Source: Variovorax soli NBRC 106424
GTDB taxonomy: Bacteria > Pseudomonadota > Gammaproteobacteria > Burkholderiales > Burkholderiaceae_C
Direction: 5' to 3'
Length of the DNA: 64,000 nucleotides
Assembly (NCBI RefSeq): GCF_001591385.1
Contig: NZ_BCUU01000003.1
Coordinates: 1 to 64,000, forward strand
Shown here piece by piece: positions 1 to 64,000 of this stretch (positions are counted from its first letter, which is position 1; every line of letters starts with the position of its first letter). The position numbers were made by a program, and so were the translations under genes. Under the pieces are notes generated by a model. The model made no database searches. It was not told where the DNA came from and worked only from the letters and a program-made list of their open reading frames with translations.

Positions 1-771
1 GGCGGCCGGCGCATCGGCCAGGCCCAGCGTGGCGGCCAGCACGCCGTCGCCGCCGGTCTGGATCTCGTGGCCGATCATGGAGCGCACCAGCGCGCGCATG
101 TCTGCGCCTTCCATCGGCACCGTCTCGATCACGGTGCCCTGGCGCAGCACCGTGGTGCGGTCGGCCACCTTGGCGATCTCGGCCAGCTTGTGCGTCACCA
201 GGATCACGCCGCGCCCGTCGTCGGCCACGCGGCGGCACACCGTCAGGAAGGCATCGACCTCGCTGGGCGGCAGCACGGCGGTGGGCTCGTCCAGCACCAG
301 CAGCTTGGGGTCGCCCAGCAGGCACTTGATGATCTCCACCTGCTGGCGCTCGCCCACCGACAGGTCGCGCACCACGCGCCAGGGGTCGACTTCCAGCTTG
401 TATTCGTCGGCCAGGCGCTTCATGCGCGCCACCACCTGGCCCGCGTCGAGGATGGCGCCGGTGCGGCCCATCATCAGGTTCTCGACCACCGTCATGGTGC
501 CCACCAGGCTGAAGTGCTGGTGGACCATGCCGATGCCCTGGCGCAGCGCGTCGGCCGGGCCCTCGGGCGCGAAGGGCGCGCCGCCGAAGGTGATGCTGCC
601 TGCGGTGGGCCGGTGCACCCCGAAGATCAGGTTGCACAGGGTGGACTTGCCGGCGCCGTTCTCGCCGAGCAGGCAATGCACCTCGCCGCGCTCGACGTCG
701 AGGTTGATATGGGTCAGGGCGGCCACCGCGCCGAAGCGCTTGGACACGCCCGAGAGTTCGAGCAACGCCAC
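1..771 (-). CDS. ABC transporter ATP-binding protein, BMP (nucleoside/purine) type, partial
   Basis: Cytoplasmic ATPase of a BMP-family uptake system. Translated from a GTG at 771, preceded by GGGAG about 8 nt upstream. It begins VALLELSGVSKRFGAV, has a Walker A GENGAGKST near residue 36, a Q-loop region GMVHQHFSL, the signature LSVGERQQVEI and Walker B LLVLDEPTAVL. These are the marks of the first nucleotide-binding domain of the long, two-domain ATPases of the YufO/RbsA type. The second domain lies beyond the left edge. It follows the substrate-binding protein gene on the same strand with 14 bp between, so the two are co-transcribed. Substrate is inferred from family only. Confidence 0.9.
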   Translation of the reverse strand, partial: MALLELSGVSKRFGAVAALTHINLDVERGEVHCLLGENGAGKSTLCNLIFGVHRPTAGSITFGGAPFAPEGPADALRQGIGMVHQHFSLVGTMTVVENLMMGRTGAILDAGQVVARMKRLADEYKLEVDPWRVVRDLSVGERQQVEIIKCLLGDPKLLVLDEPTAVLPPSEVDAFLTVCRRVADDGRGVILVTHKLAEIAKVADRTTVLRQGTVIETVPMEGADMRALVRSMIGHEIQTGGDGVLAATLGLADAPAA

Positions 772-785
772 GGCGTGCGCTCCCG

Positions 786-1775
786 TCAGCCGATGGCGAC
801 CTTGATCTTGCCCGCCAGGAGATCGCCCTGGATCTCCTTGATCTTGGCCACCATCTGCGGCGTGCCGCCGCCGCACACCTCCATGCCCGCCGAGCTGGGG
901 CCCATGGCCAGGCCAAACTGCTTGTACTCGGGCTTCCAGGTGCCGGCCATCATCTGGTCGATGGCGTACTCGACCATGAAGCCGATGCCGCTGACCGTGT
1001 AGGCCACGTACAGCGGGTTGGCGTCGGCGCAGTAGTTGGCATAGCTGCCGATGAGCCTGGTGCCCTTCTCCCGCGCCGCCTGCTCCATGCCGCGGATGCC
1101 CAGGTTGAGGATGTTGTAGTGCACGTCCGCGCCCTGCGCGATGGCGGCCAGCGTGGCTTCCTTGGCCTTGGCCACGTCGTCGAAGTCGCCGGTGTAGGCG
1201 TCGAAGTACTTGATGTCGGGCCGCACGTAGCGCGCGCCGTTGCCGAACTCCTTGCCGGTGTTGACGATGGCCGGGATCTCCATGCCGCCCACGTAGCTCA
1301 CCGCGCCGTTCTTCGACAGCATGGCCGCCACCGCGCCGGCCACGAAGCCGATCTGCGCCTGCAGCACGTCGTACTGCGCCACGTTCTCGGTGGGCGTGCC
1401 GGTCGGGCCGACGATGGAGAACTTCACCTTCGGGAAGCGCTTGGCCACCTTCAGCACCGAGGCCTGGGTCTGCCCGCCGCAGCCGATCACCAGGTCGTTC
1501 TTGGAGGCCAGCGCCACCAGGGCCTGCTCCATGTCGCCGAACTTCACGTTCTCGATGTAGGTGATCTTGGCCTTGCCTTCGTAGCGCTTCTGCGCGTTCT
1601 TCACGCCGTTGTAGCCCGACTCCATCCAGCCGTGGTCGGACTTGGAGCCCGGGATCATCACGCCGATGCGCACCGTGTCGGCGGCGAAGGCGGCGGGGGT
1701 GATGCCCCATTGCAGCGAGAGCACGCCGGCGGAGGCGGCGCTTCGCATGAGAAAGAGTCTGCGGTCGATGCTCAT
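786..1775 (-). CDS. BMP family ABC transporter substrate-binding protein
   Basis: Periplasmic binding protein of 329 residues. The N-terminus MSIDRRLFLMRSAASAG is a twin-arginine (Tat-like) signal followed by a hydrophobic stretch and an Ala-x-Ala cleavage region near residue 31. The mature part (VRIGVMIPGSKSDHGWMESGYNGVK) is typical of the Bmp/PnrA fold that binds nucleosides or purine-like ligands. Start supported by AGGAGAC upstream. It precedes the ATPase at 1-771 and is divergent from a second BMP system starting at 2075. Ligand unknown; related proteins bind purines, nucleosides or thiamine-like molecules. Confidence 0.9.
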   Translation of the reverse strand: MSIDRRLFLMRSAASAGVLSLQWGITPAAFAADTVRIGVMIPGSKSDHGWMESGYNGVKNAQKRYEGKAKITYIENVKFGDMEQALVALASKNDLVIGCGGQTQASVLKVAKRFPKVKFSIVGPTGTPTENVAQYDVLQAQIGFVAGAVAAMLSKNGAVSYVGGMEIPAIVNTGKEFGNGARYVRPDIKYFDAYTGDFDDVAKAKEATLAAIAQGADVHYNILNLGIRGMEQAAREKGTRLIGSYANYCADANPLYVAYTVSGIGFMVEYAIDQMMAGTWKPEYKQFGLAMGPSSAGMEVCGGGTPQMVAKIKEIQGDLLAGKIKVAIG

Positions 1776-1891
1776 GTCTGTCTCCTGTGTATCTCTTTGG
1801 ACGGAAGAGGCATGTCGGGCTGCATTCGCGTTGCCCGCTGCGGCCTGGTTTCGGCTGGCATGGATGACACCGCGTTTGGTTTTGGCTGTCT

Positions 1892-1908
1892 ATGCGCCTC
1901 GGGCGCAT
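1892..1908. promoter_or_regulatory. Inverted repeat in divergent promoter region
   Basis: ATGCGCC-TCG-GGCGCAT: 7-bp perfect arms around 3 bp, inside the 299-bp gap (1776-2074) between the two divergent BMP systems. It could be an operator serving both. The rest of the gap shows no further structure I can support. Regulator unknown. Confidence 0.3.
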
Positions 1909-2074
1909 GTGAACTATCCGTTCGATGAATGGTGGTGCGCGGCCGGGCGCGGCACCTGAGCACTATTCGGTACGTCAATGTGGCGCATCAGCCCAGGCGC
2001 CTCGACACCCCGCGGGGTGCTTCCTACATTGCGCAGCGTCGACATCGACAGGTCCAGGCCAGGAGGTCTTCGCC

Positions 2075-3679
2075 ATGAACGAATCGCGTGCCGCCATGAT
2101 CGAACCGGGCGGCGAGTTGCTGGAGCTGCGCGGCATCCGCAAGGCCTACCCCAGCTGCGTGGCCAACGACGGCATCGACCTGCGGGTGCGTGCCGGCGAG
2201 ATCCACGCCGTGCTGGGCGAGAACGGTGCCGGCAAGAGCACGCTCATGAAGATCATCTACGGCGTGGTCAAGCCGGACGCGGGCCAGGTGCTGTGGGAAG
2301 GCCGGCCGATCACCGTGGCCAGCCCGGCGCATGCGCGCGAGCTGGGCATCGGCATGGTGTTCCAGCACTTCTCGCTGTTCGAGACGCTCACTGTGGTCGA
2401 GAACGTCGCGCTGGGCATGAGCGGTGCCGGCGACCTGCAGGTGCTGGCCGAGCGCATCCGCACTGTGTCGGAGCGCTACGGCCTCACGCTCGACCCCAAC
2501 CGCCTGGTGCATTCGCTGTCCATCGGCGAGCGCCAGCGCGTGGAGATCGTGCGCTGCCTGCTGCAGGACCCGCGCCTGCTCATCATGGACGAGCCCACCT
2601 CGGTGCTCACGCCGCAGGCGGTGCGCAAGCTGTTCGAGACGCTGCGCCGGCTGGCCAGCGACGGCTGCGGCATCCTCTACATCAGCCACAAGCTCGACGA
2701 GATCAAGGAACTGTGCCAAAGCGCCACCGTGCTGCGCGCGGGCAAGGTCACGGGCCACTGCGATCCGCGGCAGGAGACGGCCTCGAGCATGGCGCGCCTG
2801 ATGATCGGCGGCGACCTGCCCACCTGCCAGCATCCGCCGCCCACCGCGCGCGCCGAGGCCCGGCTTTGCATCCGCGGCCTCTCGCGCAAGTCCGAGGATC
2901 CTTTCGGCGTGGACCTGAAGGACATCCGGCTGGATGTGCACGGCGGCGAGATCGTGGGCATTGCGGGCGTCTCGGGCAACGGGCAGCAGGAGCTGCTGGC
3001 GGCGCTCTCGGGCGAGGCAACCAGCACCGGCGCGGCGGACATCGAGATCTGCGGCATGCACGCGGGCCGCCTCGACCCGGCCGCGCGGCGCCGGCTGGGC
3101 CTGTGCTTCGTGCCGGAGGAACGCCTGGGCCGCGCCACGGTGCCCGCCATGTCCCTGGCCGACAACGCGCTGCTCACCGCGCACCGCCAGAACATGGTGG
3201 GCGGCGGCCTGGTGCGAAGCGTCGCAGTGCAGTCCTTCACGCAGCGCTGCATCGACCAGTTCAAGGTGCGCTGCGGCGGCCCGGCCTCGGAGGCGAAGAG
3301 CCTGTCGGGCGGCAACCTGCAGAAGTTCATCGTGGGGCGCGAGATCCTGCAGAGCCCCAGGGTGCTGGTCGTCTCGCAGCCCACCTGGGGCGTGGACGTG
3401 GGCGCCGCGGCCTTCATCCGCCAGGCGCTGATCGACCTGCGCGACGCGGGCTGCGCGATCCTGGTCGTGTCCGAGGAGCTGGACGAGCTGTTCGAGATCA
3501 GCGACCGCATCGCGGTGATCGCCGGCGGGCAGCTGTCGGCCCCCAGGCCGGCGCAGGAGACCAACGTCGAGGAGATCGGCCTGAAGATGAGCGGCGCCTG
3601 GCATGCGCAGGCCGATGCGCAGCCGCAGGTCGCGGGCGCCGCCTCCCGACTGGACGCGGAGGTGTTCCATGCAGCTTAG
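2075..3679 (+). CDS. ABC transporter ATP-binding protein, two ATPase domains, BMP type
   Basis: 534-residue duplicated ATPase of a nucleoside/purine-type importer. ATG at 2075 has AGGAGG 8 nt upstream, which decides the start over longer in-frame readings. Domain 1: Walker A GENGAGKST (about residue 49), signature LSIGERQRVEI, Walker B LLIMDEPTSVL. Domain 2: degenerate Walker A (GVSGNGQQELL), intact signature LSGGNLQKFIVGRE, and VLVVSQPTWGVDVG in place of a normal Walker B, as usual for the second half of this family. The stop overlaps the first permease gene by 11 bp, so the genes are translationally coupled. Confidence 0.95.
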   Translation: MNESRAAMIEPGGELLELRGIRKAYPSCVANDGIDLRVRAGEIHAVLGENGAGKSTLMKIIYGVVKPDAGQVLWEGRPITVASPAHARELGIGMVFQHFSLFETLTVVENVALGMSGAGDLQVLAERIRTVSERYGLTLDPNRLVHSLSIGERQRVEIVRCLLQDPRLLIMDEPTSVLTPQAVRKLFETLRRLASDGCGILYISHKLDEIKELCQSATVLRAGKVTGHCDPRQETASSMARLMIGGDLPTCQHPPPTARAEARLCIRGLSRKSEDPFGVDLKDIRLDVHGGEIVGIAGVSGNGQQELLAALSGEATSTGAADIEICGMHAGRLDPAARRRLGLCFVPEERLGRATVPAMSLADNALLTAHRQNMVGGGLVRSVAVQSFTQRCIDQFKVRCGGPASEAKSLSGGNLQKFIVGREILQSPRVLVVSQPTWGVDVGAAAFIRQALIDLRDAGCAILVVSEELDELFEISDRIAVIAGGQLSAPRPAQETNVEEIGLKMSGAWHAQADAQPQVAGAASRLDAEVFHAA

Positions 3680-4751
3680 GATCGAACCCCGGGCCGCCGC
3701 CTCGCTGCGGATGCGCTATGCCTCGCCGCTGATCGCCACCGGCCTCACGCTGCTGATGGGCTTCGTGCTGTTCGCGGCACTCGGCAAGAACCCGCTGGCC
3801 GCCTTCCATGCCTTTTTCATCGCGCCGGTGAGCAGCCTCAACGGCGTGGCCGAGCTGCTGCTCAAGGCCGCGCCGCTGGTGCTGATCGCCACCGGGCTGG
3901 CGGTGGGCTTCCGGGCCAACGTGTGGAACATCGGCGCCGAAGGCCAGCTCACCATCGGCGCCATCGTCGCCGGCGGCATGGCGCTCTTGCCGGCCGCCGG
4001 CGACGGGCCGGCCTGGCTGCTGCCGCTGATGATCGCCGCCGGCGCGCTCGGCGGCATGGCGTGGGCGGCGGTGCCGGCCTTTCTGCGCACGCGCTTCAAT
4101 GCCAACGAGATTTTGGTGAGCCTGATGCTCACCTACGTGGCGCAGCTGCTGCTGAGCTACCTGGTGCACGGCCCGTGGCGCGACCCGCAGGGCTTCAACT
4201 TTCCGCAGTCGCCGCTGCTGCCGGATGCGGCGCTGCTGCCCATCCTGCTGAACGGCACGCGGCTGAACGCGGGCGTGCTGTTCGCGGTGGTGGCGGTGGT
4301 CGCGGCATGGGTGTTCCTGGGCAAGAGCTTTCGCGGCTACCAGATGCGCGTGGCAGGCCTGTCGGGCGAGGCGGCGCACTACGCCGGCTTCAGCGCCCGG
4401 CAGACCATCTGGATCGGCATGCTGGCCGGCGGCGCGGCGGCGGGCCTGGCGGGCGTGGGCGAAGTGGCCGGGCCGCTGGGGCAGCTGCTGCCCACGGTGT
4501 CGCCGGGCTACGGCTTTGCGGCCATCATCGTCGCCTTCGTCGGGCGCCTGCATCCGCCGGGCATCCTGCTGGCGGGCCTGCTGATGTCGCTGCTCTACCT
4601 GGGCGGCGACGCGGCGCAGATCAGCATGGGGCTGCCTGCGGCCACCACCGCCCTCTTCCAGGGTGCGCTGCTGTTCTTCCTCTTGGGTGCCGACCTCTTC
4701 ATCGGCTACCGCGTCAGGCTCGTGCCGGGCGCCAAGGAGATCCCGCAATGA
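3669..4751 (+). CDS. ABC transporter permease (BMP system, subunit 1)
   Basis: Inner-membrane permease of about 360 residues with 8-10 hydrophobic segments, of the BPD_transp_2 / YufP class. Features include RANVWNIGAEGQLTIGAI near residue 85 and FNANEILVSLMLTYV, both conserved in this permease family. ATG at 3669 lies inside the end of the ATPase gene and is chosen because the upstream in-frame extension is Arg-rich and non-membrane. The gene ends in an ATGA overlap with the next permease. The two permeases presumably form a heterodimer. Confidence 0.92.
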   Translation: MQLRIEPRAAASLRMRYASPLIATGLTLLMGFVLFAALGKNPLAAFHAFFIAPVSSLNGVAELLLKAAPLVLIATGLAVGFRANVWNIGAEGQLTIGAIVAGGMALLPAAGDGPAWLLPLMIAAGALGGMAWAAVPAFLRTRFNANEILVSLMLTYVAQLLLSYLVHGPWRDPQGFNFPQSPLLPDAALLPILLNGTRLNAGVLFAVVAVVAAWVFLGKSFRGYQMRVAGLSGEAAHYAGFSARQTIWIGMLAGGAAAGLAGVGEVAGPLGQLLPTVSPGYGFAAIIVAFVGRLHPPGILLAGLLMSLLYLGGDAAQISMGLPAATTALFQGALLFFLLGADLFIGYRVRLVPGAKEIPQ

Positions 4752-5668
4752 CCGACACGCTGATCCCCCTGGTCGTGATGACGCTCGGCGCCGGCACGCC
4801 GCTGATCTTTGCCGCATTGGGCGAGCTGGTCACCGAGAAGTCGGGCGTGCTCAACCTGGGCGTGGAAGGGATGATGATCGTCGGCGCCATCGCCGCCTTC
4901 ATCACCGCGAGCGCCACGCAGAGCCTGTGGCTGGGCGTGGGCGCCGGCTGCGTGGCCGGCGCGCTGATGGCGCTGCTGTTCGCCTTCCTCACGCTCACGC
5001 TGCAGGCCAACCAGGTGGCCACCGGGCTGGCGCTGGCCATCTTCGGCGCGGGCGTGAGCGCCTTTGCCGGCAAGAACCACGTGGGCGTGGCGCTCAAGCT
5101 GCCGGGTAACGGGCTGGGCGCGCTGGGCGACGTCCCCGTGCTCGGCGCCTTCGTGCAGGCCGTGCATCCGATGGTGATCCTCTCGTGGCTGCTGTTCGCG
5201 GGCGTGGCGTGGTTCCTCTACCGCACGCGGCCGGGCCTGGTGCTGCGCGCGGTGGGCGAATCGCCGAGCTCGGCGCACTCGCTGGGCTATCCGGTGACGC
5301 GCATCCGCTACCTGGCCACCGTGTTCGGCGGCATCACCTCGGGCCTGGCGGGCGCCTACCTGTCGCTGGTGTATGCGCCGCTGTGGCTGGAAGGCATGAC
5401 GGCCGGGCGCGGCTGGATCGCGCTGGCACTGGTGGTGTTCGCCTCGTGGCGGCCGGGCCGCGTGATGCTGGGCGCCTACCTGTTCGGCGGCATCACCATC
5501 GCGCAGTTCTTCGCGCAGGGCGCGGGCATCGGCTTCGCGTCGCAGGCCATGTCGATGCTGCCCTACCTGGCCACCGTGGCCGTGCTGGTGCTCATCTCGC
5601 GCAACGCCGCCATGGTGCGGCTGAACACCCCGGTGTCGCTCGGCAAGCCCTTCCACGCCGGCGCCTGA
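4748..5668 (+). CDS. ABC transporter permease (BMP system, subunit 2)
   Basis: 306-residue second membrane subunit (YufQ-like). It contains LGELVTEKSGVLNLGVEGMM near the N-terminus, the hallmark of this permease half, and about eight hydrophobic helices. Start is the ATG of an ATGA overlap with the first permease, giving tight stoichiometric coupling. Followed 18 bp later by the flavin-reductase-like gene. Substrate not determined. Confidence 0.92.
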   Translation: MTDTLIPLVVMTLGAGTPLIFAALGELVTEKSGVLNLGVEGMMIVGAIAAFITASATQSLWLGVGAGCVAGALMALLFAFLTLTLQANQVATGLALAIFGAGVSAFAGKNHVGVALKLPGNGLGALGDVPVLGAFVQAVHPMVILSWLLFAGVAWFLYRTRPGLVLRAVGESPSSAHSLGYPVTRIRYLATVFGGITSGLAGAYLSLVYAPLWLEGMTAGRGWIALALVVFASWRPGRVMLGAYLFGGITIAQFFAQGAGIGFASQAMSMLPYLATVAVLVLISRNAAMVRLNTPVSLGKPFHAGA

Positions 5669-5686
5669 TTCAAGGAGCTCTTCATC

Positions 5687-6319
5687 ATGGAAATCGATTT
5701 CGCACCCCTCTCGGCCTACGAGCGCTACAAGCTCATGGCCAGCCTGATCGTGCCGCGGCCGATCGCGCTGGTCACCACCGTGGGGCCCAGCGGCGTGGTG
5801 AATGCGGCGCCCTTCTCCATGTTCAACATGCTGGGCGAGGACCCGCCGATCCTGATGCTCAGCGTGAACCGGCTGCAGGACGGCCGGCTGAAGGACACGG
5901 CCGCCAACATCCTGGCCACCGGCGAGTTCGTCGTGCACCTGTGCGACGAGGCCATGACCGAGCAGATGCATGCCTGCGGCGACGCCCTGCCCTTCGAGAT
6001 GAGCGAGCTGGAGCACACGGGGCTGCGTGCCGTGCCCTCGCACACCGTGGCGCCGCCGCGCATCGTGGAGGCGCCCGTCGCCTTCGAGTGCGTGCTGCAC
6101 GAGAAGCTGGAAACCGACAGCCGGATCATCTTCATCGGCCGCGTGCAGTGGCTGAGCGCGCGCGACGGCCTCATCGACGACAAGAAGTGGCGCGTGCGCC
6201 TGCAGGACTACCACCCGGTCGGCCGCTTCGGCGCGAGCTTCTACGTGAAGACCGCCGCGCGCTTTGCGGTGGGCGCCAACGTGCAGCAGGCGGCCGCCAC
6301 CGCCATCGACGAGATCTGA
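5687..6319 (+). CDS. Flavin reductase-like (DIM6/NTAB) FMN-binding protein
   Basis: 210-residue protein of the flavin-reductase-like split-barrel family. MASLIVPRPIALVTTVGPSGVVNAAPFSMFNMLG near residue 13 is the typical FMN-phosphate-binding region. C-terminal YHPVGRFGASFYVK is shared with FMN-binding proteins of the group that includes aromatic-oxygenase reductase partners. Good RBS (AAGGAGC) upstream of ATG 5687. It sits between permease and binding-protein genes of a transporter, which is unusual and suggests the imported compound is oxidised or reduced by a flavin-dependent step. No obvious oxygenase partner is adjacent. Confidence 0.85.
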   Translation: MEIDFAPLSAYERYKLMASLIVPRPIALVTTVGPSGVVNAAPFSMFNMLGEDPPILMLSVNRLQDGRLKDTAANILATGEFVVHLCDEAMTEQMHACGDALPFEMSELEHTGLRAVPSHTVAPPRIVEAPVAFECVLHEKLETDSRIIFIGRVQWLSARDGLIDDKKWRVRLQDYHPVGRFGASFYVKTAARFAVGANVQQAAATAIDEI

Positions 6320-6370
6320 GCTTTCCCCCCCCAACCCCGTGAGCCACCACAACCATAGAAGGAGACAACC

Positions 6371-7483
6371 ATGCTGATCCTGCCCCGCCGGGAGTTCATC
6401 AAAGCCACCTCTTCACTGGGCATTGCCGCGCTGGCCGGCCGCAGCGCGGACCTGTTCGCGCAGCAGCAGAAGGACGTGCTCAAGATCGGCGTCGTGCACC
6501 AGTTTCCCATCGGCGAGGTGGGCTGGGAGACGCAGCATGCGCTGGGCTGGAAGGCCGTCGAGGCCGCCTTTCCCGGCCGGGTGAAGGTCACGGCCGTGAC
6601 CGACGTGCCGCAGGCGCAGGATGCCGAGCGCGTGTTCCGCGAGCTGGCCTCGCAGGGGCACAAGCTGATCTTCGGCACCACCTTCTCGCAGATGGCGCCC
6701 ATGCTCAAGGTGGCACGCGCCATGCCCGACACCACCTTCGAGTGCTGCGCGGCCATCACCACGGCGAAGAACATGGGCGCCTTCGAGGCGCGCAACTACG
6801 AGGCCACCTACCTGGCCGGCGTGATCGCCGGGCGCATGACCAAGTCGAACGTGCTGGGCTGGGTGGGCGCCTTCCCGGTGCCGCAGGTGGTGTGGCGCCT
6901 GAACGGCTTCCTCATCGGCGCGCGCAGCGTGAACCCGCAGGCCGCCTGCAATGTGATCTGGATCAACAGCTGGAACGACCCGGCCAAGGAGAAGGACGCC
7001 GTCAACGCGCTCATCTCCCAAGGTGCGGACGTGCTGGCCGGCAGCCCCAACACGCCGGTGCAGGGCATCGCGGCCGAGGCCCGCGGCGCCTGGAGCGTGG
7101 GCAACGGCAGCGACTTTTCCAAGTTCGTCACCAAGGGCCAGCTCACCGGCGATATCCTCGACTGGAGCAGCGCCTATGTGGAAGCGGCGCGCGACGTGAT
7201 GGCAGGCACCTGGAAATCGCAGAGCCGCTGGCGCGGCGTGGGCGAAGGGGGCTTTTGCAAGATGGCGCCCTACAACGCGGCCATTCCGGCCAACGTGCTG
7301 GCCGAGGTGGCACAGCGCGAGAAGGACCTCGTCAGCGGCAAGCTCAAGGTCTTCGCCGGCCCCCTCACCGACCGCGACGGCAAGCAGCGGGTGGCCGCCG
7401 GCGCCGAGCTGCCCGACCCCGAGGTGCGCAGCATCAACTGGGTGGTGGATGGCGTCAAAGGCGCGTTTCCCAAGGCGGCCTGA
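6371..7483 (+). CDS. BMP family ABC transporter substrate-binding protein
   Basis: 370-residue periplasmic binding protein for the system at 2075-5668. The N-terminus MLILPRREFIKATSSLG is a Tat-type signal (RRxFIK) with a following hydrophobic core. The mature domain begins LKIGVVHQFPIGEVGWE and includes FGTTFSQMAPMLKVA, characteristic of Bmp/PnrA-like receptors. RBS AAGGAGA about 7 nt before the ATG. Placed as the fifth gene of the operon, before the deaminase. It is a distant paralogue of the protein at 786-1775. Confidence 0.92.
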   Translation: MLILPRREFIKATSSLGIAALAGRSADLFAQQQKDVLKIGVVHQFPIGEVGWETQHALGWKAVEAAFPGRVKVTAVTDVPQAQDAERVFRELASQGHKLIFGTTFSQMAPMLKVARAMPDTTFECCAAITTAKNMGAFEARNYEATYLAGVIAGRMTKSNVLGWVGAFPVPQVVWRLNGFLIGARSVNPQAACNVIWINSWNDPAKEKDAVNALISQGADVLAGSPNTPVQGIAAEARGAWSVGNGSDFSKFVTKGQLTGDILDWSSAYVEAARDVMAGTWKSQSRWRGVGEGGFCKMAPYNAAIPANVLAEVAQREKDLVSGKLKVFAGPLTDRDGKQRVAAGAELPDPEVRSINWVVDGVKGAFPKAA

Positions 7484-7503
7484 CGCAACAAGGAAAGGAA
7501 AGC

Positions 7504-7974
7504 ATGAACAAGGACTACCTGCGCATGGCCGTCGGCCTGGCGCGCAACAACGTGGTGGAACGCGGCGGCCGCCCCTTCGGCGCGGTGCTGGTGAAGGACG
7601 GCCAGGTGCTGGCCACCGGCGTGAACGAGATCCTCGCCACCCACGACCCCTCCACCCATGCCGAGATGCAGGCCATCCGCGCGGCCACGGCGGCGCAGCA
7701 GAACCCGCGGCTGGACGGCTGCGAGATGTACGCCAGCGGCCAGCCCTGCCCCATGTGCCTGTCGCTGATGCACATGGTGGGCATCAAGGCCGCGTACTTC
7801 GCCGCCTCCAACGCGGACGGCGAGCCCTACGGCCTGTCGACCGCGCGCATCTACGCCGAGATGGCCAAGCCCATCGAGCAGCAGTCGCTGCGCATGTCGT
7901 ACCAGCCGCTGAAGGGCGAAGACGGCGAGAGCCCTTACGAGGCCTGGCAGCGGGTCTCGCAAAAGAAAGGCTGA
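7504..7974 (+). CDS. Nucleoside/guanine deaminase-like zinc enzyme
   Basis: 156-residue cytidine-deaminase-fold enzyme most like bacterial guanine deaminases and tRNA-adenosine deaminases. Zinc ligands and catalytic acid are visible: H52-A-E54 (HAEMQAI) and P81-C82-P-M-C85. AAGGAAAGG lies upstream of ATG 7504. Last gene of the BMP transporter operon, which supports import of a purine or aminated heterocycle followed by hydrolytic deamination in the cytoplasm. The short length and missing C-terminal tRNA-binding part make a small-molecule substrate more likely than tRNA. Confidence 0.85.
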   Translation: MNKDYLRMAVGLARNNVVERGGRPFGAVLVKDGQVLATGVNEILATHDPSTHAEMQAIRAATAAQQNPRLDGCEMYASGQPCPMCLSLMHMVGIKAAYFAASNADGEPYGLSTARIYAEMAKPIEQQSLRMSYQPLKGEDGESPYEAWQRVSQKKG

Positions 7975-7984
7975 GGCACCCGGC

Positions 7985-8314
7985 TCAGCCGCCGGCCTGC
8001 CCGGCCAGCGCCTCGGCGACCTGGTCCATGAGGCGGGCCAGCGCGATGTCGTTCATCGACAGGCCATCGGCATCGTGGGTGGTCAGCGTCACAGCCACCC
8101 GGTTGTAGACGTTGGACCACTCGGGGTGGTGGTTGCGCTTTTCCGCCACCACCGCCACCTGGGACATGAAGCCCCAGGCCTGCGCGAAATCCTGGAAGAC
8201 GAATTCGCGCGAGAGCGTGCCCCCGCGCTCGGTGCTCATGCGCCACGCCGGCAGTTGCGCCAGCAGCGGCTGGAGCTGCGCGTCGGTGAGCTTGGGCGGC
8301 GTGGTCGACGTCAT
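7985..8314 (-). CDS. phhB: 4a-hydroxytetrahydrobiopterin (pterin-4a-carbinolamine) dehydratase
   Basis: 109-residue PCD/DCoH-family protein. The motif NHHPEWSNVYNRV followed by LTTHDADGLSMNDIALA contains the conserved active-site histidines. It dehydrates the 4a-carbinolamine formed by aromatic amino-acid hydroxylases and allows pterin recycling. No hydroxylase gene lies next to it. It ends the minus-strand set oxidoreductase-permease-RidA-PCD, so it may act on a pterin made elsewhere. Converges on the deaminase gene with a 10-bp gap. Confidence 0.92.
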   Translation of the reverse strand: MTSTTPPKLTDAQLQPLLAQLPAWRMSTERGGTLSREFVFQDFAQAWGFMSQVAVVAEKRNHHPEWSNVYNRVAVTLTTHDADGLSMNDIALARLMDQVAEALAGQAGG

Positions 8315-8347
8315 GCGGCCTCCATCTGAATCTCGATGCCCACGTGC

Positions 8348-8734
8348 CTACGCCGCGGCCGGCGCATCGACCGCCTGCACCTCGATCTCCACACCCACGC
8401 CGAACACCAGCTGCGCCTGCACCAGGCTGCGCACCGGGTAGCGGCCTTCCTTGAAGTAGCCGGCGTACACCTTGTTGAACGCTGCGAAGTCGTTCAGGTC
8501 GGCCAGCCAGATGTTGACCTTGACGACATCGTCCAGCGAACGGCCCACGGCCTCCAGCCGGGCCGCGATGCTCTTGAACACGGCATGCGTCTGCGCCTCG
8601 ATGGGGCCGGTGAGCGGGCGCCCGGCGTCGTCGAAGGGAATCTGGCCCGACAGCATCACGAGGCCGGCGGCGCGCACCGCGGAAGAAAACGGCATGCCGC
8701 CGGGCGCGGGGTAGAAGGTGGGAGCGGAGTTCAT
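8348..8734 (-). CDS. RidA family enamine/imine deaminase
   Basis: 128-residue RidA/YjgF-family protein. MLSGQIPFDDAGRPLTGPIEAQTHAVFKSI and VKVNIWLADLNDFAAFNKVY are the family signature regions, and Arg in YPVRSLVQAQLV corresponds to the active-site arginine of RidA. Such proteins hydrolyse reactive enamines/imines to ketones and ammonia. The neighbouring FAD amine/amino-acid oxidase (10235-11560) would make exactly such imines, so the two probably work in sequence. Confidence 0.9.
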   Translation of the reverse strand: MNSAPTFYPAPGGMPFSSAVRAAGLVMLSGQIPFDDAGRPLTGPIEAQTHAVFKSIAARLEAVGRSLDDVVKVNIWLADLNDFAAFNKVYAGYFKEGRYPVRSLVQAQLVFGVGVEIEVQAVDAPAAA

Positions 8735-8767
8735 CAGGTTCTTCTTCCAGAAAGGTTGCGAGGGTCG

Positions 8768-10165
8768 TCAGGTGGTGCGCATGGCCGGGGCGGCCAGCTG
8801 CCGGTTCACGACGCGGAAGGCCACATACACCAGGCCGATCCACACGGGAATGGCGAAGGCCGAGCTGCGGATGTCGGGCGTGGCCGCCATCACCGCCACC
8901 ACCACGGCCATGACGGCCAGGCACAGGTAGTTGGACAGCGGCGAGAAGGGCGCGAGGAAGCTGGCGCGGGCGCCCTTGGCGGCCTGCGCCTTGCGGTACT
9001 TCAGGTGCGCCAGGATGATGATGACCCAGGTGATGACCAGTGCCGCGACGATGAGCGACATCAGCAGTTCGATCACGCCGGCCGGCGCCACGTAGTTCAG
9101 CACGATGCACAGCGCGGTGAACACGCCCGGGTAGACGATGGCGCGCACCGGCACGCCGCGCTTGTTCACTTCCATGAGCGACTTGGGCGCGTTGCCTTCC
9201 AGGGCCATGCCGTAGAGCAGGCGGCTGTTGCTGTAGACCATGCTGTTGTAGACCGACAGCGTGGCGGTGAGGATCACGAAGTTCAGCACGTTGGCCGCGA
9301 GCTTCTCGCCGATGCCGGCGAACACCAGCACGAAGGGGCTGCCGCTGTAGGTGCCGCCGCCGGCCTTGAGCTGCGCCACCAGGTCGGTCCAGGGCGTGAG
9401 CGCCAGCAGCACCGCCATCGAGCCCACGTAGAACACCAGCACGCGGAAGATGAGCTGGTTGATGGCCTTGGGAATCACCTTGCGCGGCTGGTCCGTCTCG
9501 GCGGCTGCAAAGCCCAGCATCTCGACGCCGCCGAAGGCGAACATGATGAAGGCGAAGGCCATCACCACCCCCGACACGCCGTTGGGCAGGAAGCCGCCGT
9601 GCGTCCACAGGTTGCTCACGGTCTGCGTCGGGTTGTGGGTGGTCGAGAGGATATAGATGCCCGTCACGATCATGGCCACCACGGCCGCGATCTTGATGAG
9701 CGCGAACCAGAACTCGAACTCGCCGTACGCCTTCACGTTGATGAAGTTGACCGCGTTGATGAGCGCGAACAGCGCGGCCACGATCACCCACGTGGGAATC
9801 TCGGGCCACCAGAACTGCACGAACTTGGCGCACGCCGTGAGCTCGAGCATGCCCACGAGCACGTACAGCGCCACGCAGTTCCAGCCCGACAGGAAGCCGG
9901 CGAAGCGCGACAGGTAGCGGTTGGCAAAGTGGCTGAAGGAGCCGGCGGTGGGCTCTTCCACCAGCATCTCGCCCAGGAAGCGCATGATCAGGAAGATGAT
10001 GGCGCCGCCGATGGCATAGCCCAGCAGCACGCCGGGGCCGGCCATCTCGATGATGCCGGCCGAGCCCAGGAACAGGCCCGTGCCGATGGTGCCGCCCAGG
10101 GCGATCAGCTGGATGTGGCGGTTCTTGAGCTTGCGCTCCAGATGACCTGTGGAAGAAATGCTCAC
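8768..10165 (-). CDS. Amino acid permease, APC superfamily (AAT family)
   Basis: 465-residue transporter with about 12 transmembrane segments. The N-terminal HIQLIALGGTIGTGLFLGSAG is the substrate-binding helix-1 signature of the AroP/PheP/ProY/GabP group. The start is GTG at 10165, preceded by GAGGAG 6 nt upstream. Proton-coupled uptake of an amino acid is expected; position beside an FAD oxidase and RidA suggests uptake for catabolism. Exact substrate cannot be read from sequence. Confidence 0.92.
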   Translation of the reverse strand: MSISSTGHLERKLKNRHIQLIALGGTIGTGLFLGSAGIIEMAGPGVLLGYAIGGAIIFLIMRFLGEMLVEEPTAGSFSHFANRYLSRFAGFLSGWNCVALYVLVGMLELTACAKFVQFWWPEIPTWVIVAALFALINAVNFINVKAYGEFEFWFALIKIAAVVAMIVTGIYILSTTHNPTQTVSNLWTHGGFLPNGVSGVVMAFAFIMFAFGGVEMLGFAAAETDQPRKVIPKAINQLIFRVLVFYVGSMAVLLALTPWTDLVAQLKAGGGTYSGSPFVLVFAGIGEKLAANVLNFVILTATLSVYNSMVYSNSRLLYGMALEGNAPKSLMEVNKRGVPVRAIVYPGVFTALCIVLNYVAPAGVIELLMSLIVAALVITWVIIILAHLKYRKAQAAKGARASFLAPFSPLSNYLCLAVMAVVVAVMAATPDIRSSAFAIPVWIGLVYVAFRVVNRQLAAPAMRTT

Positions 10166-10234
10166 CGGTGTCTCCTCGGTTGGATGGTGGATGGTGTGGA
10201 TGGGGCAGCCCGTCCCGGGGGCTGCCGGAGTTGC

Positions 10235-11560
10235 TTACTGCTCGGCGCGGCCGCGCCACATGTCCCAGGCCAGCGTGAGGCCCACGCCGATGTCGCGCAC
10301 CGGGCGCGGCGGGATGTAGTTGGCGGTGCCTTCGACGAGGAAGTCGTCGATCAGCGGGTTCTGGCGGCCCAGCGCCAGGTCGGCGATGAGCATGCCGGCG
10401 GCCGTGTGCCGCACGATGCCCGAGCCGTTGCAGCAGGAGGCCGCGTAGGCGTTGTGTGCGATGCGTCCGAAGGCCGGCGCGTGGTTCTGCGACACGGCCA
10501 GCCAGCCCATCCAGAAATGTTCCAGCTCGATGGCCCCCAGTTGGGGAAAGCGCCGGCGCAGCAGGTCCAGGTTCATGGCCTTGGCCTTGGCGCGCCGCGC
10601 ATCGTTGGTGCGCAGACTCGGCGAGTATTCGAAACCCTGGCGGATCATCAGCCGCCGGTCTTGCGTGAGGCGCAGCGTGGAGCCGGCCACGCCGTGCGCG
10701 GGCGTCACGCCCCAGGTGTCGTCACTGCCCAGGCTGGCGAGCTGCGCATCGGTGAGCGGGCGCGTGAGGCTGGCAAACAGCAGCACCGGCACCTGGCGCT
10801 CGCGGTACACGCCGAAGGACTGCGAGAACGCGTTCACCGCCAGGATCAGCTTGCCCGCGCGGATGCGGCCCTGCGCGGTGCGCACCGAAGGCGAGTCGCC
10901 GTGCAAGTCGGCCTCGACGACCGGCGAGTTCTCGAACAGCTGCACCTGCGGCGGCAGGCTGTCGGCCAGGCCGCGCACCAGGGCGGCCGGGTTCAGCAGG
11001 TGCGTGCCGGGCGTGTAGACCGCGGCGGCGTAGTAGTCGGTGCCCAGGCGCTGGCGCAGCGCGCCGCGCTCCAGGTATTCGTAGGGCTCGCCCCAGGCGT
11101 CGAGGTTGTGGGCATAGCTCTTGAGCGATTCGGCCGCCACCGCGTCGGTCACGGCCACGTGATAGCGGCCGCACCTGTTCCAGTCGCAGGCGATGCCGTG
11201 CTCGGCCACCAGCCGGTCCAGCGCATCGACGGCGAAGCGGTTGACGCGGATCACATGGCGGCCCTGCTCCACCGCCGCATCCGAGGGGGAAGAACTGTGC
11301 GGCAGGTCGATGGCGAAGCCGGAATTGCGGCCCGAGGCGTTCTCGCCCACCACGCCGGCCTCGACCACCGCGATGGCGGCGCCTGGCTGCTGCGTGGCCA
11401 GTTGCCGTGCAGCCGCCAGGCCCGCATAGCCGGCACCGACGATGAGCCAGTCGACATCCAGCTGCGCTTGCAGCGAGGGCCGGGGCTGGCGTGCCGCCAG
11501 CAGGGCGCTCCAGCCGTTGGTGCGGTCGTCGTTGGGCAGGCGATCTACGGTGCGCGGCAT
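10235..11560 (-). CDS. FAD-dependent oxidoreductase (DAO/PuuB-like)
   Basis: About 441 residues. WLIVGAGYAGLAAARQLA near residue 37 is the Rossmann GxGxxG dinucleotide-binding site, followed by GENASGRNSGFAIDLPHS, typical of glycine-oxidase/gamma-glutamylputrescine-oxidase-like enzymes. C-terminal YAASCCNGSGIVRHTAAGM contacts FAD in this fold. ATG 11560 fits the family N-terminus (MPRTVDRLPNDDRTNGW); an in-frame ATG at 11629 would add 23 residues that look non-homologous. Likely oxidises an amine or amino acid to an imine. Transcribed divergently from the TetR gene at 11756. Confidence 0.82.
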   Translation of the reverse strand: MPRTVDRLPNDDRTNGWSALLAARQPRPSLQAQLDVDWLIVGAGYAGLAAARQLATQQPGAAIAVVEAGVVGENASGRNSGFAIDLPHSSSPSDAAVEQGRHVIRVNRFAVDALDRLVAEHGIACDWNRCGRYHVAVTDAVAAESLKSYAHNLDAWGEPYEYLERGALRQRLGTDYYAAAVYTPGTHLLNPAALVRGLADSLPPQVQLFENSPVVEADLHGDSPSVRTAQGRIRAGKLILAVNAFSQSFGVYRERQVPVLLFASLTRPLTDAQLASLGSDDTWGVTPAHGVAGSTLRLTQDRRLMIRQGFEYSPSLRTNDARRAKAKAMNLDLLRRRFPQLGAIELEHFWMGWLAVSQNHAPAFGRIAHNAYAASCCNGSGIVRHTAAGMLIADLALGRQNPLIDDFLVEGTANYIPPRPVRDIGVGLTLAWDMWRGRAEQ

Positions 11561-11646
11561 CTCGGGGCTCTCGGTACTCTCGGTCTCTGCCCCGGTAAGG
11601 GCTGCGGATCTGCGGGCGGGTTGCCGCATGGCCGCGAACTCTAAAC

Positions 11647-11666
11647 AACAATAAATTATTATTGTT
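11647..11666. promoter_or_regulatory. AT-rich palindrome, candidate TetR operator 1
   Basis: AACAATAA-ATTA-TTATTGTT, perfect 8-bp arms, in an AT-rich island of an otherwise very GC-rich region, between the divergent oxidoreductase and TetR genes. Position and symmetry fit an operator for the TetR protein at 11756. Confidence 0.5.
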
Positions 11667-11717
11667 TGTTGTTTTCCCCTATGGACGGATTGCCGCGAAC
11701 CGGCTAGAAGAAACAAG

Positions 11718-11732
11718 AAATATTTAATATTT
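11718..11732. promoter_or_regulatory. AT-rich palindrome, candidate TetR operator 2
   Basis: AAATATT-T-AATATTT, perfect 7-bp arms, flanked by AACAAG and TGTTTT so that the wider site resembles the palindrome at 11647. It lies 24 bp before the TetR start and could give autorepression. Confidence 0.4.
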
Positions 11733-11755
11733 GTTTTTTAAGGCCCGAGCAAGAC

Positions 11756-12424
11756 ATGACAACGCCCACCATGCAGCGGCGCGGACGCACCCCGCAGAAC
11801 GAGCGCGTCGAGGCCACGCAGCGCAAGATCATCGACTCGGCCCTGAACCTGCTGCGCGAGGAAGGCCTGCGCGGCACCACGCTGCAGGCCGTCGCCCGCG
11901 GTGCCGACGTGTCGCTGGGCGCCCTGCAGCACCACTTCGAGAGCCGCGATGCCTTGATGGAGCGGCTGGTCGACGAGGTGATGGAGCCGGTGAGCGACCA
12001 GGGCAGCGTCTGGCCCGACGCCGCCCTGCCCCTGCAGGAGCGGGCCGAGCAGTTCGTCAGCCGCGCCTGGCGCCACATCTTCGGCGCCCCCAACTACCTG
12101 GCCGCCTGGAGCCTGTTCTTCGGCTGCAAGTCCACGCCCCAGCTCTTCGACCGCATCGACGCCCATCGCGGCGACGTGGACCGCACCTTCTACGCGCGCT
12201 TCCTGGATGCCTTTCCCGAACTGAAGGCGAACCACCCCAACCCGCAGGGCTTTGCCGTGCTGGTGTTCGACAGCCTGCGGGGCGCGGGCATGCTGGAGCT
12301 GTTCACCGTGGACCGCGCGGAGAAGGAAAGCGGCATGCAGGTGCTGGCGCAGCTGATCGTCCAGGCATGCGGCGCCGACGCGCAGCGCGCCGGGCGCCTC
12401 GCCCCGCAGCGCGCACGGGGTTAA
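11756..12424 (+). CDS. TetR family transcriptional regulator
   Basis: 222 residues with an N-terminal TetR helix-turn-helix (residues about 20-66: ATQRKIIDSALNLLREEG then GTTLQAVARGADVSLGALQHHFESRDAL). The C-terminal ligand domain is not assignable. Divergent from the FAD-oxidase/APC/RidA/PCD genes across an AT-rich segment with two palindromes, so it most likely represses them and itself, with the imported amine or a product as inducer. Confidence 0.88.
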   Translation: MTTPTMQRRGRTPQNERVEATQRKIIDSALNLLREEGLRGTTLQAVARGADVSLGALQHHFESRDALMERLVDEVMEPVSDQGSVWPDAALPLQERAEQFVSRAWRHIFGAPNYLAAWSLFFGCKSTPQLFDRIDAHRGDVDRTFYARFLDAFPELKANHPNPQGFAVLVFDSLRGAGMLELFTVDRAEKESGMQVLAQLIVQACGADAQRAGRLAPQRARG

Positions 12425-12462
12425 CGCGCCATCCCGTCAAACTCGCAGCGCCGCGCGTTCGC

Positions 12463-13164
12463 TCAGCGCGAGCCGGCCGCCTTCACGCCCGCCAGGTAGC
12501 CATGCACGGCCAGCCCGAGTTCATGGCGCAGCGAGGCCTCGGAAGGCGGCGGGTCGGTGGTCAGCATGCACTGCGACAGCCACCCGTACGAGATGGCATG
12601 CGCCATGCGCGCCACCAGGGGCAGGCGGTCCTGCGGCGGCGGGTCCGCGGCGCAGGCCAGGGCGTCGCGCCACGCGTCGACCCAGGTGTCGTAGTGGCGC
12701 CGGTAGGCGCTGGGCGCCGACACCTGCCGCTCGAGCAGGAACAGCAGCGTCCAGGTCTGCGTGTTGTCGGCGATGTTCTTCACCTGCACGTCGAGCACGG
12801 CATCGACGATCTCGGCCAGCGGCCGGCCGCGATGCGCCTCGAAGGACTGCCGCAGCTTCAGCTCCGCGTCCTTGACCGTGTCGCTGATCCACTTGGCCGC
12901 CAGCGAACGCATGTTGCCGAAGTACTCGTAGAAGGTGCCCACGCCCACGCCCGCCACCGAGGCCACCTCGCGGATGGTGGTCTTGGCATAGCCGCGCTCC
13001 AGCAGAACCCGGACAAAGGCGTCGCGCAGGGCTTTTTCGCTGTGCTGGGCGCGCGACTGCCGCGGGCGGCGGCGCACCTCGGGCGCCGTGGGCAGCGGCA
13101 CCTGCTGATCCCGCGCCGACACCTGAACACGCGCCTTGGGCATGACCACCTGGACTCTTTGCAT
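12463..13164 (-). CDS. TetR family transcriptional regulator
   Basis: 233 residues. A basic N-terminal tail of about 35 residues precedes a TetR domain (ALRDAFVRVLLERGYAKTTIREVASVAGVGVGTFYEYFGNMRSL). ATG 13164 is the first in-frame start; ATG 13143 would also keep the domain. It lies 52 bp beyond the alkylhydroperoxidase-domain gene on the same strand and may be the last gene of that operon. It converges with the TetR gene at 11756 but is not a close copy. Confidence 0.85.
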   Translation of the reverse strand: MQRVQVVMPKARVQVSARDQQVPLPTAPEVRRRPRQSRAQHSEKALRDAFVRVLLERGYAKTTIREVASVAGVGVGTFYEYFGNMRSLAAKWISDTVKDAELKLRQSFEAHRGRPLAEIVDAVLDVQVKNIADNTQTWTLLFLLERQVSAPSAYRRHYDTWVDAWRDALACAADPPPQDRLPLVARMAHAISYGWLSQCMLTTDPPPSEASLRHELGLAVHGYLAGVKAAGSR

Positions 13165-13216
13165 CTGCGTTGAAGAGCCCGGACGCTAACACGAATCGCA
13201 GCCCTGCCAGGGCCGC

Positions 13217-13822
13217 TCAGCCAGGCGGCAGCCGCGGCTCCCCCAGCGACAGCATCAGGCGGTTGGCCCAGTTGAAGAAGGCCGCGCCGTGGATCACATC
13301 CGAGATCGCCAGCGCGTCCAGCCCCACGGCGCGCAGCGCGGCGATGTGCGCCTCGCCGAAGGCGATGGGCGTCGCGGTGAGCGCCGCCGAGGCGGCCACG
13401 ATGGCATCCCAGCGCGGGTCGAGCGCGGCCTTCACGCCCTCGTCCAGCAGCCGCTGCACGTCCTGCGAGCGCGGCGAGAAGTGCGAGGCGAAGCGTGCAT
13501 GCACCGAAGCGCAGTAGATGCACCCGTTGACGCGCGACGTGGCGGTGGCCGCCAGCTCGCGCTCGGCGCGCGGCAGGCCGGCCTCGGGGTTGTAGAAGAT
13601 GTCCTTGTCGGTGCGCGTGCGCGCGCCCAGGATGTCCGGGTCGCGCGCCAGCAGCATGAAGTACGGCGACTTGGCACGCGCAGCATCCACCAGGCCGGCG
13701 AAGTGCACGTCAGTCAGCTGCGACTCGGCCAGCGGTGCCAGCCAGGGCAGCCAGTCCAGCTGGGCCTGCGTGAAGGCGTTGGGCGCAAGGTGGCCCGGAT
13801 GGGCGATGGTGTCCACGCTCAT
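13217..13822 (-). CDS. Alkylhydroperoxidase-domain protein, Avi_7169-type (AhpD/CMD fold)
   Basis: 201-residue protein with the AhpD-type redox motif C-I-Y-C-A-S-V-H-A-R (ATSRVNGCIYCASVHARF), in which the CxxC and following histidine form the peroxide-reducing site. Length and context (preceded by a CMD-domain protein and a KPN_01858-like luciferase) match a conserved three-gene set known from other Proteobacteria. ATG 13822 overlaps the previous stop by 4 bp (ATGA). Role presumed: detoxify peroxides formed by the flavin monooxygenase, or act on its product. Confidence 0.82.
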   Translation of the reverse strand: MSVDTIAHPGHLAPNAFTQAQLDWLPWLAPLAESQLTDVHFAGLVDAARAKSPYFMLLARDPDILGARTRTDKDIFYNPEAGLPRAERELAATATSRVNGCIYCASVHARFASHFSPRSQDVQRLLDEGVKAALDPRWDAIVAASAALTATPIAFGEAHIAALRAVGLDALAISDVIHGAAFFNWANRLMLSLGEPRLPPG

Positions 13823-14448
13823 GCCGCAGCACTCCCGGACAGCGCACGCAGCCCCACCACCACCCGCACCTGGAACGACAGGAAGGACACCAGCTGCGAC
13901 AGCGTGACGATCTCGTCGGCCGACCAGCCCGCATCGAGCAGCGCGCGCAGGCCGTCCGCCTTGGCATCGCGCGGATGCAGCACCAGGAGATGCGCGTGGG
14001 CGAGCGCGGCGGCCAGCCGCACGCCGAGCACGGCGCGGTGCGCCGCAGACACCACATAGTCGGGCCCCTGCACGTCTTCCGCGCTCAGGGCGCCGGCCGG
14101 ATAGCTGCCGTAGGGCCCGCTGGCCGCACCCTGCCGCGCCGCGTCGACGACCGTCTCCTGCAGCGCCGTCGATGCGCCCGCGCGCGACAGCCCGGTCGCA
14201 TAGAAGGCGATGAAGGCCGGCTGCCGGTGCAGCGCCGCGACGAAGGTCGCGATCGCGAAGCGCTCGACCGCATCGAACTCGCCTTCGTAGCCCGGCGGCG
14301 GCGCGGCGGGCTCGAACAGCGCCTGGTAGCTCTGCTGCGCATGCAGGCGGGCCAGCGGGCGCCGGGCACGGATCTCGTCGACGGGGCCGCCGGATGCGGT
14401 GCCCACGAGCTGGTCGATCACATCGGGAAAGGCGTGGACTGCGTTCAT
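13819..14448 (-). CDS. CMD domain protein, Avi_7170-type
   Basis: 209-residue all-alpha protein of the carboxymuconolactone-decarboxylase/AhpD superfamily, beginning MNAVHAFPDVIDQLVGTASG. No CxxC pair is seen, unlike its neighbour at 13217, so it may be a non-catalytic or differently acting partner. Its ATG overlaps the stop of the luciferase-like gene (ATGA). The pairing of a Cys-containing and a Cys-lacking CMD protein is conserved with this luciferase type. Reaction unknown. Confidence 0.75.
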   Translation of the reverse strand: MNAVHAFPDVIDQLVGTASGGPVDEIRARRPLARLHAQQSYQALFEPAAPPPGYEGEFDAVERFAIATFVAALHRQPAFIAFYATGLSRAGASTALQETVVDAARQGAASGPYGSYPAGALSAEDVQGPDYVVSAAHRAVLGVRLAAALAHAHLLVLHPRDAKADGLRALLDAGWSADEIVTLSQLVSFLSFQVRVVVGLRALSGSAAA

Positions 14449-15524
14449 GCGATGGTGGTCTGGAGTTCGGAAGAAGAAGATGAAGGAGCGCCGGCCGCCG
14501 TCTTGGCGGCGACAGGTGCGGCGGCACGCCAGCCCAGTGCCGGCGCGACTTCGGTGGCGATGAGCTCGATCGAGCGCAGGATGTGCCGATGCGGCGGGTC
14601 CATCGGATGCACCTGGCACACCAGGTCGGTCACATGGGCCAGCGTGCGGTCGGCGCGCAGCGAGGCGATGACGTCCGCCGGCGTGCCCACGTGCACGTCC
14701 TGCCGCGCGATCAGCAGGTCGAGCGGTGCATCCGCGCCCGGGCCGCCCGGCACGGGCTGGCGCACCAGGCCGCGGCGAAGGCCTTCCTCCGCCAGCCGAC
14801 GCGCGAGCGCGCGGTCGTCGGCCACGAACACCGAGCGCGAGCCGGCAATGCGCGGTGCACGACCGGCCGGCAGCGCCGACAGGTAGGCCTCGACGATCGG
14901 CAGCTGGATGTCGGCCAGCCGGGCATGCGGCGCCTCGGGCGTGCGCGGCTGCGTGCGCGAAAGCATCAGGCCGTCGCCCGCGCGAGCGGCCCGCTCGGCC
15001 CCCGCCACCGAGAAGCTGGCCTGCCAGACACGGTCCAGCAGTTGCGGAGAAGACGGATACAGCCGGTCGCCACCGGGCAGCGGCCGGCCGGCCCAGGCAT
15101 CGCGCAGCAGCGCCAGGTGGCGCGCGAACACCTCGGCACGCTGGTCGCTGTGCAGTCCGAAGGCGGTGAAGGACGAGGGCGTGCCGCCGGTGCCCACGCC
15201 GAATTCGAGCCGGCCGCCGGTCAGCAGGTCCAGCACCACCGCGTCCTCGGCCACGCGCACCGCGTTCTCCAGCGGCAGCGTGACGATGCCGGTGCCCAGG
15301 CGGATGCGCCTGGTCTTCGCCGCCACCGAGGCGAGGAAGACCAGCGGCGAAGGCAGGCCGCCTTCGGCTTCGTGGAAGTGGTGCTGCGCCACCCATGCCG
15401 TGTCGAAGCCCAGGGCCTCGGCCTGCGCGATCTGCTCGGCCGCCAGGCGATAACGCTCTGCGGCCGAGGTGTTGTCCAGCACGCGGGTGAAGCAGCCCAG
15501 GCGCTGCAATGTCGGCGTCGTCAA
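14445..15524 (-). CDS. FMN-dependent luciferase-like monooxygenase, KPN_01858 family
   Basis: 359-residue LLM-class flavin oxidoreductase (TIM barrel). GFDTAWVAQHHFHEAEGGLPSPLVFLASVAAKTRRIRLGTGIVTLPLENAVRVAEDAVVLDLLTGGRLEFGVGTGGTP covers the usual flavin-binding strands. No ATG fits: the family N-terminus (LQRLGCFTRVLD) is reached from TTG 15524. The reading frame is open right back to the TAG of the upstream MetQ gene, 18 bp away, in the same frame. C-terminal Ala/Ser-rich tail. Probably cleaves or oxidises an organosulfur ligand imported by the MetNIQ-like transporter encoded just upstream. Confidence 0.85.
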   Translation of the reverse strand: MTTPTLQRLGCFTRVLDNTSAAERYRLAAEQIAQAEALGFDTAWVAQHHFHEAEGGLPSPLVFLASVAAKTRRIRLGTGIVTLPLENAVRVAEDAVVLDLLTGGRLEFGVGTGGTPSSFTAFGLHSDQRAEVFARHLALLRDAWAGRPLPGGDRLYPSSPQLLDRVWQASFSVAGAERAARAGDGLMLSRTQPRTPEAPHARLADIQLPIVEAYLSALPAGRAPRIAGSRSVFVADDRALARRLAEEGLRRGLVRQPVPGGPGADAPLDLLIARQDVHVGTPADVIASLRADRTLAHVTDLVCQVHPMDPPHRHILRSIELIATEVAPALGWRAAAPVAAKTAAGAPSSSSSELQTTIA

Positions 15525-15542
15525 GTGACGGCCCCGCTCGAG

Positions 15543-16367
15543 CTACTGCAGGAAGGTGGGCTTGGCGTAGCCCTGGAACTTGCTGTCCACCACCGCCTGG
15601 AAATCCTTGGAGCGGTAGACCTCGACCAGGTCCTTGGCCCAGGCGCTGTCCTTGTCGGCGCGCCTGACGGCCACCACGTTCAGGTAGTGGTCGGGCGTCT
15701 TCTCCAGCGCCACCGCCTCGGTGAGCTTCAGGCCCGACGAGATGGCGAAGTTGCCGTTGATGATGGCGTACTCGGTGTCGCCCAGCGAGCGCGGCAGCTG
15801 CGCCGCTTCCAGCGGAATGAACTTCAGCTTGCGCGGGTTCTCCGCCACGTCCTTTTCCGACACACGGATCGGGTCCACGCCGCTCTTGAGCACGATCAGC
15901 TTGTTCTGCTCCAGCAGCACCAGGGCGCGCGCCAGGTTGCTCGGGTCGTTGGGCAGCGTCACGCGGTCGCCCTCGTGCGCCTCGGCCAGCGTCTTGCGCT
16001 TGGTGGAATACACGCCCAGCGGCGCGATGGGGCCCTGCACCAGCTCGACGATGTCCAGCTTCTGGTCGGCCGCGAACTTCTGCAGGTACACGCGGTGCTG
16101 GAAGAAGTTGGCGTCCAGCGAGCCCTGCGCCAGCGCCTGGTTGGGCTGCACGTAGTCGTTGAACTCCACCAGCTTGACCTTGTAGCCCTTCTTCTCCAGC
16201 GCCGGCACGATGCCGGCCTTGAGCTGGTCGATGTTGGAGCCGGCGGTGGCGCCGATCACCAGTTCCTTCTTGGCGGCCTGCGCGGCGGCCTGCAGGGGCA
16301 GCACGCCGGCGGCGAGCACGGCCACGAAAAGCGCCAGCACGGCGCGGCGGACAAACTTGGTTTTCAT
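15543..16367 (-). CDS. metQ: MetQ/NlpA-family ABC substrate-binding protein
   Basis: 274 residues. Signal peptide at residues 1-28 (MKTKFVRRAVLALFVAVLAAG, AQA cleavage), no lipobox cysteine. Mature region LVIGATAGSNIDQLKAGIVPALEKKGYKVKLVEFNDYVQPNQALAQGSLDANFFQHRVYL is typical of MetQ (D-/L-methionine receptor). Third gene of a metN-metI-metQ order with a downstream monooxygenase, so the true ligand may be a sulfonate, sulfone or methionine derivative rather than methionine. Confidence 0.9.
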   Translation of the reverse strand: MKTKFVRRAVLALFVAVLAAGVLPLQAAAQAAKKELVIGATAGSNIDQLKAGIVPALEKKGYKVKLVEFNDYVQPNQALAQGSLDANFFQHRVYLQKFAADQKLDIVELVQGPIAPLGVYSTKRKTLAEAHEGDRVTLPNDPSNLARALVLLEQNKLIVLKSGVDPIRVSEKDVAENPRKLKFIPLEAAQLPRSLGDTEYAIINGNFAISSGLKLTEAVALEKTPDHYLNVVAVRRADKDSAWAKDLVEVYRSKDFQAVVDSKFQGYAKPTFLQ

Positions 16368-16401
16368 GAGTGCGAAGTTCGGGAAATGAATAGAAAAGGA
16401 A

Positions 16402-17064
16402 TCAGCGCTTGTCCAGCACGCGGGCCGCATGGCTGCCGGCGAACTGGATGATCTGCACCAGCACCACCAGCAATGCCACGGTGAGCACCATCACATCGGT
16501 CTGGAAGCGGTAGTAGCCGTAGCGGATGGCCAGGTCGCCGATGCCGCCGCCGCCCACCACGCCGGCAATGGCCGAGTACGAGAGAAAGCTCACCGCCAGC
16601 ACCGTGAGCGCCAGCACCAGGCCGGAGCGGGCCTCCACCAGCAGCACGCGCGCGATGATCTGCAGCTCGCTCGCGCCCATGGCGTGGGCCGCCTCGATCA
16701 CGCCGCGCGGCACCTCGCGCAGGCACTGGTCCACCAGCCGCGCCAGGTAGGGAATGGCCGCCACCGACAGCGGCACCGCCGCGGCCAGCGGCCCGATGGA
16801 GGTGCCCGCCACCACCCGCGTGAAGGGCACCAGCGCCACCAGCAGGATGATGAAGGGAAAGGAGCGCACGGTGTTGACGATCCAGTTCAGCACCAGGAAC
16901 ACGGGGCGGTTCTCCAGCGACTGCCCCGGGCTCAGCAGGAACAGCAGGATGCCCAGCGGCCCGCCGATGAGCAGTGCCGCACTCAGGCCGATGCCCAGCA
17001 TGAGAAAGGTCTGGGCCGTGGCCACGCCCAGCTCCGGGAGGATGGCGGCGATGTTCTCAGGCAT
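16402..17064 (-). CDS. metI: MetI-like ABC transporter permease
   Basis: 220-residue inner-membrane permease with five to six helices and the binding-protein-dependent EAA loop ([29 protein letters not shown]), which docks on MetN. Start ATG 17064 overlaps the end of metN by 8 bp. Length and order match MetI of E. coli (about 217 residues). It is the only MetI-like permease in the window although three MetQ-like receptors are present. Confidence 0.93.
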
Positions 17065-17974
17065 AGGCCACCCCCTGCGCATGGGCGAGCGGCGACGCAT
17101 TCGCCAGCTGCGGCGTGTTGGCCGCCTGCACATCGGCCGTGGGCCGCACCAAGGCGCGCTGTTGGCCGCGCTGTTGGGCGCGCTGGCGCACCAGTTCGTC
17201 GATCTCGCGGCCGAGCGCGGTGCGGCGCTCCGCCGCCGACGGGCCGTCCACTTCGAACTGCTCCACCAGCCGGCCCTGCTCCAGGATGGCCACATGCCTG
17301 CACAGCGCCTCCACCACCGACAGCTCGTGCGTGACGATGACGATGGTCACGCCCAGCTTCTCGTTCACCTCGCGCAGGGTCTGCAGCAGCTCGCGCGTGG
17401 TTTCGCTGTCCAGCGCCGAAGTGGGCTCGTCGCACAGCAGCACCTGCGGGCGCGGCGCCAGCGCGCGGGCAATGGCCACGCGCTGCTTCTGCCCGCCCGA
17501 CAGCTGCGCCGGGTAGCTGGCGGCCTTGTCCTCCAGGCCCACCAGCTTCAGGCACTCGCGCACGCGCGCCTGGATTTCGGCCCGCGTATGGCGGCCGTGG
17601 ATCTTCAGCGGGAAGGCCACGTTGTCCGCCACCGTGGCGTTCTGGATGAGGTTGAACTGCTGGAAGATCATGCCGATGTTCTGGCGCGTATCGCGCAGTT
17701 CGCGGCGCGACAGCTGCGTGAGGTCGCGGCCGGACACGATCACCTGCCCCGCATCGGGGCGCTCCAGCAGGTTGATGAGGCGCAGCAGCGTGGACTTGCC
17801 CGCGCCGCTCTTGCCGATCAGGCCGAAGGTGTCGCCGGCATGGATGTCCAGCGAGAGCGAATGCACCGCATCGAAGGTGCCGCCACCGGGCAGCGCGAAT
17901 GATTTCTTCACGGCTTGCAGCCGTATCACCGGCTGCGTGCCCGGTGGTTTCGTGGATTGAAAGTCTGTGGTCAT
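17057..17974 (-). CDS. metN: MetN-like ABC transporter ATPase without C-terminal NIL domain
   Basis: 305 residues. Walker [12 protein letters not shown] (about residue 50), Q-loop [10 protein letters not shown], signature [16 protein letters not shown], Walker [13 protein letters not shown]. After the ATPase core (about residue 250) comes a Gln/Ala-rich tail instead of the methionine-sensing NIL domain of E. coli MetN (about 343 residues). So trans-inhibition by methionine is not expected, which fits another sulfur ligand. ATG 17974 chosen because it precedes the conserved core; upstream in-frame codons look non-coding. Head of the metNIQ-luciferase-CMD-AhpD operon. Confidence 0.9.
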
Positions 17975-18050
17975 CTCAGCAGGGTTGCCCGGCAAAGCGG
18001 CCGAGTATGGGAAGCGCATCCCCAAAGGGGAAGGACGCTTTCGTCGCGTG

Positions 18051-18109
18051 CTTATGCGCTTTTCGATGAAGGCCCGCTGTCGCGCCGTGCGGCTGCGCCC
18101 GCGCATAAG
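18051..18109. promoter_or_regulatory. Separated 9-bp inverted repeat in divergent metN/metQ2 region
   Basis: CTTATGCGC (18051-18059) and GCGCATAAG (18101-18109), perfect inverted copies 41 bp apart, in the 213-bp gap between the divergent metN and second metQ. The CTTAT/ATAAG cores resemble half-sites bound by CysB-type LysR regulators, and such a gene lies at 19125. Candidate activator sites for both directions. Confidence 0.45.
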
Positions 18110-18187
18110 GTTCTGCGTTTTCCTTCCTTCCGGGCGGCGGTGCGCGGCGGCAAAGTCGCGCCACTTTCACTCCATTGCAACTTTCAA

Positions 18188-19003
18188 ATGCTCGCCTCCC
18201 TTCGCCGCGCCGCCCTGTCCATCGTCGCCACCGCCCTTCTTTCCGCCACCTGCGGCGCGCTGCATGCGCAAGACAACAAGAAGGCGCTGAAGGTCGGCGT
18301 CTCGGTGGGCAACGGCGAGCAGATCTTCGAGGTGGTGAAGAAGGTCGCGGCGCGCGACGGGCTGGCGATCGACGTGGTCGTGTTCAACGACTACCAGCTG
18401 CCCAATGCCGCGCTGGCGGCCGGCGACCTGGATGCCAATGCCTTCCAGCACCAGCCCTTCCTGGACAACCAGAACAAGTCGCGCGGCTTCGACATCGTGC
18501 CGGTGGGCCTGACCATCACCGCGCCGCTGGGCTTCTACTCGCGCAAGATCAAGTCCATCGACCAGCTGCCCGACGGCGCCTCGGTGGGCATCCAGAACGA
18601 TCCGTCCAACGGCAACCGCGCGCTGCTCCTGCTGCAGGAAGCCAGGCTCATCACGCTCAAGCCCGAGGCGGTGAAGAACAACACCGCCACGCCGCTGGAC
18701 GTGGTGTCCAACCCGAAGAAGCTCAAGCTGGTGCCGCTGGACGCGGCGCAGCTGCCGCGTTCGCTGGACGACCTGGTCATCGCCTCCATCAACAACGACT
18801 ATGCCGAGAAGGCGGGCCTGTCGCTGGCCAAGGATGCGGTCATCAAGGAATCGCCCCAGAGCCCCTATGCCAACCTGATCGCGGTGCGCCGCGCCGACAA
18901 GGACAAGCCCTGGGCCCGGCAGCTGGTGAAGGCCTACCAGTCGCCCGAGGTGAAGAGCTTCATCGAGACCAAGTTCAACGGCTCGCTGGTGCCGGCCTTC
19001 TGA
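18188..19003 (+). CDS. MetQ/NlpA-family ABC substrate-binding protein (orphan, copy 2)
   Basis: 271 residues with a Sec signal (MLASLRRAALSIVATALLSA, cleavage at ALHAQ). Mature part LKVGVSVGNGEQIFEVVKKVAARDGLAIDVVVFNDYQLPNAALAAGDLDANAFQHQPFL is a clear MetQ-type receptor. Transcribed alone, divergent from metNIQ and ahead of the CysB-type regulator. It has no permease or ATPase of its own in view and may feed the MetNI at 16402-17974. Ligand probably an alkylsulfur compound. Confidence 0.9.
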   Translation: MLASLRRAALSIVATALLSATCGALHAQDNKKALKVGVSVGNGEQIFEVVKKVAARDGLAIDVVVFNDYQLPNAALAAGDLDANAFQHQPFLDNQNKSRGFDIVPVGLTITAPLGFYSRKIKSIDQLPDGASVGIQNDPSNGNRALLLLQEARLITLKPEAVKNNTATPLDVVSNPKKLKLVPLDAAQLPRSLDDLVIASINNDYAEKAGLSLAKDAVIKESPQSPYANLIAVRRADKDKPWARQLVKAYQSPEVKSFIETKFNGSLVPAF

Positions 19004-19124
19004 GCGCCCTTTCAGATCATTCACTCATTTGAAAGCAACAAATCGGTAGTTCGCGATTGGAAGGCCGCCTTGCAGAATCGTCCGCAGAGTGCCCCACATG
19101 GCACAGCTTTTTTCGGCGATTGCA

Positions 19125-20141
19125 ATGAACTTCCAACAACTGCGCTCCGTGCGCGAAGCCGTGCGTTGCGGCTTCAATCTCACCGAGGCGGCCCAGGTGC
19201 TCCACACCTCCCAGCCGGGCGTGAGCCGGCAGATCCGCGAGCTTGAAGAAGAGCTCGGGCTCGAGCTCTTCGCCCGCGCCGGCAAGCGGCTGACGGGCCT
19301 CACGCCGCCCGGCGACTACCTGCTGCCCATCATCGAGCGCGTGCTGCTGGAAAGCCGCAACCTGCGCCAGGCGGGGCAGGACTTTCTCTCGCAAAAGCGC
19401 GGGCTGCTGTCGATTGCCGCCACGCATTCGCAGGCGCGCTACGCGCTGCCGATCGCGGTGCAGGAATTCCGCGGGCGCTTTCCCGACGTCCAGATCCACC
19501 TGCGCCAGGGCTCGCCGCAGCAGATCGCGCAGATGCTGCTGGACGGCGAAGCCGACGTGGGCATTGCCACCGAGGCGCTGAGCGACTATTCGCAGCTGGT
19601 GGCACTGCCCAGCTTCCGCTGGACCCACTCGCTCATCGTGCCGCCGGGCCATGCGCTGCTGGACGGACCGGTGACCATCGAGCGCCTGGCGGGTTATCCG
19701 CTGGTCACCTACGACAGCGGCTTCACCGGCCGCAACCGCATCGACCAGGCCTTCGTGGACGCGGGCCTCAAGCCCGACCTGGCCATCACCGCCATGGACG
19801 CCGACGTGATCAAGACCTACGTGGAGCTCGGCCTGGGCGTGGGCGTGGTGGCCGGCATCGCCTTCGAGTCGGAGCGCGACACGCGGCTGCGCGCGGTGGA
19901 CGTGGGCCACCTGTTCGGCATCAACACCACCAAGCTGGCGGTGCGGCGCGGCGCCTACCTGCGCGCCTACGTGTACGACTTCATCGAATCGTTCTCGCCG
20001 GTGCTCACCCGCCAGGTGGTGGAGGAAGCCCTCGGGGCCGAGCGCGAGGAAGCGGCCAGCGGGCCGCCGGCCGAGCCGGCCTTGACGCAGCTGCTGGCCG
20101 CCCGCGCGCCGCACCCGTCCGCCGCGGCGCAATTCAACTGA
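19125..20141 (+). CDS. LysR-family regulator of the CysB/Cbl type
   Basis: 338 residues. MNFQQLRSVREAVRCGFNLTEAAQVLHTSQPGVSRQIRELEEELGLELFARAGKRLTGLT is nearly diagnostic for CysB-like proteins that respond to sulfate or acetylserine/APS and activate sulfur-starvation genes. ATG 19125 chosen to match the family start although its RBS is weak; an in-frame ATG at 19098 exists. The C-terminus carries a short Glu/Ala/Pro-rich tail. It sits in the middle of the organosulfur region, 121 bp after the orphan metQ, and is the natural candidate activator of the whole region. Confidence 0.9.
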   Translation: MNFQQLRSVREAVRCGFNLTEAAQVLHTSQPGVSRQIRELEEELGLELFARAGKRLTGLTPPGDYLLPIIERVLLESRNLRQAGQDFLSQKRGLLSIAATHSQARYALPIAVQEFRGRFPDVQIHLRQGSPQQIAQMLLDGEADVGIATEALSDYSQLVALPSFRWTHSLIVPPGHALLDGPVTIERLAGYPLVTYDSGFTGRNRIDQAFVDAGLKPDLAITAMDADVIKTYVELGLGVGVVAGIAFESERDTRLRAVDVGHLFGINTTKLAVRRGAYLRAYVYDFIESFSPVLTRQVVEEALGAEREEAASGPPAEPALTQLLAARAPHPSAAAQFN

Positions 20142-20154
20142 AGCCCTCGCTGCC

Positions 20155-21834
20155 TCAGTGCGCGTGATCGTGCATGGCGGGGCTCAGGGCCAGCTTCGCG
20201 CTTCCGGTCGCCGCCTTGGTGGCCGGGCAGAGGCGCGGGTCCGGCACGCGCAGCAGGGCACGGCCGGCCGCCACGTTCGTGGGCACGTCGTTCTCCACCA
20301 CCGCCCGGCCGTTGATCATGGTCAGCATGATGCCTTCGGACAGCAGCGCCGGCGCGGTATAGCTCGCCCTGGCCTTGAAGCGCGCCGGATCAAACACCAC
20401 GATGTCGGCGAACTGGCCCGCCTTCAGGCGGCCGCGGTCGACGATGCCCAGCGAGTCGGCGGTGAGCGAGGTGCTGCTGTTTACGAACTGGCCGATGGAG
20501 ATCACCTTCTGTCGCACCACGTACTCGCCGTACTTCTGCGAGAACGAAGCGACCGCACGCGGATGGCCCGGCGACGAGTCGGACGAGGTCATGACCCAGG
20601 GCCGCTTCATGAAGGCACGCACATCCTCTTCGCTCTGGTTGAAGTTGGCGACGAGGTTCTCGCTTTCGCGCAGCACCAGGATGGTGGCGTCGACCGCGTC
20701 GCCGCGGGTCGATGCCTGCGCGATCTGCGCCAGCGTCTTGCCCACATATTTGGGATTGCCCGCCGCGATCAGGACCGCCGCGGCGCCGTTGCGCAGGCGC
20801 AGGTTCTCGGCGATGCCGGCGCGCAGCCGCTCCTGCACGGCCGGATCGTCGAAGCGCTGCAGCAGCGCCGGGCGGCCGCCGGCGTTGGCCCACGCCGGAA
20901 TCAGCGCGGCGGAGAGGTAGGTGCTCGAAGCGAGCCACGGGTACTGGTCGGCGTGGACCTTCTGGCCTGCCGCCTGCGCGTCCTCGACCATCTTGATCAG
21001 CTGTCCGCTCATGCCCTGCACATCGGCACCCAGGGCCTTGATGTGCGCGATGTGAACCGGCATGCCGGCTTCGCGGCCGATGCGCAGCGCTTCCGCCACG
21101 GCGGCCGGCAGGCCGGCCCGGGTCTGCTCGTCGCGGATGTGGCTGTCGTAGGGCACGCCGTGCACCGCCGCGGCCTTGGCCACCTCGATGACCTCTTCGG
21201 TGGTGGAGAAGTTCTGCGGCGTGTAGTAGAGGCCGGTGGAGAAGCCGATGGCGCCCTGGCAGATGGCGCCGGCCACCAGCTTCTTCATGGCCTCGAGCTG
21301 CTGCGCCGTGGGCGCGACATTGTTGTTGGCCAGCTGGCTCTGGCGCACGGGGCCGAAGCCCACGAACATGGCCGCGTTCGTGCCCGGCGGGTTGGCTCGC
21401 ATGCGCTCGGCCTGGCCGGCGATGTCGTAGCCGCCGTAGCCGTCGTTGCCGATCACGGAGGTGGTCACGCCCTGCGTGACGAAGGCCAGGTTGAGCCGCT
21501 TGGACGCGTTGTCCGACAGCAGGTCGGTGTCGGCATGGGTGTGCGCGTCGATGAAGCCCGGGGTCACGGCCATGCCGGTGGCGTCGATGGTGCGGCCTGC
21601 CGTCGTGCCTGCGGGCGCCTTGCCGACGAAGACGATGCGGTCGCCCGCCACGCCGACGTCCGCGACGGTGGGTTCGAGGGCGTCGCCGTTGTAGACGGAC
21701 CCACCCCGGATCAGCACGTCGACCGCGATGGGGTTGGACGGCTGCGCCAGCGTGTCGCCGCTGCTCCTGCATGCCGACAGCGCGAGCAGGGAAAGGGTGG
21801 CTGCCATCAGGCAGGAAGGCGGGTGAAGCTTCAT
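20155..21834 (-). CDS. N-acyl-D-amino-acid deacylase-like amidohydrolase lipoprotein
   Basis: 559 residues. A lipoprotein signal (LLALSAC lipobox, Cys about 21) follows MKLHPPSCLMAATL, so the enzyme is probably anchored outside the inner membrane. AVTPGFIDAHTHADTDLLSD carries the HxH metal motif; VHIAHIKALG and SSDSSPGHPRA supply further metal/active-site positions of the D-aminoacylase family (amidohydrolase superfamily, zinc). Last gene of the 14.7-kb minus-strand sulfur run; might release a sulfur-containing amino acid from an N-acyl conjugate, but this is inference. Confidence 0.85.
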   Translation of the reverse strand: MKLHPPSCLMAATLSLLALSACRSSGDTLAQPSNPIAVDVLIRGGSVYNGDALEPTVADVGVAGDRIVFVGKAPAGTTAGRTIDATGMAVTPGFIDAHTHADTDLLSDNASKRLNLAFVTQGVTTSVIGNDGYGGYDIAGQAERMRANPPGTNAAMFVGFGPVRQSQLANNNVAPTAQQLEAMKKLVAGAICQGAIGFSTGLYYTPQNFSTTEEVIEVAKAAAVHGVPYDSHIRDEQTRAGLPAAVAEALRIGREAGMPVHIAHIKALGADVQGMSGQLIKMVEDAQAAGQKVHADQYPWLASSTYLSAALIPAWANAGGRPALLQRFDDPAVQERLRAGIAENLRLRNGAAAVLIAAGNPKYVGKTLAQIAQASTRGDAVDATILVLRESENLVANFNQSEEDVRAFMKRPWVMTSSDSSPGHPRAVASFSQKYGEYVVRQKVISIGQFVNSSTSLTADSLGIVDRGRLKAGQFADIVVFDPARFKARASYTAPALLSEGIMLTMINGRAVVENDVPTNVAAGRALLRVPDPRLCPATKAATGSAKLALSPAMHDHAH

Positions 21835-21917
21835 TGGGGGTTGGCGTGTCGTTGCGGGGCTGCGGCAGCCGCAGGCTTGACGCCGGATTCTGCCCGTGAA
21901 GCTCGCCCGCCCCTTCG

Positions 21918-23312
21918 TCACGCCAGCTTCAGGCGCGGCCCTTCAGTCCCCTGGGGCGGCAGCCGCCGAAAGCCTGCGCCGAAGTGCCGCTGCGGCAGCC
22001 GGTCCGATTCGCCGAAGAGCTTCCTGCGCAGGCTGCCGTTCTCGTACGCGGTCTTGTAGACGCCGCGGCTTTGCAGCTCGGGCACCACCAGGTCGACGAA
22101 GTCCTCGTAGCTTTCGGGCACCACGGTGCGGCTGAGGTTGAAGCCGTCCACGCCCGTCTCGTCGACCCAGGACTGCAGCTCGTCCGCCACCTGCGCGGGC
22201 GTGCCGACGATGGCCGGGTAGCGGCCGCCCAGCTCGAAGATCTCCAGCAGCTGCCGGCGCGTCCAGCCATGCTGCTGCGCCGTGCGGGTGGCCGACTCGA
22301 TGGCGTTGGTCGGCCCGTACTGGATGGGCTCGTCCAGGTCGTAGCGCGCGTAGTCGATGCCGGTGCTGGCCGAGAAATGCGCCAGGCCCGCTTCTCGGCT
22401 GGCGTAGCGCTTGTAGTCCTCGTGCTTCTCCCTCGCCTGCTTCAAGGTGGGCGCGGTGACGACGGCGGCGCCGACGAAGACCTTCACGTCCTCGGGCCGG
22501 CGGCCGCTTTGCACCAGCTGCTCGCGCAGCGACGCCACGCTCTTCTTCGCGGCCGCCTTGTTGGGCGGCGAGATGAACACGCATTCGGCATGGCGGCCCG
22601 CAAAGCGCTGGCCGCGCCCCGATGCGCCGGCCTGGAACAGCACCGGCGTGCGCTGCGGCGAAGGCTCGGCCAGGTGGTAGCCGTCCACCTGGTAGTAGCG
22701 GCCCCGGTGGTGCACCGGGTGCACCCTGGCCGGGTCGGCGTACACGCGCTCGGCCCGGTCGCGGCGCACCGCCCCCTCTTCCCAGCTGCCCTCCCAGAGC
22801 TTGTAGAGCACCTCGAGGAACTCGTCGGCGCGGTCGTAGCGCTCGTCGTGCGGCAGCTGCTCGGCCAGGCCCATGGCGCGCGCCGCACTGTCCAGATAAC
22901 CGGTGACGATGTTCCAGCCGATGCGCCCGCGCGTGAGGTGGTCCAGCGTCGAGAAGCGCCGCGCCAGCAGGTAGGGCAGCTCGTAGCCCAGGTTGACCGT
23001 CACGCCGAAACCCAGGTGCCGCGTCACCGCCGCCATGGCCGAGACCAGCATCATCGGGTCGTTCACCGGCAGCTGGATCGACTCGCGCAGCGTCACGTCC
23101 ACATTGCCCTGGTAGACGTCGTACACGCCCACGATGTCAGCGATGAACAGGCCGTCGAACAGGCCGCGCTCCAGCGTGCGGGCAATGCCCGTCCAGTGCT
23201 CGATGGTGTTGTAGGCGGTGGATTCGTCGCGCGGATGCGTCCACAGGCCGTGGTTGATGTGGCCGACGCAGTTCATGTTGAACGCGTTCAGCAGGATCTT
23301 CTTCTTGCTCAT
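21918..23312 (-). CDS. NtaA/SnaA/DszA-family FMN-dependent monooxygenase
   Basis: 464-residue luciferase-like monooxygenase. N-terminal LLNAFNMNCVGHINHGLWTHP and RIGWNIVTGYLDSAARAMGL are characteristic of the nitrilotriacetate/dibenzothiophene-sulfone monooxygenase group, which use FMNH2 supplied by a separate reductase. The MsuE-like reductase at 26733 is the likely supplier. It follows the third MetQ gene by 17 bp. Substrate probably an organosulfur compound (sulfone or sulfide) by context; nitrogen substrates remain possible. Confidence 0.88.
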   Translation of the reverse strand: MSKKKILLNAFNMNCVGHINHGLWTHPRDESTAYNTIEHWTGIARTLERGLFDGLFIADIVGVYDVYQGNVDVTLRESIQLPVNDPMMLVSAMAAVTRHLGFGVTVNLGYELPYLLARRFSTLDHLTRGRIGWNIVTGYLDSAARAMGLAEQLPHDERYDRADEFLEVLYKLWEGSWEEGAVRRDRAERVYADPARVHPVHHRGRYYQVDGYHLAEPSPQRTPVLFQAGASGRGQRFAGRHAECVFISPPNKAAAKKSVASLREQLVQSGRRPEDVKVFVGAAVVTAPTLKQAREKHEDYKRYASREAGLAHFSASTGIDYARYDLDEPIQYGPTNAIESATRTAQQHGWTRRQLLEIFELGGRYPAIVGTPAQVADELQSWVDETGVDGFNLSRTVVPESYEDFVDLVVPELQSRGVYKTAYENGSLRRKLFGESDRLPQRHFGAGFRRLPPQGTEGPRLKLA

Positions 23313-23329
23313 GCTGCCTGGGCGCGGGG

Positions 23330-24190
23330 TCAGAAGGCCGGGACCACGCCGCCGGCGAAGGTCTTGAGGATGAACTCGCGCACCTCGTCGCTCTGGTAGG
23401 CCTTGACCAGCTGCGGCACCCAGGGCTGCGCCTGGTCCTGCTCGCGCACCGCGATCAGGCAGGCGTAGGGGCCGTCCTTGTCTTCCACCAGGATGCCGTC
23501 GCGCACCGGGTTGAGCCCGGCCTTGTTGGCATAGTCGGCGTTCACGGCCGAGGCGTCGGTGTCGTCCAGCGTGCGCGGCAGCTGCGCCGCCTCGATCTCG
23601 GCAAAGCGGAACTTCTTGGGGTTCTCGATGATGTCGCGCGGCGTGGCGTTGACGCCGGCAATCGGGTCGATGCCGGTCTTGAGCTTGATGGCGCCGGCCT
23701 TCTGCAACAGCAGCAGCACGCGGCTCTCGTTGGCCGGGTCGTTGGGAATGGCGATGCTCGCCCCGTCGGGCAGGTCCGAGAAGTTCTTGTACTTCCTGGA
23801 ATAGATCGCCATCGGCCCGATCCAGGTGCGGCCGAAGCCCACGATCCTGTAGCCGCGCGAACGCACCTGCGCCGCCAGGAAGGGCCGGTGCTGAAAGCTG
23901 TTGGCGTCGATGTCGCCGGCCTCCAGCGCGGCATTGGGCCGGCTGTAGTCGGTGAAGGGCACGATCTGGATCTTCAGGCCGTAGTCGCGCTCGGCCACCC
24001 GCCGCGCCACCTCGAACACCTGCTCGTGCGGGCCGGTGGTCACGCCCACCTTCAGCAGCTTGGTCGTGCCGGGCGATTCCTTCAGCGCCGCGTGTGCGGG
24101 CGGCAGGCCCGCGGCCAGCAGCGCACCGGCGCTGCCCAGTTGCAGCAGCACGCGGCGGCGCGTGCTGGGTGGATGTCGTTCCATGCTCAT
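23330..24190 (-). CDS. MetQ/NlpA-family ABC substrate-binding protein (orphan, copy 3)
   Basis: 286 residues. The Arg-rich N-terminus (STRRRVLLQLGSAGALLAAG) resembles a Tat signal with AHA cleavage. Mature part LKVGVTTGPHEQVFEVARRVAERDYGLKIQIVPFTDYSRPNAALEAGDIDANSFQHRPFL is MetQ-like. Start ATG 24190 (MSM) or ATG 24184. It lies between an SfnB-type gene and the DszA-type monooxygenase and has no dedicated permease nearby, again pointing to sharing of MetNI. Confidence 0.9.
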   Translation of the reverse strand: MSMERHPPSTRRRVLLQLGSAGALLAAGLPPAHAALKESPGTTKLLKVGVTTGPHEQVFEVARRVAERDYGLKIQIVPFTDYSRPNAALEAGDIDANSFQHRPFLAAQVRSRGYRIVGFGRTWIGPMAIYSRKYKNFSDLPDGASIAIPNDPANESRVLLLLQKAGAIKLKTGIDPIAGVNATPRDIIENPKKFRFAEIEAAQLPRTLDDTDASAVNADYANKAGLNPVRDGILVEDKDGPYACLIAVREQDQAQPWVPQLVKAYQSDEVREFILKTFAGGVVPAF

Positions 24191-24203
24191 GCGGGCTCCG
24201 GAG

Positions 24204-25472
24204 TCAAAGCGCGCCATGTCGCGGCGGCAGCTTGTCGTTGAGGTAGAAGTTGCCGACCGCGTGGTACTTCCAGCGCACTGGGTCGTGCAGCGTGTGGGTG
24301 CGGGCGTTGCGCCAGAAGCGGTCCAGGCCCAGGCCGTCCAGCGTGGCGCCGGTGCCGGCCAGCTCGAACAGGCGCGTGCCTGCGGCCAGCGACGCGCTGG
24401 TGGTGAGCACCCGCGCCTCGGCCACGGCCACCGATGCCTCGGCCACGCTGCGCTCGTTCGAGTCGCGCTGCGCATCCGCCACGATGCGCGCCGCGCGGCG
24501 CACCAGCGCCTCGGCCGCACGCAGGCGAACCGCCACCTCGCCCACCTGGGCGATGGTCAACGGGTCGTGGCTGGCACGCTCCACCCCCGCATCGATCCAG
24601 GGCCGCGACCGGTCGCGCACGAAAGGCAGCGTGGCGGCCAGTGCGCCCTGGCCGATGCCCAGGTCGATGGCGGCATGCAGCAACTGCGCGAAGGGCCCGA
24701 TGGTGGTCGGCCGCTCCATCGACGCCTGGAAGGGCACCACCCACTCGCGCTCCACCCGCACGTTGTCGAAGGCCACCGAGCCGCTGCCGGTCACGCGCTG
24801 GCCGAATCCGTCCCAGTCGTCGGTGATGGACACACCGTCGGCGCCGCGCGGCACGAAGGCCATCCGCGTCACCTCGCGGCCCTCTTCGAGCGACACCACC
24901 ATGGTGGGAATCCAGTGCGCGAAGAGCGCGCCGGTGCAATAGAACTTGCGCCCGTCCACCCGGAAGCCGTCGCCGTCGGGCGTGAGCCGGGTGCGGCGCT
25001 TGAAGTCCTTGTGGCCGATCTCCGCCAGCGCATTGCCCAGGCGCTCGCCGGCCAGCACGCGCTCGTAGAAGAAGCGCTGCTGCGCCGGCGTGCCGCCCAC
25101 GCGAAGGACCTCCAGCGCGTAGAAATGGTTCTGCGGAATCTGCCCGAGCGAGCCGTCGGCCGCCGAGATGATGGCGATCACCTGGGCCAGCGTGGCGTTC
25201 GACACACCGGGGCCGCCGTATTCGCGCGGAACGGTGATGGACCACAGGCCGCTGGCGGAAAAGCGATCCAGCTCGGCCCAGGGGAGCACGCGCTCGCGGT
25301 CGCGCGGCACGGCGTTCTCCTCGAAGTCCGCGGCCAGCTTGCGGGCGACCTCGATGGCATGGGCGTCATCGCGGATGCGCGCCGGCGCCTTGCGCGGTGC
25401 CGGCGCGGGCGCGGGTTGTGCCGGGGCGGGTACCGCGGGTGCCGGCCGCACGAGAGTGGCTTCAAGGGTCAT
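24204..25472 (-). CDS. sfnB: SfnB-type acyl-CoA-dehydrogenase-fold flavoprotein, copy 1
   Basis: 422 residues. After a Pro/Ala-rich N-tail of 30 residues, the acyl-CoA dehydrogenase fold runs through LWSITVPREYGGPGVSNATLAQVIAIISAADGSLGQIPQNHFYALE and ends ARTHTLHDPVRWKYHAVGNFYLND, both typical of the SfnB/DszC group of FMN-dependent sulfur-acquisition oxidoreductases. These use reduced flavin to monooxygenate dimethylsulfone- or thiophene-type sulfur. Nearest neighbour is a second copy (25477) with only 4 bp between. Confidence 0.88.
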   Translation of the reverse strand: MTLEATLVRPAPAVPAPAQPAPAPAPRKAPARIRDDAHAIEVARKLAADFEENAVPRDRERVLPWAELDRFSASGLWSITVPREYGGPGVSNATLAQVIAIISAADGSLGQIPQNHFYALEVLRVGGTPAQQRFFYERVLAGERLGNALAEIGHKDFKRRTRLTPDGDGFRVDGRKFYCTGALFAHWIPTMVVSLEEGREVTRMAFVPRGADGVSITDDWDGFGQRVTGSGSVAFDNVRVEREWVVPFQASMERPTTIGPFAQLLHAAIDLGIGQGALAATLPFVRDRSRPWIDAGVERASHDPLTIAQVGEVAVRLRAAEALVRRAARIVADAQRDSNERSVAEASVAVAEARVLTTSASLAAGTRLFELAGTGATLDGLGLDRFWRNARTHTLHDPVRWKYHAVGNFYLNDKLPPRHGAL

Positions 25473-25476
25473 GGTG

Positions 25477-26721
25477 CTAGTTCCATGAATGGCGCGCGGG
25501 CAGCACGCCGTTGAGGAGGTAGTTGCCGATCAGGTGGGTCTTCCAGCGCACCGGGTCGTGCAGGGTGTGGGTGCGCGCGTTGCGCCAATGGCGGTCCAGG
25601 TTGTGCTGGGCCCGCGTGGCCGAGGAGCCGGCCAGCTCGAACAGCTTCTCGCTGGCCTCCAGCGCGACCTGGGTGGTGAGCACCTTGGCCTCCGCCACCG
25701 CCACCGAGGCGCGCGCGCTGGAAAGCGCGGTGACCGGCTGCGCGGCGATCTCGTCCAGCGTGCGGGCGGCTTCGCGCAGCACCTCGTGCGCGGCGTGCAG
25801 GTCGATCTGCAGGCGGCCCACGTCCTGGATGATGTAGGGGTCGTCGCTGGCACGCGCCACGCCCGAATCCACCCAGGGCCGCGCCTTGTCGCGCACGAAG
25901 TCCATGGCGTCGGCCACCGCCGCAGTGGCAATGCCCTGGTCGATGGCGGCCTGGATCAGCTGCGAGGTGGGGCCGAACAGGCCTGGCCGGTCGGCCAGTT
26001 GCCACACCGGCAAGACGTCCGCCTCGTCCACCGGCACGGAATGGAACTTCACCGAGCCGCTGGCGGTGGTGCGTTGGCCGAAGGAACTCCAGTCGTCGAT
26101 CACCGACAGGCCCGGCGCATCGCGCGGCACCCAGGCCTGCACCGCGCGGCCTTCGTCGTCCAGCGCACGGGCCGGCACGCGGTGCGCAAACAGGGCGCCG
26201 GTGGAATAGAAGCGATGGCCGTTCAGGCGCAAGCCCTCGGGCGTGTGCGAAAGGCGCGTCTGCCCGTGCAGGATGGTCTTGGACTTGCGCTCGGGGCCGG
26301 CATTGCCCAGGCGCCCGCCGGCCAGCACCTCGCCGTAGAAGCGGCGCTTCTGCTCGTCGGTGCCGATCTCGCGCAGCACGCCCAGCAGGCCGAAGTGGTT
26401 CTGCGGAATCTGCCCCAGCGACGGGTCGGCCGCGCACAGGATGACGAACACCTGCGCCAGCGTTTCGTAGGACACGCCGGCGCCGCCGTATTCGCGCGGA
26501 ACGGTGATGGCGCCCAGCCCGCTTTGGGACCATCGGTCCAGCTCCGCCCAGGGCAGGATGCGTTCGCGGTCGCGCCGCGCGGCATCGGGCGCGAACTCGG
26601 CGGCCAGGCGTCGCGCGGCGGCCAGGGCCTCCTCGTCGCTGGCAATGCGCTGCACGCGCGCGGGGTCGGGCCGTGGTGCGATGCGCTGCGCCGCCGCGAT
26701 GGGAATGTGTGCTTCCGACAT
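25477..26721 (-). CDS. sfnB: SfnB-type acyl-CoA-dehydrogenase-fold flavoprotein, copy 2
   Basis: 414 residues, same fold and order of motifs as the adjacent copy (AITVPREYGGAGVSYETLAQVFVILCAADPSLGQIPQNHFGLLG; HTLHDPVRWKTHLIGNYLLN). ATG 26721 lies 11 bp after the FMN-reductase stop. The two copies are clearly paralogous but differ along their length, so they are old duplicates that could form a heteromer or act on different sulfur substrates. One notable change is LGNAGPERKSK in place of LGNALAEIGHK of copy 1. Confidence 0.88.
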   Translation of the reverse strand: MSEAHIPIAAAQRIAPRPDPARVQRIASDEEALAAARRLAAEFAPDAARRDRERILPWAELDRWSQSGLGAITVPREYGGAGVSYETLAQVFVILCAADPSLGQIPQNHFGLLGVLREIGTDEQKRRFYGEVLAGGRLGNAGPERKSKTILHGQTRLSHTPEGLRLNGHRFYSTGALFAHRVPARALDDEGRAVQAWVPRDAPGLSVIDDWSSFGQRTTASGSVKFHSVPVDEADVLPVWQLADRPGLFGPTSQLIQAAIDQGIATAAVADAMDFVRDKARPWVDSGVARASDDPYIIQDVGRLQIDLHAAHEVLREAARTLDEIAAQPVTALSSARASVAVAEAKVLTTQVALEASEKLFELAGSSATRAQHNLDRHWRNARTHTLHDPVRWKTHLIGNYLLNGVLPARHSWN

Positions 26722-26732
26722 CAGGTGCAGCC

Positions 26733-27317
26733 TCAGGCCGCCAGCGAGAGTGCGGGTGCCGCGGCGGCCTTGTCGTGCAAGCGCTGGCGCAGCACCGGCA
26801 GTGCACGCTCCACCGCCAGCGCGATGCGCGAGCGCAGCGCCTCGCCCGTCACGCGGTAGTTGTCGAATTCCTTGTCGGTGCCGTACACGCCGATGGGCAG
26901 CGTGTTGGACTGGAAGAAGGCGAACAGCGGGCGCAACTGGTGGTCGATGGCCAGTGCATGGCGGTCGCTGCCGCCGGTGGCCGCCAGCAGCACCGGCACG
27001 TCGACCAGCGCCTCGTGGTGCACGAAGTCGAACAGGTGCTTGAACAGGCCCGTGTAGGTGCCGCGGAAGATGGGGCTGGCCACCAGCAGCAGGTCGGCGG
27101 TCTCGATGTCGCGCAGCACCTGCTCGATGTCGGCCGGCAGCTTCGCGCGCTGCAGCACGTTGCCGAAGCGGGGCGCGATCTCGCCCAGCTCGACCAGGCG
27201 GGTTTGCGCGGGCAGCGCGTCGGTGAAGCCTTCGAGCAGTTGCTCGACCAGCGCGAGCGTGCGGGAGGGGCGCTGCAGGCCGCCGGAGACGGCGACGATC
27301 TTGAGCTTGTGGGCCAT
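26733..27317 (-). CDS. msuE: NADPH-dependent FMN reductase, MsuE-like
   Basis: 194-residue flavodoxin-fold reductase. KIVAVSGGLQRPSRTLALVEQLL near residue 5 is the phosphate-binding loop, and LLVASPIFRGTYTGLFKHLFDFV is the SsuE/MsuE/ArsH-family flavin contact. ATG 27317 preferred over a TTG three codons earlier. It supplies FMNH2 to SsuD-, SfnB- and DszA-type oxygenases encoded on both sides. Confidence 0.9.
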   Translation of the reverse strand: MAHKLKIVAVSGGLQRPSRTLALVEQLLEGFTDALPAQTRLVELGEIAPRFGNVLQRAKLPADIEQVLRDIETADLLLVASPIFRGTYTGLFKHLFDFVHHEALVDVPVLLAATGGSDRHALAIDHQLRPLFAFFQSNTLPIGVYGTDKEFDNYRVTGEALRSRIALAVERALPVLRQRLHDKAAAAPALSLAA

Positions 27318-27402
27318 GTGGATCAAAAGTGTTTGGGGTTGGAATGGGCCGCGCCAGGCCGCCGGCGCCGGGCGCCAGGAGCAAGGCGAGGCGCGGGCTG
27401 CC

Positions 27403-28548
27403 TCAGCTCGCCGAGCGGGCGGCTTGCGGCACGATGTCGTTGGCGATCACCTCGCCGAAAGGACCGGTGAGGTTGGCCTGGCCCGGCGCACGCGCCAGCT
27501 CCAGGGGCAGCAGCGGGAACACCAGCTCGGCCAGGCGATAAGCCTCTTCCAGGTGCGGATAGCCCGAGAAGATGAAAGTCTCGATGCCCAGCTCGGCATA
27601 TTCCTTGATGCGCGCCGCCACCTCCTGCGGATTGCCCACCAGCGCGGTGCCGGCACCGCCGCGCACCAGGCCCACGCCGGCCCACAGGTTGGGCGAGACC
27701 TCGAGCTTGTCGCGCCGCCCGCCGTGCAGTGCGGCCATGCGCTGCTGGCCCACCGAGTCGAATCGCGCGAAGGCCTTCTGCGCGGCCGCCACCGTCTCGT
27801 CGGTGACGTAGGAGATGAGTTCGTCGGCGGCCTTCCAGGCCTCTTCCGAGGTCTCGCGCACGATCACATGCAGGCGAATGCCGAAGCGCAGCGTGCGGCC
27901 ATGCCTGGCAGCTGCGGCGCGCGCCTTGGCGATCTTCTCGGCCACGGCGGCGGGCGGCTCGCCCCAGGTGAGGTACACGTCGACCTGCTCGCCCGCCAGC
28001 TCGATGGCCGGGTCGGACGAGCCGCCGAACCACAGCGGCGGATGCGGCCGCTGCACCGACGGATACAGCGCCTTGGCCCCCTCCACGCGCAGGTGCTTGC
28101 CCTGGAAGTCCACCGTTTCGCCGGCGGCCACGCGGCGCCAGATGCGCAGGAACTCGTCGGTGACCTCGTAGCGCTCGGTGTGGCTGAGGAAGCTGCCGTC
28201 GCCGTGCTGTTCGTCGGGGTCGCCGCCGGTGACCACGTTGATGAGCAGGCGCCCGTCCGAGAAGCGGTCGAGCGTGGCGGCCTGGCGTGCCGACACCGTC
28301 GGCGAAATGATGCCGGGGCGGATCGCCACCAGGAACTTGAGCCGCTCGGTGAGCGGTGCCAGCGAAGACGCCACCACCCACGAGTCCTCGCACGAGCGGC
28401 CGGTGGGAATCAGCACCCCTTCGTAGCCGAGTTCGTCCGCGGCCTGGGCCACCTGCTTGAGGTAGCGATGGGTCACGGTGCGTGCGCCATGCGAGGTGCC
28501 GAGGTAGCGGCTGTCGCCATGGGTGGGAAGGAACCAGAAGATCTTCAA
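27403..28548 (-). CDS. ssuD: FMNH2-dependent alkanesulfonate monooxygenase SsuD
   Basis: About 381 residues, the usual SsuD length. [18 protein letters not shown] is the conserved N-terminus; [78 protein letters not shown] is the SsuD core, with the active-site arginine and flavin loop. No ATG fits; TTG 28548 with GAGGCG 6 nt upstream matches the family start (a GTG at 28602 would add 18 residues). Releases sulfite from alkanesulfonates using FMNH2 and O2. Confidence 0.92.
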
Positions 28549-28598
28549 GGGAATCGCCTCGCGCAGATGAGATGTGCAGGCGTCCAAGTTTGCGGCCG

Positions 28599-28620
28599 GC
28601 ACGGCGCGATGGCACCGTGC
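28599..28620. other. Hairpin between VOC gene and ssuD
   Basis: GCACGG (28599-28604) and CCGTGC (28615-28620), extendable with flanking GGCC on each side. Read on the minus strand it follows the VOC stop. There is no T-run, so it is more likely a transcript-stabilising or processing hairpin, or a regulator site, than an intrinsic terminator. Confidence 0.3.
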
Positions 28621-28634
28621 GGCCTAGAAGCATT

Positions 28635-29504
28635 TCAGTTATCGATATGCGTGCCGCGCAGGTCGTGGCGGGCTTCGCGCGCGCCGCCCTTCGCCTCCAC
28701 CAGCTCGAACTCGATGAGCGCGCCATGCGCACGCGCGGCATGCAGCGGGGCGCTGGTCTGCGCCGCGTCGTGCGTGTGCAGCACGAAGGCGTAAGGCCCT
28801 TCGCCGCGCGTGGCCAGCCGCTGCGCGAGCGCGCTCGACGGCCCGCCCACCGGGTCGCGCGGCGAGGCCAGCACCAGCGCGCTGGTGCCGATGCGCACCA
28901 CCGCACCGCGAACGCCGCTGCCCGGAAAGACCACCGGCGGGCTCAGGTCCGCACCGTCGCCCAGCAGGGCACGGTAGCGCGCGAGCGTGGCGTGGAGGTC
29001 ATGCACCGCCACCGCCAGGCTGGCCACGCCCTGCGCGCCGTTGGCATGCACGCGCGCCGGCCCCTCCGGAACGCGCAGCGTGCGCGGCGTGAGGTCGCCG
29101 CACAGGAAGGGCAGGTCCGGCGTGGCGGGCCGCGCCGTCTCCCATTGCAGGCGCTCGCCGTCGGGGCGCAGGCGCCCGCCGTCCAGCGGCCCCTCCAGCT
29201 GCAGCCCGCGCTGCGCCGCGCCGGCCACCGTGGATGCCGTGCCTTGCGGCGGCAGCAGCGCATAGTCGACGATGCCTTCGCCGTGGCGCTGCAGCAGCTG
29301 CCACCAGCGCTCCTGCGGCGCCGGCGCGCGCCAGGCGATCAGCTCCAGGTAGCTGCCGTCGGCGAACACCACCAGCGCGTTGTGCGTGCTGCGGCCCGGG
29401 TGGTCGCCGCCGCGCAGCACCGTGAAGCCCAGCGCGCCGTAGTCGGCCATGGTCTGCTCCAGGTCGTGCACGGCAATGACGATATGGTCCAGCGCAAGGG
29501 TCAT
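28635..29504 (-). CDS. VOC-superfamily (glyoxalase-like) protein
   Basis: 289 residues. LDHIVIAVHDLEQTMADYGALGFTVLRGGDHPGRSTHNALVVFADGSYLELIAW is a VOC/glyoxalase_3 N-terminal module with the metal His at residue 6 and Glu near 55; a second, more diverged VOC half (GVASLAVAVHDLHATLARYRALLGDG) follows near residue 165. RBS AAGGAAAGAAG before ATG 29504. The family includes dioxygenases, lyases and resistance proteins; no reaction can be assigned. Encoded between LivF and SsuD. Confidence 0.8.
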   Translation of the reverse strand: MTLALDHIVIAVHDLEQTMADYGALGFTVLRGGDHPGRSTHNALVVFADGSYLELIAWRAPAPQERWWQLLQRHGEGIVDYALLPPQGTASTVAGAAQRGLQLEGPLDGGRLRPDGERLQWETARPATPDLPFLCGDLTPRTLRVPEGPARVHANGAQGVASLAVAVHDLHATLARYRALLGDGADLSPPVVFPGSGVRGAVVRIGTSALVLASPRDPVGGPSSALAQRLATRGEGPYAFVLHTHDAAQTSAPLHAARAHGALIEFELVEAKGGAREARHDLRGTHIDN

Positions 29505-29535
29505 GCGTCTTCTTTCCTTGGGGTTTGCGAACAGT

Positions 29536-30377
<842 letters not shown>

Positions 30378-30381
<4 letters not shown>

Positions 30382-31220
30382 GCCGCCACCGCCGCTTTCT
30401 CGCCCACGTGGCGATGGCCGAGGTAGGCCTCGATCACCGCCGGGTCGTGGCGCACCGCGTCGGGCGCGCCCTCGGCGATCTTCGCGCCGTTGTCCAGCAC
30501 CACCACGCGGTCCGACAGCTGCATCACCAGGTCCAGCTTGTGCTCGATCAGCAGGATGGTGTGGCCGCGCCGCTTGAGCTCGCGGATGATCTCCAGCATC
30601 TCGGCGGTCTCGCTCTCGTTCATGCCGGCGGTCGGTTCGTCCAGCAGCAGCAGGCGCGGCTGGAGGGCCAGCGCGCGGGCGATTTCCACGCGGCGCCGGT
30701 TGGCATACGAGAGGCTGTAGGCCGGGTGGTCGATGCGCGGCGCCAGGCGCGTGCCGAACAGGGCGATGATCTCCAGCGCCTCCTCGCGCAAGCGCCTTTC
30801 CTCGCGCGCCACGCGCGGCGGCTGCACCAGGGCCAGGGCCAGTTCGGCCAGCGCACCGGCGCCAGGGATGCCGCCCAGCCGTGGCCGCGCGGCCTGCAGC
30901 CGCGTGTGGGCGCCGACCAGCACGTTGTCGAGCACCGAAAGGTTGGCGAACACCCGCCCGTGCTGGAAGGTGCGGGCCAGGCCGCGCTGCGCCAGCGCCG
31001 GCGCGCTCCAGCCGGTGATGTCCTCGCCGTCGAAGCGCACGCGGCCTTCGTCGGGCGTGTCGAGCCCCGTCACCAGGTTGAACAGCGTGGTCTTGCCCGC
31101 GCCGTTGGGGCCGATCACGCTGAGCAGTTCGCCCTGCCCCAGCGAGAGGCTCACGCCGTCGACGGCGGTGAGGCCGCCGAAGCGGCGCGTGAGGCCGTCG
31201 ATTTCAAGCAGCGAGGGCAT
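30378..31220 (-). CDS. livG: LivG-type ABC transporter ATPase with altered signature motif
   Basis: 280 residues. Walker A GPNGAGKTTLF (about residue 32), LARTFQHGRVFANLSVLDNVLVGAHTRL, Walker B LLLLDEPTAGMNESE. The ABC signature reads LSYANRRRVEIARAL where LivG proteins normally have LSYGQQRRLEIARAL, so the Gly of the C-loop is Asn here, a change in a functionally important loop. RBS GGAAGG before ATG 31220. Overlaps livF by 4 bp. Confidence 0.9.
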
Positions 31221-31806
31221 CGGCCTGCCTTCCGGATGAAGAAGCATTGGCCGCTTCGGCCTGCTGCGTTTGCTGCTGCTGCGAGTTGACCAGCTTCACC
31301 TCGGCCTTGATGGCCTGCGGGTTGCGCAGCAGGTTGAGGATGGGGCAGCTGCGCTCCACCGCCTCGAACAGCGCGTCGATGTCGGCGCGGCTGGCGGGCG
31401 AATCGATGTGCACGGTGTAGCCGATCTCGTGCGGCCAGATGGGCGTACTCTCGTGCCCGGGGCGGCCGCCGCGCGGATCGATGATGCCGGTGACCTCCAC
31501 CTCCAGGCTCTGCAGCGGCACCTGGCGCTGCGCGGCCTGGATCAGGAAGATGTGGGTCACGCAGGTGCCCAGCACGCCCAGCTGCAGCTCGGGCGAGCTC
31601 GGGCCCAGGTTGTAGCCGGCGAAATCGGGCGGGCTGTCGCTGATGACCTGGTGGTCGCGGATGCGCAGGCGCCGCACCCCGCTGCGCCCTTCGGCACGCA
31701 CGTGGGCCTTGAGCTGCAGGGGCTGGGCAGTGCCGGCCTCGATGGCGGCGTTGCGGGCCAGCACGGCCTCGCGCTTCTCGGCAAGGTAGTCGTTCAGGTG
31801 GCTCAT
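31204..31806 (-). CDS. OsmC-family peroxide reductase-like protein
   Basis: 200 residues of OsmC/YhfA type. Two conserved cysteines are present: C82 (VLGTCVTHIFL) and C154 (ERSCPILNLL), the peroxidatic pair of OsmC/Ohr proteins. C-terminal Gln/Ala-rich tail. ATG 31806. Embedded inside an ABC operon, between the fused permease and livG, overlapping livG by 17 bp. It might protect against peroxides from FMN monooxygenases of the cluster, or act on thiol adducts. Confidence 0.85.
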   Translation of the reverse strand: MSHLNDYLAEKREAVLARNAAIEAGTAQPLQLKAHVRAEGRSGVRRLRIRDHQVISDSPPDFAGYNLGPSSPELQLGVLGTCVTHIFLIQAAQRQVPLQSLEVEVTGIIDPRGGRPGHESTPIWPHEIGYTVHIDSPASRADIDALFEAVERSCPILNLLRNPQAIKAEVKLVNSQQQQTQQAEAANASSSGRQADALAA

Positions 31807-31837
31807 GGGGTGGTGTCCTGGTTGGAACAAAGAAGAA

Positions 31838-33667
31838 TCAGACGGTGCCCAGCAGGCCCTGCGGGCGGAAGCGGATGAGCAGCAGCAGCGCCACGCCGTA
31901 GATCAGCATCCGGTACTCGGCCGTCACGCGGAACAGCTCGGGCAGGCTCACCAGCGCGACCGCGCCCAGCACCGCGCCGCTGATGTTTCCGAGCCCACCC
32001 AGGATCACCATGGTCAGCGCCAGGATCGAGATCTGCGAGGTGAAGGTCTCGTGGTTGATGTACGAATACAGGTGGGCGGTGAAGGCACCGCTGACGCCCG
32101 CGGCGAAGCCGCCGAAGCCGAAGGCCATGGCCTTGTAGCGGTCGGGGCTCACGCCGTAAGAACGCGCGGCCACGTCGTCCTCGCGCACCGCGCGGAAGGT
32201 GCGGCCCAGGTGCGAGCGCAGCAGCCGCCACTGCAGCAGCGCCAGCAGCACCAGGGCCCCGAGGGCCGCCCAGTAGAAGGCGTTGTTGGACGAGGCGTCG
32301 CGCCCGAACAGCGACAGCGGCGGAATGCCCGACACCCCGATCGGCCCGCGCGTGAGGCTCTCCCAGTTGAGGATGGTGAGCGCCACGATCTCGCCGATGC
32401 CCAGCGTGGCGATCGACACGTAATGGCCACGCAGCTTGAAGGACGGGAAGATCAGCGCCGTGCCGATCAGCGCCGTGAGCAACCCAGCCACGACGATGCT
32501 GGTGCCCACCGGCAGGTGCAGGTCCAGCACCAGCAGCGACGAGGCATAGGCGCCGATGGCCAGCAGCCCGGCATGGCCGAGCGACACCTGCCCGATGGTG
32601 CCGGCTACCAGCGTCAGGCCGAGCGCCAGCGCGGCATAGAGCCAGGCATTGGTGAGCGTCTGCAGCACATAGGGCGACGGGTCCAGCAGCGGCAGCACCA
32701 CGGCAGCCGCGAACAGCGCGGCCAGCAGCCAGCGCGGCACATGCCAGGGCTTGCTGGGCGCGATGAAGGTGCCGGTGAGCGGCTCGGGCGGCAGCGCGCG
32801 CTTGCGCCCGAACAGGCCGTTGGGCTTGCACACCAAAATCACCAGCAGCAGGATGAAGGCGAAGAGGTTGCGGTAGGGCGTGCCGAACAGCGCCACGCCC
32901 CAGCTTTCGGTCAGCCCCAGCAGCATGCTGCCGACGATGGCGCCCGGCACATTGCCCACGCCGCCCACCACCGTGGCCACCACACCCTTGAGCGTGGCCT
33001 GGAAGCTCATGGCCGGACTGATGTTGTTGTAGTACATGCCCACCAGCAGCCCCGACAGGCCGCCCAGCGCCGAGGCGATGGCAAACACGCTGAGGTTGAC
33101 GCGGTTGACGTCCACGCCCATCTGCTGCGCGGCATCGCGGTCCTGCGCGGTGGCGCGCACCGCCCACCCCAGCCTGGTGAAGCGCAAAAAGCCGAACAGC
33201 AGTGCGGCGCTGGCCAGGCCGATGCCCGCGATGAGCAAGTCCAGCGCGCCGATGGTGCCGCTGCCGATCTGCAGCCGCCAGTCCGGCAGCTGCGTGGGCA
33301 GCGCGCGCGGGTCGGGGCTGGCCAGCAGCTGCACCGCGATGTCGAGCACGAAGCTGATGCCGATGGTGGCCAGCAGCGGCGCGATGCGGGCCGAGCCCTG
33401 CAGCGGCCGCAGGCCCACCCGCTCGATCAGCATGCCCAGCGCCGCCGACCCCAGCACCACCAGCAGGATGGTCACCGGCAGCGGCGTGTGCAGGAAGTTG
33501 ATGGCGGCCCAGCCGATGTAGGCCCCCACCGTGTAGACCGAGCCGTGCGCGAAGTTGATGAGGTGCGAGACGCCGAAGATCAGCGCCAGCCCGACCGCCA
33601 GCAAGGCATAGATGTTGCCGATGATCAGGCCGTTGACCGTGTAGTCGAAGAAAGAGGTGAAGCTCAT
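31838..33667 (-). CDS. Fused LivH-LivM ABC transporter permease
   Basis: 609-residue protein joining both permeases of a HAAT system. The N-half (to about residue 290) is LivH-like ([41 protein letters not shown]); the C-half is LivM-like ([21 protein letters not shown] and [15 protein letters not shown]). The junction is [18 protein letters not shown]. Around 16 transmembrane helices. A single-chain permease fixes one copy of each half. Fusions of this kind occur in Burkholderiales. 13 bp after the substrate-binding gene. Confidence 0.93.
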
Positions 33668-33680
33668 CGCTCCGGATGCC

Positions 33681-34850
33681 TCAACGCCCCGCCGACGCGG
33701 TCTTCTGCGCGGCGGTATCGGCCAGCGCCCACTTGCCGTCCTTCACCACCAGGTCGATGCTCTTCACGCCGATCACGCGGCGCGTCTGCGCATCGAAGTT
33801 GGCCTTGCCGAACACCACGCTGGGCACGTCCTTGATCTTGTAGAAGGCATCGCGCACCGCCTTGCGGTCGCCATCGGGCCCGGCCTGGCGCAGCGCGGCG
33901 GCGGCGATCTGCGCGGCGTCGTACGCGTAGGCGTTGAAGGCGTCGGGGTCCTTGCCGTACTTGCCGCGAAAGCGCTGCACGAAGTCCTTCACCTCGGGGC
34001 GCGGCTCTTCGGGGAAGAACGCGGTGTTGGTGTAGATGCCCTCCACCGCCGCGGCCCCCAGTTCGATGAACTTGGGCGAGTAGACGGAGCCGCTGGCGGC
34101 AATGGGCTGCTTCAGGCCCACGCTGCGCACCTGGCCGGCGATGAGCGCACCGTCGGGGTAGTACGAGATGAGCACCACGCCGTCCGGATTGGCGTCGCGC
34201 ACGCGCACCAGCGTCGAGCGGAAGTCTTTCTCGTCGGGCTGGTAGCCCTCGGCGATGACCACCTGCGCGCCGCGCTCCTGCGCCGCCTTCACGAACACGT
34301 CGCGGCTGGTGCGGCCCCAATCGGTGTTGAGGAACAGCACCGCCACGCGCTTGAAGCCCAGCGTCTTCACGGCCAGGTCGGCCAGCAGCGGCTGCGCGTC
34401 GGCCTGGCTCACCGAGGGGCTCCAGATGTAGTCGCCGCCCTTGGTGAAGTCGGGGTGCGAATTGGTGAAGCCCAGCTGCACCAGGCCCGCGCGCTGGTAG
34501 ATGGGCGAGGCGGCCATCGAGGCCGGGCTGGAGAAGTCGCCCAGCTCGATCTTGATGCGCTTGTCGTTGACGAACTTCTGCGCCAGGCCCACCGACTGGC
34601 GCGGGTCGCTCTGGCTGTCCTCGAACACGTAGGCCAGCGGACGGCCATGGATGCCGCCCTTGGCGTTGATGTCTTCCAGGGCCAGGTCGAAGCCGGCCTT
34701 CCACTGCGCGCCGTATTGCGCGTTCTGGCCGGTGAGCGGCCCGCTCACGCCGAACCAGACCGGCTCGCCGGTGGCAGGCGCGGCCCAGGCCATGGCGGGC
34801 GCCAGCAGCGCGATGGCGGCCAGGCGGAGGAACTCTTGACGATGCAACAT
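33681..34850 (-). CDS. LivJ-type ABC substrate-binding protein
   Basis: 389-residue periplasmic receptor (Peripla_BP_6). Signal peptide [24 protein letters not shown], then [41 protein letters not shown], typical of branched-chain amino-acid/amide receptors. ATG 34850. First gene of the long minus-strand run. The reading frame is open well upstream, but those codons contain an intrinsic terminator and no signal peptide, so the shorter start is preferred. Ligand unknown. Confidence 0.9.
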
Positions 34851-34976
34851 GGGACGGCGCTCCAGGGACAACAGATGGAAGCCTGTGATTCTTGGTGGCG
34901 GCGCGCGGCAGAGGAACGAAGAAAAATCCACTCGCATAGATGCCGCGCGCATAACCGGCCCGCTTGCGGGGCGCGC

Positions 34977-35001
34977 AAAAAAAAGCGGGCACAAGGCCCG
35001 C
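34977..35001 (-). terminator. Intrinsic terminator in the leader of the 14.7-kb sulfur run (attenuator candidate)
   Basis: Minus-strand hairpin GCGGGC-CTTGT-GCCCGC (35001-34985) followed directly by eight T (34984-34977). It lies 127 bp before the LivJ-type start. No gene lies upstream on this strand (the next one is divergent), so the terminator can only act on the leader transcript of the operon. Confidence 0.75.
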
Positions 35002-35105
35002 CGAACGCCGTTCACCACGACGAGGAGACAACCTCGCAACCCCCAGTCCTGCCTTTGTTGCTGCGTTGTCGCCCACCAGAAGTCCGTTCCGGTCACGATG
35101 CGTGC

Positions 35106-35152
35106 ACTGTAGGCACAAACATCGCGGCCTCCAACGAAGCAGTTGCGATAAG
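35106..35152 (-). promoter_or_regulatory. Candidate promoter with upstream CysB-like half-site
   Basis: On the minus strand: -35 TTGGAG (35134-35129), 17-bp spacer, -10 TACAGT (35111-35106). CTTATCGC (35152-35145) stands about 10 bp before the -35, the place of a LysR activator site, and shares CTTAT-GC with the inverted repeats at 18051 and 18101. The rest of the 482-bp gap 34851-35332 holds the terminator above and an uncertain leader peptide; no other gene is supported. Confidence 0.35.
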
Positions 35153-35332
35153 CGAATGAGGAAAGCGTCTTTGGCGCGGCGGGGCCGGCGCGTGAAGCAA
35201 TTCACGCTCTGCGCCTTCGGGTTCCCGGCTCCTCCCCAATATTGAGGAGGCCGCAGCTTCGGTTTCGCGCGCCGACTCAGTACAAACGGGCGGGTCTGCA
35301 GGCAGCACCAGCAAGCAAGCAAGGGGCCCGAA

Positions 35333-36202
35333 ATGGCAAGAAGAAGAAAATCAAGCCCGCTCGAAGACTTCCTCGAACTCGTCGCCATGATGCCGTGGTG
35401 GGCCGGCGTCATGCTGGCCTTGGCGGCCTATGTGCTGCTGCACCAGTGGGCGCAGCCGGTGCAGATCCCGGGCCTCGTCAAGCCCGGCGACGTGGCCTCT
35501 TCCGCGGTTCGCTCGGCCGGCGCCACGCTGGCGGGCTTCGCCCAATACATCGTTCCCGTGCTCTGCCTTGTCGGCGCAGCCATGTCGGCCTGGCGGCGCA
35601 AGGCGCGGCAATCGCTCGTGCGCGACGTGGCGCAGGCCGGCAGCGCCGATGCGCTGGACGGCATGTCCTGGCGCGAGTTCGAGTTGCTGGTGGGCGAAGC
35701 CTTCAGGCTGCAGGGCTTTCGGGTGGCGGAGAACGGCGGCGGCGGGCCGGACGGCGGCGTCGACCTGGTGCTGACCAAGGGCAGCGAGAAATTCCTGGTG
35801 CAGTGCAAGCAATGGCGGGCCTACAAGGTCGGCGTGGAAGTCGTGCGCGAGCTCTACGGCGTGATGGCGGCGCGCGGCGCCACGGGCGGCTTCGTCGTGA
35901 CCTCGGGGCGCTTCAGCGGCGACGCGCTGGCGTTCGCCCGCGGACGCAACCTGAACCTGATCGACGGCGAACGGCTCTTCGGCTTCATCCAGCAGGCCCG
36001 GGCCTCGCTCGCGATCGCGCCCGGCACGCCGGACGAATCGATCCCCGACCGCCCAGGCTGGACATCGGCGCCGGGCCCCACCTGCCCTTCGTGCGGGGCC
36101 GACATGGTGAAGCGGACGGCGAAGAAGGGGCTCAATGCCGGGCAGGTCTTCTGGGGCTGTTCGACCTATCCGGCGTGCCGGAACGTGCGGCCGATTTCCT
36201 AG
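35333..36202 (+). CDS. Membrane-anchored Mrr-type restriction endonuclease-like protein with zinc ribbon
   Basis: 289 residues in three parts. Two hydrophobic segments (about 18-38 and 65-85) come first. The Mrr_cat PD-(D/E)xK-like nuclease domain follows, from about 105: MSWREFELLVGEAFRLQGF, GPDGGVDLVL and LVQCKQWRAYKVGVEVVRELYGVM, with the D-QxK active-site core. The C-terminal Cys4 topoisomerase-type zinc finger is CPSCGADMVKR and FWGCSTYPACRN. Similar proteins are annotated as restriction endonucleases but have no methylase partner; none is seen here. Role in DNA quality control or defence is inferred. Confidence 0.85.
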   Translation: MARRRKSSPLEDFLELVAMMPWWAGVMLALAAYVLLHQWAQPVQIPGLVKPGDVASSAVRSAGATLAGFAQYIVPVLCLVGAAMSAWRRKARQSLVRDVAQAGSADALDGMSWREFELLVGEAFRLQGFRVAENGGGGPDGGVDLVLTKGSEKFLVQCKQWRAYKVGVEVVRELYGVMAARGATGGFVVTSGRFSGDALAFARGRNLNLIDGERLFGFIQQARASLAIAPGTPDESIPDRPGWTSAPGPTCPSCGADMVKRTAKKGLNAGQVFWGCSTYPACRNVRPIS

Positions 36203-36206
36203 GGCT

Positions 36207-36294
36207 TGGCGGAAGCGGTGGGATTCGAACCCACGAACGGTTTCCCGTTGCCGGTTTTCAAGACCGGTGCCTTCAACCACTCGGCCACACTTCC
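36207..36294 (-). tRNA. tRNA-Ser (anticodon UGA)
   Basis: 88 nt with encoded CCA. Acceptor stem GGAAGTG/CGCTTCC closes with one G-U pair. The anticodon stem CCGGT/ACCGG encloses CTTGAAA (anticodon TGA at plus 36258-36260, reading UCA). A long variable arm (AACGGGAAACCGTT) and TTCGAAT T-loop confirm the serine type. It ends 5 bp after the Mrr-like gene, on the opposite strand. Confidence 0.97.
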
Positions 36295-36403
36295 TGCTTT
36301 GAAGGACCCGCCGCTGATGCGCATCTTTCCTTTCTGGCGATGCGGTGCGCCGGGTGCGCAGCAACCTTGTTGGCTGCGCTCGTCGATTCTATCCTGCGCG
36401 ACC

Positions 36404-37678
36404 TCAGTCGCCCGGCAGGAACATCTCCTGCAGGTCACTCAGGAAGTCGAAGCCCTTCTCCGTGGGCCACGCATGCCACAGGTCGCGCGCCAGAAGGCCC
36501 TTGTGCTCGGCTTCTTCCAGCGCGCGCTGGATCGAGGTGATCGCCAAGCCGGTGCGCTCGCCGAACTGCGCGAAGGAAAAGCCGTCCTTGAGCCGCAGCG
36601 CATTCAGCATGTATTCGAACGGCAGGTCTGCCAGCGCCACGTCCTCGCTCTGCGCCACCGCCTGGCCGGCCAGGGCGTTGTCCATGTACAGGCGCGGATC
36701 GCGAAAGCGCACCTGCCGCACGATGCGGTGTGCAAAGCTCAGCTTGCCGTGCGCGCCAGCGCCCAGGCCCAGGTAGTCGCCGAACTGCCAGTAGTTGAGG
36801 TTGTGCCGGCAGCGGTGCCCCTCGCGCGCATAGGCCGAGACCTCGTAGCGCGCCAGGCCCGCCGCGCCGGTGGCCGCGGTGATCGCGTCGAGCATGGCGT
36901 AGGCATCGTCCTCGGGCGGCAGGTTCTTGGGCGGGTGCTTGGCGAAATAGGTGTTGGGCTCCAGGGTCAGGTGGTACACCGACAGGTGCGGCGGCTGCAG
37001 CGCCAGGGCCTGGTCCAGGTCGGCCTGCAGTTGCGCGGCGCTCTGGCCGGGCAACGCGTACATCAGGTCGATGTTGAAGGTCTCGAACGCGTCGGCCGCC
37101 TCCTCCACCGCCGCAATGGCCTGGGCCCGGTCATGCACCCGGCCCAGCGCCTTGAGATGTTCGTCGTTGAAGCTCTGCACGCCCACCGACAGGCGCGTGG
37201 CGCCGGCGCCGCGGAAAGCCCGAAAGCGCTCGCGCTCGAAGGTGCCGGGGTTGGCCTCCAGCGTGATCTCGCAGTCGGGCGCAAACTTCAGCCGGGCGCG
37301 CATCTGGCCAATCAGCCGGTCGATGCCCTCGGGCGAAAACAGGCTGGGCGTGCCGCCGCCGATGAAGACGCTGTGCACCGTGCGCCCCCACACCAGCGGC
37401 AGTGCCGCGTCCAGGTCGGCCAGCACGGCGTCGATATAGCGCTGCTCGGGAAAGGCCTCGCCCTCCCCTTGCCGCGCCTTCCACTCGTGCGAGTTGAAAT
37501 CGCAATACGGGCACTTGCGCAGGCACCAGGGCAGGTGCACGTACACCGACAGCGGCGGCAGCGCCGGCAGTTGCAGGGGGCCGGGCCGCATGTGGTGCAG
37601 CACGTCGTTGGCGCGCGCCGCACCCGCCTCGTCAGGAGGCGGTGCAGGGGTTGCTTGCGGAACGATCGGAATACTCAT
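36404..37678 (-). CDS. hemW: Radical SAM family heme chaperone HemW
   Basis: 424 residues. Radical-SAM cluster motif C52-LRK-C56-PY-C59 with the F of HemW proteins next (CDFNSHEW). FIGGGTPSLFSPEGI and EITLEANPGTFE bind SAM; the C-terminal HemN_C region (RYEVSAYAREGHRCRHNLNYWQFGDYLGLGAGAHGKL) is intact. N-terminal extension of about 40 Pro/Ala-rich residues. HemW delivers heme to respiratory proteins; it lacks the extra features of coproporphyrinogen dehydrogenase HemN. First in order hemW-rdgB-rph here, but read last. Confidence 0.93.
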   Translation of the reverse strand: MSIPIVPQATPAPPPDEAGAARANDVLHHMRPGPLQLPALPPLSVYVHLPWCLRKCPYCDFNSHEWKARQGEGEAFPEQRYIDAVLADLDAALPLVWGRTVHSVFIGGGTPSLFSPEGIDRLIGQMRARLKFAPDCEITLEANPGTFERERFRAFRGAGATRLSVGVQSFNDEHLKALGRVHDRAQAIAAVEEAADAFETFNIDLMYALPGQSAAQLQADLDQALALQPPHLSVYHLTLEPNTYFAKHPPKNLPPEDDAYAMLDAITAATGAAGLARYEVSAYAREGHRCRHNLNYWQFGDYLGLGAGAHGKLSFAHRIVRQVRFRDPRLYMDNALAGQAVAQSEDVALADLPFEYMLNALRLKDGFSFAQFGERTGLAITSIQRALEEAEHKGLLARDLWHAWPTEKGFDFLSDLQEMFLPGD

Positions 37679-37730
37679 GACGGGAAACCAAGGGCGAGCG
37701 ATGCGGCTTCGCCCACTACAGGCTCAGGGC

Positions 37731-38369
37731 TCAGGGCGCGGAAGACGGCGCGTCATCCGCCTGCCACAGCGACTGCCAGCGCTCGCGCATCAGCACCAGC
37801 ATGGCACGCGCGGCCTGGCCGCGGTGGCTGTTGGCGTTCTTGACCTCGGGCGGCAGCTGGGCAAAGGTCTTGCCGAACTGGGGCAGGAACATCACCGGGT
37901 CGAAGCCGAAGCCGTTGTCGCCCACCGGTTCGCGGGTGATCTCGCCAGGGGCCCGGCCAGAGGCGATGAGCGGCTCCGGGTCGTCATGGCTGCGCAGCGC
38001 CACCAGGGTGCTGACCAAAGCGGCACGGCGGTTGGCGATGCCCTGCATCTGCTCGAGCAAGGCACGCACGTTGTTGGCATCGCCCTTGGGGTAGCCGAAC
38101 TGCGTGGCGTAGAAGGCCGTATCCACACCCGGCAGCCCGCCGAAGGCATCGACGCACAGGCCGGCATCGTCGGCAATGGCCGGCAGCCCGGTGGCGGCGC
38201 TGGCGTGGCGCGCCTTGGCCAGCGCGTTTTCGACGAAGGTGCGGTGCGGCTCCTCGGCCTCGCCCACGCCCAGTTCGGACTGGCGCACGAGCGCGATGCC
38301 CAGCGGTGCGAACAGCTGCTGCAGCTCGGCCAGCTTGCCGGCGTTGTTGGAGGCGAGGACGAGCTTCAT
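37731..38369 (-). CDS. rdgB: Non-canonical purine NTP pyrophosphatase (RdgB/HAM1)
   Basis: 212 residues. KLVLASNNAGKLAELQQLF at the N-terminus, GLPAIADDAGLCVDAFGG and DNGFGFDPVMFLPQFGKTFAQLPPEVKNANSHRGQA are the family signature. Hydrolyses dITP, dXTP and ITP to monophosphates, keeping deaminated purines out of DNA. Starts 8 bp after rph. Confidence 0.96.
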   Translation of the reverse strand: MKLVLASNNAGKLAELQQLFAPLGIALVRQSELGVGEAEEPHRTFVENALAKARHASAATGLPAIADDAGLCVDAFGGLPGVDTAFYATQFGYPKGDANNVRALLEQMQGIANRRAALVSTLVALRSHDDPEPLIASGRAPGEITREPVGDNGFGFDPVMFLPQFGKTFAQLPPEVKNANSHRGQAARAMLVLMRERWQSLWQADDAPSSAP

Positions 38370-38377
38370 CGTCACCA

Positions 38378-39118
38378 CTACGCGGCCAGCGGCTGCGCCA
38401 GCGCCTGCTGCTGCAGCGCCACCAGCTCGCCGATGCCCTTCTCGGCCAGCGCCAGCAGCTGGTTCATCTCGGCGCGCGAAAAAGCCTCGCCCTCGGCCGT
38501 GCCTTGCACTTCGATGAAGTGGCCCGCGCCGGTCATGACGACGTTCATGTCGGTGTCGCAGGCGGAGTCTTCGACGTATTCCAGGTCCAGCAGCGGCGTG
38601 CCCTGCACGATGCCCACCGACACCGCCGCCACGTGGCCGCGGATGGGCGAGGCGGCGATGGCGCCTTGCGCCAGCAGCTTGTTCACCGCGTCCTGCGCGG
38701 CCACGAAGGCACCGGTGATGGCCGCGGTGCGCGTGCCGCCGTCGGCCTGCAGCACGTCGCAGTCGAGGTGGATGGTGCGCTCGCCCAGCGCGGCCAGGTC
38801 GAACACCGCGCGCATGGAGCGGCCGATGAGGCGCTGGATCTCCTGCGTGCGGCCGCTTTGCTTGCCGCGCGCGGCCTCGCGGTCGCTGCGGGTGTGGGTG
38901 GAGCGCGGCAGCATGCCGTACTCGGCCGTGACCCAGCCCTCGCCGCTGCCGCGCTTGTGCGGCGGCACGCGCTCTTCGACGCTGGCGGTGCACAGCACGC
39001 GGGTCTGGCCGAACTCGATCAGCACCGAACCCTCGGCGTGGATGGTGAAGCCGCGCGTGATGCGGACGGGGCGAAGCTGGTCGGCGGCGCGGTTGCCGCT
39101 GCGGATGAAATCGGTCAT
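38378..39118 (-). CDS. rph: Ribonuclease PH
   Basis: 246 residues. [48 protein letters not shown] and [19 protein letters not shown] are diagnostic. Phosphorolytic 3'-to-5' exonuclease that trims tRNA 3' ends. [24 protein letters not shown] carries the phosphate/active-site acids. ATG 39118; followed by rdgB, a common pairing. Confidence 0.97.
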
Positions 39119-39149
39119 TGGATGAAAGGAATTGGGAACGGGACGGAAC

Positions 39150-40055
39150 TCAGGTCTTGCCGCGTGCGGCCGAGCGCCGGATGGCCTCGTTGATCTCGGC
39201 GATGGAACGCTCGATGGCGTCTTCGTCCAGGTCGGCCGTCTCGCTTTCGGAGGGCATGCCGGCCTGGATGGTGGAGGCGAACACGCCTTCGCTGATGCTG
39301 TCGGTGGACACGCCGCGCTCCGCACCGGGGGCGTCGGGCGTTTCCCATTCGAGCGCGATCATGGTGACGTTGTCGCCGTGGGCGCCGCCGCGGCGCAGGG
39401 CCATCTCGACCAGCTCGGGCGCCGCATCGGCCACCGGGCGGGTGGCCAGGATGCGCACGATCTGCATTTCGTCCATGACGCCCCACAGGCCGTCGGAGCA
39501 CAGCATGATGCGGTCGCCCTGCTGCAGCGGCAGCGGCTCTGAAATGTCGAACATGGGCGTGGTGGGCGAGCCCAGGCAGGTCAGCAGCAGGTTGCGGTTG
39601 AAGCTCTCGGGGCCCGGGTTGGGGCGCGGGCGCTCGGCATGCGAATGGTCGAGCGTGCGGGTGAGCAGCTCGCCGTCGCGCACCACATAAAGACGCGAGT
39701 CGCCGCAATGCACCCAGGTGGCGCTGTTGCCCTGCAGCACGGCCGCCACCACGGTGGTGCGGGGCGTGTCGAGCATGCCCTTGTTGCCGGCGTAGCGCAT
39801 GATCTGCTGGTGCGCCGACAGCACGGCCGCGCTCAGGAAGGACTTCACGTCCTTGAGCATGGGCCGCGCCTCGCGCTGGTACAGCGCCGCGATGGTCTGC
39901 AGCGCCATCTGCGCCGCCACCTCGCCCTCGGGATGGCCGCCCATGCCGTCGGCCAGCACGAACAGGCCCGACTCCCGCGTGTAGCAATAGCCCATGCGGT
40001 CTTCGTTCTTGAGACGTCCGCCCTTGCGGCTGACCTGGAAGACGGAAAATTTCAT
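39150..40055 (-). CDS. PP2C-family protein serine/threonine phosphatase
   Basis: 301 residues. [26 protein letters not shown] and the later DGLWGVMDE and [12 protein letters not shown] supply the metal-binding aspartates of PP2C/Stp1 enzymes. A C-terminal acidic tail (about 245-301) follows the catalytic domain. Its ATG overlaps the kinase stop by 4 bp (ATGA), so kinase and phosphatase are made together and probably act on the same target or on each other. Confidence 0.93.
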
Positions 40056-41059
40056 GCGGGTCGGGTGGTGGGTGCGGCGGCCTTGGGCAGCGATTTCTTC
40101 TCGGACGAACGGATGTTGTCGATGGACAGGCGCACCTTCTCGCCCACGGTGAGCTTGGTGTAGCGGCGCTCGCCCTCGCGGCTGAGCTCCTTTTGCAGCG
40201 CGAACACCGACTGCGGGCGCGACAGCGGGTCGAGCGACATGCACCACTCCACCACCTCGATCAGGTTGTCGGAATACACGCCCCGCAGGCGCGACAGCGA
40301 CAGCGACAGCCGGTCTTTCTCGATGCGCTGCGGCGCGTCGCTGGGCGGGTAGCCCTGCATGCAGGCGTAGATGCAGGCGCCGATGGCGTAGATGTCGGTC
40401 CACGGGCCCATCGACGAGTCGCGCCGGTACATCTCGGGCGCGGCGAAGCCGGGGGTGTACATGGGGCGGATGAAGTTGCCCTCTTTGCTGAGCACTTCGC
40501 GCGCGGCGCCGAAGTCGATCATCACCGCGCGGTCGTCGTCGGTGACGAAGATGTTGGCCGGCTTGATGTCCAGGTGCAGCATCTTGTGCTGGTGCACGAT
40601 GCGCAGGCCGCGCAGGATCTCGTCGAAGAGCGAGCGGATGGTGGACTCGCGGAACACCTTCTGCTTCTTCAGGTCGCGCGCCGTGACGATGAAGTCCTGC
40701 AGGGTCGCGCCCTCCAGGTAGTTCATCACCATGTAGACCGTCTCGTTCTCGCGGAAGAAGTTGAGCACGCTCACCACCGAGGCGTGCGAGATCTGCGCGA
40801 GCGAGCGCCCTTCCTCGAAAAAGCTCTTGAGGCCCAGCCGGTACAGCGACAGCTTTTCCGGCGGCACCACGGGCAGCAATTCGCCCACGCCGCGCGTGGC
40901 CAGCGAAGAAGGCAGATATTCCTTGATGGCCACCTGCTGGCCGCTGCTGTCGACGGCCAGGTAGACGACTCCAAAGCCTCCTGCCGACAGCCGGCGCACG
41001 ACGCGGTAACCGCCAATGACCGTGTCCGGCAACAGGGGCGAAGGTTTGACCTTTGACAT
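40052..41059 (-). CDS. Serine/threonine protein kinase (Hanks type)
   Basis: 335 residues. Gly-rich loop SAGGFGVVYLA (25-35), Lys46 in VAIKEY, catalytic loop HLDIKPANIFV, metal loop MIDFGAAR (DFG), activation region YTPGFAAPEMY and DIYAIGACIYACMQGYPP. All catalytic residues are present. There is no transmembrane or PASTA sensory region; a short basic C-terminal tail (TKLTVGEKVRLSIDNIRS) follows. It is cytoplasmic and paired with the PP2C gene. Divergent from yicC over 90 bp. Confidence 0.93.
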   Translation of the reverse strand: MSKVKPSPLLPDTVIGGYRVVRRLSAGGFGVVYLAVDSSGQQVAIKEYLPSSLATRGVGELLPVVPPEKLSLYRLGLKSFFEEGRSLAQISHASVVSVLNFFRENETVYMVMNYLEGATLQDFIVTARDLKKQKVFRESTIRSLFDEILRGLRIVHQHKMLHLDIKPANIFVTDDDRAVMIDFGAAREVLSKEGNFIRPMYTPGFAAPEMYRRDSSMGPWTDIYAIGACIYACMQGYPPSDAPQRIEKDRLSLSLSRLRGVYSDNLIEVVEWCMSLDPLSRPQSVFALQKELSREGERRYTKLTVGEKVRLSIDNIRSSEKKSLPKAAAPTTRPA

Positions 41060-41149
41060 AATCCGGGAGTTTCGCCCGAAGGCGATGGTGCGGCAAGCGA
41101 GCGACATGCCGGCGCCAACGTGCGAGGACAACCATCACAGCGAGGCGCA

Positions 41150-42067
41150 ATGCCAGTTTACAGTATGACCGGCTACGCAAGTGGCCAGGCCGGCACCTCC
41201 GCCGGCAGCGCCGAGGGCGATGCACGTCCCTCGGCAGCAGGCCGGCTCGGCCTCGAGATCCGATCGGTCAACAGCCGCTTCCTCGACCTCACTTTCAAGC
41301 TGCCCGAAGAGCTTCGCCAGCATGAAGCGGCGTTGCGCGAACTGTTGGGAGAACGCCTCAAACGCGGCAAGGTGGAAGTGCGCGGTGCCATCGAAAGTAC
41401 TGCACCGGGCGGCGTGGTCGAGCCCTCGGCCCGTTTTCTTCAACGGCTCAATGGCGTGCAAGACAGCATCCGCGCGTGGCTGCCCTCGGCACGCGAGCTG
41501 AGCGTGGCCGACGTGCTGCGCCTGGCCGGCGGCGAAAGCGCGGCCCATGGCGACTGGGGCCCCACGCTCACCGAACTGGCCGCCAGCGTCATCGACGACC
41601 TGGTCGCGGCGCGCGAGCGCGAAGGCGCCCGCCTGGCCGCGATGCTCACCGACCGCGTGGCCCAGCTTCGCAAGCTGGCCGAGCAGGCCACGCCGCTCGT
41701 ACCCCAACTGGTGGAGCAGCAGCGCCAGCGCTTTCTCGAGCGCTGGCAGGAGGCCATGGGCTTGGCGGCCGGCAGCACCCTGCCCGAAGCGGCGCAGGAC
41801 CGGGCCCTGTCCGAAGCCACCGCCTTCGCCATCCGCATCGACGTGGCCGAGGAACTCACCCGGCTGGCCTCGCACCTGGACGAGATCGAGCGGCTGCTCA
41901 AGAAGGGCGGCGACATCGGCAAGCGTCTCGATTTCCTGATCCAGGAGCTGCACCGGGAGGCCAACACCCTGGGCTCGAAGTCGGCCACGCTGGAGCTGTC
42001 GCGCATCGGCGTGGACATGAAGGTGCTGATCGAGCAGATGCGCGAGCAGGTACAGAACATCGAGTAA
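41150..42067 (+). CDS. yicC: YicC family endoribonuclease
   Basis: 305 residues. MTGYA at the start, [25 protein letters not shown] and the C-terminal [41 protein letters not shown] are conserved across the YicC/YloC family, recently recognised as RNases. ATG 41150 with CGAGGCG upstream. 8 bp before gmk, the usual neighbour. Confidence 0.95.
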
Positions 42068-42075
42068 AACCGGTC

Positions 42076-42696
42076 ATGGACTATCCCGGAAACATCTTTG
42101 TGGTGGCGGCCCCCAGCGGCGCCGGCAAATCGAGCCTGGTGAAGGCGCTGATGGAGCTGGACTCCGCCGTCCAGCCCTCCGTCTCGCACACCACGCGTGC
42201 CCCGCGCGGCCAGGAAAAGCACGGCCGCGAATACTTCTTCGCCTCGCATGCCGAGTTCGACGCCATGGTCGAGGCCGACGCCTTTGTCGAATGGGCCCAT
42301 GTGCACGGCCAGCGCTACGGCACCTCCAAGAAGGCCATCGAGGAACGGGTGGCGCAGGGCGCCGACGTGGTGCTCGAGATCGACTTCCAGGGGGCGCTGC
42401 AGATCCGCAAGGCCTTTGCCAACGCGGTGCTGATCTTCATCCTGCCGCCCAGCTGGGAAGAGCTGCGCTCCCGCCTGGAACGCCGGGGCGAGGACAGCGA
42501 CGAAGTGATCGAACTGCGCCTGAAAAACGCCGCCCAGGAGATGGCCCAGGCCAGCGAATTCGATTTCGTTATAATCAACGAGATATTTGAACGCGCGCTT
42601 TTCGACCTCAAAGCGATCGTCCACGCGCAACGGCTCCGGTATACCGCCCAGCGGCGCCTTCGTGCCGATACCTTCGCCGCGCTGAACATTCCCTGA
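42076..42696 (+). CDS. gmk: Guanylate kinase
   Basis: 206 residues. P-loop [14 protein letters not shown] at residues 12-25, [21 protein letters not shown] binds [14 protein letters not shown] follows. Converts GMP to GDP with ATP. Operon yicC-gmk-rpoZ. An AT-rich TATAAT at 42570-42575 inside the gene may be an internal -10 for rpoZ, but no good -35 accompanies it. Confidence 0.97.
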
Positions 42697-42721
42697 CAGA
42701 CCACCACCCGAAAGCTCAACG

Positions 42722-42925
42722 ATGGCCCGCATCACTGTCGAAGATTGCCTGCAACAGATCCCCAACCGCTTTCAGCTCGTGCTGGTGGCCACCTACCGCG
42801 CCCGCATGCTGAGCCAGGGCCACGCCCCCAAGATCGAAAGCAAGAACAAGCCGGGCGTCACCGCCCTGCGCGAAGTGGCCGAAGGTAAGGTCGGTCTCGA
42901 AATGCTCAAGAAGGTGCCGGGCTGA
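42722..42925 (+). CDS. rpoZ: DNA-directed RNA polymerase omega subunit
   Basis: 67 residues. [30 protein letters not shown] is the conserved omega N-terminus. Helps assemble beta' in RNA polymerase and forms part of a ppGpp site in many bacteria. Lies between gmk and spoT as in most Proteobacteria. Confidence 0.97.
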
Positions 42926-42951
42926 TAGCGGCCAGTCACTTTCAATAAAAG

Positions 42952-42978
42952 AAAGGCACCCTCTGTGGTGCTTTTTTT
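42952..42978 (+). terminator. Intrinsic terminator after rpoZ
   Basis: Stem GCACC (42956-42960) / GGTGC (42967-42971) with a 6-nt loop, extended by A-T pairs, and seven T (42972-42978). It separates rpoZ from spoT, which would then need its own promoter in the 132 bp that follow or readthrough. Confidence 0.8.
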
Positions 42979-43110
42979 ACGCCCTGACACGGATGGCGGG
43001 CAGCCACGCTAAAGTCGGGGTATGAGCGTAGCGACGGCCCGCCCCATGGAAGCTTGCGTCCCCCAGGGAAGCAGCAGGGGAACGCCCGTGCCGCGCAAAG
43101 GGGGCTTGGC

Positions 43111-45366
43111 ATGACCGCGCTGGCCAAGACCAAGCCGAGCCACCCGCCCGGCGCCCACCGCCCGACGCCCGCTTCGCTGAATGCCGCGGCCGCCAGCTTC
43201 GCCGCCCTGACGGCCAAGCTCGACTACCTGGACGCGGACGACACCGAGCAAGTGCGCCGCGCCTACCGCTTTGCCGACGAGGCCCACCTGGGCCAGCTGC
43301 GCAACAGCGGCGAGCCCTACATCACCCACCCGATCGCCGTCGCCGCCCAGTGCGCCGAATGGAAGCTGGACGCCCAGGCCCTGATGGCCGCCCTGCTGCA
43401 CGACGCCATCGAGGACTGCGGGGTGACCAAGGCCGAGCTCATCGAGCGCTTCGGCGCCCCGGTGGCCGAACTGGTGGATGGCCTCACCAAGCTGGACAAG
43501 CTCCAGTTCAACACGCGCGAGGAAAACCAGGCCGAGTCCTTCCGCAAGATGCTGCTGGCCATGGCGCGCGACGTGCGCGTCATCCTCATCAAGCTGGCCG
43601 ACCGCACCCACAACATGCGCACGCTGGACGATGCGCCGCGCGAGAAGTGGGGCCGCATCTCCAGGGAAACACTGGACATCTACGCGCCCATCGCGCACCG
43701 GCTGGGCCTGAACCAGACCTACCGCGAGCTGCAGGAAGAATCCTTCAAGCACCTGCTGCCCTGGCGCTATTCGGTGCTGTCCAAGGCGGTGACCAAGGCC
43801 CGCAGCCGGCGCCGCGACCTCATTCAGAAGGTGCAGCGGGAGCTGGAAGGCGCCTTCGCCGCCGCCGGCATCAGCGTGCGCATCGCCGGGCGCGAGAAGA
43901 CGCTGTATTCCATCTACCGCAAGATGCAGGACAAGCACCTGAGCTTTGCGCAGGTGACCGACATCTACGGCTTCCGGCTGATCCTGCCCACGGTCATCAG
44001 CTGTTACACGGGCCTGGGCATCCTGCACCAGATGTACAAGCCGCTGCCGGGCAAGTTCAAGGATCACATCGCCATTGCCAAGGTCAACGGCTACCAGTCG
44101 CTGCACACCACGCTGGTGGGGCCTTCGGGCGTGAATGTCGAGTTCCAGCTGCGCACCGAGGCCATGCACGTGGTGGCCGAATCGGGCGTGGCGGCGCACT
44201 GGCTCTACAAGGCCTCCGACCCGACGCCGGCCAGCAACGAGCGGCTGGGCACCAAGTGGCTGCAGTCGCTGCTCGACATCCAGGACGAAACGCGCGACGC
44301 CGCCGAATTCTGGGACCACGTCAAGGTCGACCTGTTCCCCGACGCGGTCTACGTGTTCACGCCCAAGAGCCAGATCCTGGCGCTGCCGCGCGGCGCCACC
44401 GTCATCGACTTTGCCTACGCCATCCACAGCAATGTGGGCGACCACACCTCGGCCGCCCGCATCAACGGCGACCAGGTGCCGCTGCGCACCGAGCTGAAGA
44501 ACGGCGACGTGGTGGAGGTCATCACGGCCCCCACCTCCAACCCCAACCCGGCCTGGCTGGGTTTTGTGCGCACGGGCCGGGCGCGCTCGAAGATCCGCCA
44601 CTACCTCAAGACGCTGGCACAGGCCGAATCCGAACAGTTGGGCGAGCGCCTGCTGGCCCAGGCGCTGCGCGCCGAAGGCCTGGGCAGCCTGCCGGCCGAC
44701 GACGAAGAGCACCAGGCGATGTGGGAAAAGCTGCTGCGCTTTACCGGCAACCGCACCCGCTCCGAACTGCTCACCGACATCGGCCTGGGCAAGCGCATTG
44801 CCACCATCGTCGCCAAGCGGCTGATGACGCTGCTGGCCGAGCGCGGCGAAAAGCCCGACGCGCTCATGCTCAGCCGCGAGCGCTTCACCGCGCACGAAAC
44901 CGTGTCGCAGGGGGCCGTCACGCTCGACGGCAGCGAGAACTCGTCGGTGCGCTTCGCCCTGTGCTGCCGGCCTATTCCCGGCGACGAGATCGTCGGCTAC
45001 CTGGGCCACGGCGAGGGCCTGGTGGTGCATACCGAGGAATGCGGCGTGGGCCAGCGCCTGCGCTTTCGCGACAGCGAGCGTTTCTTCGCGGTGGAATGGG
45101 CCGACGAGCCGGTTCGCACCTTCGAGACCGGCATCGTCATCACCGTGCGCAACGACAAGGGCGTGCTGGCGCGGGTGGCGGCCTCGCTGTCGGCGGCCGA
45201 GGCCGACATCACCCATGTGGAAATGTCGGAAGAAGTGCCGCAGGACTCGACCGACCTGCGCTTCGTGATCGCGGTGCGCGACCGCACGCACCTCGACGCG
45301 GTGCTGCGCGCCGTGCGGCGCACGCCTTCCGTGCTGAGCGCCGTGCGGACCGTGCCGGCGCCCTGA
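43111..45366 (+). CDS. spoT: Bifunctional (p)ppGpp synthetase/hydrolase, SpoT/Rel family
   Basis: 751 residues with all domains: HD hydrolase (ALLHDAIEDCGVT about residue 96, intact, so hydrolysis is expected), synthetase (KTLYSIYRKMQDK; DIYGFRLIL; GYQSLHTTLVGPSG), TGS (VYVFTPKSQILALPRGATVIDFAYAIHS), and C-terminal ACT (GIVITVRNDKGVLARVAASLS). ATG 43111 with AAGGGGG upstream. Controls the stringent response. Confidence 0.96.
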   Translation: MTALAKTKPSHPPGAHRPTPASLNAAAASFAALTAKLDYLDADDTEQVRRAYRFADEAHLGQLRNSGEPYITHPIAVAAQCAEWKLDAQALMAALLHDAIEDCGVTKAELIERFGAPVAELVDGLTKLDKLQFNTREENQAESFRKMLLAMARDVRVILIKLADRTHNMRTLDDAPREKWGRISRETLDIYAPIAHRLGLNQTYRELQEESFKHLLPWRYSVLSKAVTKARSRRRDLIQKVQRELEGAFAAAGISVRIAGREKTLYSIYRKMQDKHLSFAQVTDIYGFRLILPTVISCYTGLGILHQMYKPLPGKFKDHIAIAKVNGYQSLHTTLVGPSGVNVEFQLRTEAMHVVAESGVAAHWLYKASDPTPASNERLGTKWLQSLLDIQDETRDAAEFWDHVKVDLFPDAVYVFTPKSQILALPRGATVIDFAYAIHSNVGDHTSAARINGDQVPLRTELKNGDVVEVITAPTSNPNPAWLGFVRTGRARSKIRHYLKTLAQAESEQLGERLLAQALRAEGLGSLPADDEEHQAMWEKLLRFTGNRTRSELLTDIGLGKRIATIVAKRLMTLLAERGEKPDALMLSRERFTAHETVSQGAVTLDGSENSSVRFALCCRPIPGDEIVGYLGHGEGLVVHTEECGVGQRLRFRDSERFFAVEWADEPVRTFETGIVITVRNDKGVLARVAASLSAAEADITHVEMSEEVPQDSTDLRFVIAVRDRTHLDAVLRAVRRTPSVLSAVRTVPAP

Positions 45367-45370
45367 TGCG

Positions 45371-45928
45371 CTAGCCCGGCTGCGGGTAGCGCACCTCCAG
45401 CACCTCGACCTCGTGCACGCCGCCCGGCGTGACCAGCTTCACCACATCGCCCTCGCGCGATTTCAGGAGCGCCCGCGCAATGGGCGAGATCCAGCTGACC
45501 TGGTGCTGGCTGCTCTCGGCCTCGTCGATGCCCAGGATGGTGACGGTGCGCTCTTCGCCCGTTTCATCGGCATAGGTGACGGTGGCGCCGAAAAAGACCT
45601 GGTCGCTGCCGTGGTGGACCGAGGGGTCGGAGACCTCCGCGATCTCCAGGCGCTTGGTGAGAAAGCGGATGCGCCGATCGATCTCGCGCAGGCGCTTCTT
45701 GCCGTAGAGGTAGTCGCCGTTCTCGGAACGGTCGCCGTTCTTGGCGGCCCAGTGCACGGCCTCCACCACCTTCGGCCGCTCGTCGTCCATCAACTGGATC
45801 AGCTCGGCGCGCAGGCGCGCGAAGCCGCCGGGCGTCATGTAGTTGCGGGTGCCCGCGGGAATGACGGGCAGCGCGCCGTCTTCCTCGTCGTCGGCAGCGT
45901 CGCTTTCCCTGGTGAATGCCTTGCTCAT
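45371..45928 (-). CDS. greB: Transcription elongation factor GreB
   Basis: 185 residues. NYMTPGGFARLRAELIQLMDDERPKVVEAVHWAAKNGDRSENGDYLYGKKRLREIDRRIRFLTKRL is the coiled-coil with the acidic tip (D, E residues of GDRSENGDY). The C-terminal FKBP-like domain ends VEVLEVRYPQPG. Rescues backtracked RNA polymerase by stimulating transcript cleavage. Converges on spoT with 4 bp between. Confidence 0.95.
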   Translation of the reverse strand: MSKAFTRESDAADDEEDGALPVIPAGTRNYMTPGGFARLRAELIQLMDDERPKVVEAVHWAAKNGDRSENGDYLYGKKRLREIDRRIRFLTKRLEIAEVSDPSVHHGSDQVFFGATVTYADETGEERTVTILGIDEAESSQHQVSWISPIARALLKSREGDVVKLVTPGGVHEVEVLEVRYPQPG

Positions 45929-46102
45929 GGCTCGATCGGTTTCATCGTCTTCAATCAAGCCAAATGATAGGCCGGCCGAGCCGATGCGCACGGTGCCGGG
46001 CGTGCACCGCAGCAGCCGTCATGGTATTGGCCGCACCAGCGCCCGTGCGCGGCCGGATCGGTCCAACATGGGTCGCTCCACTCCCAGCAAAGGATCGAGC
46101 GC

Positions 46103-46585
46103 ATGGACAACCACACACACACCGCCGCACGGCACAACTACCTGATGTTCGCCATCAACATGGCCCTGAGCCTCGTCGCCATGTACCTGGTCATGTTCTC
46201 CATGATCGACGGCTGGAAGGACTTTCGCAACAACATCAACACGCTGTACATGGCGCTGGCGATGGTGGCCCCCATGGGGGTGATCATGCTGGCGACGATG
46301 GGCGGCATGTACCCCCGCAAAGGCGTGAACGCCGCGCTCTACATCGTGCTTGTGGCGTTGTTCGCCTTGGCGTTTGCCGCTACTCGCCAGCAGACGAGCG
46401 TCGGCGACAGGCAGTTCATTGCGTCGATGATTCCCCATCATTCCGGGGCGATCCTGATGTGCCGGGAGTCGGAACTGAAAGACGCAGAACTGCGCAGGCT
46501 TTGCGAGCAGATCGCCACGTCGCAGCGCCGCGAAATCGAACAGATGAACTCGATCCAGGCCCGCCTGAACGGCAAGGCTGCTTGA
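46103..46585 (+). CDS. DUF305-domain membrane protein
   Basis: 160 residues: three hydrophobic segments (about 14-34, 46-66, 73-90), then a short DUF305 part with the hallmark ASMIPHHSGAILMCRESELKD. DUF305 proteins are often linked to copper or other metal stress; the two histidines plus Met/Cys may bind metal. First of a small group with an HMA-domain chaperone and a His-rich DUF4396 protein. RBS AAAGGA. Confidence 0.85.
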   Translation: MDNHTHTAARHNYLMFAINMALSLVAMYLVMFSMIDGWKDFRNNINTLYMALAMVAPMGVIMLATMGGMYPRKGVNAALYIVLVALFALAFAATRQQTSVGDRQFIASMIPHHSGAILMCRESELKDAELRRLCEQIATSQRREIEQMNSIQARLNGKAA

Positions 46586-46601
46586 GCGGCGCCGGCTTCG
46601 G

Positions 46602-46796
46602 TCAGGCCGATGGTGGATAGCCGGCCTCGGCCAGGGCGTCGACGAAGTCCTGGCGGCTTTCCAGCGACGCGATCTTCAGCGTGCGAGCGCCGACGTCGAT
46701 GTCGACCTGCGAGCACGGATCGACCTGCCTGCAGGCCATGGCGACCTTGCTGGCGCAGTGGCCGCAGCTCATGTCGGGAAGCGTGAATTCGAGCAT
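46602..46796 (-). CDS. Heavy-metal-associated domain protein (CopZ-like copper chaperone)
   Basis: 64 residues, one HMA (ferredoxin-like) domain. MSCGHCAS at 9-16 is the metal-binding MxCxxC loop, and the betaalphabeta pattern continues to AGYPPSA. Binds Cu(I) or similar and hands it to an ATPase or sensor. RBS AAGGAAA. Transcribed opposite to its DUF305 and DUF4396 neighbours; no copper ATPase is in view. Confidence 0.93.
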   Translation of the reverse strand: MLEFTLPDMSCGHCASKVAMACRQVDPCSQVDIDVGARTLKIASLESRQDFVDALAEAGYPPSA

Positions 46797-46885
46797 GGGT
46801 TTCCTTCAGTGGTGGTTGGCAAGCCGCCGACTCTGGTGGCTTCCACCATGGGAAAGTCAAGGCCGGCCAAAAGACAAACAAGGCG

Positions 46886-46917
46886 CTTGACCCTCTCATG
46901 ATGTCAAGGTTGAAACT
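46886..46917 (+). promoter_or_regulatory. MerR/CueR-like metal-responsive promoter
   Basis: -35 TTGACC (46887-46892), 19-bp spacer, -10-like GAAACT (46912-46917). The spacer contains the dyad CTTGAC (46886-46891) / GTCAAG (46903-46908). A too-long spacer of 19 bp with a central dyad is the mark of MerR-family activated promoters (CueR copper sites read TTGACC...CAAGGT). Drives the DUF4396 gene at 46945. Confidence 0.6.
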
Positions 46918-46944
46918 TGCGCCACACCTCAACAAGGAGACTTC

Positions 46945-47469
46945 ATGAACAGCCATTCGCATCACGCCGCATCCCATGACCGCCACCACGATCACCACGG
47001 ACATCGGCATGCAGCCTCGTCGCCTTCACCCAGCCTCAATGTCACTGCGTTCTGGGCCACGCTGCACTGCCTGTCGGGCTGTGCGGTGGGAGAAGTACTG
47101 GGCATGGTGCTGGGAACGGCCCTGGGCCTGTCGAACGGCGAGACCATTGCGCTGGCGGTCGCCCTCGCCTTCGTGTTCGGCTATGCATTCACGATGACGC
47201 CGCTGCTGCGGGCCGGCATGCCGCTGCGCCAGGCCGTCAAGGTGGCACTCGCGGCCGACACTGTGTCCATCGCCATCATGGAGGTCGTGGACAACCTGGT
47301 GATGGTGGCGGTGCCTGGCGCCATGGACGCCTCGCTGGCGCAGCCGCTGTTCTGGGGCGCCCTGGCCTTCGCGCTGGTCGTCGCGGGAGCCGCCGCTTAT
47401 CCGGTCAATCGTTGGCTGATTGCCCGTGGCGCGGGGCATGCCGTGGTGCATGCGCATCACCGGCACTGA
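46945..47469 (+). CDS. His-rich DUF4396 membrane protein
   Basis: 174 residues. The N-terminal tail has about ten His in the first 26 residues (SHHAASHDRHHDHHGHRH); the C-terminus is again His-rich (HAVVHAHHRH). In between lie four or so hydrophobic segments beginning NVTAFWATLHCLSGCAVGEVLGMVLG, the DUF4396 core. RBS AAGGAG. The His tails suggest binding of Cu, Ni or Zn, and the MerR-like promoter upstream supports metal induction. Transport activity is not shown. Confidence 0.85.
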   Translation: MNSHSHHAASHDRHHDHHGHRHAASSPSPSLNVTAFWATLHCLSGCAVGEVLGMVLGTALGLSNGETIALAVALAFVFGYAFTMTPLLRAGMPLRQAVKVALAADTVSIAIMEVVDNLVMVAVPGAMDASLAQPLFWGALAFALVVAGAAAYPVNRWLIARGAGHAVVHAHHRH

Positions 47470-47509
47470 GTGCCTGCTTGCTGGATCGACCTGGAGTTCG
47501 AGCCAGCCG

Positions 47510-47550
47510 CGCAAAAGAAAAAGGGTTAGAACGCTTTCACGTTCTAACCC
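47510..47550 (-). terminator. Intrinsic terminator beyond the tRNA-Arg 3' fragment
   Basis: GGGTTAGAACG (47523-47533) / CGTTCTAACCC (47540-47550), perfect 11-bp arms, 6-nt loop. On the minus strand it is followed by TTTTTCTTTT. It would be the original terminator of the disrupted tRNA-Arg transcript. Confidence 0.8.
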
Positions 47551-47560
47551 TCGAAGAAGT

Positions 47561-47607
47561 TGGTGCGGCTGGCAGGATTCGAACCCACGACCCCTTGGTT
47601 CGTAGCC
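47561..47607 (-). other. Prophage attachment site: 3' part of tRNA-Arg (ACG)
   Basis: Minus strand reads from the anticodon loop CTACGAA through CCAAGG, variable region, T-arm with TTCGAAT, CAGCCGC acceptor strand, A and encoded CCA. The 5' half is missing: in place of the expected CCTTGG before the loop there is GCAGG. So this is the leftover 3' end of a tRNA-Arg(ACG) gene, the usual product of phage integration. The intact tRNA should sit at the far (right) end of the prophage, outside the window. Phage genes begin just to the right. Confidence 0.85.
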
Positions 47608-47737
47608 TGCTAGCCGCGAATAATCCGATTTAAAATCAACGACTTAGGGCGTCCACCCCATCATCGTTGTGCATGGAATTGCCTAGGGGCGAAAAGACGA
47701 GTTGCGCAAAAGTCGCGCAGCAATAAGACAGCCCTAG

Positions 47738-48043
47738 TTATTGCTTTGGCGGCGGCGGGACCATCCCATTCTGATCGGGTACGACGGCAGGCGCATGCCG
47801 GCGCGGCGCATTTGGGTCATCTTTTGGAGCCAGGACAGTCACGCCTCCGTCGGGATTTCGGTGCGCATATACCTCGCCCTTGGTATCCCGAAAATCACGA
47901 CCGCCTTGTCCAACACCAGCAGGTGGCAATGGGGCCGACGGCTGAGGTGGGCTGCCAACTATGTACTTCCACCAGAACGGCGCAGTGCCGCTGACGATAA
48001 GAGCAGCAATGATTCCACCAAGCCACTTGAACATCTGAGACAT
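47738..48043 (-). CDS. Small membrane-anchored prophage protein, unknown
   Basis: 101 residues. MSQMFKWLGGIIAALIVSG is a single N-terminal membrane helix or signal anchor; the rest is soluble, Pro-rich, with AHRNPDGGVTVLAPKDDP and a PPPPK end. GGAGGAG 7 nt before ATG 48043 decides the start. No function recognised. Located between att and the LexA box, as prophage morons often are. Confidence 0.6.
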   Translation of the reverse strand: MSQMFKWLGGIIAALIVSGTAPFWWKYIVGSPPQPSAPLPPAGVGQGGRDFRDTKGEVYAHRNPDGGVTVLAPKDDPNAPRRHAPAVVPDQNGMVPPPPKQ

Positions 48044-48172
48044 GGTCTCCTCCGTTCCTTGCCGATTGGAGGGGCGCATCATTGATCGGCGTGTCGCCTG
48101 AATCAATATGCTGAAGGCCGTACACAAGTTGGGGCCCTCGTGTCCGATGCTCAAGACCCTCCGCCCAGCAAA

Positions 48173-48192
48173 TACTGTACATTAACACAGTA
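48173..48192. promoter_or_regulatory. LexA (SOS) box
   Basis: TACTGTACATTAACACAGTA: CTGT-N8-ACAG with the extended arms AATACTGT/ACAGTATT perfect over 8 bp (48171-48194). This is the E. coli-type LexA site also used in betaproteobacteria. It is 16 bp before ATG 48209 and in the divergent gap with the gene ending at 48043. Confidence 0.85.
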
Positions 48193-48208
48193 TTTTGTGG
48201 GTCTAGCA

Positions 48209-48508
48209 ATGCGAGTCAGGATGCGCCGCCGCTATCGGGATGGGGTCGCGCTCAGCAAGGATGATTTCCACGCCCAGCCGTGGGCCAAGGGAATGCTCCA
48301 ACTGGAGACTGTCGAGGGCCGGACACGCCTCGGGCTCTGGGAATCGTGCCCTGGCTATGCCACGCCACCGCTCGGCCTTCTCTGGCGCCCTGAAATCGCG
48401 GCCTGCTACAGCGACACCATCAGCTTCGCCGGCTTTGAGAAGGTCGGCGACCGCTGGTGCTACCAGGTCTGGTACTGCGAGACGAGATCAGCCGCCGCTG
48501 TCGATTGA
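48209..48508 (+). CDS. SOS-controlled small prophage protein, unknown
   Basis: 99 residues, starting MRVRMRRRYRDGVALSKDDF; basic N-terminus, Trp/Cys-rich body (GLWESCPGY, RWCYQVWYCETR). No family recognised. ATG 48209 follows a strong LexA box by 16 bp, so transcription should rise on DNA damage. An upstream in-frame start would include the LexA box and is unlikely. Could be a lysis-linked, anti-repressor-like or host-takeover factor; none of this can be read from the sequence. Confidence 0.6.
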   Translation: MRVRMRRRYRDGVALSKDDFHAQPWAKGMLQLETVEGRTRLGLWESCPGYATPPLGLLWRPEIAACYSDTISFAGFEKVGDRWCYQVWYCETRSAAAVD

Positions 48509-48609
48509 CTCGCCGGGGAAACTACTCCCCCACATCAGGACAAATGTCCCTTGTTCCTCGAACTCGCTCGCGTTGATCATCGTGAGACAGTCACTGGAAC
48601 AACGTGCCC

Positions 48610-48879
48610 ATGAATCTTCCGGATCCCAACGCCCTCAGGGCCGACGCCGCATTGCTGGGTGGACACGTATCAGGCGTGTACTTCCTCTATGACGGAGTAG
48701 AGCTTGTCTACATCGGGCAGGGTTGGAACTGCTTCCTCCGTGTCGCAGAACACACCCGCAAGGACTCTGACAAGCGCTTCACCCATTGGACATTCCTACC
48801 AGTCGAGTCGGAGACGGAGCGCAGGGCGCTTGAGCGTCAACTCACAAGGCTGCACTCACCGCGCCACAACAAGATTTGA
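48610..48879 (+). CDS. GIY-YIG nuclease-fold protein
   Basis: 89 residues. GVYFLYDGVELVYIGQGWNCFLRVAEHTRKD is the GIY-YIG core (GVY...YIG, with the Arg and His positions after it), and ERRALERQLTRLHSPRHNKI carries the later Glu and an Asn near the end. Minimal domain only, no DNA-binding extension. An in-frame GTG at 48604 is an alternative start. Prophage accessory gene. Confidence 0.78.
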   Translation: MNLPDPNALRADAALLGGHVSGVYFLYDGVELVYIGQGWNCFLRVAEHTRKDSDKRFTHWTFLPVESETERRALERQLTRLHSPRHNKI

Positions 48880-48897
48880 GCCCACGCTCCTGGCTCC

Positions 48898-49407
48898 CTA
48901 TGGGGCCGGAGCCGATGTCAGCGCGTCGTAGGTGCGCTCGCAGGTCTGGGCTGCGATGGCGAGTTGGTCAGCATATTTGCCGACTCGCTCCGCTCGCGCG
49001 TCAGCCCGCTCAAGCAGCTCGGCAAGCAGTCGGGCGGTATCTCCACGAGGCTTGCCCTGCCCTGCGCCGGCAGATCCGGTATCCGATCCTGATCTTTCGA
49101 GGGCGGCGAGGATGGCGTTGCGCAGCCGCTGGCCAGCAGCGCGAGAAGTATCAAGGTCGCGGCCCAGCGCGACGATCTGGCTTTGTGCACGGCGTGCCTC
49201 CTGATCTACTGCCGCTTGGCGCGCGGCGTTGCGTTGTTCACGGGCCCGGTCCGCCAGGGTGCGTTGCTCGGCCTGGCTGAGCTTGTAGGCGTCGAAGTCC
49301 TCCCGAACCGCTGCCCTGCCCGCCCGGTAGGCAGAGAAGTGCGTGAAGGCCAGGAACGCGGCCACTACCAGAGCCAGCCAGACGCGGGGATTGAGCAAGA
49401 TGGCCAT
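48898..49407 (-). CDS. Phage i-spanin (Rz-like, DUF2514 type)
   Basis: 169 residues: N-terminal signal anchor (WLALVVAAFLAFTHFSAY) and a long helical, Gln/Arg/Ala-rich periplasmic part. This is the inner-membrane spanin that joins an outer-membrane lipoprotein to fuse the two membranes at lysis. ATG 49407 overlaps the endolysin stop (TGATG). A complete Rz1 gene is nested inside in another frame. Confidence 0.85.
   Translation of the reverse strand: MAILLNPRVWLALVVAAFLAFTHFSAYRAGRAAVREDFDAYKLSQAEQRTLADRAREQRNAARQAAVDQEARRAQSQIVALGRDLDTSRAAGQRLRNAILAALERSGSDTGSAGAGQGKPRGDTARLLAELLERADARAERVGKYADQLAIAAQTCERTYDALTSAPAP
48918..49190 (-). CDS. Phage o-spanin lipoprotein (Rz1), nested inside Rz
   Basis: 90 residues read in a second frame wholly within the Rz gene. 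The N-terminus has a signal peptide with lipobox LLASGC (Cys23); the mature part is short and Ser/Pro-rich (ATPSSPPSKDQ). Start is GTG 49190, preceded by AGGAGG six bases upstream, strong evidence that this overlapping frame is really translated. Outer-membrane half of the spanin complex. Confidence 0.85.
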   Translation of the reverse strand: MHKARSSRWAATLILLALLASGCATPSSPPSKDQDRIPDLPAQGRASLVEIPPDCLPSCLSGLTRERSESANMLTNSPSQPRPASAPTTR

Positions 49408-49904
49408 CAGACCAGCACCCCGCCCGCCCGCTGGAACGCAGCGATCAGATCGTCCTGCTTTCGCTGCGGCTGCCCGGCGAAGTTGCCCGGCAGGCTGGCC
49501 CATTCGCGGGAGCACTTCGACACCGCGTCCCGGATGCGGCCGGCGTGCACGTCCTGGAGCGCGCCGCAGTTGGCCACCAGGTACAGCGCCGCGCGGTCTT
49601 GGTTCTCCGGGCCGAAGTCGGGCAACCGCAGACGGTCACGGACACCGCGCCAGGTCGGCTTGATCAGTTGATATGCGCCAGCCGCGGTGCTGACGCAACC
49701 CGAGCCCAACCCCGCCTTGCGGCACATTTCATCGGGCAGACGCTCGCCCTTCCATTCCCCACTGAGGGCGGGATGCTCGGCCAGGCTCTTGATGGTGTGC
49801 TTGTAGCCGTAGCAGACGCGGTAGGCGTCCGGCTCTCGGTCCGTGCCCTCGGCCCAGCGAATCAGCGCCAGGAACGCTTGTTGGTTGCGCAGGATGTCGC
49901 CCAT
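49407..49904 (-). CDS. Phage endolysin, lambda R-type lytic transglycosylase
   Basis: 165 residues. LRNQQAFLALIRWAEGTD places Glu19 where lambda R has its catalytic Glu19. STAAGAYQLIKPTWRGVRDRLRLPDFGPENQDRAALYLVANCGAL and SREWASLPGN match the lambda R (GH104) core. Cleaves murein glycan strands. No signal peptide, so holin-dependent release is expected; two holin-like genes lie just upstream. Confidence 0.88.
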   Translation of the reverse strand: MGDILRNQQAFLALIRWAEGTDREPDAYRVCYGYKHTIKSLAEHPALSGEWKGERLPDEMCRKAGLGSGCVSTAAGAYQLIKPTWRGVRDRLRLPDFGPENQDRAALYLVANCGALQDVHAGRIRDAVSKCSREWASLPGNFAGQPQRKQDDLIAAFQRAGGVLV

Positions 49905-49906
49905 GA

Positions 49907-50158
49907 CTACCCCCTGTACCGAATAACCTTGGCCACTGTTCCGAGGCCGTAGACGACGAGCCCGACCATAAGCAAGGTCCGGGCGTTCGATGTGAGGCAG
50001 GACGCTTTGACGGCGCACCACACCTCCCCGGTGCCACCGATGGCCACCAGCGCCAGCGCAATGCGCTGCGCGAGGTTGTCCTTGAAGTCAGTGCTGAGCG
50101 CGCCGCAGATGGCCAGCAGCACGAGCAAGACCACCGCCGCGGTGTAGATGGCGTCCAT
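49907..50158 (-). CDS. Small phage membrane protein (holin-like)
   Basis: 83 residues with two or three hydrophobic segments: MDAIYTAAVVLLVLLAICGAL, RIALALVAIGG and TLLMVGLVVYGLGTV, and a basic C-terminal end (KVIRYRG). Size, topology and place directly before the endolysin fit a holin or antiholin. It ends 2 bp before the endolysin start. Confidence 0.6.
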   Translation of the reverse strand: MDAIYTAAVVLLVLLAICGALSTDFKDNLAQRIALALVAIGGTGEVWCAVKASCLTSNARTLLMVGLVVYGLGTVAKVIRYRG

Positions 50159-50160
50159 AG

Positions 50161-50484
50161 CTACGCCCTCCACTTCCTCGTCACCCAGGCCCAGGCATCG
50201 GCGGCCACCTGCTTGGCGTCGATCATCTGGATGACCTCGTACCCCTTGGACACGATGGCCATGCCGAAGAGGCCAATGAGGAAGCCCACCAAGCCCTCGG
50301 CGGTTTCCATCGAGAGCCACCCTGCGACGTAGGTGGTGCCGTAGTAGGACAGCGCGGCGCCGCCCACGGCCATGGTGAACTTTTCGGGCCAGGTGCCCTG
50401 CAGGAAGCGCATCGAGACGAGCGCACCCGCAACACCGCTGGCGAGCTTGGCGATGCTGAAGTCCGGAAGTTGATCAGGCGGCAT
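50161..50484 (-). CDS. Phage holin-like protein
   Basis: 107 residues with three hydrophobic segments (SGVAGALVSMRFL; FTMAVGGAALSYYGTTYVAG; GLVGFLIGLFGMAIVS) and an amphipathic basic C-terminus (WAWVTRKWRA). Resembles putative phage holins of Burkholderiales. AAAGG about 7 nt before ATG 50484. First gene of the lysis cassette holin-holin-endolysin-Rz/Rz1. Confidence 0.7.
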   Translation of the reverse strand: MPPDQLPDFSIAKLASGVAGALVSMRFLQGTWPEKFTMAVGGAALSYYGTTYVAGWLSMETAEGLVGFLIGLFGMAIVSKGYEVIQMIDAKQVAADAWAWVTRKWRA

Positions 50485-50500
50485 CGAGAACCTTTCAGGC

Positions 50501-50526
50501 AAAAGAAAAGCCCGCCGAAGCGGGCT
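50501..50526 (-). terminator. Intrinsic terminator after the tail-fibre gene
   Basis: AGCCCGC (50509-50515) / GCGGGCT (50520-50526), loop CGAA; on the minus strand followed by TTTCTTTT. Lies between fibre and lysis genes. Confidence 0.78.
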
Positions 50527-50547
50527 GAGGTTGGTGATGGGCTGCGA

Positions 50548-52629
50548 CTACCCGACGAGCTGGAGCGTCTTCACTTCGGCCACCCACTTGATCGTGGCGG
50601 CAGCGACACCGGTCACGCGGATCTCCAGGCTTCCAAGGGTGGTGTTGGCGAATGCCGTCACGGTCCAAGCACTGGCACCGCCGATAGCGGCGATGGGGGT
50701 GACGGTCAGAGTGCCGTCGATCTGCGTTGCAGCAGCGTTTGCACCCCGGCTGATGGCGCCCGTGATCTTGAATGCCGCCCGATCTCCGAACGTGGCGACC
50801 TTCGCGGATACGGTGGCCTCGAAGCAGTACATCGAGTTGTTTGGGAGGACGACCGATGTTGCTGCCGCTGGAGTGCCGCCATCAGCGGACAGGCCGGTCG
50901 TCGTGGCATTGGTGGTGGTCGCCCGTAGTACGGCGTGCTGTTCTTGAGCGTCTCCTTGTGACGTGAAGTTTCCCGAGGCCCAAGCCCAGGTGCCGTAGAG
51001 CCCACGAGTCGTTGCTTGGGATCCACCCAAGATGCCCGAGTAGTCGCCGCTGGCAGTGTTGTTGCTTCCGCCTCCGATGGTGGAAAAATTGACACTGGCC
51101 GAATTGGTGTTGCCTCCTCCGATGGTCGAATAGGCGCCCCCGGCGACGTTGGCATTGCCGCCGCCGACCGTCGCGTAGTTCGCCGTAGCCTGGCAACTGA
51201 TGCCGCCGGCAACGGTCGCGTTGGATGCAGAGGCGGTGTTGCCAGCGCCGCCGCCGATCACTGAGAAGTTTCCCGAGGCAATGTTGTTCTGTCCACCAGC
51301 GATAACTGAGTTGTTGCCGCTTGCCACTTGACCGCTGGACGTGCGCTGCGTCTGCCAATCGACAGCGCGCGGGCCTCTCTTGCCACCTCCGGTTGAAGTT
51401 CCATCAGCAACATGAGCGGACAGAGCCCCCGCGCCCTTTGGCGAGATCGCCGCATCGACGTTCGTCGCGCCATTCGTGGCGGTGAGGCTGACGACGGGGA
51501 CCGTTGCGTTGGGAGAGGCCGTGTTGACCGCGTCCGTCCAGTTGGTCAGCCCGCCCCCACCACCGCCGCCAACCAGTGCCGTTCCGTCAGCCTTGGCATA
51601 GTCGATGCAGCGCCAGTTGCCCGAGCCCAGCGATTCCATCGTCGCCACATCGCCCGCGGCCGTGGTGATGTTGGCTGCGCCGGGCAGGATCAAGCTCGTG
51701 GCGTTGTGAGTCAGCGTCAGCGCCCCAAGGAATCGAACACGCCGGATTGCACCCGTAGCGATCGAGTCGAACGCGGTAACTGTGGTTGTGCCGCTGACGG
51801 TCACCATGTTGGCGGCTGCAGCGCCGATGTTGACCGTCGCCCCCGAAGCCAATGCGACCTGGGGGGCTTCGTTGAGTGCACTCGACAGGGTGCCGCCAGT
51901 GAATCCGCCGCCGGGCGTCGCCAGCGCCTGGCCGTTGGCTCGCAGGTAGTTGACGCATCTCCAGTTGCCAGAACCGAGCGAGACGAAGTCGGCTACATCG
52001 CCCGCTGCGGTCGTGATGTTCGCGCCTGTTGGCAGGATCAGGGATGTGCCGTTGTGGGTCAACGTCAGCGCGCCAGAGAACACTACCTCTCGCTTCGCGC
52101 CAGCCGCAATGGTGTCGAACGCGGTGATCGTCGTAGTGCCCGTGACGGTGATCGAGTTCGCGGCCGCCGCACCGATGTTCACGGTGGTGGCTGAGGCGAG
52201 AGTGACTTGCGGGGCTTCATTGAGTGCACTGGTGAGCGTGCCGCCGGTGAAACTCCCTGCACCACCTACCCCGCCGAATGCCTGCCGCTTGTCCGAGGTC
52301 GCATCGATAGTGAACGTCGACGCCCCAGCCACGAACTGGAACAGTTGCATGTAGGTCGACGTGTTCAGCCAGTTCGTCGTGTTGGTCGCAGCTGTCACCG
52401 CTCCGGTTGTGCGGTGCGCAACAACGTAGTTGGTCGCGCTGGCCGTGAGCACTACAGTGCCATTGGCGACGGTGACGCCGTTGAACTCGCCACCGAGGTA
52501 GCCCAGCGTCAGCCCCGTGGTCGTGGCTGGATTGATGCCATACAAGCCGGCAGGACTGACGGATCGGAAGTTCTCCGTCACGCGGGTCTGCCAACCGACA
52601 GCGGCGAGGATGTCTTGAAGGATGGTCAT
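50548..52629 (-). CDS. Phage tail fibre with YadA-like head repeats
   Basis: 693 residues. N-terminal MTILQDILAAVGWQTRVTENF is probably the tail-attachment part. Two tandem copies of a 108-residue module follow (about 129-236 and 245-352), each with LNEAPQV, NIGAAAAN, ITTAAGDVA and LGSGNWRC. Residues about 436-539 are YadA/trimeric-autotransporter head repeats of 14-15 residues (SGNFSVIGGGAGNTAS, YATVGGGNANVAGG, FSTIGGGSNNTASG), which form a left-handed trimeric beta-roll in bacterial adhesins. The C-terminus (about 600-693) is a separate domain, perhaps receptor-binding. Confidence 0.8.
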   Translation of the reverse strand: MTILQDILAAVGWQTRVTENFRSVSPAGLYGINPATTTGLTLGYLGGEFNGVTVANGTVVLTASATNYVVAHRTTGAVTAATNTTNWLNTSTYMQLFQFVAGASTFTIDATSDKRQAFGGVGGAGSFTGGTLTSALNEAPQVTLASATTVNIGAAAANSITVTGTTTITAFDTIAAGAKREVVFSGALTLTHNGTSLILPTGANITTAAGDVADFVSLGSGNWRCVNYLRANGQALATPGGGFTGGTLSSALNEAPQVALASGATVNIGAAAANMVTVSGTTTVTAFDSIATGAIRRVRFLGALTLTHNATSLILPGAANITTAAGDVATMESLGSGNWRCIDYAKADGTALVGGGGGGGLTNWTDAVNTASPNATVPVVSLTATNGATNVDAAISPKGAGALSAHVADGTSTGGGKRGPRAVDWQTQRTSSGQVASGNNSVIAGGQNNIASGNFSVIGGGAGNTASASNATVAGGISCQATANYATVGGGNANVAGGAYSTIGGGNTNSASVNFSTIGGGSNNTASGDYSGILGGSQATTRGLYGTWAWASGNFTSQGDAQEQHAVLRATTTNATTTGLSADGGTPAAATSVVLPNNSMYCFEATVSAKVATFGDRAAFKITGAISRGANAAATQIDGTLTVTPIAAIGGASAWTVTAFANTTLGSLEIRVTGVAAATIKWVAEVKTLQLVG
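51013..51324 (-). repeat. YadA-head-type repeat block within the tail fibre
   Basis: About seven units of 14-15 codons with the pattern x-S-x-I-G-G-G-x-x-N-x-A-S-G. The Asn/Ala/Gly-rich consensus is the same as in trimeric autotransporter head domains. Confidence 0.75.
51574..52245 (-). repeat. Tandem duplication in the tail fibre gene
   Basis: Two copies of a 324-bp unit (52245-51922 and 51897-51574), period 348 bp, encoding modules clearly alike at protein level (TLTSALNEAPQV / TLSSALNEAPQV; SLGSGNWRCVNY / SLGSGNWRCIDY). Could vary in number by recombination. Confidence 0.8.
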
Positions 52630-52647
52630 CGGGATCTTTCGAGGCAA

Positions 52648-52674
52648 TGAAAAAGCCGCCTCGGTGGGCGGCTT
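52648..52674 (-). terminator. Intrinsic terminator between tail-tip and fibre genes
   Basis: AAGCCGCC (52653-52660) / GGCGGCTT (52667-52674) with 6-nt loop; on the minus strand followed by TTTTTCA. Separates tip protein and fibre transcription. Confidence 0.75.
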
Positions 52675-52696
52675 CGTGGTTCAGGTAGTCCTTGGC

Positions 52697-55600
52697 CTAG
52701 ACGGTGGCTTGGAGGTAGTTGGAACTGGGCCCAACGGCATCACTGACCTGATGGACGCGAACGTTGACCGCCGCACCGGGCGTGAGGCCGAAGGCGGCTT
52801 GCTGGGCGCTGGTGATGGTCAGCGTCGAGGTGGTGCTGACGAGCGAGCCGACACGAGTCGCAAACGTGCCGCTGCTGTAGAAGTCCCAGGTGTAGGACTC
52901 CGCCGCCTCGCCCAATGGCAACGCACCACTCGAGTTGTTCATGGCCAGGCGCGAACGCCGGTCGCAGCTCAGCGTGATGTCGCTGCTGGCGTTGGTCGAG
53001 CGGCGCAGATTGACCGGGCGCAGCGGCTGCAGCCCCTCTCCCGTGTTGGCGTAGGTCTGCGAGGCAACCGAGTTGATGCTTCGGCCCTTGGTGACGGCGC
53101 GGTAGCTCTTGGTCTGCCCAATCCCGCCGACGCCCGTGTCAGGCCGCAGCATTCCGGCAGCGCGCAGCAGGACGAAGGTGTCGCCGGCCTGGTGGTTGCC
53201 GGTGTTGTTCTCGGTGCCGAACAGGCCTCGGAGGTGGCGCGAGAGGATGTAGCGGCCACCGCCGAGGCTATCGCCCTGCGCGGAAGAACCAATTTCCCAG
53301 CGGCCCGGCGCACCATAGGCCCAGAACTCCCCGCCGTTGGCCAGGAGCACGTCCCGCGTGCAACTATTGAACACATCGTCGCCAAGTGACACCGTGAAGG
53401 TATTCGTCTCGTCTACCAAGTTGCGCGTCCATGAGCCAAGCACCGTCTCTGCGAAACCCAGTGGCGCGGATGCGGACACCGTGCCGCGGCTCTGCAGGCT
53501 GGTGTCGTCATCGCCGACGAACAATTCGGCATCCGCCGGCACAGGCGCAACGCTGTCCATCGCCACGTAGGGCCCTGCGTTGTTGTCGGCATCGCGCAGG
53601 ATCGGAATGTCGAGGATCTGCGCGCGCGTGGGTGCCGGGAGCGGGGCGACCTGCTGGCCTTCGTAGCCCGTGGCGCCAACGGCCGTCTGCGTGAAGATCG
53701 CCGCATCGCCTGGGACAACGTTCCATTCGCACAGCGCCCCGCTGTCGTTGGTCGACAGCACTAGCCACAGCTTGAACGTGCCGCGCGGGTACTCGATGGT
53801 CACGCCATCACCAGGGCTGACGAAGGCGTACTTGCGTGAGACGGTCGTTGACCGCTGGTTCTGCCGGCGCCAAGCGTCGTACAGAACCATCTGCGAAACC
53901 TTCTTGGCCTGATCCGATGAACCGAGGCACACCGGCAACTGGACCTGCATGTCCTCAGTGGCATCGGTGACCAAGCGGATCTCCGTCTCGCTGGCAGTTT
54001 GGTAGTCCTTCGTCGGTTCGATGTAGGTGACGGTGACGCTGCGCGGCAGGTCAATCTCCTGGGTGCGCTGCAGCGGCATGGTGTCGGTCGATTCGCTGCC
54101 GCTTTCCGCCTGGCCGAGTTCATCGAAGGTGACCGTCGCCACCGACACGATGTCGGCATAGCGCTTGAACTTGATCGCGCCGTCTTCATCGACAGGGAAG
54201 TACCCGAAGGCGGTGAGGATCGGCTCGATGTTCGCCCGCGCGCTGGCCGGGTTGGCGATCTTGTACCCTCGAACCGTGTCGGTGTCCGGCAACGCGCTCA
54301 CGTCGTAGCGCAACTCCCCTGCCCGCTCGCACTGGTCCGCGATGATGTCCTTGGCCTTAAGGGGAATCAGTTCGTAGGCCGCAAACTTCGTGAGTGCATA
54401 CGTTCCGTCGTAATGCGGCCCCGTGACAGCCACCTTCCCATCGGTGAAGAAGTGGGGCGAAACCGTTTCACCGGTTACCGATGAAAACTGCTTGACTGTC
54501 CCGCACAACAGTTCCCATGTGCCTCCCGCGGACAACCTATAGACAGACCCAGGACCTGGAAATGTTTCCGAGTTCAGATACAGATACACGCCATTGGCGT
54601 CAGCCTGGATGGCTGTGGCGCGCGGGTCCCAGGTCGTTCCGGCGGGACCGGCAATCGAGCTGACGACTGTGCCCGTGTCCGCGTCAATGATCGAGAAGGC
54701 ATTGATCGCCGAAGGCGAACTGGTACTGACGAAGGAAATGGCGTAGATCTGGCTGTCGTAGAACGCGATTGCCGTGCAGTAGCTGACCGGGCAGGGAACG
54801 GATGAGAGGGCTCCGAGAAAGATCGGGTCCCCGGCGACCGCCAAGCCTTGCGTGAATGCATAGGTCTCAGAGATCGGGTCGTATGCGGTGCCGCCGAACC
54901 TGTCGAGTCCTCCAGAAAATGCTGCGTATGGAAATTCCGCCAGAGGCCTCACAGTGCCTGTCGTCATGTCAACGATCTCGACAAAAACGGTGCCCGTGTC
55001 GGGACCGCCTTGCGGCCTTCGGGAGCGGAGCATCTCGTGCCGACTGCCAGCAATTGGACGAAAGCCATAGACGTCGTTGTTGGCCGGATAGGCAGATGAA
55101 AAGATCTGCGTGGCATAGTCAGCACCGACGCGATACCCGGAGAGCAGTCCAACACCCGTTGATGAGCTGAAGTTGGCGTGATACGCGCCATCACTGGCAC
55201 ACACGCCGCCATACCTCTGGATGCTCAACGGAACCGTCGCAATCGTCTGAATCTCGACCGCGTCGTCGTAGCTGTTCGATAGCACGAACGAGAACTGCGG
55301 AACGCGCCCCGAAGGCGTGTTGATATCCCGCATGTAGATGCTGACGACGCCCCGATAGGCCGATACGCTTCCGGGTCCACCGTGGAACGCCTCTTCCTCT
55401 GGGTTCGGCAACTGGTCTTGATGGCCTTGGTACAGGATGAATGAGGCGTCGGGGCTCTCTGCGCTCGCCAGGGCTGATCCGACTGGAATGCCGCTGGTCG
55501 CATCCCAAATGAGCTTTCCGTCCTTCAGGATCTTGACGATGGCGGCCGTGGAGCCATCACGCGGCGTCTCGCACAGCAAGAGCCGCATGTTGACGAAGTA

Positions 55601-55924
55601 GGCGTAGCTCGTTGTCTTGACGCTGCCGCCCTTGCCGGATCGTTCGGTCGTCGCAACCTCTCGCTTGTCGGTCGACCAGAAGACGTTGCCGCCAAATCGC
55701 TCGGTTCCGTACAGCGTCGGGATGCCGACACCGTAGTTGGAGTACTGGACCTTGAGATCATCCAGGCGCGGCCCAAAGACCTTGTCGGGGTCCAGTGCAC
55801 CACCGATGGCGCCGCCTACAGCACCACCAGCAGCCACGGCGAAGGCGGCATAGCTGGTGCCCGCCGTGAAGTAGGCTGCGATGAGCGAGCCGACGATGGA
55901 ACCGATCTGACGACCGTTACTCAT
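52697..55924 (-). CDS. Phage tail tip / host-specificity protein (GTA orfg15-lambda J group)
   Basis: 1075 residues. The N-terminus has a glycine-rich hydrophobic hairpin (YAAFAVAAGGAVGGAIGGALDP) followed by VFGPRLDDLKVQYSNYGVGIPTLYGTERFGGNVFW, typical of the putative phage tail protein family at the tail tip. Middle part is beta-rich (about 230-480), then a section (DIIADQCERAGELRYDVSALPDTDTVRGYKI) conserved in J/gp-like tips, and a fibronectin-like C-terminal end (TTSTLTITSAQQAAFGL). ATG 55924 overlaps the NlpC stop. Forms the central tip and probably contacts the host. Confidence 0.85.
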   Translation of the reverse strand: MSNGRQIGSIVGSLIAAYFTAGTSYAAFAVAAGGAVGGAIGGALDPDKVFGPRLDDLKVQYSNYGVGIPTLYGTERFGGNVFWSTDKREVATTERSGKGGSVKTTSYAYFVNMRLLLCETPRDGSTAAIVKILKDGKLIWDATSGIPVGSALASAESPDASFILYQGHQDQLPNPEEEAFHGGPGSVSAYRGVVSIYMRDINTPSGRVPQFSFVLSNSYDDAVEIQTIATVPLSIQRYGGVCASDGAYHANFSSSTGVGLLSGYRVGADYATQIFSSAYPANNDVYGFRPIAGSRHEMLRSRRPQGGPDTGTVFVEIVDMTTGTVRPLAEFPYAAFSGGLDRFGGTAYDPISETYAFTQGLAVAGDPIFLGALSSVPCPVSYCTAIAFYDSQIYAISFVSTSSPSAINAFSIIDADTGTVVSSIAGPAGTTWDPRATAIQADANGVYLYLNSETFPGPGSVYRLSAGGTWELLCGTVKQFSSVTGETVSPHFFTDGKVAVTGPHYDGTYALTKFAAYELIPLKAKDIIADQCERAGELRYDVSALPDTDTVRGYKIANPASARANIEPILTAFGYFPVDEDGAIKFKRYADIVSVATVTFDELGQAESGSESTDTMPLQRTQEIDLPRSVTVTYIEPTKDYQTASETEIRLVTDATEDMQVQLPVCLGSSDQAKKVSQMVLYDAWRRQNQRSTTVSRKYAFVSPGDGVTIEYPRGTFKLWLVLSTNDSGALCEWNVVPGDAAIFTQTAVGATGYEGQQVAPLPAPTRAQILDIPILRDADNNAGPYVAMDSVAPVPADAELFVGDDDTSLQSRGTVSASAPLGFAETVLGSWTRNLVDETNTFTVSLGDDVFNSCTRDVLLANGGEFWAYGAPGRWEIGSSAQGDSLGGGRYILSRHLRGLFGTENNTGNHQAGDTFVLLRAAGMLRPDTGVGGIGQTKSYRAVTKGRSINSVASQTYANTGEGLQPLRPVNLRRSTNASSDITLSCDRRSRLAMNNSSGALPLGEAAESYTWDFYSSGTFATRVGSLVSTTSTLTITSAQQAAFGLTPGAAVNVRVHQVSDAVGPSSNYLQATV

Positions 55925-56340
55925 GCCGTCACCTCGGGAAAGCGGAAGCAGCCGCGCACGGTCTGCATGAAGTAGTCATCGAGCCGGCACTCGACCACGC
56001 GGCGATTCGGCAGCCAGGCATGGATGATCGAGAAGCCGCCGTAGGCGCAATCCGCCACGATGGCCATGTGGCGCGCCGTTCCGTCCATCTGCACCAGCAC
56101 GTCGCCCAGTTGCAGATCGGCGCGCGACACCTCGGCCATGTTGGCCTTGCAGTAGTCCAGCATTTCGGAGCCGGTGGAGGACTTGCCGTAGCCAGCCGCA
56201 TCCAGCGGAGACAGCCCAAGCTCGGCGCGCACGCACACCGGCAGGCCGATGCAGTCCACGCCGTTGCGGCTGCGGCCTTGGTGCCTGTAGCGCACGCCGA
56301 TAAATCCACGCGCGACACGCACGATATCGGCGCCGTTCAC
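55921..56340 (-). CDS. NlpC/P60-family tail peptidase
   Basis: 139 residues. Cys30 in RNGVDCIGL, His91 in TARHMAIV and His107 in IIHAWLP form the NlpC/P60 triad. In lambda-like phages and GTAs such tail proteins cut peptidoglycan cross-links during DNA entry or help tail-tip assembly. Start GTG 56340 overlaps the upstream stop (GTGA). Confidence 0.9.
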   Translation of the reverse strand: MNGADIVRVARGFIGVRYRHQGRSRNGVDCIGLPVCVRAELGLSPLDAAGYGKSSTGSEMLDYCKANMAEVSRADLQLGDVLVQMDGTARHMAIVADCAYGGFSIIHAWLPNRRVVECRLDDYFMQTVRGCFRFPEVTA

Positions 56341-57221
56341 AGGTTCGTCCCTTCCGTGCCGCCAAGGCCGAGCACCGAGTCAGCACCGGGCACAAGGTCG
56401 AAGCCGCCGAAGTTGTTCGTGTTCGCGTGCTTGGTGCGGCAGTCCTCGGTGTAGCGCTTGCGGCACCCAGGGGTCAGCGAGTAGCTGTCGCCGACTGCCA
56501 GGTTGTTCAGGAAGGGGAGATGGGTGACAAACGCCCCGCCCGACTGCGCATAGGAATAGACCTCCAGCCACTCACCGGCATTTGCACCCGTCAGGAACGT
56601 GATGACGCCGGCGCCGAACCAGTCGTCAACCTCGAATCGGTCGCTGTCTGCGAAGGTGCGAAGATCGGTGACGCTGGTCAGCGTTCCGGTGACGGTCAGC
56701 GGGCCAAGATCCTTGTTGCAAGCCGCCGTCCATGCGTTCGGGCTCATGGAGCCGAACACCCACGGGCAACCCTTCGTGACCACACGACCAACGACCTTCT
56801 GCAGCTTCTGCGCCAGGCCGCGCAGCTCGGCGTTGAAGGCCGAGCGCGTGACCTTGATGTCGCCCATCGTCGCGGTGGCGATCCACAGCTTGCCGTTGAC
56901 CAGGGCGCGGTAGTTGACCTCGAACACCTCCACGGTGGCGCCATCCCAAAGCCCCGCCTCGAATTCAAGCTCGGTGATGTCGTCGGACAGGAAGCCCTCG
57001 ACTTCGGTGTTGGCGACCGCAGCGCTGGCCTCCTGCGAGATGGCCTTGGGGATGAAGCCTTCGGCAGCGCGGTACAGCACACCCTCGAACAGCAGGTCGC
57101 GCGCGCAAGTCGTCACGGCCAGAACGAACCCATCCTTGCGGGTGGCCTTCCAGCAGCGGGCAAGGGTTGTCGACCCGAGGGCGTAATCCGCCTTCAGGGG
57201 AATCGAGATCGTCTTGCTCAT
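56337..57221 (-). CDS. DUF2163 phage tail protein (GTA orfg13/BR0599 type)
   Basis: 294 residues. ITELEFEAGLWDGATVEVFEVNYRALVNGKLWIATATMGDIKVTRSAFNAELRGLAQKLQ is the DUF2163 signature. C-terminal cysteine-containing part (GCRKRYTEDCRTKHANTNNFGGF) is the BR0599 region, probably a metal- or disulfide-stabilised knob. ATG 57221 overlaps the previous stop (ATGA). Hub protein of the tail tip. Confidence 0.88.
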   Translation of the reverse strand: MSKTISIPLKADYALGSTTLARCWKATRKDGFVLAVTTCARDLLFEGVLYRAAEGFIPKAISQEASAAVANTEVEGFLSDDITELEFEAGLWDGATVEVFEVNYRALVNGKLWIATATMGDIKVTRSAFNAELRGLAQKLQKVVGRVVTKGCPWVFGSMSPNAWTAACNKDLGPLTVTGTLTSVTDLRTFADSDRFEVDDWFGAGVITFLTGANAGEWLEVYSYAQSGGAFVTHLPFLNNLAVGDSYSLTPGCRKRYTEDCRTKHANTNNFGGFDLVPGADSVLGLGGTEGTNL

Positions 57222-58147
57222 GCTTCGCGGACCTCGATCAGAGTGGTCGAAGGCCCGGCTACCAGCCTGTCGTCGTCATGGCCGGGGCGAACGAGCTCCC
57301 AGTTCAATTCGTCTTCCGCGAACTGGACCGGGACGTAGAACTCGCCGGCCCAGGTGAGCGATTCATCAGGCTGCGGGTATTTGTGCCCTTGGCCTGCCGC
57401 GGTGACGGTCTTGCCCGCGGTGTTGGTGGCCAGGGTGTAGACATTGAGGCCCGCTCCCGTGATGGCCGTGACCTGGTGACTCTGGTTATTCAGGAGCGCG
57501 GCGTCAGCGCCGGTCAGGCCCTGGAGCCAGAGACGACCGTTCACCACCACGCCAATGGCCGAATTCAGCGTGACTTGAGTGGTCGCCCCCACCGTCACGC
57601 CCGTGACCGTGCGCGTTGCATCGGCAACGAACGTGACGTAGGAAGGGCCTGCGCTGATGGCGATGTTTCCAGCGGCCACCCCAACCGTGACCGGCGTTCC
57701 GCCGCGGTAGACCGTCGGCGCCCCCTTCAACCGGGTGACGGCCTGCGCGTAGACGCGAGTGGAGCCATCCGCCTTTTCAAGCTGGCGCAGGCCGTAGGTA
57801 GGGCAGCCGTTGCCGAAGCCGACAGTGCCGAACTCCACGCCGGACATGTAGCCCTGCAGTCCGCTCAAGTCGACCGTGACTGCGGGGTTCGTCGGGTCTT
57901 GGATCAGGAATCCGAACGCGCCGGAGTCGGTGATGTTCCAGATCGCCCGAACCTTCGCCCAGAAGGGCAGAAGCATCGGCTTCACGCCGAACAGGTACTC
58001 GCGCAGAGTCACGTCACGTACCGCGTTGACGCTGGCATAGCCGCTCGGCGCCATGCTTCGGTCGTTGGCACGGGTCATCCGGCCAGATGCGCCGGCGCGG
58101 ATGACGTTCTTGGAGAGGATCACGTCGTCGTAGACCTGAATGCTCAT
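57218..58147 (-). CDS. DUF2460-type phage tail protein with FCCH-like inserts
   Basis: 309 residues. SGYASVNAVRDVTLREYLFGVKPMLLPFWAKVRAIWNITDSGAFGFLIQDP is the DUF2460-like N-part (distal tail protein, GTA orfg12). Residues about 190-250 (TQVTLNSAIGVVVNGRLWLQGLTGADAALLNNQSHQVTAITG) form a beta module like the one in the tail-tube protein at 61490. Order tape measure - DUF2460 - DUF2163 - NlpC - tip supports the call. ATG 58147, 4-bp overlap with the tape-measure stop. Confidence 0.75.
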   Translation of the reverse strand: MSIQVYDDVILSKNVIRAGASGRMTRANDRSMAPSGYASVNAVRDVTLREYLFGVKPMLLPFWAKVRAIWNITDSGAFGFLIQDPTNPAVTVDLSGLQGYMSGVEFGTVGFGNGCPTYGLRQLEKADGSTRVYAQAVTRLKGAPTVYRGGTPVTVGVAAGNIAISAGPSYVTFVADATRTVTGVTVGATTQVTLNSAIGVVVNGRLWLQGLTGADAALLNNQSHQVTAITGAGLNVYTLATNTAGKTVTAAGQGHKYPQPDESLTWAGEFYVPVQFAEDELNWELVRPGHDDDRLVAGPSTTLIEVREA

Positions 58148-60612
58148 GTGTTCCTCCGAGAGCGATCAACGGCGCGGCCAGCAGAAAGCGCGGCCTGGTC
58201 GACCGTGCGGCGATCCGTGCCAGCGGCGAAGCTCTGATTGATGACAACCCCGCCGCCACCGCCACCTAGTGCGCTGTTCGGGATGACGCGCGCATTGCGG
58301 CTGCCGTTCATGAGGTACTGCTTGCCGTTCACGTCGAGCAGCTCGGGGCCGTTCTCATTGACACGGTGCATGCCCCAGGGGCCGACCATGCCGCCGCCTG
58401 CCTTGCCGAACAGACTCGAAAGGAACGAGCCGATAGACCCACCAGAGCCGCCACTACTTCCGAGCAAGCCACCCGTCATGTCCTTGAACGCGCTTTCGAG
58501 CGCCATGCGCATGATCTGGTTGATAACCGTATCGGCGAAGCTCTTGAAGGCATCGCCCGCGCTCTTGGCCCCGGTGATCCAGTCGGTGAATGCGTTTGCA
58601 CCGGCATCGCTGATCAAGTTGTTGAACTTGTCGGCCAGCGGGTCCGCTGTCGCGGCCAACTTATCCAGCTCCAGTCGCGCACGCTCTGCCTCTTGGACAA
58701 GCTTCGGACTACCAGAGGCGTTGGCAATCGCCTCTTGCGCCTCCACAAGAGCGCGCATCTGCTCCAAGGCGCCCGAACGGGCCTCACGCAGCTTGACCAA
58801 GCTGGATAGCTCGCTATCGGCGCCGACTTGGCGAGAAAGCTGAATGCGTTCCTCTTGGATGCGCAGGCTCTCCGTTATCTGGCCGACCTGTTCGGATGCC
58901 TGCCCGTACTCGGCCTGGGCCTGCTTGAGCTGCTTCAGCCGGCCGACCTGGGCAAGACCAGTGGTATCTCCGTTGGCAGTCAAGCGCTTGGTGAGGTCGC
59001 TGAACTGATCGTTCAGGCGAATGCGCGAGGCTTCGGCCAGATTGCCAGTGAGTTCCAGCACTTCGGCATTGACCGCGTTGAGCTGGCGGGCCAGATCTTC
59101 GGCCGCCTTCTGCTCCTTGAACGACGATTCAACAGACGCTTCGGCGGCGTCTCGGTACAGCTTCGCCTTCTTGGCCAGCAGGTCGTTGATCTTCCCTTGA
59201 GCCGACTCGCGATCCGTGGCCTTTGCAGCCTTAGCCTGGAAAGCCTGAAGCGCGGCGATTTCCTGGTCGTAGATCGTGGCTTGAGAGGCGACTGCCTCTT
59301 CAGCAGCAACACGACGGCCTTCGTAGTAGTCCTTCGTGGAGATCAGCGCGGCCCCGTTGTAGAGGTCGAGCATCTTGTTGCGCGAGGCCAGGATGTCGCG
59401 CTCTTCGTTGGCTGCGTTCTCCAGTGCCTTGAGTTCGTTGTCCAGCAGCTTCTTCGTCGCATCGCTGCCAGAACCGCCGCCCTTCTTGGTGGCGCCCTGG
59501 AAGGTCAGTTGCTGGCCGGCGCCCGGGCGATTGCCGAAGCCGAACTGCGCCGCATTGGCCGCGTCCTGCTTCTGCTGATCGAGACGGCGCTGCACTTTCG
59601 TGCTGAAGAATTCCCGATTGGCAATGGCCTGCATGTCCGCAGCCCATTCCTTGCCGATCTGGGAAGCTTGCTTGAACTCGCCCGAGGCAATCGCCGCCAC
59701 TTGCGCAGCCGCGGCGCCGATGGTCTTGCCGATCCCTTCGAAAACGCGAATGACGCCGTCAGCCGAGTCCACGATGAACGCCAGCGCCTTCACTGCCTTT
59801 TCGGCAAAGTCAGCGACGGCGGTGCTGTTCGCCAGATCCTTGGTGCTCTTGTCGACGCCTAAGATCTCCTTGATCATGTCCGTGGCCGCGCCCGTGAACG
59901 CGGTCATGGCCGGCAGCGCCTGAGTGGCGAGGGCCTGGGCGTACAGATTCAGCTCTGCGCGGGACTTGGCCTGCTTATCGCTGTACTCGTCTGCCTGGGC
60001 GATCATCTCGGCCGTCAAGATGACATGCTTGCCGCCCTGCTCGTCCAGCGCCTTGAGGAACGGGAGCGCATCGGCGCCCGACTTGCCGAGAAGCGCGACC
60101 GCTACAGCCGTCTTGCCTGCGCCGTCCTCGAAGCCAGCCAAGGACTGCGCGAGTGCAACCATCTGGTCCTCAGGCTTCAGCGCCTTGAACTCTTCGATGT
60201 TGATGCCCAGCGCCTTTAGGGCTGCACCGGCGTCCTTGGACTCGTCGTCAACGCCGGTCAGGTTCTTGGTGAGCTTGACCGATGCGCCAGCGATGGCATC
60301 CATCGAGACGCCAGCAGTCCCGGCAGCAACAGCCAGGGATGCGAGGCCCTCCGCGCTCCCGCCCGTCTTCTCGGCCAGGTCTTGGAAGTCGCCGGCCTGC
60401 TTGATGAGGGAGTCGAACGCGACACCGGCAGCCAGGGCGGCAGAGCCGACCGTAGCCAGGCTGGCGACGGCCAGCGTGCCGGCGTTGCGCAGGCCGGCGC
60501 CCAACTGCTCGCCGAACTTCCTGGCTTGGAACTCCGCTTTGGAAAGACCACTGGTAAAGGAGGCGGCGTCGAGCCCAAGGCTCACGACCAATGCGCCAAG
60601 CGATGCAGCCAT
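58144..60612 (-). CDS. Phage tail tape measure protein
   Basis: 822 residues, mostly helical, Ala/Lys/Gln-rich. A hydrophobic section lies near residues 43-66 (AGTLAVASLATVGSAALAAGVAF), coiled-coil-like regions at about 390-630, and a Gly/Ser-rich C-terminus (GGLLGSSGGSGGSIGSFLSSLFGKAGGGMVGP). DITGAKSAGDAFKSFADTVINQIMRMALESAF-like sequence is common in these proteins. Length would set a tail of roughly 120 nm by the usual 0.15 nm per residue rule. Overlaps the GT stop by 1 bp. Confidence 0.92.
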   Translation of the reverse strand: MAASLGALVVSLGLDAASFTSGLSKAEFQARKFGEQLGAGLRNAGTLAVASLATVGSAALAAGVAFDSLIKQAGDFQDLAEKTGGSAEGLASLAVAAGTAGVSMDAIAGASVKLTKNLTGVDDESKDAGAALKALGINIEEFKALKPEDQMVALAQSLAGFEDGAGKTAVAVALLGKSGADALPFLKALDEQGGKHVILTAEMIAQADEYSDKQAKSRAELNLYAQALATQALPAMTAFTGAATDMIKEILGVDKSTKDLANSTAVADFAEKAVKALAFIVDSADGVIRVFEGIGKTIGAAAAQVAAIASGEFKQASQIGKEWAADMQAIANREFFSTKVQRRLDQQKQDAANAAQFGFGNRPGAGQQLTFQGATKKGGGSGSDATKKLLDNELKALENAANEERDILASRNKMLDLYNGAALISTKDYYEGRRVAAEEAVASQATIYDQEIAALQAFQAKAAKATDRESAQGKINDLLAKKAKLYRDAAEASVESSFKEQKAAEDLARQLNAVNAEVLELTGNLAEASRIRLNDQFSDLTKRLTANGDTTGLAQVGRLKQLKQAQAEYGQASEQVGQITESLRIQEERIQLSRQVGADSELSSLVKLREARSGALEQMRALVEAQEAIANASGSPKLVQEAERARLELDKLAATADPLADKFNNLISDAGANAFTDWITGAKSAGDAFKSFADTVINQIMRMALESAFKDMTGGLLGSSGGSGGSIGSFLSSLFGKAGGGMVGPWGMHRVNENGPELLDVNGKQYLMNGSRNARVIPNSALGGGGGGVVINQSFAAGTDRRTVDQAALSAGRAVDRSRRNT

Positions 60613-60926
60613 TACTTGCGCCTCCCCTGGCCCAGCTTGCGCACGCCAGCGCCAGCCATATTCCCGAGGCTGAACGCCGCGCTCTCGCTCTCGGTTTCAC
60701 GGTGTTTGGAGAACATGTCGAAGTCGCTCATCCGGGTCTTGTTGCCGTTGACCTGAGCCAGAACGGTGGTCAACTGAATCAGAAGCAGTTCGAGCCGCCT
60801 CGGCCATAGGGGACCGCGCACCATCCACAAGGTGAATTCGTGCTCGGTCATGGCGTTGACGGCTGCCAACGTCACCCCCAGCGATTCCGCTAGGTCGAGC
60901 TTGAAGCGGTCTCGGGGGGTGAGTCG
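60612..60926 (-). CDS. Tail assembly chaperone T-domain (made as GT fusion by -1 frameshift)
   Basis: Read from the slippery site at 60932-60926 in the -1 frame: RLTPRDRFKLDLAESLGVTLAAVNAMTEHEFTLWMVRGPLWPRRLELL and on to a stop at 60612, 104 residues. A T-domain like lambda's, joined to the G protein to give a fusion of about 216 residues. The conserved part begins well before any good independent start (only GTG 60875), which supports frameshifting as the main route. Confidence 0.85.
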   Translation of the reverse strand, partial: RLTPRDRFKLDLAESLGVTLAAVNAMTEHEFTLWMVRGPLWPRRLELLLIQLTTVLAQVNGNKTRMSDFDMFSKHRETESESAAFSLGNMAGAGVRKLGQGRRK

Positions 60927-61261
60927 TTTCCCAGTTCCTGGGCCTTCTCGGTGGTGTTGACGGTTGAACCGTCAATGGCACGCGAGAGCTTGGCAATCAG
61001 GCTGTTGGGCAGACCCAGGAGGACGGTCATGTCGTCCGCGTTCTTGCGGTCGAAGACGAGTTCGCCGTTCTCATCGCACACGGAGTTGGCAACGCCCGTG
61101 GCAACGCGGGTGCGCTGGTCCACCTCCGGGCCGGCGTCATCGATGTCACCGACGACGGCGGGCCGAATGTAGAAGTCGCCCCACTCAGGAACGTCCTTGC
61201 ACAGGCGGGGCTTGGGATGGGCGGTGGCGGCGATGCGCGCCTTGATGTCGGCCTTATTCAT
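60890..61261 (-). CDS. Phage tail assembly chaperone (gpG-like)
   Basis: 123 residues. N-part IKARIAATAHPKPRLCKDVPEWGDFYIRPAVVGDIDDAG and GVANSVCDENGELVFDRKNADDMTVLLGLPNSLIAKLSRAI are typical tail-chaperone sequence; the C-terminal tail past AQELGN is short and low-complexity (SPPETASSST), as in zero-frame G products. Binds the tape measure during tail assembly. Ends beyond the slippery heptamer. Confidence 0.88.
   Translation of the reverse strand: MNKADIKARIAATAHPKPRLCKDVPEWGDFYIRPAVVGDIDDAGPEVDQRTRVATGVANSVCDENGELVFDRKNADDMTVLLGLPNSLIAKLSRAIDGSTVNTTEKAQELGNDSPPETASSST
60926..60932 (-). promoter_or_regulatory. Programmed -1 ribosomal frameshift site GGGAAAC
   Basis: In the G frame the codons are CTG GGA AAC, so the heptamer is G GGA AAC in X XXY YYZ register. 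Lambda uses GGGAAAG at the same gene position. A slip by one base opens a frame of 104 further codons of clear T-domain type. Confidence 0.88.
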
Positions 61262-61490
61262 TGCGAAGATCCTTGACGCGAAAGTGCTTCGCGAAGTCAC
61301 CGGGGGTATTGATGGGGATGGCGTCCTGTTCGGACGTGGTCGCATGGAAGCCGACCGTCACGGAGAACGGCGTGTTGACGCCGTACTCGACCTTGACGCT
61401 TGTGCAATCCGGGGGGGGGATTCCCAACTCCTTGCAGAGAAACGCGTGGATGCGCTGCCCCTGCTCGGAGTGGCTCGTGATCCTCTTCAT
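61254..61490 (-). CDS. Small phage protein between tail tube and tail chaperone, unknown
   Basis: 78 residues, MKRITSHSEQGQRIHAFLCKEL then a beta-rich part (CTSVKVEYGVNTPFSVTVGFHATT). No family recognised. ATG 61490 is in an ATGA overlap with the tail-tube stop, and its end overlaps the gpG start by 8 bp, so it is firmly part of the tail operon. Confidence 0.75.
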   Translation of the reverse strand: MKRITSHSEQGQRIHAFLCKELGIPPPDCTSVKVEYGVNTPFSVTVGFHATTSEQDAIPINTPGDFAKHFRVKDLRNE

Positions 61491-62134
61491 CACAGAACGA
61501 AGATCTCGCCGGTCAGCTTGAGCTGCGTGTTGCCGGTCCAGACCTGGCCGACCGCACCAGTGAAGCTCGACTGCTGGACGCTGCCGATCATCACGATGGT
61601 GCCGCCCGCGTTCGGGAAGGTGATTCGGACTGCAACCTCAGTGCCAGCCTTCTTGGCAGCGCGGAAGGCGTCCTGGATGGTGCTGTTCGGCGCGTAGTTG
61701 TAGTTCAGGGTCAGCGTGCCCGAGTCGGACAGTCCCACCTCGAATTCCTTCGCCGTCGAGCACACGGTCGTCACGTCGATCTCGTCGGCGGTGCCGTCCT
61801 GCTGATCCGCGCCGGTCAGTTCGCAGAAGTCCGAGTAGGTCAGCGGAGTGAACGTGCCGCCCGAGGTGTACGGCGTGTAGCCGGTGGAATCGACGCCGGC
61901 CAGTTCGAAGTCGTCCGTTGCAGGGTTGTCGACCACGAACAGCTTGTTGTTCAGCTCGGTCATGCCGACGACCGCAGCAATGCGGCCGACAGTGCCGAGC
62001 GCCAGCCCGTGAGCCGTAGAGGTCACGACCGCCGGGTCGGCTTCCGTGATGTCGGTGATGTTCTTGGCTACCCCGGAGCCGATGCTCACTTGAACTTGGG
62101 AGCCGTTGAATTTGAAGCGTTGACCGGAAGACAT
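61490..62134 (-). CDS. Phage major tail tube protein
   Basis: 214 residues. KFNGSQVQVSIGSGVAKNITDIT at the start, then a beta domain (VTSTAHGLALGTVGRIAAVVGMTELNNKLFVVDNPATDDFELAGVDSTGYTPYTSGGT) of the ubiquitin-activating-E1 FCCH-like type often found in phage proteins, then the tube domain (EFEVGLSDSGTLTLNYNYAPNSTIQDAF and FTGAVGQVWTGNTQLKLTGE). Position before the chaperone and tape-measure genes matches lambda V. Confidence 0.87.
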   Translation of the reverse strand: MSSGQRFKFNGSQVQVSIGSGVAKNITDITEADPAVVTSTAHGLALGTVGRIAAVVGMTELNNKLFVVDNPATDDFELAGVDSTGYTPYTSGGTFTPLTYSDFCELTGADQQDGTADEIDVTTVCSTAKEFEVGLSDSGTLTLNYNYAPNSTIQDAFRAAKKAGTEVAVRITFPNAGGTIVMIGSVQQSSFTGAVGQVWTGNTQLKLTGEIFVL

Positions 62135-62170
62135 GGTTTACCTGCTTTCTTTACTGACGGACTGACACAA

Positions 62171-62198
62171 AACAAAAAGGCCGCTCAGTGGCGGCCTT
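62171..62198 (-). terminator. Intrinsic terminator upstream of the tail-tube gene
   Basis: AAGGCCGC (62177-62184) / GCGGCCTT (62191-62198), loop of 6; on the minus strand followed by TTTGTTTT. Follows the DUF3168 gene (ends 62221), so the tail-tube gene should have its own promoter or readthrough. Confidence 0.75.
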
Positions 62199-62220
62199 GG
62201 CTTGGGAAACGTGGGTGCAG

Positions 62221-62586
62221 CTACGTGCTGCTTGGCGAATGAATGAAGTCCATGGAGCACCGATGCAACTTCAGTTCGGGCTCGTAGGTGCTGAATCCGC
62301 CCTCATTGCGGGTCGGCGGGGTGACGGCAGCCATCGCCGCCAGAACTTGCAGGCGCAGGGCGCGCGCCGAGTCGAAATCGGTCGAATACACGTCCACCTG
62401 AATCCGGGTGTCCGAGGTGTTTGCGGCGTCGTCGCCGCAGATGTCCTGAACTGGCGTGTCGCTGATGAAGGTGAAAAGAATGGCCGGCGTAATGGGCACT
62501 TCTGGCTTCTGCGGGAAGGTGCTCGCATACACCCGGTTGGCCACCAGTGGCGCCAGGGCGGCGAAGATGGTCTGTTCGAGGCTCAT
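62221..62586 (-). CDS. DUF3168 tail completion/terminator protein
   Basis: 121 residues. MSLEQTIFAALAPLVANRVYASTFPQ and IQVDVYSTDFDSARALRLQVLAAMA are DUF3168-like, corresponding to tail terminator gpU of lambda in position and size. Caps the tail tube at its head end. 4-bp overlap with the HK97-gp10-like gene. Confidence 0.85.
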   Translation of the reverse strand: MSLEQTIFAALAPLVANRVYASTFPQKPEVPITPAILFTFISDTPVQDICGDDAANTSDTRIQVDVYSTDFDSARALRLQVLAAMAAVTPPTRNEGGFSTYEPELKLHRCSMDFIHSPSST

Positions 62587-63050
62587 GCCTTGTTCGCCTT
62601 GTCGATGCGCTGCTTCAGCCGCGCCTTCATCGCGTCAATGACGGCCTGCTTGTTGTTGTCCAAGGCAGGGCGAAGGAACGGGCGAGCCGCCATCTTGGCC
62701 GTGCCGAACTCCACGAACCGACCGTAGAAGGCGTCCTTCGGAACCTTCCCGGAGCCGTGGCGGACGGTGACGATATGCTCTTCGGTCACGGTGCGCTCTG
62801 CAGGCGGCAGGCGCTTGACGATGATGTTCTTCTTCAGGTTGCCGGGTTGCGCGATCTGGTCCTTTTGCACGCCCAACTGGTGGGGCTGGTCCGACATGGG
62901 GGCGTTTGCGATGGCGGCCTTCTTGACCACCTGCGCGCCCGCATTCGACGCCGCGCGGGCGATCTTCCCCGACATGTCCACCGACAACTTGCTCAGCGCA
63001 TCGCCCAACTCCTTCAGGCCCTCGACCTTGATGGTGACGGTGCTAACCAT
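62583..63050 (-). CDS. HK97 gp10-like phage protein
   Basis: 155 residues. VTIKVEGLKELGDALSKLSVDMSGKIARAASNAGAQVVKKAAIANAP and VEFGTAKMAARPFLRPALDNN are the HK97_gp10/tail-joining signature. Connects head and tail. ATG 63050 (GGAG upstream), overlapping the head-closure gene by 8 bp. Confidence 0.9.
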   Translation of the reverse strand: MVSTVTIKVEGLKELGDALSKLSVDMSGKIARAASNAGAQVVKKAAIANAPMSDQPHQLGVQKDQIAQPGNLKKNIIVKRLPPAERTVTEEHIVTVRHGSGKVPKDAFYGRFVEFGTAKMAARPFLRPALDNNKQAVIDAMKARLKQRIDKANKA

Positions 63051-63372
63051 TGTTTTCTCCCGTCTCGCACACCAGGTCAACGTACTCGCGCCCGACGCTG
63101 TCAGGGATCACGGCGAGGATCGAATAGACCGTGCTGCCGTACACCGCCCGGCAGGTTGCATCGATGTCCTCGCGGAACCGAATGCGGATGCTGGCCTTCA
63201 CGAGGCTGACAGGGACCGCGGCGCTGCGCACGACCTCCATGCCGCTTTGGTGGCGCAGATGCGCCCAGACCTGCGCGATGTCCACCCACGCCTGAGTTGT
63301 GCCGCCCGTACCGGTGGGCGTTTCGACCAGGCGCTGCAGGAGCACGCGGGAATTGAGCGGTCCGGCTTTCAT
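63043..63372 (-). CDS. Phage head closure protein (head-tail joining)
   Basis: 109 residues. SRVLLQRLVETPTGTGGTTQAWVDIAQVWAHLRHQSGMEV is typical of the Phage_H_T_join family (SPP1 gp16-like), with a C-terminal strand RFREDIDATCRAVYGSTVYSILAV. Closes the portal after DNA packaging. ATGA overlap with the next gene. Confidence 0.88.
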   Translation of the reverse strand: MKAGPLNSRVLLQRLVETPTGTGGTTQAWVDIAQVWAHLRHQSGMEVVRSAAVPVSLVKASIRIRFREDIDATCRAVYGSTVYSILAVIPDSVGREYVDLVCETGENNG

Positions 63373-63704
63373 GCCAGAGGCGGCTTGCGCCGAGAAACGA
63401 GCAGTGCGGTCACGGGTCGCGGCAGGTAGTTGATGTCCCAGTCCTTGCCTTCTGCACCGTCCGGATCGCGCAGCATCACGCCAACCATGTAGAGGGTCGC
63501 GTTCTTCACGTCGTCCGGCACTACAACGTCTTGCTCCGGAATCGGGTCGCCGTTGACATCCAGCAGGAATTCGTTTGCCGCGTCGTCGAGGTGTCGCAGC
63601 ACGAGTGTCGAGGCGCCGCCAATCATCAGCTCAATGTCGGTGTCCAGCGCCGTGCCGTCGACCCGCAGGCGCAGCTTGGCTTCGTCGAGCGTCACGAGGT
63701 TCAT
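63369..63704 (-). CDS. Phage head-tail connector protein
   Basis: 111 residues. MNLVTLDEAKLRLRVDGTALDTDIELMIGGASTLVLRHL is the helical start of head-tail connectors of the HK97 gp6/DUF6-type, and VPDDVKNATLYMVGVMLRDP the second helix. Adaptor between portal and head-closure protein. 4-bp overlap with the upstream gene. Confidence 0.85.
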   Translation of the reverse strand: MNLVTLDEAKLRLRVDGTALDTDIELMIGGASTLVLRHLDDAANEFLLDVNGDPIPEQDVVVPDDVKNATLYMVGVMLRDPDGAEGKDWDINYLPRPVTALLVSRRKPPLA

Positions 63705-64000
63705 AGCTTCACCGGAGCCGTCTTGTCGATGCCGTTGCGGCCATCCTTGCCGTCGCGGCCCTTCTTCACCGCCAGGCGCCAGCCTTCGGACTCCGGTTCA
63801 CCAGGCTTACCCACCGGGGCGTCCTTTTGGGCAATCCAGAACGAGCCATTCCAGGTCACGCCGTCGCCGGCCTCGTAGGCGCGCTCCACGAACACGCCGC
63901 GGTCGATGACCACCGGCATGCGGAATGCGCGTTCGACCGACATTTCACCCTTGACGAGCCGAATCGTCACGGTGCGCTCGCCGTCGTGCTCGACCTGCAC
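63701..64000 (-). CDS. Phage protein with carbohydrate-binding-like and collagen-like end, 5' partial
   Basis: The last 99 residues are seen; the gene runs off the right edge. AYEAGDGVTWNGSFWIAQKDAPVGKPGEPESEGWRLAVKKGRDGKDG is the short beta module found after the head genes of many Burkholderiales prophages, followed by collagen-like GRDGKDGRNGID. Probably a decoration or adhesion protein of the head. Stop overlaps the connector start (ATGA). Confidence 0.7.
   Translation of the reverse strand: MQVEHDGERTVTIRLVKGEMSVERAFRMPVVIDRGVFVERAYEAGDGVTWNGSFWIAQKDAPVGKPGEPESEGWRLAVKKGRDGKDGRNGIDKTAPVKL

What the first reader, a model, noticed from the sequence alone, without database searches (positions are those of the whole stretch)
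48173..48508. LexA-controlled small gene at the prophage edge
A near-ideal SOS box stands 16 bp before a 99-residue protein of no known family, pointing opposite to the late genes. SOS-driven prophage genes are often anti-repressors or toxins that link DNA damage to induction. This one may be new.
Basis: partly seen in the sequence, partly recalled or inferred. Interest (0 to 1): 0.6.

Follow-up and report, generated by a model that had tools for sequence, protein, structure and literature searches.

The report
DNA-damage-switched prophage gene family
At the edge of a prophage in a Variovorax-type bacterium sits a small gene behind a textbook DNA-damage (SOS) switch; it belongs to an unnamed protein family whose members often sit behind the same switch and often beside DNA-repair genes, so it more likely helps deal with DNA damage than acts as a toxin or induction trigger.

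Summary
In detail: TACTGTACATTAACACAGTA (48173-48192) ends 16 bp before a 99-residue ORF (48209-48508), 0.6 kb inside a 44.2-kb prophage in tRNA-Arg. Genome counts alone do not prove the box (two sites; a reversed control pattern also gave two), but relatives do: 29 of 42 non-redundant family loci have a box (23 strict boxes in 63 kb upstream, 2 in 317 kb elsewhere), and 22 of 28 loci of a second branch have one within about 32 bp of the start. All three family genes found in this genome have one. No Pfam, NCBIfam, PADLOC or PDB sequence match; 6 of 20 members match PHROG 5560 (function unknown). The model (pLDDT 74) is all-beta without a clear PDB match. SRAP/YedK, an abasic-site protein, is near in 20 of 42 loci; here the next gene looks like a GIY-YIG nuclease. 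Best reading: an SOS-induced DNA-damage-handling accessory protein (0.45). An antirepressor remains open (0.2): both repressor candidates lack the S24 domain, though 5 of 12 related virus records encode it and several family members are not evidently phage-borne. LexA binding, induction and activity are untested.

The parts
48173..48192 (.). LexA-type SOS box TACTGTACATTAACACAGTA (core CTGT-N8-ACAG at 48175-48190)
   Evidence: conserved in relatives
48209..48508 (+). 99-aa protein of an unnamed SOS-linked superfamily (G12, G28, L58, G75-x-E77, Q86-x-W88 invariant in 20 members)
   Evidence: dN/dS; all-beta model mdc9b8c8c85db
48610..48879 (+). small GIY-YIG nuclease-like ORF (mechanical ORF start GTG 48604); possible second gene of the SOS unit
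   Evidence: sequence shows GVY, YIG and downstream R, E, N by eye; PHROG 16880 endonuclease E 0.002, TIGR00194 uvrC E 0.0074, Pfam GIY-YIG 12.6 bits, below the 22.6 cut-off; no CTGK-N8-MCAG between the 48175 box and 54496
47555..47607 (.). prophage attachment-site repeat (3' end of tRNA-Arg), other copy at contig C3:91708-91760

Best explanation
The gene is the first gene of a LexA-repressed unit at the lysis-side edge of a temperate prophage. When RecA triggers LexA cleavage, the unit is switched on and makes a small all-beta protein plus, possibly, a GIY-YIG nuclease. The protein belongs to an SOS-linked superfamily of Betaproteobacteria that is often paired with SRAP (YedK/HMCES-type abasic-site cross-linking protein) and, in single cases, with an exonuclease III-like enzyme or (here) a GIY-YIG nuclease. 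It most likely works as a DNA-damage-handling accessory, binding damaged or single-stranded DNA or the partner enzyme, and protects phage and host DNA while the SOS response and prophage induction run. Shown by sequence: the box, its conservation, the linkage, selection on the protein. Inferred: LexA binding, induction, co-transcription with the GIY-YIG gene, DNA or partner binding.
For: Box conservation: 23 strict boxes in 63,076 bp upstream of 42 non-redundant family genes versus 2 in 316,572 bp elsewhere in the same loci; 29 of 42 loci have a strict box within 1.6 kb or a relaxed one within 60 bp. Second branch, collected by similarity to the C29 paralogue: 23 of 29 rows (22 of 28 loci) have CTGK-N8-MCAG starting within 32 bp of the gene start; 9 boxes in 91,434 bp elsewhere. 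This genome's paralogues at C29 and C13 both have a box; the C29 box was first found by a pattern search blind to the gene. The genome's lexA and recA carry the same box class. SRAP linkage: 20 of 42 family loci, although SRAP is rare (55 matches, some of them fragments, in 25 same-genus genomes). Reverse test: 9 of 32 same-genus SRAP loci have a superfamily gene within the fetched flanks, 6 of the 9 with a box. SRAP also lies directly downstream on the same strand in L047 and, in another family, L115, and upstream in L118. An exonuclease III-like gene (PF03372, E 1.4e-29) follows the C29 paralogue. SRAP/YedK cross-links abasic sites (PMC9436759, abstract) and clusters with SOS polymerases, and has been noted in prophages (PMC3765255, passages).
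Against: The prophage has no detected SRAP (the genome's only match is on contig C4), so the main partner is missing here. The GIY-YIG match is weak and this gene was not found beside other family members in the loci searched. The 42 loci are related by descent, so the counts are not independent events; in the reverse test two pairs (L151/L152 and L156/L157) are near-copies, each from one genome. Distant members in other families mostly lack a clear box (5 of 16 readable loci have one) and sit beside varied genes. None of the 8 SRAP loci chosen from other genera had a superfamily gene, though two other SRAP copies of one of those genomes, G095, do (L115, L121). The reversed control of the box pattern is as frequent as the box genome-wide. 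The fold matches nothing clearly. The protein is only mildly basic (pI 8.4). No experiment exists.
Confidence: 0.45

Rival explanations
1. LexA-controlled antirepressor: SOS-induced protein binds and inactivates the prophage's own non-cleavable repressor, as Tum (phage 186), AntC (N15) and GfoA/GftA (Gifsy) do.
For: Both repressor candidates (C3:79651-80058 and C3:80094-80549) match HTH-type models and no S24 domain, so SOS induction would need another trigger; the box is the only TACTGT-N8-ACAGTA in the prophage; [quoted passage not shown]
Against: 6 of 13 related virus records (5 of the 12 with this family; three of these five have near-identical family genes) encode an S24 protein and still keep the cassette (records may be fragments, and that the S24 protein is the repressor is assumed). 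Superfamily members also occur at loci with no evident phage genes, such as between a LysR-type and an exonuclease III-like gene. SRAP linkage is not explained.
Confidence: 0.2
2. Regulator of the SOS response itself or of RecA (DinI/PsiB-like in role): dampens or tunes SOS or RecA activity so that the phage times its induction.
For: SOS control of the family; dinI homologues lie in LexA-controlled prophage operons of Gifsy phages (PMC3121763, passages); small size.
Against: No DinI or other Pfam match; fold predicted all-beta; no direct evidence.
Confidence: 0.15
3. Toxin or host-takeover protein (for example a division inhibitor or lysis-timing factor) released on DNA damage.
For: Next to lysis-type genes and SOS-controlled; one distant relative (L110) sits beside a KAP NTPase gene and the C13 paralogue beside genes of unknown role.
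Against: No match to toxin or defence models in Pfam, NCBIfam or PADLOC; often next to SRAP instead.
Confidence: 0.1
4. Ordinary SOS-inducible accessory gene with no role in DNA damage; its SRAP neighbourhood is hitch-hiking in a shared mobile cassette.
For: Neighbours differ among distant members; four copies in one genome, some beside resolvase- or IS1595-type ORFs (by eye); the 42 close loci share descent.
Against: SRAP linkage recurs in several arrangements: divergent, downstream, upstream.
Confidence: 0.1

Closest known systems
SRAP/YedK-containing SOS gene neighbourhoods (PF02586; PMC3765255)
   Same: SOS-linked, found also in prophages; family members are encoded near SRAP in 20 of 42 loci
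   Different: The protein is not SRAP; the passages I read of that paper do not mention this family; in this prophage no SRAP was detected
LexA-controlled prophage antirepressors (Tum of 186, AntC of N15, GfoA/GftA of Gifsy; PMC3121763)
   Same: Small protein behind a LexA-type box, outside the immunity region, in a prophage whose repressor candidates lack S24
   Different: Superfamily also at loci without evident phage genes, SRAP-linked, and kept alongside S24 proteins in some relatives; no direct sequence comparison with these proteins was made
hypA/hypB, unnamed LexA-regulated hypothetical genes of Betaproteobacteria (PMC3323433)
   Same: Predicted LexA-controlled genes of unknown function; Variovorax paradoxus is among the species in that figure legend
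   Different: Sequences are not given in the passages seen; identity with this family could not be checked, and it may be the same
PHROG 5560 (unknown function)
   Same: 6 of 20 superfamily members match, best E 3e-9
   Different: The window protein itself does not match; the family has no function assigned

Membership tests
LexA (SOS) regulon | LexA box of the host's type at the promoter or start | tested here: met
LexA (SOS) regulon | LexA binding and damage-dependent induction | not testable with these tools
   needs gel shift and RT-qPCR
SRAP (PF02586) | SRAP domain with Cys2 | tested here: not met
   99-aa protein has no Pfam match and begins M-R-V
SRAP-linked SOS cassette | SRAP gene adjacent to the family gene | tested here: not met
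   seen in 20 of 42 family loci but not in this prophage; the genome's only SRAP match is at C4:104677
LexA-controlled antirepressors | LexA-type box before a small gene outside the immunity region | tested here: met
LexA-controlled antirepressors | cognate repressor not self-cleaving | tested here: inconclusive
   both HTH candidates lack S24, but which one is the repressor is not known; 5 of 12 relatives have an S24 protein
LexA-controlled antirepressors | protein alone induces the prophage and binds the repressor | not testable with these tools
   bench test
LexA-controlled antirepressors | sequence similarity to Tum, AntC or GfoA/GftA | not tested
   those sequences were not fetched; only library scans were run
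DinI family | match to a DinI model | tested here: not met
   no Pfam or NCBIfam match of any kind at E<=1; that these libraries hold a DinI model is recalled
GIY-YIG nuclease (ORF 48610-48879) | GIY...YIG motif with R, E, N catalytic residues | tested here: inconclusive
   motif and residues seen by eye; Pfam 12.6 bits, below the 22.6 cut-off; PHROG 16880 E 0.002; no PDB GIY-YIG match by sequence

The most novel reading that the evidence does not exclude
An undescribed SOS effector superfamily of Betaproteobacteria, in some genomes in several copies on prophages and chromosomes, acts as a functional partner of SRAP. In many loci one LexA operator appears to drive two divergent units (about 60 aa + SRAP on one side, this protein on the other), and in some it abuts or overlaps the start codon, implying leaderless SOS mRNAs. 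The window's copy is a stripped prophage version in which a GIY-YIG nuclease stands in for SRAP.
Probability: 0.35. Interest if true: 0.75.

Novelty: new variant of a known kind. Interest (0 to 1): 0.5.

Why it matters
SOS regulons outside the well-studied gammaproteobacteria are poorly filled in. A family that repeatedly sits directly behind a LexA-type box and near the abasic-site protein SRAP gives a concrete candidate partner for SRAP in bacteria, and a testable reason why prophages carry SRAP cassettes. If it is instead an antirepressor, it would explain how prophages with non-cleavable repressors in this genus sense DNA damage. Either outcome can be decided with one lysogen and a deletion.

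Tried and rejected
Chance box: the genome count alone does not exclude it (reversed control equally frequent; relaxed pattern below its control); conservation does. Longer 122-aa GTG start: unlikely, since relatives begin at MRV and the longer ORF runs over the box. Family by library: Pfam, PHROGs, NCBIfam for the window protein, Pfam for the L005 paralogue and six distant members, and NCBIfam, PADLOC, PHROGs for the 20-member alignment A7 gave no named function; only PHROG 5560 matched several members (6 of 20), three other PHROGs one member each at E 0.03-0.1. PDB by sequence with A7: none at E<=10. tblastn in 50,697 phage records with four family proteins: no match; plasmids: one Variovorax record without annotation in the stretch. 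First AlphaFold job (13 close sequences) was poor, pLDDT 49, and was not used; the second (23 sequences) gave pLDDT 74, pTM 0.63, but only two of its five models were that good. Foldseek best E 0.27 (PDB) and 0.12 (viral); VIA-align best Z 4.1 (lipocalin, PH/PTB and Ran-binding folds), below the level that means anything, so no fold family is claimed. The sigma-70 scan found no promoter at the box, so the leaderless idea is inference from spacing only. Viral-contig scans with four divergent members (L058, L064, L115, L118) found nothing; one with the L005 paralogue gave three loci, two already known. GIY-YIG as a regular partner failed: relatives in viral contigs were one record with an identical protein and one weak match.

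Full report
What is there. The window lies on contig C3 of a 5.6-Mb genome. All 6 genome-contig loci with a relative are Variovorax records, and one search finds the close family only in this genome's own genus (24 of 150 genomes, 1 of 56 genera); contigs of several same-genus G handles have the lengths of those Variovorax contigs, so the genus is Variovorax. The perfect box TACTGTACATTAACACAGTA at 48173-48192 is followed 16 bp later by a 99-codon ORF. Two places in the genome match the 12 fixed bases with up to one mismatch, both perfect; 0.043 perfect ones are expected from composition, but the reversed control pattern also gave two places at up to one mismatch, so the count alone proves little. 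The other site lies on C66 before an ORF that I recognise from memory as an SplB/PA0069-type radical-SAM gene; LexA boxes before splB in Betaproteobacteria are reported in PMC3323433 (passage). The genome has one lexA match and one full recA match; read from their upstream DNA, lexA carries CTGGTTAAAAATACAG and CTGGATATGCGACCAG and recA carries CTGTTCAAGCATCCAG. Hence a relaxed genus box CTGK-N8-MCAG was used below. Genome-wide, its form with TA behind it is not enriched over the reversed control (23 versus 35), so only position-bound counts are used.

The prophage. A 53-bp direct repeat, 47555-47607 and C3:91708-91760, brackets 44.2 kb; the far copy is the 3' end of a complete tRNA-Arg(acg), next to an integrase-type ORF (by eye). 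The gene sits about 0.6 kb inside, facing inwards, opposite to the lysis- and tail-type genes. Two HTH repressor candidates, C3:79651-80058 and C3:80094-80549, match HTH-type models in Pfam and no S24 peptidase. The box is the only TACTGT-N8-ACAGTA in the prophage; other CTGK-N8-MCAG matches there (54496, 54900, 88156) lack the outer bases.

The family. Twelve viral contigs and in a later scan 21, the 12 among them, encode relatives at 62-69% identity. In the 12 the gene lies 0.2-4.0 kb from a contig end, which fits prophage edges (my reading of the coordinates). Pairwise dN/dS is 0.16 in the median over 74 usable pairs, many of them with dS above 1. Profile searches reach further: 10 of 399 genomes of the family sample and 10 of 399 of the order sample, and 3 of 369 of the class sample; all three counts include this genome. 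In the 20 members of A7, G12, G28, L58, G75-x-E77 and Q86-x-W88 are invariant, M1, L30 and L43 nearly so; an M-R-V start and C90 are common but not universal. No curated family describes it; PHROG 5560, function unknown, matches 6 of 20 members. This genome holds three found so far: C3 (window), C29:4997-5371 (E 8.8e-7) and C13:31070-31369 (E 1.1e-9 to the C29 copy).

SOS control of the family. I made a set of 42 loci after removing copies over 97% alike around the gene (7 rows dropped; one further locus, L068, had no family match). It includes some degraded or truncated members and contigs that end before the operon start, and the loci share descent. 22 have a strict CTGT-N8-ACAG within 1.6 kb upstream and 29 have that or a relaxed box within 60 bp. 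By density: 23 strict boxes in 63,076 bp upstream versus 2 in 316,572 bp elsewhere; 13 relaxed boxes in the 60-bp windows (2,520 bp; one, in L135, is probably a chance palindrome) versus 52 in 377,128 bp elsewhere. In many of these loci the family gene is not first: box, then small genes (E81/E87 and others), then the family gene. In the window, L047, L054, L057-L061, L064, L065, L067 and L069 the box is directly before it. A second branch (relatives of the C29 copy, 25 of 121 genomes, all of this genus) gives 23 of 29 rows with a box starting 15-32 bp before the start; L203 and L220 are one place, so 22 of 28 loci. One fetched locus, L214, gave no match in my script and was left out. Among more distant members 5 of 16 that could be read have a clear box (three further loci of that set were not printed by my script), and 4 of 6 in the class sample including this genome's C29 copy. 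So the control is strong in the genus and patchy beyond. In several loci, such as L061, L064, L206 and L221, the box abuts or overlaps the start codon. That would suit a leaderless mRNA, but no promoter or transcript was tested.

Neighbours. SRAP (PF02586, E 6e-31 and 3e-29 for two examples) lies near the family gene in 20 of 42 loci, although the 41 genomes searched hold only 0-7 SRAP matches each, 55 in the 25 same-genus genomes, some of them fragments. Starting instead from 40 SRAP loci (my script re-found SRAP in 36), mostly of genomes without a close family hit, an iterated profile found a superfamily gene in 9: 9 of 32 loci of the genus and 0 of 8 from other genera; 6 of the 9 have a box. 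Two pairs among the 9 are near-copies within one genome, one member (L158) is frame-shifted, and some of these loci recur, so the sets overlap. In the usual arrangement the box lies between SRAP on one strand, with a conserved ORF of about 60 aa in between (21 rows, several of them duplicates), and the family gene on the other. In L047 and L198 SRAP follows the family gene on the same strand; likewise, in another family, L115, while in L118 SRAP precedes it beside phage portal-type ORFs. The C29 copy is followed by an exonuclease III-like gene (PF03372, E 1.4e-29), the only one of the 29 rows with it. L107 and L108 have a LexA-like S24 gene upstream. In the window no SRAP is near, and the genome's only match is on C4; the downstream ORF is GIY-YIG-like, weakly.

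Structure. With 23 sequences the best model reaches pLDDT 74 and pTM 0.63: a short helix and six strands in a meander. No PDB or BFVD match is convincing.

Interpretation. Shown by sequence: a selected gene behind a LexA-type box of the host's class; a family that often shares this position; recurrent linkage to SRAP. Inferred: LexA repression (I put this at about 0.93), co-expression with the GIY-YIG gene (about 0.6), and a role in handling DNA damage (0.45). SRAP proteins trap abasic sites (PMC9436759, abstract) and cluster with SOS polymerases; the authors of PMC3765255 (passages) also noted SRAP in prophages and proposed a damage-sensor role there. The antirepressor reading stays at 0.2. 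Its best support is the HTH-only repressor candidates; its main problems are the members at non-phage loci and the 5 of 12 relatives with an S24 protein (records may be fragments, and three of the five carry near-identical family genes).

Literature. Searches (listings with titles and abstract starts; 97 was empty) showed no paper naming this family. PMC3323433 (passages) reports two LexA-regulated hypothetical genes of Betaproteobacteria, hypA and hypB, without sequences in the passages seen; hypA could be a member. I therefore do not claim that the family is unreported.

Noticed in passing
G000:C66:22026-22045 (locus L071): Second perfect TACTGT-N8-ACAGTA of the genome, before a radical-SAM (SplB/PA0069-type, recalled) ORF with a divergent small ORF on the other side; a likely further SOS gene.
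   Followed up: partly
L222 (IMG/VR contig, 43,023 bp): An IMG/VR contig starts at a GIY-YIG gene whose protein is identical to the window's; if it is this prophage, automatic prophage calling cut off the SOS-controlled gene.
   Followed up: no
L001, L003, L004, L011, L012, L044, L049, L197 and others: Conserved ORF of about 60 aa (MENxPAxLWIAACAHRLQQQWHTVDPL...) divergent from the family gene, on the SRAP side (no Pfam match for the L004 copy).
   Followed up: partly
L107, L108: Apparent unit: LexA-like S24 gene, superfamily gene, 240-aa gene without a Pfam match (L108 copy tested), IS1595 zinc-ribbon-type gene (L108 copy tested); order shared by two genera.
   Followed up: partly
L187, L188, L190, L191 (genome G1130): Four superfamily copies in one genome of another family of the class, two with intact and two with damaged boxes; resolvase- or IS1595-type ORFs (by eye) near some.
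   Followed up: no
window 47741-48046, minus strand: Small ORF with an N-terminal hydrophobic stretch between the attachment site and the SOS box; no family match.
   Followed up: no
window 50548-52647, minus strand: Predicted 699-aa tail-type protein with many NNxASG-type repeats resembling trimeric-adhesin head repeats (by eye).
   Followed up: no
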